A DNA stretch of 13,437 nucleotides from Candidatus Latescibacterota bacterium. GTDB lineage: Bacteria > JAAXHH01 > JACQVL01. The notes under the pieces were generated by a model. The model was not told the DNA's origin and searched no databases. It worked only from the letters and a program-made list of their open reading frames with translations. Shown here piece by piece: positions 1 to 13,437 of this stretch (within the stretch, counting starts at the first letter, position 1; the number at the start of each line of letters is the position of its first letter). The position numbers and the translations under genes are program-made. The stretch is taken from assembly GCA_016209865.1 (NCBI GenBank), contig JACQVL010000337.1:1-13437 (forward strand), given 5' to 3'.

Positions 1-60
1 CTACGGGGCGCTGCGGATGATGATCGTTTTTTGAGTTTCCGCCCTGAAGGAGTGGGCTGA
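1..60 (+). other. Possible 3' end of an upstream gene (partial)
   Basis: Two forward frames are open from the left edge and end in stop codons. One stops at 31-33 and its last residues (YGALRMMIVF) end in Phe with alternating hydrophobic residues, as the last strand of an outer-membrane beta-barrel would. The other stops at 58-60, giving LRGADDDRFLSFRPEGVG. The local GC content is coding-like and a hairpin follows at 92-109, which would suit the end of a transcription unit. The fragment is too short to choose a frame or name a product. Confidence 0.2.
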
Positions 61-138
61 TCAGACCAAATCCCTGCGGGGCTCCGCTCCCAGCCCCGTT
101 GACGGGGCTTTGTACGATCAGCCCGCTCGCTTGAGCGG
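50..138 (+). repeat. Nested inverted repeats with mutually exclusive hairpins
   Basis: The segment 50-62 is the reverse complement of 116-128 at 12 of 13 positions, and the one difference is a G-T wobble in RNA. Inside it, CGGGGCT at 77-83 can pair with AGCCCCG at 92-98, which can instead pair with CGGGGCT at 103-109. CCGCTC at 123-128 can pair either with the left outer arm or with GAGCGG at 133-138. The block is therefore a compact multi-branch structure with competing helices. It could be a terminator, an attenuator-like RNA or the remnant of a small repeat element. No known RNA family was recognised. Confidence 0.55.
92..112 (+). terminator. Candidate terminator hairpin
   Basis: AGCCCCG (92-98) and CGGGGCT (103-109) form a perfect 7-bp GC-rich stem with a TTGA loop. 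Only a short T stretch (109-111) follows, so intrinsic termination would be weak unless Rho or the wider structure at 50-138 helps. It sits between the possible upstream gene end and the sigma-54 promoter, where a terminator would be expected. Confidence 0.35.
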
Positions 139-163
139 CGGACGGCCTGAGCACCCATTGCTA

Positions 164-178
164 TCAACTGTTGTCAAC
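164..178 (+). promoter_or_regulatory. Candidate activator-binding site upstream of the sigma-54 promoter
   Basis: TCAACTGTTGTCAAC contains a perfect dyad, CAAC-T-GTTG (165-173), followed by a third half-site CAAC (175-178). It lies about 120 bases before the predicted transcription start, a normal distance for the upstream activating site of a bacterial enhancer-binding protein. Sigma-54 promoters always need such an activator. The motif is short and was not matched to a named regulator. Confidence 0.25.
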
Positions 179-266
179 TTCCCCTCTTCCTTCCCTCAAG
201 TTCTTCCTCAGATCATCTCGCATAACCTATTCTCCATCAATTCTCTCCATCATTCGCTATTTCTTC

Positions 267-282
267 TGGCACACCCCTTGCT
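267..282 (+). promoter_or_regulatory. Sigma-54 (-24/-12) promoter
   Basis: TGGCAC (267-272), five bases, then TTGCT (278-282) matches the consensus TGGCACG-N4-TTGCW except for one base. The invariant GG (268-269) and GC (280-281) are separated by exactly 10 bases. Transcription would start near 293, leaving a leader of about 62 bases before the chosen receiver-gene start at 355. The promoter faces the long gene string ending at 11528. It therefore predicts that the operon depends on an RpoN-associated activator responding to an environmental or envelope signal. The activator is not in the window. Confidence 0.8.
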
Positions 283-341
283 TTCCAGCTTAGCCGAACA
301 GAATCGGTGATCACAACTCAACAACAGGCCGTTCAGATATC

Positions 342-347
342 GAAAGG
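342..347 (+). promoter_or_regulatory. Ribosome binding site deciding the receiver-gene start
   Basis: GAAAGG lies 7 bases before the GTG at 355. The earlier in-frame GTG at 307 has no Shine-Dalgarno-like sequence and would follow the predicted transcription start by only about 14 bases. Starting at 355 also puts the first beta-strand of the receiver fold (MRIYLVSDE) at the N-terminus, as is usual for this family. Confidence 0.6.
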
Positions 348-354
348 CGCTCGC

Positions 355-783
355 GTGCGCATCTACCTGGTCAGCGATGAACCCATCGTCACGATCATCT
401 TAGAAGCGTTCCTCTCCGACCTCCGACATGCGGTCGTCTCAGCCCGGTCAGCCGAGGAACTGCTCGATCAACTCGCTCAACGCGCTCAGGCGGTCGATTG
501 CATCATCGCGGATTTCCATCGACCTGCGGAGGAGCGTCGCGTCCTGATCCGTCGATTGCACGAGCACGCGCCCGACACGCCGATCGTGATCGTCACGGGC
601 TACGACCCGACGACCGGCTATGACCCGACGCTGTCGCCGGATGAGGCGCTCGCGCATGGGGTCTACGCGTACCTGCACAAACCGCTTCATCTGGGCGAAT
701 TGCAACTGCTGCTCACACGACTCGCCGAGTATCGCGCGGATCGAAGACCATCGTCCATCAACAACCACACCACCGTGGAGTGA
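355..783 (+). CDS. Stand-alone response regulator receiver (REC) domain protein
   Basis: This 142-residue protein is a single CheY-like receiver domain with no output domain. It accepts a phosphoryl group from a histidine kinase and would signal by protein-protein contact in the cytoplasm. All key residues are visible: acidic pair D8-E9, phospho-acceptor D53 in IIADFHRP, switch T81 in IVIVTG, and K109 in YLHKPL. The C-terminus (from about residue 125) is a polar tail. The start is GTG at 355, with GAAAGG upstream; an alternative GTG at 307 would add 16 residues. It is the first gene after the sigma-54 promoter, and 22 bases separate it from the next gene, so it is probably cotranscribed. An in-frame tandem duplication at 598-633 gives GYDPTTGYDPTL, lengthening the beta4-alpha4 loop just after T81 by about six residues compared with typical receivers. 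No partner kinase is present. The family call is secure; its role in the operon is inferred. Confidence 0.85.
   Translation: MRIYLVSDEPIVTIILEAFLSDLRHAVVSARSAEELLDQLAQRAQAVDCIIADFHRPAEERRVLIRRLHEHAPDTPIVIVTGYDPTTGYDPTLSPDEALAHGVYAYLHKPLHLGELQLLLTRLAEYRADRRPSSINNHTTVE
598..633 (+). repeat. 18-bp in-frame tandem duplication in the receiver gene
   Basis: The codons at 598-615 (encoding GYDPTT) are followed directly by a near copy at 616-633 (encoding GYDPTL). The first five codons differ only by a silent TAC/TAT change. The duplication enlarges the loop between beta4 and alpha4, part of the face that changes shape on phosphorylation. Confidence 0.75.
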
Positions 784-805
784 GACCAGCCAAGGAGGCG
801 TTCCG

Positions 806-3493
806 ATGACAGCCGAGGTCCAGCTTCCCCGTCGCCTGCGATGGCAGCGCATCCTGATCCCGGCCGGAGTCAGCCTGGTGACGCTCATCGGCCTGGGGTT
901 TGCGGCTGATGTGAAGACCCTCCCCAGCGTCTTCCACGGCGTCGACCCGGTGCTGATCGGGCTGGCCGCCCTGAAAGCCCCGGTGCTCATCCTCCTGTGG
1001 AGCCTGCGGTGGCATCTGCTCCTGCGCGCCAGGCGGTTCCCCATCTCGCTGGCCCAGACGATGGCGGCGGTGCTCATCCGGAGCTTCTTCAACAACCTGA
1101 CGCCGGGCGCCGGGACGGGCGGCGAGCCGTTCGGGGCCTACTACCTGGCGAGAAAAACCTCGATGACGTTCAAAGAGGCGATCGCCAGCACCGCCGCCGA
1201 GCGCATGGCGCAGGGGGTGGTCATGGTGAGCATCATGCTCATCGCCATGATCGTCTGTGTGCCCCTGCTCCCGCTGTCCTCGACGCTCATCCAGGTGCTG
1301 CTGGCCGGACTGGCCGGGTTCATGGTGTTTGTCGGGTTGATGTTCTATCTCAGTCTGTTTCGGTTCCGGACCTGCCGGCTCATCATCGAAACCGTCATCC
1401 GGGCGCTGGTATGGGCCATCCCCTTCCTCCGGTCGAGATGGGACCTTAGCCAGATCAAACAACATCTCGATGGGTTCCATCAGGAATACCGGGCGTTCTT
1501 GAAGCGACCACAGGCCCTCCTGGGCATCGTCGTCGTGACCACTCTCAACTGGACGCTGGACTTCCTCCAGCCCTACCTGCTGTTCCAGGCGTTCCACGTG
1601 GACGTGCCGTTCTGGCTGATCGTCGTGAGCGCGACGACAATCAAGCTCATGGGGATTTTCTCCATCATCCCCGGCGGGGCCGGACTGGTCGAGGGCATGA
1701 ACTTCGGGCTGTATACCGGACTGTCGAGCGTCCCCCAGCAGGTCGTGGTGGCGGAGACGATCCTCTTCCGCGCGCTGGATACCTGGGTCCTCTGGCTCGT
1801 CAGCGGCATCGTGACGAGTCTGGCTGCGAATTCTCTCATCAGACAAGCTGATGCGCGAACCGAGCAGCGGCGGTGCGTGAATGCGACGGCACGGCCCGTG
1901 TCATCTTCACCCCCACACTCCATGAATCCGCCAGGGACAGAGAATGACAATCTGTCGTCTCTGTATGATGTCATCATCATCGGGAGCGGCTTCGGTGGGT
2001 CGATGACAGCCTACCCCCTCGTTTGCACTGGATGCAAGGTCCTGATGCTCGAGCGTGGGGACTGGGTCCCGCGTGGGACGCATAACTGGGCATCTGACGG
2101 TTCAGTCTACCGGACCTGCTATACGACCGAGACGCCCTATCAGGCTCGGGCCGGGGGGTACCGCGAGATGATCGGCTCGATCACCTGTGTTGGCGGACAG
2201 TCGGTGTTTGCGGGCGCCGTCTCGATCCGTTTTCGTGAAGCTGACTTCCCTGTCGATCCCGACATCGTTGGAAACTCGGGCGCGCGCTGGCCTTATTCTT
2301 ACGCTGAGTTGGAGTCCTACTACACGCATGCCGAGCAACTCCTCCACGTCGCGGGGGAAACAGGACGAGACCCGACCGAGCCGTTTCGCAGCGCTCCCTA
2401 TCCGCAGTCCCTGAACGGGCTCTCGCACACCGCACAGCGCATCGAACAGGCTGCAGGGCATCTCGGCCTCACCCCCTTCCGTCTACCGCTGGCGATCAAT
2501 TACTCGTCCAACAACGGACAGAAGCCGTGCATCGGGTGCACCACGTGCGACCTCTTTGCATGCGCCATCCAGGCTAAGAACGATCTCTCAACCAAGCTGA
2601 TCCCTGGCCTGATTCAGCAGGGCATGCATCTCAAGACCAACACCGTGGTCACCCGGCTGGTAACGGAAGGGAACCGTGTAGCCGCCGTGGTGTGCTATGA
2701 TAAGCAAACCGGCCAGACCCGGGGCTACCGGGCCAGACAGTTCATCCTCGCCGCCGGGGCGTTGGCCTCTCCGCATGTGTTGCTGACATCAGAATTGCAT
2801 CATCTCAACCCCGGCGGGCACACGGTCGGCCATTATCTAATGCGCCACTGCAACGCGATGGTGTTTGGGGTTTTCCCGGATCGACCCAATCAGAGTAAAC
2901 AGTTCCACAAACAGCTCGGCATCCATGATTTCTATTTCGGTCATCCCACGGTCACGAACCCGCCCGGCAAACTGGGGAGCATCCAGCAGGTGCAGACCCC
3001 CTCACGCGATCTCATGCACGCGGTGATGCCCAGCCCGTTCCGTCAGATCGCCTGCTGGGGCGTCGAGCACTTTGCCGGTTTGCTCATCATCGCCGAAGAC
3101 CAGCCCCAATACCGTAATCAGGTGATGATTGATCCCCGACACGCTGACCGTTTCGGTCTACCACAACTTTTGATCTCCCACCAGTACTCCAAGCGTGATA
3201 CGGCTGCCTGCCATGCACTGATTCAGCAGGCCAAGCAGGTTCTTCGGAAGGCCGGAGCGAGGCTCTTTTATGTGCACGACATCAAAACGTTCTCGCATGC
3301 CGTCGGCACGGTCCGGATGGGGGACGATCCAGACACGTCGGCGCTCGACTCGTATTGCCAGTTCCGCGGGGTCCCAAATCTGTACGTGGTCGATGGCAGT
3401 TTTATGCCGACCTCAGCCGGACTCAACCCCAGCCTGACGATCGCGGCCAACGCCCTGCGCGTCGGCGAGCATCTCGCCCGACGGAGGCTCTGA
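806..3493 (+). CDS. Fusion: LPG-synthase-type (UPF0104) membrane domain + GMC-family FAD oxidoreductase
   Basis: This 895-residue protein starts at ATG 806, with AAGGAGG at 792-798. Residues about 10-345 form a multi-pass membrane domain (roughly eight hydrophobic segments) of the lysylphosphatidylglycerol synthase TM / UPF0104 (YbhN-like) family. It carries the conserved stretches FFNNLTPGAGTGGEP (residues 94-108) and IIPGGAGLVEG (287-297). A polar linker (about 345-385) leads to a full GMC oxidoreductase. That part shows the FAD-binding GSGFGG (393-398), a cysteine cluster C575-C578-C581-C586, and the C-terminal pair H831 (HAVGTVRMG) and N874 (AGLNPS). GMC enzymes oxidise alcohols using FAD. 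UPF0104 relatives are membrane proteins, some linked to lipid flipping or aminoacyl-lipid transfer; no LPG catalytic domain is present. An in-frame ATG at 1922 (M373) could start the oxidoreductase alone but has no ribosome binding site, so one fused polypeptide is preferred. The stop overlaps the next ATG by one base. The substrate is unknown. Confidence 0.85.
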   Translation: MTAEVQLPRRLRWQRILIPAGVSLVTLIGLGFAADVKTLPSVFHGVDPVLIGLAALKAPVLILLWSLRWHLLLRARRFPISLAQTMAAVLIRSFFNNLTPGAGTGGEPFGAYYLARKTSMTFKEAIASTAAERMAQGVVMVSIMLIAMIVCVPLLPLSSTLIQVLLAGLAGFMVFVGLMFYLSLFRFRTCRLIIETVIRALVWAIPFLRSRWDLSQIKQHLDGFHQEYRAFLKRPQALLGIVVVTTLNWTLDFLQPYLLFQAFHVDVPFWLIVVSATTIKLMGIFSIIPGGAGLVEGMNFGLYTGLSSVPQQVVVAETILFRALDTWVLWLVSGIVTSLAANSLIRQADARTEQRRCVNATARPVSSSPPHSMNPPGTENDNLSSLYDVIIIGSGFGGSMTAYPLVCTGCKVLMLERGDWVPRGTHNWASDGSVYRTCYTTETPYQARAGGYREMIGSITCVGGQSVFAGAVSIRFREADFPVDPDIVGNSGARWPYSYAELESYYTHAEQLLHVAGETGRDPTEPFRSAPYPQSLNGLSHTAQRIEQAAGHLGLTPFRLPLAINYSSNNGQKPCIGCTTCDLFACAIQAKNDLSTKLIPGLIQQGMHLKTNTVVTRLVTEGNRVAAVVCYDKQTGQTRGYRARQFILAAGALASPHVLLTSELHHLNPGGHTVGHYLMRHCNAMVFGVFPDRPNQSKQFHKQLGIHDFYFGHPTVTNPPGKLGSIQQVQTPSRDLMHAVMPSPFRQIACWGVEHFAGLLIIAEDQPQYRNQVMIDPRHADRFGLPQLLISHQYSKRDTAACHALIQQAKQVLRKAGARLFYVHDIKTFSHAVGTVRMGDDPDTSALDSYCQFRGVPNLYVVDGSFMPTSAGLNPSLTIAANALRVGEHLARRRL

Positions 3494-4542
3494 TGCGCCC
3501 TCTTCTCGCCCTGCCCTTCTGGCTCCTGGCCGCCGATGCCATGGGCCAGCCACTGGCTCAGCCAGTCGAGCCACGACTGGATCGTGAGGCCATCCTCCAG
3601 CGGGGGATTTCCTGCCTGCATCGCGGGGTGTTCGACAGCGTCCTGATCGCGAGCGCGGCCTTGCACGCACGCGATCCCGATGACCCGGTCGGCCCCTTCC
3701 TCGCCGCCGATGCCTACAACACGATGACGCGGGACTACCGGGTGCGGCGGTTCGAGGACCAGTTCGACAGCCTGATCACCCAGACGATCACCACCGCCCG
3801 GAAAGCCCTGAAACGGCGTCCCACCGCAGAGAACTATTTCCTCTTAGGCTCTGCGGAAGGGTATCGATGCTTTTACCTGTTCCGCCGGGGAAAATGGCTC
3901 AAAGCCATCAACGCGGCGATGACCTGCCTCGACAACCTCCGGATCGCGCTGGAATTAAACCCGAAGTTGGTCGACCCCCTGCTCGGTCTTGCCATGTACG
4001 ACTACGGGAAGAGCAAGATCCCCGGCCTGGGACGGCTTGTCAGGAAGCAGAACGTGATCGCGAAACTCGAGCGTGTCCAGCGTGAGGGACGATACGTGTC
4101 CATCCCTGCGCTCTATGCCATGCAGATCGTCCATTTCGAGACAGGGAATTATGTCAAGGCGATGGCGTGCAACGATCAGCTCTACCGGCGATTCCCGTCC
4201 AACCCGGTGTGTCTGTATAACCGGGCGCTCCTGCTGGAGAAGCTGAACCGTCAGGCTGATGCGGTAGTCGTCTGGAAGCAGCTTATCACGCGCGTCGAGA
4301 CGTTCGTCCAGCCGAGCAACGGCTACCTGGCCGAGTGTCACTCCCACCTGTCCGAACTCTACCGGTCGTTGGGAGAGCCGGACAACGCGGGTAAAGCCCT
4401 CGCGTCAGCCAGGATGTGCGCCGGCCGGTATCAGGCTCATGAGGAAATCGATGGTTCCTATACCACGTTTGAAGAGACAGCACGGGCGATCGCACGAGCG
4501 ACCCAACAGGAGAAAGCCTGGGCACAACGAGCGTTGCGGTAA
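3493..4542 (+). CDS. Exported TPR-like repeat protein
   Basis: This 349-residue protein starts at ATG 3493 in a TGATG overlap with the previous stop, with GGAGG just upstream, indicating translational coupling. The N-terminus MRPLLALPFWLLAADAMGQP has the hydrophobic core and small residues of a signal peptide, so a periplasmic location is likely. The rest is helical with tetratricopeptide-like repeats. Examples are around residues 35-60 (RGISCLHRGVFDSVLIASAAL), 114-155 (NYFLLGSAEGYR to ALELNP), 206-235, 241-266 (LYNRALLLEKLNRQADAV) and 284-306 (HLSELYRSLGEPDNAGKALAS). TPR proteins are scaffolds, and in polysaccharide and lipid gene clusters they often help organise export complexes. No enzymatic motif is visible. 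The exact role is unknown and inferred only from context. Confidence 0.7.
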   Translation: MRPLLALPFWLLAADAMGQPLAQPVEPRLDREAILQRGISCLHRGVFDSVLIASAALHARDPDDPVGPFLAADAYNTMTRDYRVRRFEDQFDSLITQTITTARKALKRRPTAENYFLLGSAEGYRCFYLFRRGKWLKAINAAMTCLDNLRIALELNPKLVDPLLGLAMYDYGKSKIPGLGRLVRKQNVIAKLERVQREGRYVSIPALYAMQIVHFETGNYVKAMACNDQLYRRFPSNPVCLYNRALLLEKLNRQADAVVVWKQLITRVETFVQPSNGYLAECHSHLSELYRSLGEPDNAGKALASARMCAGRYQAHEEIDGSYTTFEETARAIARATQQEKAWAQRALR

Positions 4543-4566
4543 TTCTTGACGAAAGGACACATCACG

Positions 4567-6000
4567 ATGGTTGAAACCGCCCTTATTATCGCTGCTGGCA
4601 AGGGAACGCGCCTCAAGTCGGTGAGCGGCGACCTCCCCAAGCCCCTCCTCCGGGTCGCGGGCGTCCCGCTCATCAAGCGCGTCATCCTCACCGCCCACCG
4701 CGCCGGGATCGCCCGGTTTGTGGTCGTCACGGGCTACGCGGCGGATCAGTTTCACGCGACGCTCGACGGCGATCCGCAGGTAGCCGGACTGATCGAGTGG
4801 GTCCACAACGCCCAATGGGAAGCTCCAAACGGACTGTCTGTCCTGGCCGCGCGAGACCACCTGCCCGGCTCGTTCCTCCTCTCGATGGCCGACCATCTGT
4901 TCGACATGCAGAACCTGCGCCTGCTGCAGTATGCTCCACGAGAGAACGATGAGTGCGTGCTCTGCATCGACCGGAAGGTCGAGACGGTCTATGACCTGGA
5001 CGACGCCACGAAGGTCCAGGTCAACGGCTCGCATCTTCTCGACATCGGGAAGGACCTGGCGTCGTACAACGCGATCGACACCGGTCTGTTCCTCTGCTCG
5101 CCCGCCCTGTTCGAGGCGCTCGATCAGACCTGCGGTCAGGGACACGCTGCCCTGAGCGATGGAGTCCGCGTGCTGGCCCGCCAGGGACGGATGCGGGTGT
5201 GTGACATCGGGGACGGTTTCTGGCAGGATATCGATACGCCGGCGATGCTCGACCACGCCGAGCGTCTACTCCTCCAGGCCGTCCGCAAACCCACAGACGG
5301 CGTCATCGCCCGGCACCTCAATCGACCGATCTCCACCCGGGTCAGCCGCTGGATGGTCCGGACGTCGATCTCCCCGAATCAGATCACGATGGGCACGTTC
5401 CTGATCGGATTACTCGCAGCCCCGTTCGTGTCCGCCGGCACGTACTGGTCTGTGTTCTGGGCGGCGCTGTGTCTCCAGGTCTCGTCGATCCTCGACGGGT
5501 GTGACGGCGAGGTGGCCAAGCTCACCTTCCGTGAGTCGAAGTACGGCGCATGGCTCGACACCGTCACCGACAACCTCACCCATCTCGTCTTCTTCATCGG
5601 CGTGATCTTAGGGTACAGCCGCCAGGCAAACGATCCCCGCATCCTGCTCCTCGGCGGCGGCTCGATGGCGATCATCCTCCTGGCGCTGGTTATGATGTAC
5701 TACTACCTGCTGAAGACCGGCGGGAGCGGCAGTCTGCTCCGGTACAACACCGCGTTCGAGCGGCATGCGGTCCGGCAGAAGCGGGGGATGATCACCCGAT
5801 GTTTGAACGGCCTCCGGTTTATGATCAAGCGGGACTTCTTCTCGATGGTTTTTCTGAGCTGTGCGGTGCTCGGCCGTCTCGACTGGATGTTCTGGATCAT
5901 CGCGCTCGGCGGCCTCACGATGGCGGTCGGGGTGTTCGCGTCGATCGGGCATCTGTTGCATCAGGCGCGGGCGGCGCAGCAGGGGAAGGCGTCAGCATGA
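4567..6000 (+). CDS. Bifunctional nucleotidyltransferase / CDP-alcohol phosphatidyltransferase (IPCT-DIPPS-like)
   Basis: This 477-residue protein starts at ATG 4567, with GAAAGGA at 4551-4557. The N-terminal half (residues 1 to about 235) is a sugar-nucleotidyltransferase fold: LIIAAGKGTRL (6-16), PKPL (24-27), NGLSVLAA (88-95), metal-site D109 in SMADHLFD, and D223 in DIDTP. The C-terminal half (about 250-470) is a membrane CDP-alcohol phosphatidyltransferase. It carries D310-x2-D313-G-x2-A317-K318-x8-G327-x3-D331-x3-D335, plus SPNQIT near its start and several hydrophobic segments. This domain order is that of the bifunctional CTP:inositol-1-phosphate cytidylyltransferase / di-myo-inositol-phosphate-phosphate synthase. 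It would make CDP-inositol (or a CDP-polyol) and transfer the phospho-alcohol to an acceptor alcohol. The usual AR of the second motif is AK here. No inositol-1-phosphate synthase gene is in the window, so the true alcohol is open. ATGA overlap couples it to the flippase gene. Confidence 0.85.
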   Translation: MVETALIIAAGKGTRLKSVSGDLPKPLLRVAGVPLIKRVILTAHRAGIARFVVVTGYAADQFHATLDGDPQVAGLIEWVHNAQWEAPNGLSVLAARDHLPGSFLLSMADHLFDMQNLRLLQYAPRENDECVLCIDRKVETVYDLDDATKVQVNGSHLLDIGKDLASYNAIDTGLFLCSPALFEALDQTCGQGHAALSDGVRVLARQGRMRVCDIGDGFWQDIDTPAMLDHAERLLLQAVRKPTDGVIARHLNRPISTRVSRWMVRTSISPNQITMGTFLIGLLAAPFVSAGTYWSVFWAALCLQVSSILDGCDGEVAKLTFRESKYGAWLDTVTDNLTHLVFFIGVILGYSRQANDPRILLLGGGSMAIILLALVMMYYYLLKTGGSGSLLRYNTAFERHAVRQKRGMITRCLNGLRFMIKRDFFSMVFLSCAVLGRLDWMFWIIALGGLTMAVGVFASIGHLLHQARAAQQGKASA

Positions 6001-7595
6001 CCCTCTTACTGAAACGAGAGATGACGCGGGATGTGGCTCACCACGATGCCAGGGTGATCGCGAAGGGCGCGGGCGTGAACGTACTGGGCAACCTGGCGAA
6101 ACTGGTCAGACCGATGTCGTCCATCCTGATGACCCGCCTGTTCGGAGTAGAGGTGTTCGGTCTGTACACGCTGGGCTGGTCGGTCATCGACCTGCTCAGT
6201 AAAGTGGGACTGTTCGGCCTGGATAAAGGGGTGGTCAAGTTTGTCGTGCGATACCGGAGCGACGGGAACGATGACGCCGTCTACCGAACGCTGGGACAAT
6301 CCCTCCTGATCGGTCTCATCGTGAGCATGGGGATGGCCACCCTCCTCTCTGTGATCGCTCCATTGCTCTCCAGCCACGTGTTCTCTAAACCAGAGTTGAC
6401 GAGCATGCTTCGTGTGCTCGCGTGCTCCATTCCCTTCTTCACCTTCTCCCATGTACTCCTGGCCGCGACGAAAGCCCTCAAAATCATGCGGTTCGACGCG
6501 TACGTCAGGAGCATAGCTGAACCCGTCGTGATGCTGGCGGCCGTGTGCCTCTGCTTCGTCGTTGGCTGGCGGGTCAACGGGATCGCCATCGCGCATCTCA
6601 CCGCTGCGATCGGGGGAGCCGCATGCGCCTGGTACTGCTTCAGACGGGTGTTCTCGTCGAGCGCGTGTGTCACCGGGATACGTGAGATGAAGCTGTGGAC
6701 GGAAGTGACACAGTTTTCATTGCCGGTCATGTGTTACGACGTGCTCTACATCCTGATGATGCGATTGGACGCGCTGATGCTCGGCCATTTTCTCCCGGCG
6801 GTTCAGGTCGGCATCTACGGGGTCGCCATCGAGGTCGCCCTCCTGACCAAGAAAGTCCGGCAGTGGTTCGAGCCGATCTTCACGCCGATCATCGCTGAAT
6901 TTCACTACCGGCAGGAGACCGAACGCTTAGAGGCGACCTTCATCCTCGTCACACGATGGATCATGACGGTGAACATCGCCTGCTTCTTTGGGATCGTGCT
7001 GATCGGCCGGGACGTGCTCACGGTGTTCGGGCCGGTGTTCGCTGCCGGTGCCCTCAGCCTGACGCTGCTCAGCCTGAGCCAGGTGATCTACGGGAGTATG
7101 GGGTCCGGGGACACGGTCCTCCTGATGGCAGGACATCCGTACTTGAACTTGCTGAACACGGGGCTTGTCCTCGTCCTCAATGGCCTTCTGGGATTCCTGC
7201 TCATCCCCCGGTACGGGATCGTCGGGGCGGCCGTCGGGACGCTCCTCTCGTTTACGGCCATGACGATACTCCGTCTGATCGAGGTCTCGACGCTGCTTCA
7301 CATCTCTCCCTTCCGGCGGCAGCTCGTCAAACCGATCATGGCCGGATCGTTCGCGTTCATGACTGCGCTCGCCGTACGGTCAGTCTTCCTGGGAAGCGGC
7401 CTGTTGAGCCTTCTTGCGTGTCCCACGCTGTTCATCACGCTCTATGGGGTGACGCTGGTCGTGCTCCGGTTGCCGGACGAAGACCAACGACTCCTGCGTC
7501 TGGGATGGAGCTGGCTGTCTTCCCGGATTCAGGGTCGTCATCACGAAGACGCGGCGGTGTCAGACAGCCGTGAGATGAGGAGGCCGCCATGTTGA
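5997..7595 (+). CDS. Wzx-like polysaccharide/lipid-linked oligosaccharide flippase
   Basis: This 532-residue polytopic membrane protein starts at ATG 5997 in an ATGA overlap with the upstream stop, with AGGGGAAGG at about 5981-5989. It has a dozen or more hydrophobic segments and typical features of the polysaccharide transporter (PST/Wzx, MOP superfamily) family. These include an amphipathic start followed by GAGVNVLGNLAKLVRPMSSI, the RLFGVEVFGLYTLGWS stretch (residues 47-62), GLDKGVVKFV, and the two-lobe pattern with LMMRLDALMLGHF in mid-protein and LIPRYGIVGAAVGTLLS near residues 401-417. Wzx proteins flip undecaprenyl-linked glycans from the cytoplasmic to the periplasmic face. The charged C-terminal tail is somewhat longer than usual. 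It lies between the CDP-polyol enzyme and the glycosyltransferases, which supports a lipid-linked glycoconjugate substrate. The coding end overlaps the next start by seven bases. Confidence 0.85.
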   Translation: MTLLLKREMTRDVAHHDARVIAKGAGVNVLGNLAKLVRPMSSILMTRLFGVEVFGLYTLGWSVIDLLSKVGLFGLDKGVVKFVVRYRSDGNDDAVYRTLGQSLLIGLIVSMGMATLLSVIAPLLSSHVFSKPELTSMLRVLACSIPFFTFSHVLLAATKALKIMRFDAYVRSIAEPVVMLAAVCLCFVVGWRVNGIAIAHLTAAIGGAACAWYCFRRVFSSSACVTGIREMKLWTEVTQFSLPVMCYDVLYILMMRLDALMLGHFLPAVQVGIYGVAIEVALLTKKVRQWFEPIFTPIIAEFHYRQETERLEATFILVTRWIMTVNIACFFGIVLIGRDVLTVFGPVFAAGALSLTLLSLSQVIYGSMGSGDTVLLMAGHPYLNLLNTGLVLVLNGLLGFLLIPRYGIVGAAVGTLLSFTAMTILRLIEVSTLLHISPFRRQLVKPIMAGSFAFMTALAVRSVFLGSGLLSLLACPTLFITLYGVTLVVLRLPDEDQRLLRLGWSWLSSRIQGRHHEDAAVSDSREMRRPPC

Positions 7596-10075
7596 CGACG
7601 AAAGAACATCGTTCTCTCGATACGGTGCTGTCCCCCCCGCGCCAGGCACCCATCAAAGTGCTTTTCCTGACAGGCTGCGTGCGTGGCGGAGGGGCAAGCT
7701 GGAGTCTCTTCTATCTGCTCAAGTATCTCGACCGCTCGCGGGTTGAGCCCATCGTCGTGCTTCCTACAGCCGGTCTGCTGGCGCGGCGGCTCGAGACGAT
7801 CCAAGTCCGGTATCGCTTCTGTCCTGACTTGCCGGAGCGACTCGACATGCTCCGGTTTGCAGGAGGGGGATGGCTCCGGACACTCCTCTCCATGCTGCTC
7901 AACGTTGTGGGGGGTCTCCGGACTGTCGTCGCATTGATCCGCTTCATCCGCGCCGAACACGTCGATGTGATCTATTGCAATCACATGCTCGTCAAGCCGA
8001 TTGGCGCGCTGGCCGGACAGTGGACCGGCACTCCGGTGATCCTCCACTGTCGGACCGTTTACAGGTCTTTTCTCCGTCGGCGCCTCCTGGCCCACATCGC
8101 CCGGTTGACGGCCGTCAAGCAGGTGATCTGCATCTCAAAAGCTACAGAACAGGCTTATCATTTTTCTGGAAAGACGGTGATCATCCCGAACGGCGTCGAT
8201 CTGAGCGAGTATCAGCCAGAGAAGGTGACGGGAACGCTTCGGACGGAGTTGGGGCTTGATGAAGAACCCCTCATCGTGGGGTATGTCGGCCGGATCATCC
8301 GCATGAAGGGTCTTGATGTCTTGCTCGACGCCGCCCGAACGGTCCTCCACGCGAACCCGCGGGTTGTCATCTGCATCATCGGGGAGAATCTTCCCAGCAC
8401 CACCGACGATCTTCAGGCCCTGTACGCGCAACAAGCCGTTGAGTATGGGATCGCGGACCGGGTGCGCTTTCTCGGGTTCCGTGAAGATGTGCGGCCCTGC
8501 TTGCGCGATCTCGACCTGCTGGTCGTCCCGTCCAAAGAGCCGGAAGCGTTCGGCCGCGTCACGATCGAGGCGATGGCGATGGGAGTCCCAGTGATTGCGA
8601 CCGCTCATGGCGGCTCCTGCGAGATCATCGATGATCGTGTGGACGGGTTTCTCGTCCCACCCAACGACGCCCGAGCGTTGGCCCGGACGATCCTGGCCGC
8701 CCTGGCCTCTCCGGACACGCGGCGAACGATGGGTGAACGGGCTCGCCGCAAGGTCGGCCGATGTTTCGACGCGGCGGACGTGGCACGACAGATCGAAGAG
8801 CGGCTCTGCGCCATCTCTCGCAAACCTCCATCAGGCCGCATCGTTTATATTCTGAAACATTTTCCCGCAATCTCGGAGACGTTTATCCTGCGAGAAATCA
8901 CGGCGCTGCGCCGAAGAGGACTGCCCGTCACCGTCGTGGCACTCTGCCGGGCCCATCGGGAAGGGCTCTCATCGGAAGAAGAAGCCTGTCTGCGAGAGAC
9001 ACGCTTCGTGCCTCCCCTCTTCCTGCCTTCCGTCCTCCTGACGAACATGCTGACATTTCTTGCGTCGCCTCGATCCTATCTGGATGCCTTCGTTCGCGTG
9101 ATGGGGCTTCCTCACCGCCGTCCTTACTTCTATCTGCGCGCGTGGTATCATTTCCTTGCGGTCGGGTACATCGCCCGTGCGCTCCGGGATGGTCAACCCG
9201 TCGTGCATCTCCATGCGCACTTTGCCTCGACCTCGACCGAGATCGCGATGGGTGTGGCGACCCTCCTGGGTGTTCCGTTCAGTTTTACCGCACACGCGAA
9301 GGATATCTACGTCGATGCGAACGCCCTGCGCGAGAAGATACAGGCTGCCCGGTTTGTCGTGACGTGTAGTGATTACAACGCCCGGTATCTTCGGGCGCTG
9401 TGTCCTGAACTCCATCCTGAGCATGTGACGGTCGTCCGCTGCGGCATACCTATCGACACGGTGGTCAGGAGAAAGCCTCACGTATCCTCTCCGCCGATGA
9501 TCCTGTCAGTCGGACGGTTGGTCGAGAAGAAGGCACATCGCTATCTGATCGAGGCGTGTGGAATGATGAAGAACGAGGGACTCGCGTTCGAGTGTGTCAT
9601 CATCGGGGATGGGCCGTTGCGAGGGAGATTGTCAGAGATGATTCTCCGGCAGCGTCTCCAGGGCTGCGTCACGCTGCTGGGGAGTCTCCCCTACCGGCAG
9701 GTCGAGGAATTCTATCGGCGAGCCGCTGTCGTTGTCCTGCCCAGCCTTATCACTGCCGAGGGAGACCGCGAAGGAATGCCCAGCGTGCTGACCGAGGCCA
9801 TGATGTTCGGCGTGCCCGTGATTTCGAGTCCGACGGCTGGCATTCCGGAGCTGGTCGTGGACGGTGAGACCGGGCTGCTCGTCCCCCCCGCCGATGCTCA
9901 GGCGCTCGCCAGGGCTATCGTGAGAGTCCTCCACGATGCCCCGCTCAGGAGCAGGCTGGTAGCCCGAGGACGAGCAAAAGTTGAAGCCGACTATGACCTT
10001 GAGCAGAACGTCGCACGATTGATCGCGCGTTTTGATGAGCGATCAATCGGCAATCACAATGGGTCATCTTGGTAG
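7589..10075 (+). CDS. Tandem fusion of two GT-B (GT4-like) glycosyltransferases
   Basis: This 828-residue protein starts at ATG 7589, with GAGGAGG at 7577-7583. Residues about 20-410 are one GT-B glycosyltransferase. It shows VRGGGASWSL (31-40), the C-lobe start VGYVGRIIRMKGLDVLLDA, and the nucleotide-sugar E-x7-E motif at E319/E327. Residues about 417-815 are a second complete enzyme beginning IVYILKHFPAISETFI. It has LHAHFAS (541-547), SFTAHAKDIY, LSVGRLVEKKA, and its own E-x7-E at E728/E736. The opening of the second half resembles the WcaL/AmsK-like colanic-acid group of GT4. Both halves keep their donor-binding glutamates, so both are probably active, adding two sugars in sequence to a lipid-linked acceptor on the cytoplasmic face. 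There is no internal ribosome binding site or stop at the junction (near 8835). Donor and acceptor sugars cannot be read from the sequence. Confidence 0.9.
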   Translation: MLTTKEHRSLDTVLSPPRQAPIKVLFLTGCVRGGGASWSLFYLLKYLDRSRVEPIVVLPTAGLLARRLETIQVRYRFCPDLPERLDMLRFAGGGWLRTLLSMLLNVVGGLRTVVALIRFIRAEHVDVIYCNHMLVKPIGALAGQWTGTPVILHCRTVYRSFLRRRLLAHIARLTAVKQVICISKATEQAYHFSGKTVIIPNGVDLSEYQPEKVTGTLRTELGLDEEPLIVGYVGRIIRMKGLDVLLDAARTVLHANPRVVICIIGENLPSTTDDLQALYAQQAVEYGIADRVRFLGFREDVRPCLRDLDLLVVPSKEPEAFGRVTIEAMAMGVPVIATAHGGSCEIIDDRVDGFLVPPNDARALARTILAALASPDTRRTMGERARRKVGRCFDAADVARQIEERLCAISRKPPSGRIVYILKHFPAISETFILREITALRRRGLPVTVVALCRAHREGLSSEEEACLRETRFVPPLFLPSVLLTNMLTFLASPRSYLDAFVRVMGLPHRRPYFYLRAWYHFLAVGYIARALRDGQPVVHLHAHFASTSTEIAMGVATLLGVPFSFTAHAKDIYVDANALREKIQAARFVVTCSDYNARYLRALCPELHPEHVTVVRCGIPIDTVVRRKPHVSSPPMILSVGRLVEKKAHRYLIEACGMMKNEGLAFECVIIGDGPLRGRLSEMILRQRLQGCVTLLGSLPYRQVEEFYRRAAVVVLPSLITAEGDREGMPSVLTEAMMFGVPVISSPTAGIPELVVDGETGLLVPPADAQALARAIVRVLHDAPLRSRLVARGRAKVEADYDLEQNVARLIARFDERSIGNHNGSSW

Positions 10076-10118
10076 GGGTGTTGTGCGCAGCGCTCCTCTT
10101 GTGAAGAACGGAAACAGC

Positions 10119-10841
10119 ATGGACAGGCAACAGACCAGACAGAACCGGTGTGTGTGGGTAGGAAAGAGCCTGCTGGGACTGATAGCCCTGTGCTGGGTGT
10201 GCGTCGAGAGTACGGCGTCCCCTTCCATAGATGGGCAAGAGATCATCATCGATGATTTTAGTGGGAACCATGTCGGGGCTTTTCCTGCGGGCTGGGCGAC
10301 GTGGCGGAAGGACATCCGGCTCGCGCGCCGGGTGTACTCAGTTCAACAGGAGGATGGGAATGCGTATCTCCATGCGCGGGATGATGGGGCGTCGGTCATC
10401 CTCCGCAAAGAGCTGCGGTCCTGGAACCCGAAACAGTACCCGATCCTCACCTGGCGCTGGCGTGCGCGGGTGTTGCCGAAAGGAGGGGACGAACGACGCA
10501 GGGAAACGAATGACAGCGCGAACGCGGTGTATGTCGTGCTCTCGGAGAACTGGTTCCACATCCCGAGGACATTGAAGTACGTGTGGAGCACGACCGTGCC
10601 GGTGGGAACGGTCTACCGCCGGCCCGGCATCGGGTGGCCGTACGTGATCGTCCTGCAGAGCGGGCCGCAGCGTCTTGGGAGCTGGGTTTCCGAGCGCGTC
10701 AACGTGTACGCGGACTACCGGCGCCTCTTCGGAGAAGAGCCGCCTGCACGGGCGGTCGGGATCGGACTGATGACGGACCAGAACTCCACCCGTGCGGGGT
10801 CTGAAGGGGATTACGACGACTTTATCCTCGAACGTCGCTGA
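10119..10841 (+). CDS. Exported DUF3047 family protein
   Basis: This 240-residue protein has an N-terminal signal peptide (positively charged start, then VGKSLLGLIALCWVCVESTAS), so it is probably periplasmic or outer-membrane associated. The mature part matches the DUF3047 pattern. It opens with IDDFSG (44-49) and contains YPILTWRWRARVLP (107-120), a run of polar residues before DSANAVYVVLS, LKYVWS (152-157), ERVNVYADYRRLFGEEP (192-208) and a GLMTDQNST/DYDDFIL ending. DUF3047 proteins have no established function and are predicted beta-rich. ATG 10119 is chosen because it places the signal peptide correctly, with GGAAA as a weak ribosome site. In-frame ATGs at 10032 and 10059 would overlap or nearly reach the glycosyltransferase end and add an unlikely basic leader. 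The next gene follows 15 bases after the stop. Confidence 0.75.
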   Translation: MDRQQTRQNRCVWVGKSLLGLIALCWVCVESTASPSIDGQEIIIDDFSGNHVGAFPAGWATWRKDIRLARRVYSVQQEDGNAYLHARDDGASVILRKELRSWNPKQYPILTWRWRARVLPKGGDERRRETNDSANAVYVVLSENWFHIPRTLKYVWSTTVPVGTVYRRPGIGWPYVIVLQSGPQRLGSWVSERVNVYADYRRLFGEEPPARAVGIGLMTDQNSTRAGSEGDYDDFILERR

Positions 10842-10856
10842 AAGGAGAGTAGCCGT

Positions 10857-11528
10857 ATGGAAGCTGTAGCCTTTAAGGATGCGACTCGCGCGCAGTTCAG
10901 TCTCTTAGCGCCGACAGAGAAACGAGCGTTGCACTGGCTGGCCCGCCGGATGCCCGCCTGGGTGGGGCCGGATCATCTGACCCTTCTCGGTTTTGCCGCG
11001 ATGCTGTTGGCGGGGCTTTGCTATTACCTCAGCCAGTGGAGCCCGTCCTGGCTCCATCTCGTCAACCTGACCTTAGCCGTCAACTGGTTCGGGGACAGCC
11101 TGGACGGGACGTTAGCCCGGTACCGCAACAAGCAGCGGCCGCGGTACGGGTTTTACGTCGATCATATCATCGATGCGTTCAGCACCCTGAGCATCTTCGG
11201 CGGGCTGGCGCTCTCCGGGTACATGAGCGAACGCATCGCGCTCGGCCTGCTCATCGTGTACTTCATGGCGTCCATCAACGTGTACTTAGCGACGTACACG
11301 ATGGGCACGTTCCGGCTGTCATTCTGGAAGCTCAGCCCGACGGAAGGCCGGCTCATCCTGGCGCTCGGCAACCTGGTCGTCTGCTACCACCCGCACATCC
11401 TGCTCCAGGGACATCCCTACTTGCTGTACGACATCGGGGGCGTCGCGTTGCTCGCCGTTCTCGTCCTCATTCTCATCGGCTCGGTCGTTCGCAATACGCT
11501 CATACTCTACCGGGCGGAGCGGGTGTGA
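10857..11528 (+). CDS. CDP-alcohol phosphatidyltransferase family membrane enzyme
   Basis: This 223-residue integral membrane protein starts at ATG 10857, with AAAGGAG at 10841-10847. The full family signature is present: D80-x2-D83-G84-x2-A87-R88-x9-G98-x3-D102-x3-D106, in NWFGDSLDGTLARY and GFYVDHIIDA. It has about six hydrophobic segments, the usual topology and length. Such enzymes displace CMP from a CDP-alcohol (CDP-diacylglycerol, CDP-choline, CDP-inositol and others) to form a phosphodiester. It is distinct from the fused copy at 4567-6000, whose motif has AK rather than AR. It is the last gene before a promoter-bearing gap, so it probably ends the operon. One reading is that the fused enzyme makes the CDP-polyol and this one uses a different acceptor or donor to finish a phospholipid. 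The substrate cannot be read from the sequence. Confidence 0.88.
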   Translation: MEAVAFKDATRAQFSLLAPTEKRALHWLARRMPAWVGPDHLTLLGFAAMLLAGLCYYLSQWSPSWLHLVNLTLAVNWFGDSLDGTLARYRNKQRPRYGFYVDHIIDAFSTLSIFGGLALSGYMSERIALGLLIVYFMASINVYLATYTMGTFRLSFWKLSPTEGRLILALGNLVVCYHPHILLQGHPYLLYDIGGVALLAVLVLILIGSVVRNTLILYRAERV

Positions 11529-11535
11529 GGCGGGG

Positions 11536-11561
11536 GTCGGTGGTCGGGAGTCGGTGGTCGG
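11536..11561 (+). repeat. Short G-rich direct repeat
   Basis: GTCGGTGGTCGG occurs at 11536-11547 and again at 11550-11561, separated by GA. The block, preceded by a G-run, is rich in GG pairs and could form a two-layer G-quadruplex on this strand. It lies just after the last operon gene and may be a copy of a dispersed intergenic repeat. Confidence 0.6.
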
Positions 11562-11592
11562 TAAAGACAGGCCGCAGGGAGGGGATTTTTGC

Positions 11593-11621
11593 TTGACAAA
11601 CAACAGGTTGCCTGATATACT
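11593..11621 (+). promoter_or_regulatory. Sigma-70 promoter of the outer-membrane protein gene
   Basis: TTGACA (11593-11598), a 17-base spacer, then TATACT (11616-11621) is a near-perfect housekeeping promoter. Transcription would start near 11628, giving a leader of about 95 bases before ATG 11723. Such a strong promoter normally needs a repressor or produces an abundant protein. The -10 region overlaps the dyad described at 11612-11630. Confidence 0.8.
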
Positions 11622-11641
11622 TTATGTCAGATATATTTTAT
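11612..11641 (+). promoter_or_regulatory. Operator-like dyad and direct repeat over the -10 region
   Basis: CTGATATA (11612-11619) and TATGTCAG (11623-11630) form an 8-bp dyad with one mismatch around a 3-base centre. GATATACTTTAT (11614-11625) is also repeated as GATATATTTTAT (11630-11641), 11 of 12 identical, 16 bases apart. The AT-rich symmetry covers the -10 box and the start point, a natural place for a repressor. No named regulator was matched. Confidence 0.35.
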
Positions 11642-11670
11642 CTCTGCGATCTCCCGTCTTCGCCGGTCTC

Positions 11671-11695
11671 GTGATCCGGGTTCGTCCATGATCAC
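11671..11695 (+). other. Leader inverted repeat
   Basis: GTGATC (11671-11676) and GATCAC (11690-11695) can form a 6-bp stem with a 13-base loop in the 5' untranslated leader of the outer-membrane protein gene. It ends 16 bases before the ribosome site GGAGAG (11712-11717), so it does not occlude it. It may be a minor stabilising stem or a protein-binding site. Confidence 0.25.
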
Positions 11696-11722
11696 AGGCA
11701 GGTCTCTGTGTGGAGAGTCGCC

Positions 11723-12565
11723 ATGAAACTCGCCAGGGCGGTCGCGTTCCTGGTCTGCTGGTTGAGTCCTCTCTCCCTGTCACAGGCTCAGATGAGCGCG
11801 TGTGACGGACCGGATGACGGGCCAACCCCTGCCGGTGTCCAACTCGAACCTTCCTCCGAACGACAGCCAGCCGATACGATGACCGAGACTGTCTCATCAC
11901 AAGAGTCGCCCGTCGAGGGTGGTGGGAACATCCTGTTTGCGTTCCCGCGCAAGGCGTTCAAGAAGATTGCCGGCGTGGCGATGCCGGGCCTGTCCGGCTA
12001 CATCGGGGTCCGTCCGCCGCGCAGCCCGACGATGGTGGGAGTGGAAGTCGGGTATATGGGCTATGGACTCGAAGACCGCGAGGAGCCGTTCGGCCCCACG
12101 ATTCCCGATGTAAGAGTGGATGTGTCGACTCAAAACAGCATCGTCTCGATGCATCTCCTCTCACGGCTGCAACCCCAGCGCGGCCGGGTTCGTCCGTACC
12201 TCGAAGGCTTGGTCGGGTTCAACTACTTCTTCACCTACACGTCGGTCTCGAGACAGAATTCCGCTTTAGACGAGGATGACGCCATCGCCGGGACGATTAA
12301 CTATGACGACGTTGCGTTCAGCTATGGATGGGGCGGCGGTCTGTTGCTCCAGGTCTACGACGGGACGAAGAAAAAAGGGTTCACCCCCGCGAAAGATGTG
12401 CGGAGGGCGCTGATCGACTTTCGGGTACGATCGCTTTACGGCACGGAGGCGAATTACCTCAAAGAGGGCGGGATTCGCCGCCACGTCGGCCATGTCACCT
12501 ACGACGTGAATCGCTCACGGACGGACATGGTCGTCGGGTCTATCGGAGTGGTGTTTGAGTTTTGA
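11723..12565 (+). CDS. Predicted outer-membrane beta-barrel protein
   Basis: This 280-residue protein starts at ATG 11723, with GGAGAG at 11712-11717; an in-frame GTG at 11708 is less likely. The signal peptide is MKLARAVAFLVCWLSPLSLS followed by QAQ. A low-complexity, Pro/Ser/Glu-rich stretch (about 27-65) leads to a beta-rich body with alternating hydrophobic strands. Visible strands include GLSGYIGVRPP (89-99), TMVGVEVGYMGYGL (103-116), VRPYLEGLVGFNYFFTY (156-172), VAFSYGWGGGLLLQVY (197-212) and the final VVGSIGVVFEF. The last residue is Phe with alternating hydrophobic residues before it, the usual BAM recognition signal. An OmpA-like or small porin-like barrel is likely; the ligand is unknown. 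It has its own strong promoter, so it is probably regulated separately from the operon upstream. Confidence 0.75.
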   Translation: MKLARAVAFLVCWLSPLSLSQAQMSACDGPDDGPTPAGVQLEPSSERQPADTMTETVSSQESPVEGGGNILFAFPRKAFKKIAGVAMPGLSGYIGVRPPRSPTMVGVEVGYMGYGLEDREEPFGPTIPDVRVDVSTQNSIVSMHLLSRLQPQRGRVRPYLEGLVGFNYFFTYTSVSRQNSALDEDDAIAGTINYDDVAFSYGWGGGLLLQVYDGTKKKGFTPAKDVRRALIDFRVRSLYGTEANYLKEGGIRRHVGHVTYDVNRSRTDMVVGSIGVVFEF

Positions 12566-12674
12566 GTGCCCCCCATCCCCTTTACCCGCAGTGACTCTGT
12601 CACCTTAATCCGCTCCATTCGTCTTGCCATTCCGCAACCTTCCTTCCCTTCCCTCTTCATGGGGGGAATGGGGA
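12566..12674. other. Intergenic region between convergent genes
   Basis: Two genes converge here. GTGAC-TCT-GTCAC (12591-12603) is a perfect short hairpin. CCCCCCAT (12569-12576) is complementary to ATGGGGGG (12659-12666), and GGGG-ATCA-CCCC (12670-12681) spans the stop of the minus-strand gene. None is followed by a good T-run in either direction, so termination is possible but not clear. The middle is pyrimidine-rich. Confidence 0.4.
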
Positions 12675-13427
12675 TCACCCCGTCCCGCCCTTCACGCTCC
12701 ACACCGAGCCGGTGGTGTATGTATTCCGTTCGGAGCACAGGAACTCGACGACTTCCGCCACTTCCTCCGGGTCGGAGTACCGTCCGATGGGCGTGCCCGG
12801 GCTGGCTAAGTGTTCCGCCGAGAACCGGGGGATGACCATCTGCGTCAACGCGCGTCCCGGCTCGACGCCGTTGACGAACACCCCCTGCCGCGGAAACGCA
12901 TTGCCGAGCGCCCCGATGAACGAGTAGACCGCTCCCTTCGAGACGCCGTACGGGACCTGGTTGGTCGCGCCAAACCGCGCCCCGGAGGTGATCGTCACGC
13001 ACCGGCCCCAGCCGCCGTCGAGCATGTGCGGGATGGCCGCCTGATGGGCGTAGTACACACCGTAGATGTTGATCTTCATGACCTTGTCGAACTGAGCGGC
13101 TGACTGCTCTAAGAACGGGGCTTCCAGCCCCAAGATTCCGGCGCAGCAGACCAGGATGTCCAGGCGGCCGAACGTCTCCACCGTCCGGGCCGCCATCGCC
13201 CGGACAGCGGCCTCATCGGTCACGTCCGTCTTGATGAACAACGCCCGCTGGCCGAGCGCTTCGACTTCGTTCACGACATCCGCGCCCTCATCCAGCACAT
13301 CCGCGATGACGATGTCCCGTCCCTCTTCCGCAATACGGAAGGCACAGGCGCGGCCGAGTCCCCGTGCCCCGCCAGTGACGACAGCCACCCGCCGTTCTTT
13401 CGGTACAGCAAACCGTAGATGCGGCAT
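12675..13427 (-). CDS. Short-chain dehydrogenase/reductase (SDR), classical type
   Basis: This 250-residue protein has the normal classical SDR length. It shows the cofactor motif TGGARGLG (residues 18-25), D43 at the end of the second strand (suggesting NAD rather than NADP), D68 in TDVTD, N120 in MKINIYG, catalytic S148, and Y160-x3-K164 in YGVSK, followed by VEPGRALTQMV. These are the full catalytic Asn-Ser-Tyr-Lys set. The structural NNAG motif is replaced by CCAG (94-97), which is unusual. SDRs oxidise or reduce alcohols, ketones and many other substrates, and the sequence does not tell which. The start ATG (13425-13427) is followed by only ten bases of upstream sequence, with a weak GGAT, and the frame is open to the edge. 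An earlier start outside the window is therefore possible. It runs opposite to the operon and need not be part of that pathway. Confidence 0.88.
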   Translation of the reverse strand: MPHLRFAVPKERRVAVVTGGARGLGRACAFRIAEEGRDIVIADVLDEGADVVNEVEALGQRALFIKTDVTDEAAVRAMAARTVETFGRLDILVCCAGILGLEAPFLEQSAAQFDKVMKINIYGVYYAHQAAIPHMLDGGWGRCVTITSGARFGATNQVPYGVSKGAVYSFIGALGNAFPRQGVFVNGVEPGRALTQMVIPRFSAEHLASPGTPIGRYSDPEEVAEVVEFLCSERNTYTTGSVWSVKGGTG

Positions 13428-13437
13428 GACATTATCC

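Follow-up and report, generated by a model that had tools for sequence, protein, structure and literature searches.

A putative sigma-54-controlled operon for an inositol-phosphate glycolipid in an uncultured Gram-negative-type bacterium

Results

Layout of the operon and its boundaries

The window, i.e. the whole stretch of DNA analysed, comprises all of contig C290 (13.4 kb, cut at both ends) from the 83%-complete, 3.75-Mb draft genome of an uncultured Gram-negative-type bacterium. Open reading frame analysis places eight genes on the + strand between 307 and 11528, with successive junctions of +22, -1, +24, -4, -7, +43 and +15 bases. This confirms the original observation of eight same-strand genes, with overlaps or gaps of at most 43 bases between them, behind a -24/-12 site that is exact at 267-282. 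Comparisons within the phylum used 16 genomes (the window genome and 15 relatives), the phylum-level search set being the same as the order-level set. The features are as follows.

267..282, + strand: sigma-54 (-24/-12) promoter site, TGGCAC-N5-TTGCT (exact match; genome-wide enrichment 15 vs 2)
307..783, + strand: receiver-only response regulator (PF00072, 1.9e-11)
806..1921, + strand: LPG_synthase_TM / flippase-like membrane domain, in frame with the GMC domain (PF03706, 5e-42; TIGR00374)
1922..3493, + strand: GMC oxidoreductase domain of the glucose/fructose-dehydrogenase type, with Cys cluster (PF05199, PF00732)
3493..4542, + strand: TPR protein with signal-peptide-like N-terminus, predicted secreted (domain search; G011 orthologue)
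4567..6000, + strand: fusion of an IPCT/DIPP-synthase-like cytidylyltransferase (MobA-like NTP transferase) and a CDP-alcohol phosphotransferase (4mnd, 1.8e-51; NF041135, 256.8 bits)
5997..7595, + strand: MOP/Wzx-type flippase (PF01943, 2e-19)
7589..10075, + strand: tandem GT4-GT4 glycosyltransferase (PF00534 twice)
10119..10841, + strand: DUF3047 protein, predicted secreted beta-sandwich of the carbohydrate-binding-module type (PF11249, 5.6e-38)
10857..11528, + strand: second CDP-alcohol phosphotransferase, CDP-OH2 (PF01066; 8gyw, 1.2e-9; full motif)

The response regulator has an alternative start, GTG 355, with a better Shine-Dalgarno sequence than that of 307. A check for signals that would split the gene string found no sigma-70-like site on the + strand within 307-11528, and the terminator-like + strand hits in this range are short, weak hairpins inside coding sequence. 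The first good sigma-70-like site (11593-11621, 11/12 matches) lies 3' of the last gene, in a 179-base gap that parts the operon from the next gene, and is predicted to start the next transcription unit. The gene at 11708-12565 encodes a beta-barrel-like outer-membrane protein without family match and has its own good sigma-70-like promoter; an SDR-family dehydrogenase is encoded on the - strand at the contig end (12675-13427).

A sigma-54 promoter site

At 267-282, TGGCACACCCCTTGCT matches the -24/-12 element exactly, and the window has no other such site at up to one mismatch. At this stringency 0.33 sites are expected, and 60 of 200 shuffles contain at least one, so the window by itself is no proof of the site. 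Across the genome, the exact pattern has 15 matches versus 2 for a reversed control pattern, and at least one NtrC-type sigma-54 activator is encoded, its gene lying on a fragment that carries an exact -24/-12 site. A scan of relatives' loci gave no exact match; sigma-54 control is therefore not established as conserved, and may be specific to the window copy. In one relative, G001, a sigma-54 activator with AAA lid and Fis HTH is nevertheless encoded upstream of a CDP-OH2/flippase-like pair. A second receiver-only response regulator of the window genome (L119:1501-2002, on G000:C220) is 30% identical to that of the window, and an exact -24/-12 site at 3071-3086 precedes its gene by about 60 bases. 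Sigma-54 may therefore control more than one receiver-only gene of this genome.

The fused enzyme and its likely substrate

The best solved match of the fused enzyme is the Archaeoglobus IPCT/DIPP synthase (4mnd, 1.8e-51), with which it shares the two-domain fusion and the catalytic residues. The three residues named for the IPCT active site have their counterparts in R15, K25 and D109, and the CDP-alcohol motif (D310-x2-D-G-x2-A-K-x8-G-x3-D-x3-D335) is complete, with K replacing R. In contrast to the Archaeoglobus enzyme, that of the window is accompanied by a flippase, GT4 domains and a second CDP-OH transferase, and its score of 256.8 bits against NF041135, the NCBIfam DIPP equivalog, lies below the cut-off of 580; it is consequently not filed as an equivalog.

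Homologues 39-44% identical to the fused enzyme directly adjoin inositol-phosphate synthase (MIPS) in three distant genomes. The Pfam NAD_binding_5 model misses the bacterial synthase, which was detected by protein query in 15 of the 16 genomes of the order, the exception being G001. Matches in the window genome on contigs C218 (57%) and C231 (46%) provide a source of inositol 1-phosphate, and inositol-phosphate synthase of this genome adjoins a PIP-synthase-like gene. The second, divergent copy (G000:C231:8026-9078) is located between FAD-dependent oxidase-like and mannitol-dehydrogenase-like genes. The polyol of the original prediction is, judged from these sequence relationships, probably inositol.

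In an alternative that we consider unlikely, these enzymes would act on a different phospho-alcohol (glycerate, glycerol or one of the choline/ethanolamine type), and the resulting glycolipid or ceramide would bear a phospho-head group other than inositol; CpgD of Caulobacter offers a precedent. IPCT-fold enzymes have indeed shifted substrate, CpgD making CDP-glycerate with the same three active-site residues; moreover, MIPS lies outside the operon (in this phylum on another contig or far away) and went undetected in G001. Against this stand the MIPS-adjoining homologues and a likeness to IPCT/DIPPS far stronger than that to LicC (phosphocholine, 4.7e-6) or PntC (phosphonate, 2.2e-4). A phosphonate version, i.e. 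a phosphonolipid, was rejected as improbable because PEP mutase was not found in the draft window genome nor in most relatives.

Other enzymes of the operon

By sequence, the nearest solved relatives of CDP-OH2, which has the full CDP-alcohol motif, are the Kennedy-pathway enzymes CEPT1/CHPT1 (8gyw, 1.2e-9), which use diacylglycerol as acceptor. The GT4 domains are EpsE/WcaL-like; PimA/PimB' are among their structural matches, ranked below other GT4s. The predicted DUF3047 structure (pLDDT 87) is a beta-sandwich that matches folds of the carbohydrate-binding-module type with Z scores of 11-12. A glucuronyl C5-epimerase domain and flagellar microtubule proteins also match this fold, and the matches were taken to describe the predicted fold only, giving no function. 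DUF3047 neighbours are inconsistent across 13 loci outside the order, and no account of its function was found in the literature searched.

A conserved locus and a remodelled second copy

The fused enzyme is 56-60% identical in the 15 relatives, and every one of them carries the same flippase gene beside it, separated from it by no more than one methyltransferase-sized gap. DUF3047 is found 6-8 kb away on the same contig in 11/15; in others the contig is cut. The relatives' locus begins with BlaI, an M56 peptidase/beta-barrel gene, the fused enzyme, a methyltransferase (missing in G011 and in the window) and the flippase; it continues with a second CDP-OH transferase whose N-terminus is degenerate and, in some, radical-SAM and membrane proteins; and it ends with TolC, DUF3047, MlaC, a type I phosphodiesterase and radical SAM. 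The presence of the methyltransferase, the degenerate CDP-OH transferase, TolC, MlaC and the phosphodiesterase suggests transport towards the outer membrane. In L026 and relatives (e.g. L032:11324-13210), the M56 (BlaR1-type) peptidase is fused to a C-terminal beta-barrel-like region; in the ancestral loci read, it is found upstream of the gene for the fused enzyme, and in several of them a BlaI-type gene comes before it.

The window genome contains a second fused enzyme on contig C44 (73% over 271 aa), which stands behind BlaI and M56/beta-barrel genes as in the relatives, while contig C345 carries a GT4 gene (63% to the second half of the tandem GT4), TolC and DUF3047 (71%). Both contigs look like pieces of the ancestral locus. 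From these second copies in ancestral context we infer that the window operon is a duplicated, remodelled paralogue of the phylum-wide locus. In a tree of the fused enzyme the genome's own two copies are sisters, with support (51/35) weakened by interfering long branches; the tree weakly supports duplication and does not contradict it, and the claim therefore rests on identity and gene context.

The flippase-like/GMC, TPR and CDP-OH2 genes are, by the same comparison, additions to the window copy; GMC, TPR and CDP-OH2 genes are absent from most relatives, and single relatives carry parts of the added block. In G011 a flippase-like gene is followed by a phosphodiesterase and then a TPR orthologue (54-55% identical, found only there), and in G001 a CDP-OH2 orthologue (59%) precedes the flippase-like gene. 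The neighbourhood is thus conserved as sub-blocks (the DIPP-like enzyme with flippase, DUF3047 at a distance, the G011 and G001 pairs), whereas the full eight-gene set was found in no other examined genome of the phylum.

These neighbourhoods also bear on two further readings of the operon. In one, it would belong to a Wzx-type exopolysaccharide or capsule locus with phospho-inositol in the repeat units, the polymerase and other components lying beyond the contig ends or elsewhere. The Wzx-type flippase, the EpsE/WcaL-like GT4 domains, the carbohydrate-binding-module-like secreted protein and the cut ends of the contig all fit. Nevertheless, domain searches of the window genes, on a contig cut at both ends, identified no Wzy polymerase, initiating sugar-phosphate transferase or exosortase; these were likewise not noticed in the relatives' loci read, which hold MlaC, a phosphodiesterase and CDP-OH transferases instead. 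The lack of Wzy, from which an ordinary capsule locus was originally dismissed, does not suffice for that on a contig with two cut ends; we consider a capsule locus quite unlikely. Very improbable is a soluble di-inositol-phosphate-type solute made by the fused enzyme beside an unrelated envelope-glycan operon: the characterised DIPP synthase does make a soluble product, but the fused enzyme adjoins a lipid-glycan flippase phylum-wide and the same pair is retained in the duplicated copy.

The flippase-like/GMC fusion

The flippase-like and GMC domains form one open frame (806-3493, 895 aa), as originally described. The fusion is seen in the window only; stand-alone flippase-like orthologues, 48-50% identical, occur only in G011 and G001, so the fusion could result from one assembly indel in the region of about 1840 to 1925. 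The GMC domain occupies the position of the G011 phosphodiesterase and has no counterpart above 29% identity elsewhere in the phylum. Its closest relatives lie outside (66% in G331, 55% in G347), which suggests acquisition by transfer, and adjoin a Gfo/Idh/MocA oxidoreductase and a membrane protein. A recurrent set outside the phylum (L125, L126, L128) comprises a GMC relative, a Gfo/Idh/MocA oxidoreductase and a membrane protein of approximately 270 aa without Pfam match, an oxidase-plus-reductase pairing that we take to recall the DprE1/DprE2 epimerase pair.

The domain matches FAD glucose dehydrogenase (8e-30). Of its Cys cluster (C575, C578, C581 and C586), C575, C581 and C586 align with C212, C218 and C222, presumably the 3Fe-4S cluster ligands of FAD glucose/fructose dehydrogenase. 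The GMC fold and the three aligned Cys of the Fe-S region are thus common to the catalytic subunits of these dehydrogenases; unlike them, the window protein is fused to a membrane flippase-like domain, and a partner cytochrome was not seen in the window. An oxidised product, as had been proposed, is not supported, the GMC domain being confined within the phylum to this operon at that level of identity.

Discussion

The gene order, the domains with their catalytic motifs, the promoter site, the conserved core and the paralogous copy are established. On this basis we give about even weight to the reading that sigma-54 here controls an operon making an inositol-phosphate glycolipid for the cell envelope. 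A synthase gene outside the operon would supply inositol 1-phosphate, which the N-terminal domain of the 4567-6000 product would probably convert with CTP to CDP-inositol. From this, the fused transferase domain, CDP-OH2 or both would transfer phospho-inositol to an acceptor that is a lipid or lipid-linked, a step put forward with only moderate confidence because neither the characterised DIPP synthase nor AF2299 processes lipids, which also makes a soluble product possible. With similar confidence, the GT4 pair is proposed to add sugars. The GMC domain might conceivably oxidise a sugar or polyol at the cytoplasmic face. Adjacency argues strongly that the product would be turned outward by the MOP flippase, possibly assisted by the LPG_TM domain. 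In the periplasm, the secreted DUF3047 protein may handle it, as its predicted carbohydrate-binding fold would allow, and the secreted TPR protein could conceivably do so too. The proposal that the operon makes and exports an oxidised, glycosylated phospho-polyol lipid or polymer is supported in part: the DIPP-synthase-like enzyme has its full set of catalytic motifs and a flippase as neighbour in each relative, glycosyltransferases are present, and the cytidylyltransferase is linked to inositol phosphate. Oxidation is not supported.

To call the product undescribed was too strong, because CDP-inositol-dependent synthesis of inositol lipids has already been reported or proposed. As cited in PMC9246714, Jorge et al. 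2015 reported CDP-inositol as head-group donor for inositol phospholipids, and a putative NTP + CDP-OH + HAD cluster for inositol lipids has been proposed in Bacteroides vulgatus/Prevotella; an LPG-synthase-type gene lies close to this Bacteroidetes cluster (PMC9246714; Heaver 2022). The window operon shares the cytidylyltransferase, the CDP-OH transferase and the LPG-synthase-type gene, but lacks MIPS and HAD and has glycosyltransferases, a flippase, GMC and DUF3047. In the Caulobacter ceramide diphosphoglycerate pathway, CpgD likewise is an IPCT-fold cytidylyltransferase feeding an anionic envelope lipid; unlike the window enzyme, it stands alone and activates phosphoglycerate (PMC12275187). 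What the window appears to add to the known pathway is dedicated glycosylation, a flippase, the GMC domain and a phylum-wide conserved core.

GT4 enzymes acting on an inositol phospholipid would give a product analogous to the mycobacterial phosphatidylinositol mannosides, made by the GT4 enzymes PimA/PimB, although PimA/PimB' are not the best matches of the window GT4s. A bolder and doubtful extension would make the product a phylum-specific, Gram-negative-type counterpart of these mannosides: a CDP-inositol-made, glycosylated and oxidised inositol phospholipid that is flipped and then transported to the outer membrane. The membrane-anchored flippase-like/GMC fusion would oxidise its lipid-linked group, and two paralogous loci, one under sigma-54, would produce two versions.

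Among bacteria, inositol lipids count as rare. If the inositol-phosphate glycolipid reading is true, a whole uncultured phylum would have a dedicated inositol-glycolipid locus that uses CDP-inositol chemistry and not the CDP-diacylglycerol route. DIPP-synthase-like enzymes would gain a lipid role, the secreted DUF3047 family would be placed in an envelope-glycolipid setting, and the operon would offer a defined gene set for heterologous expression.
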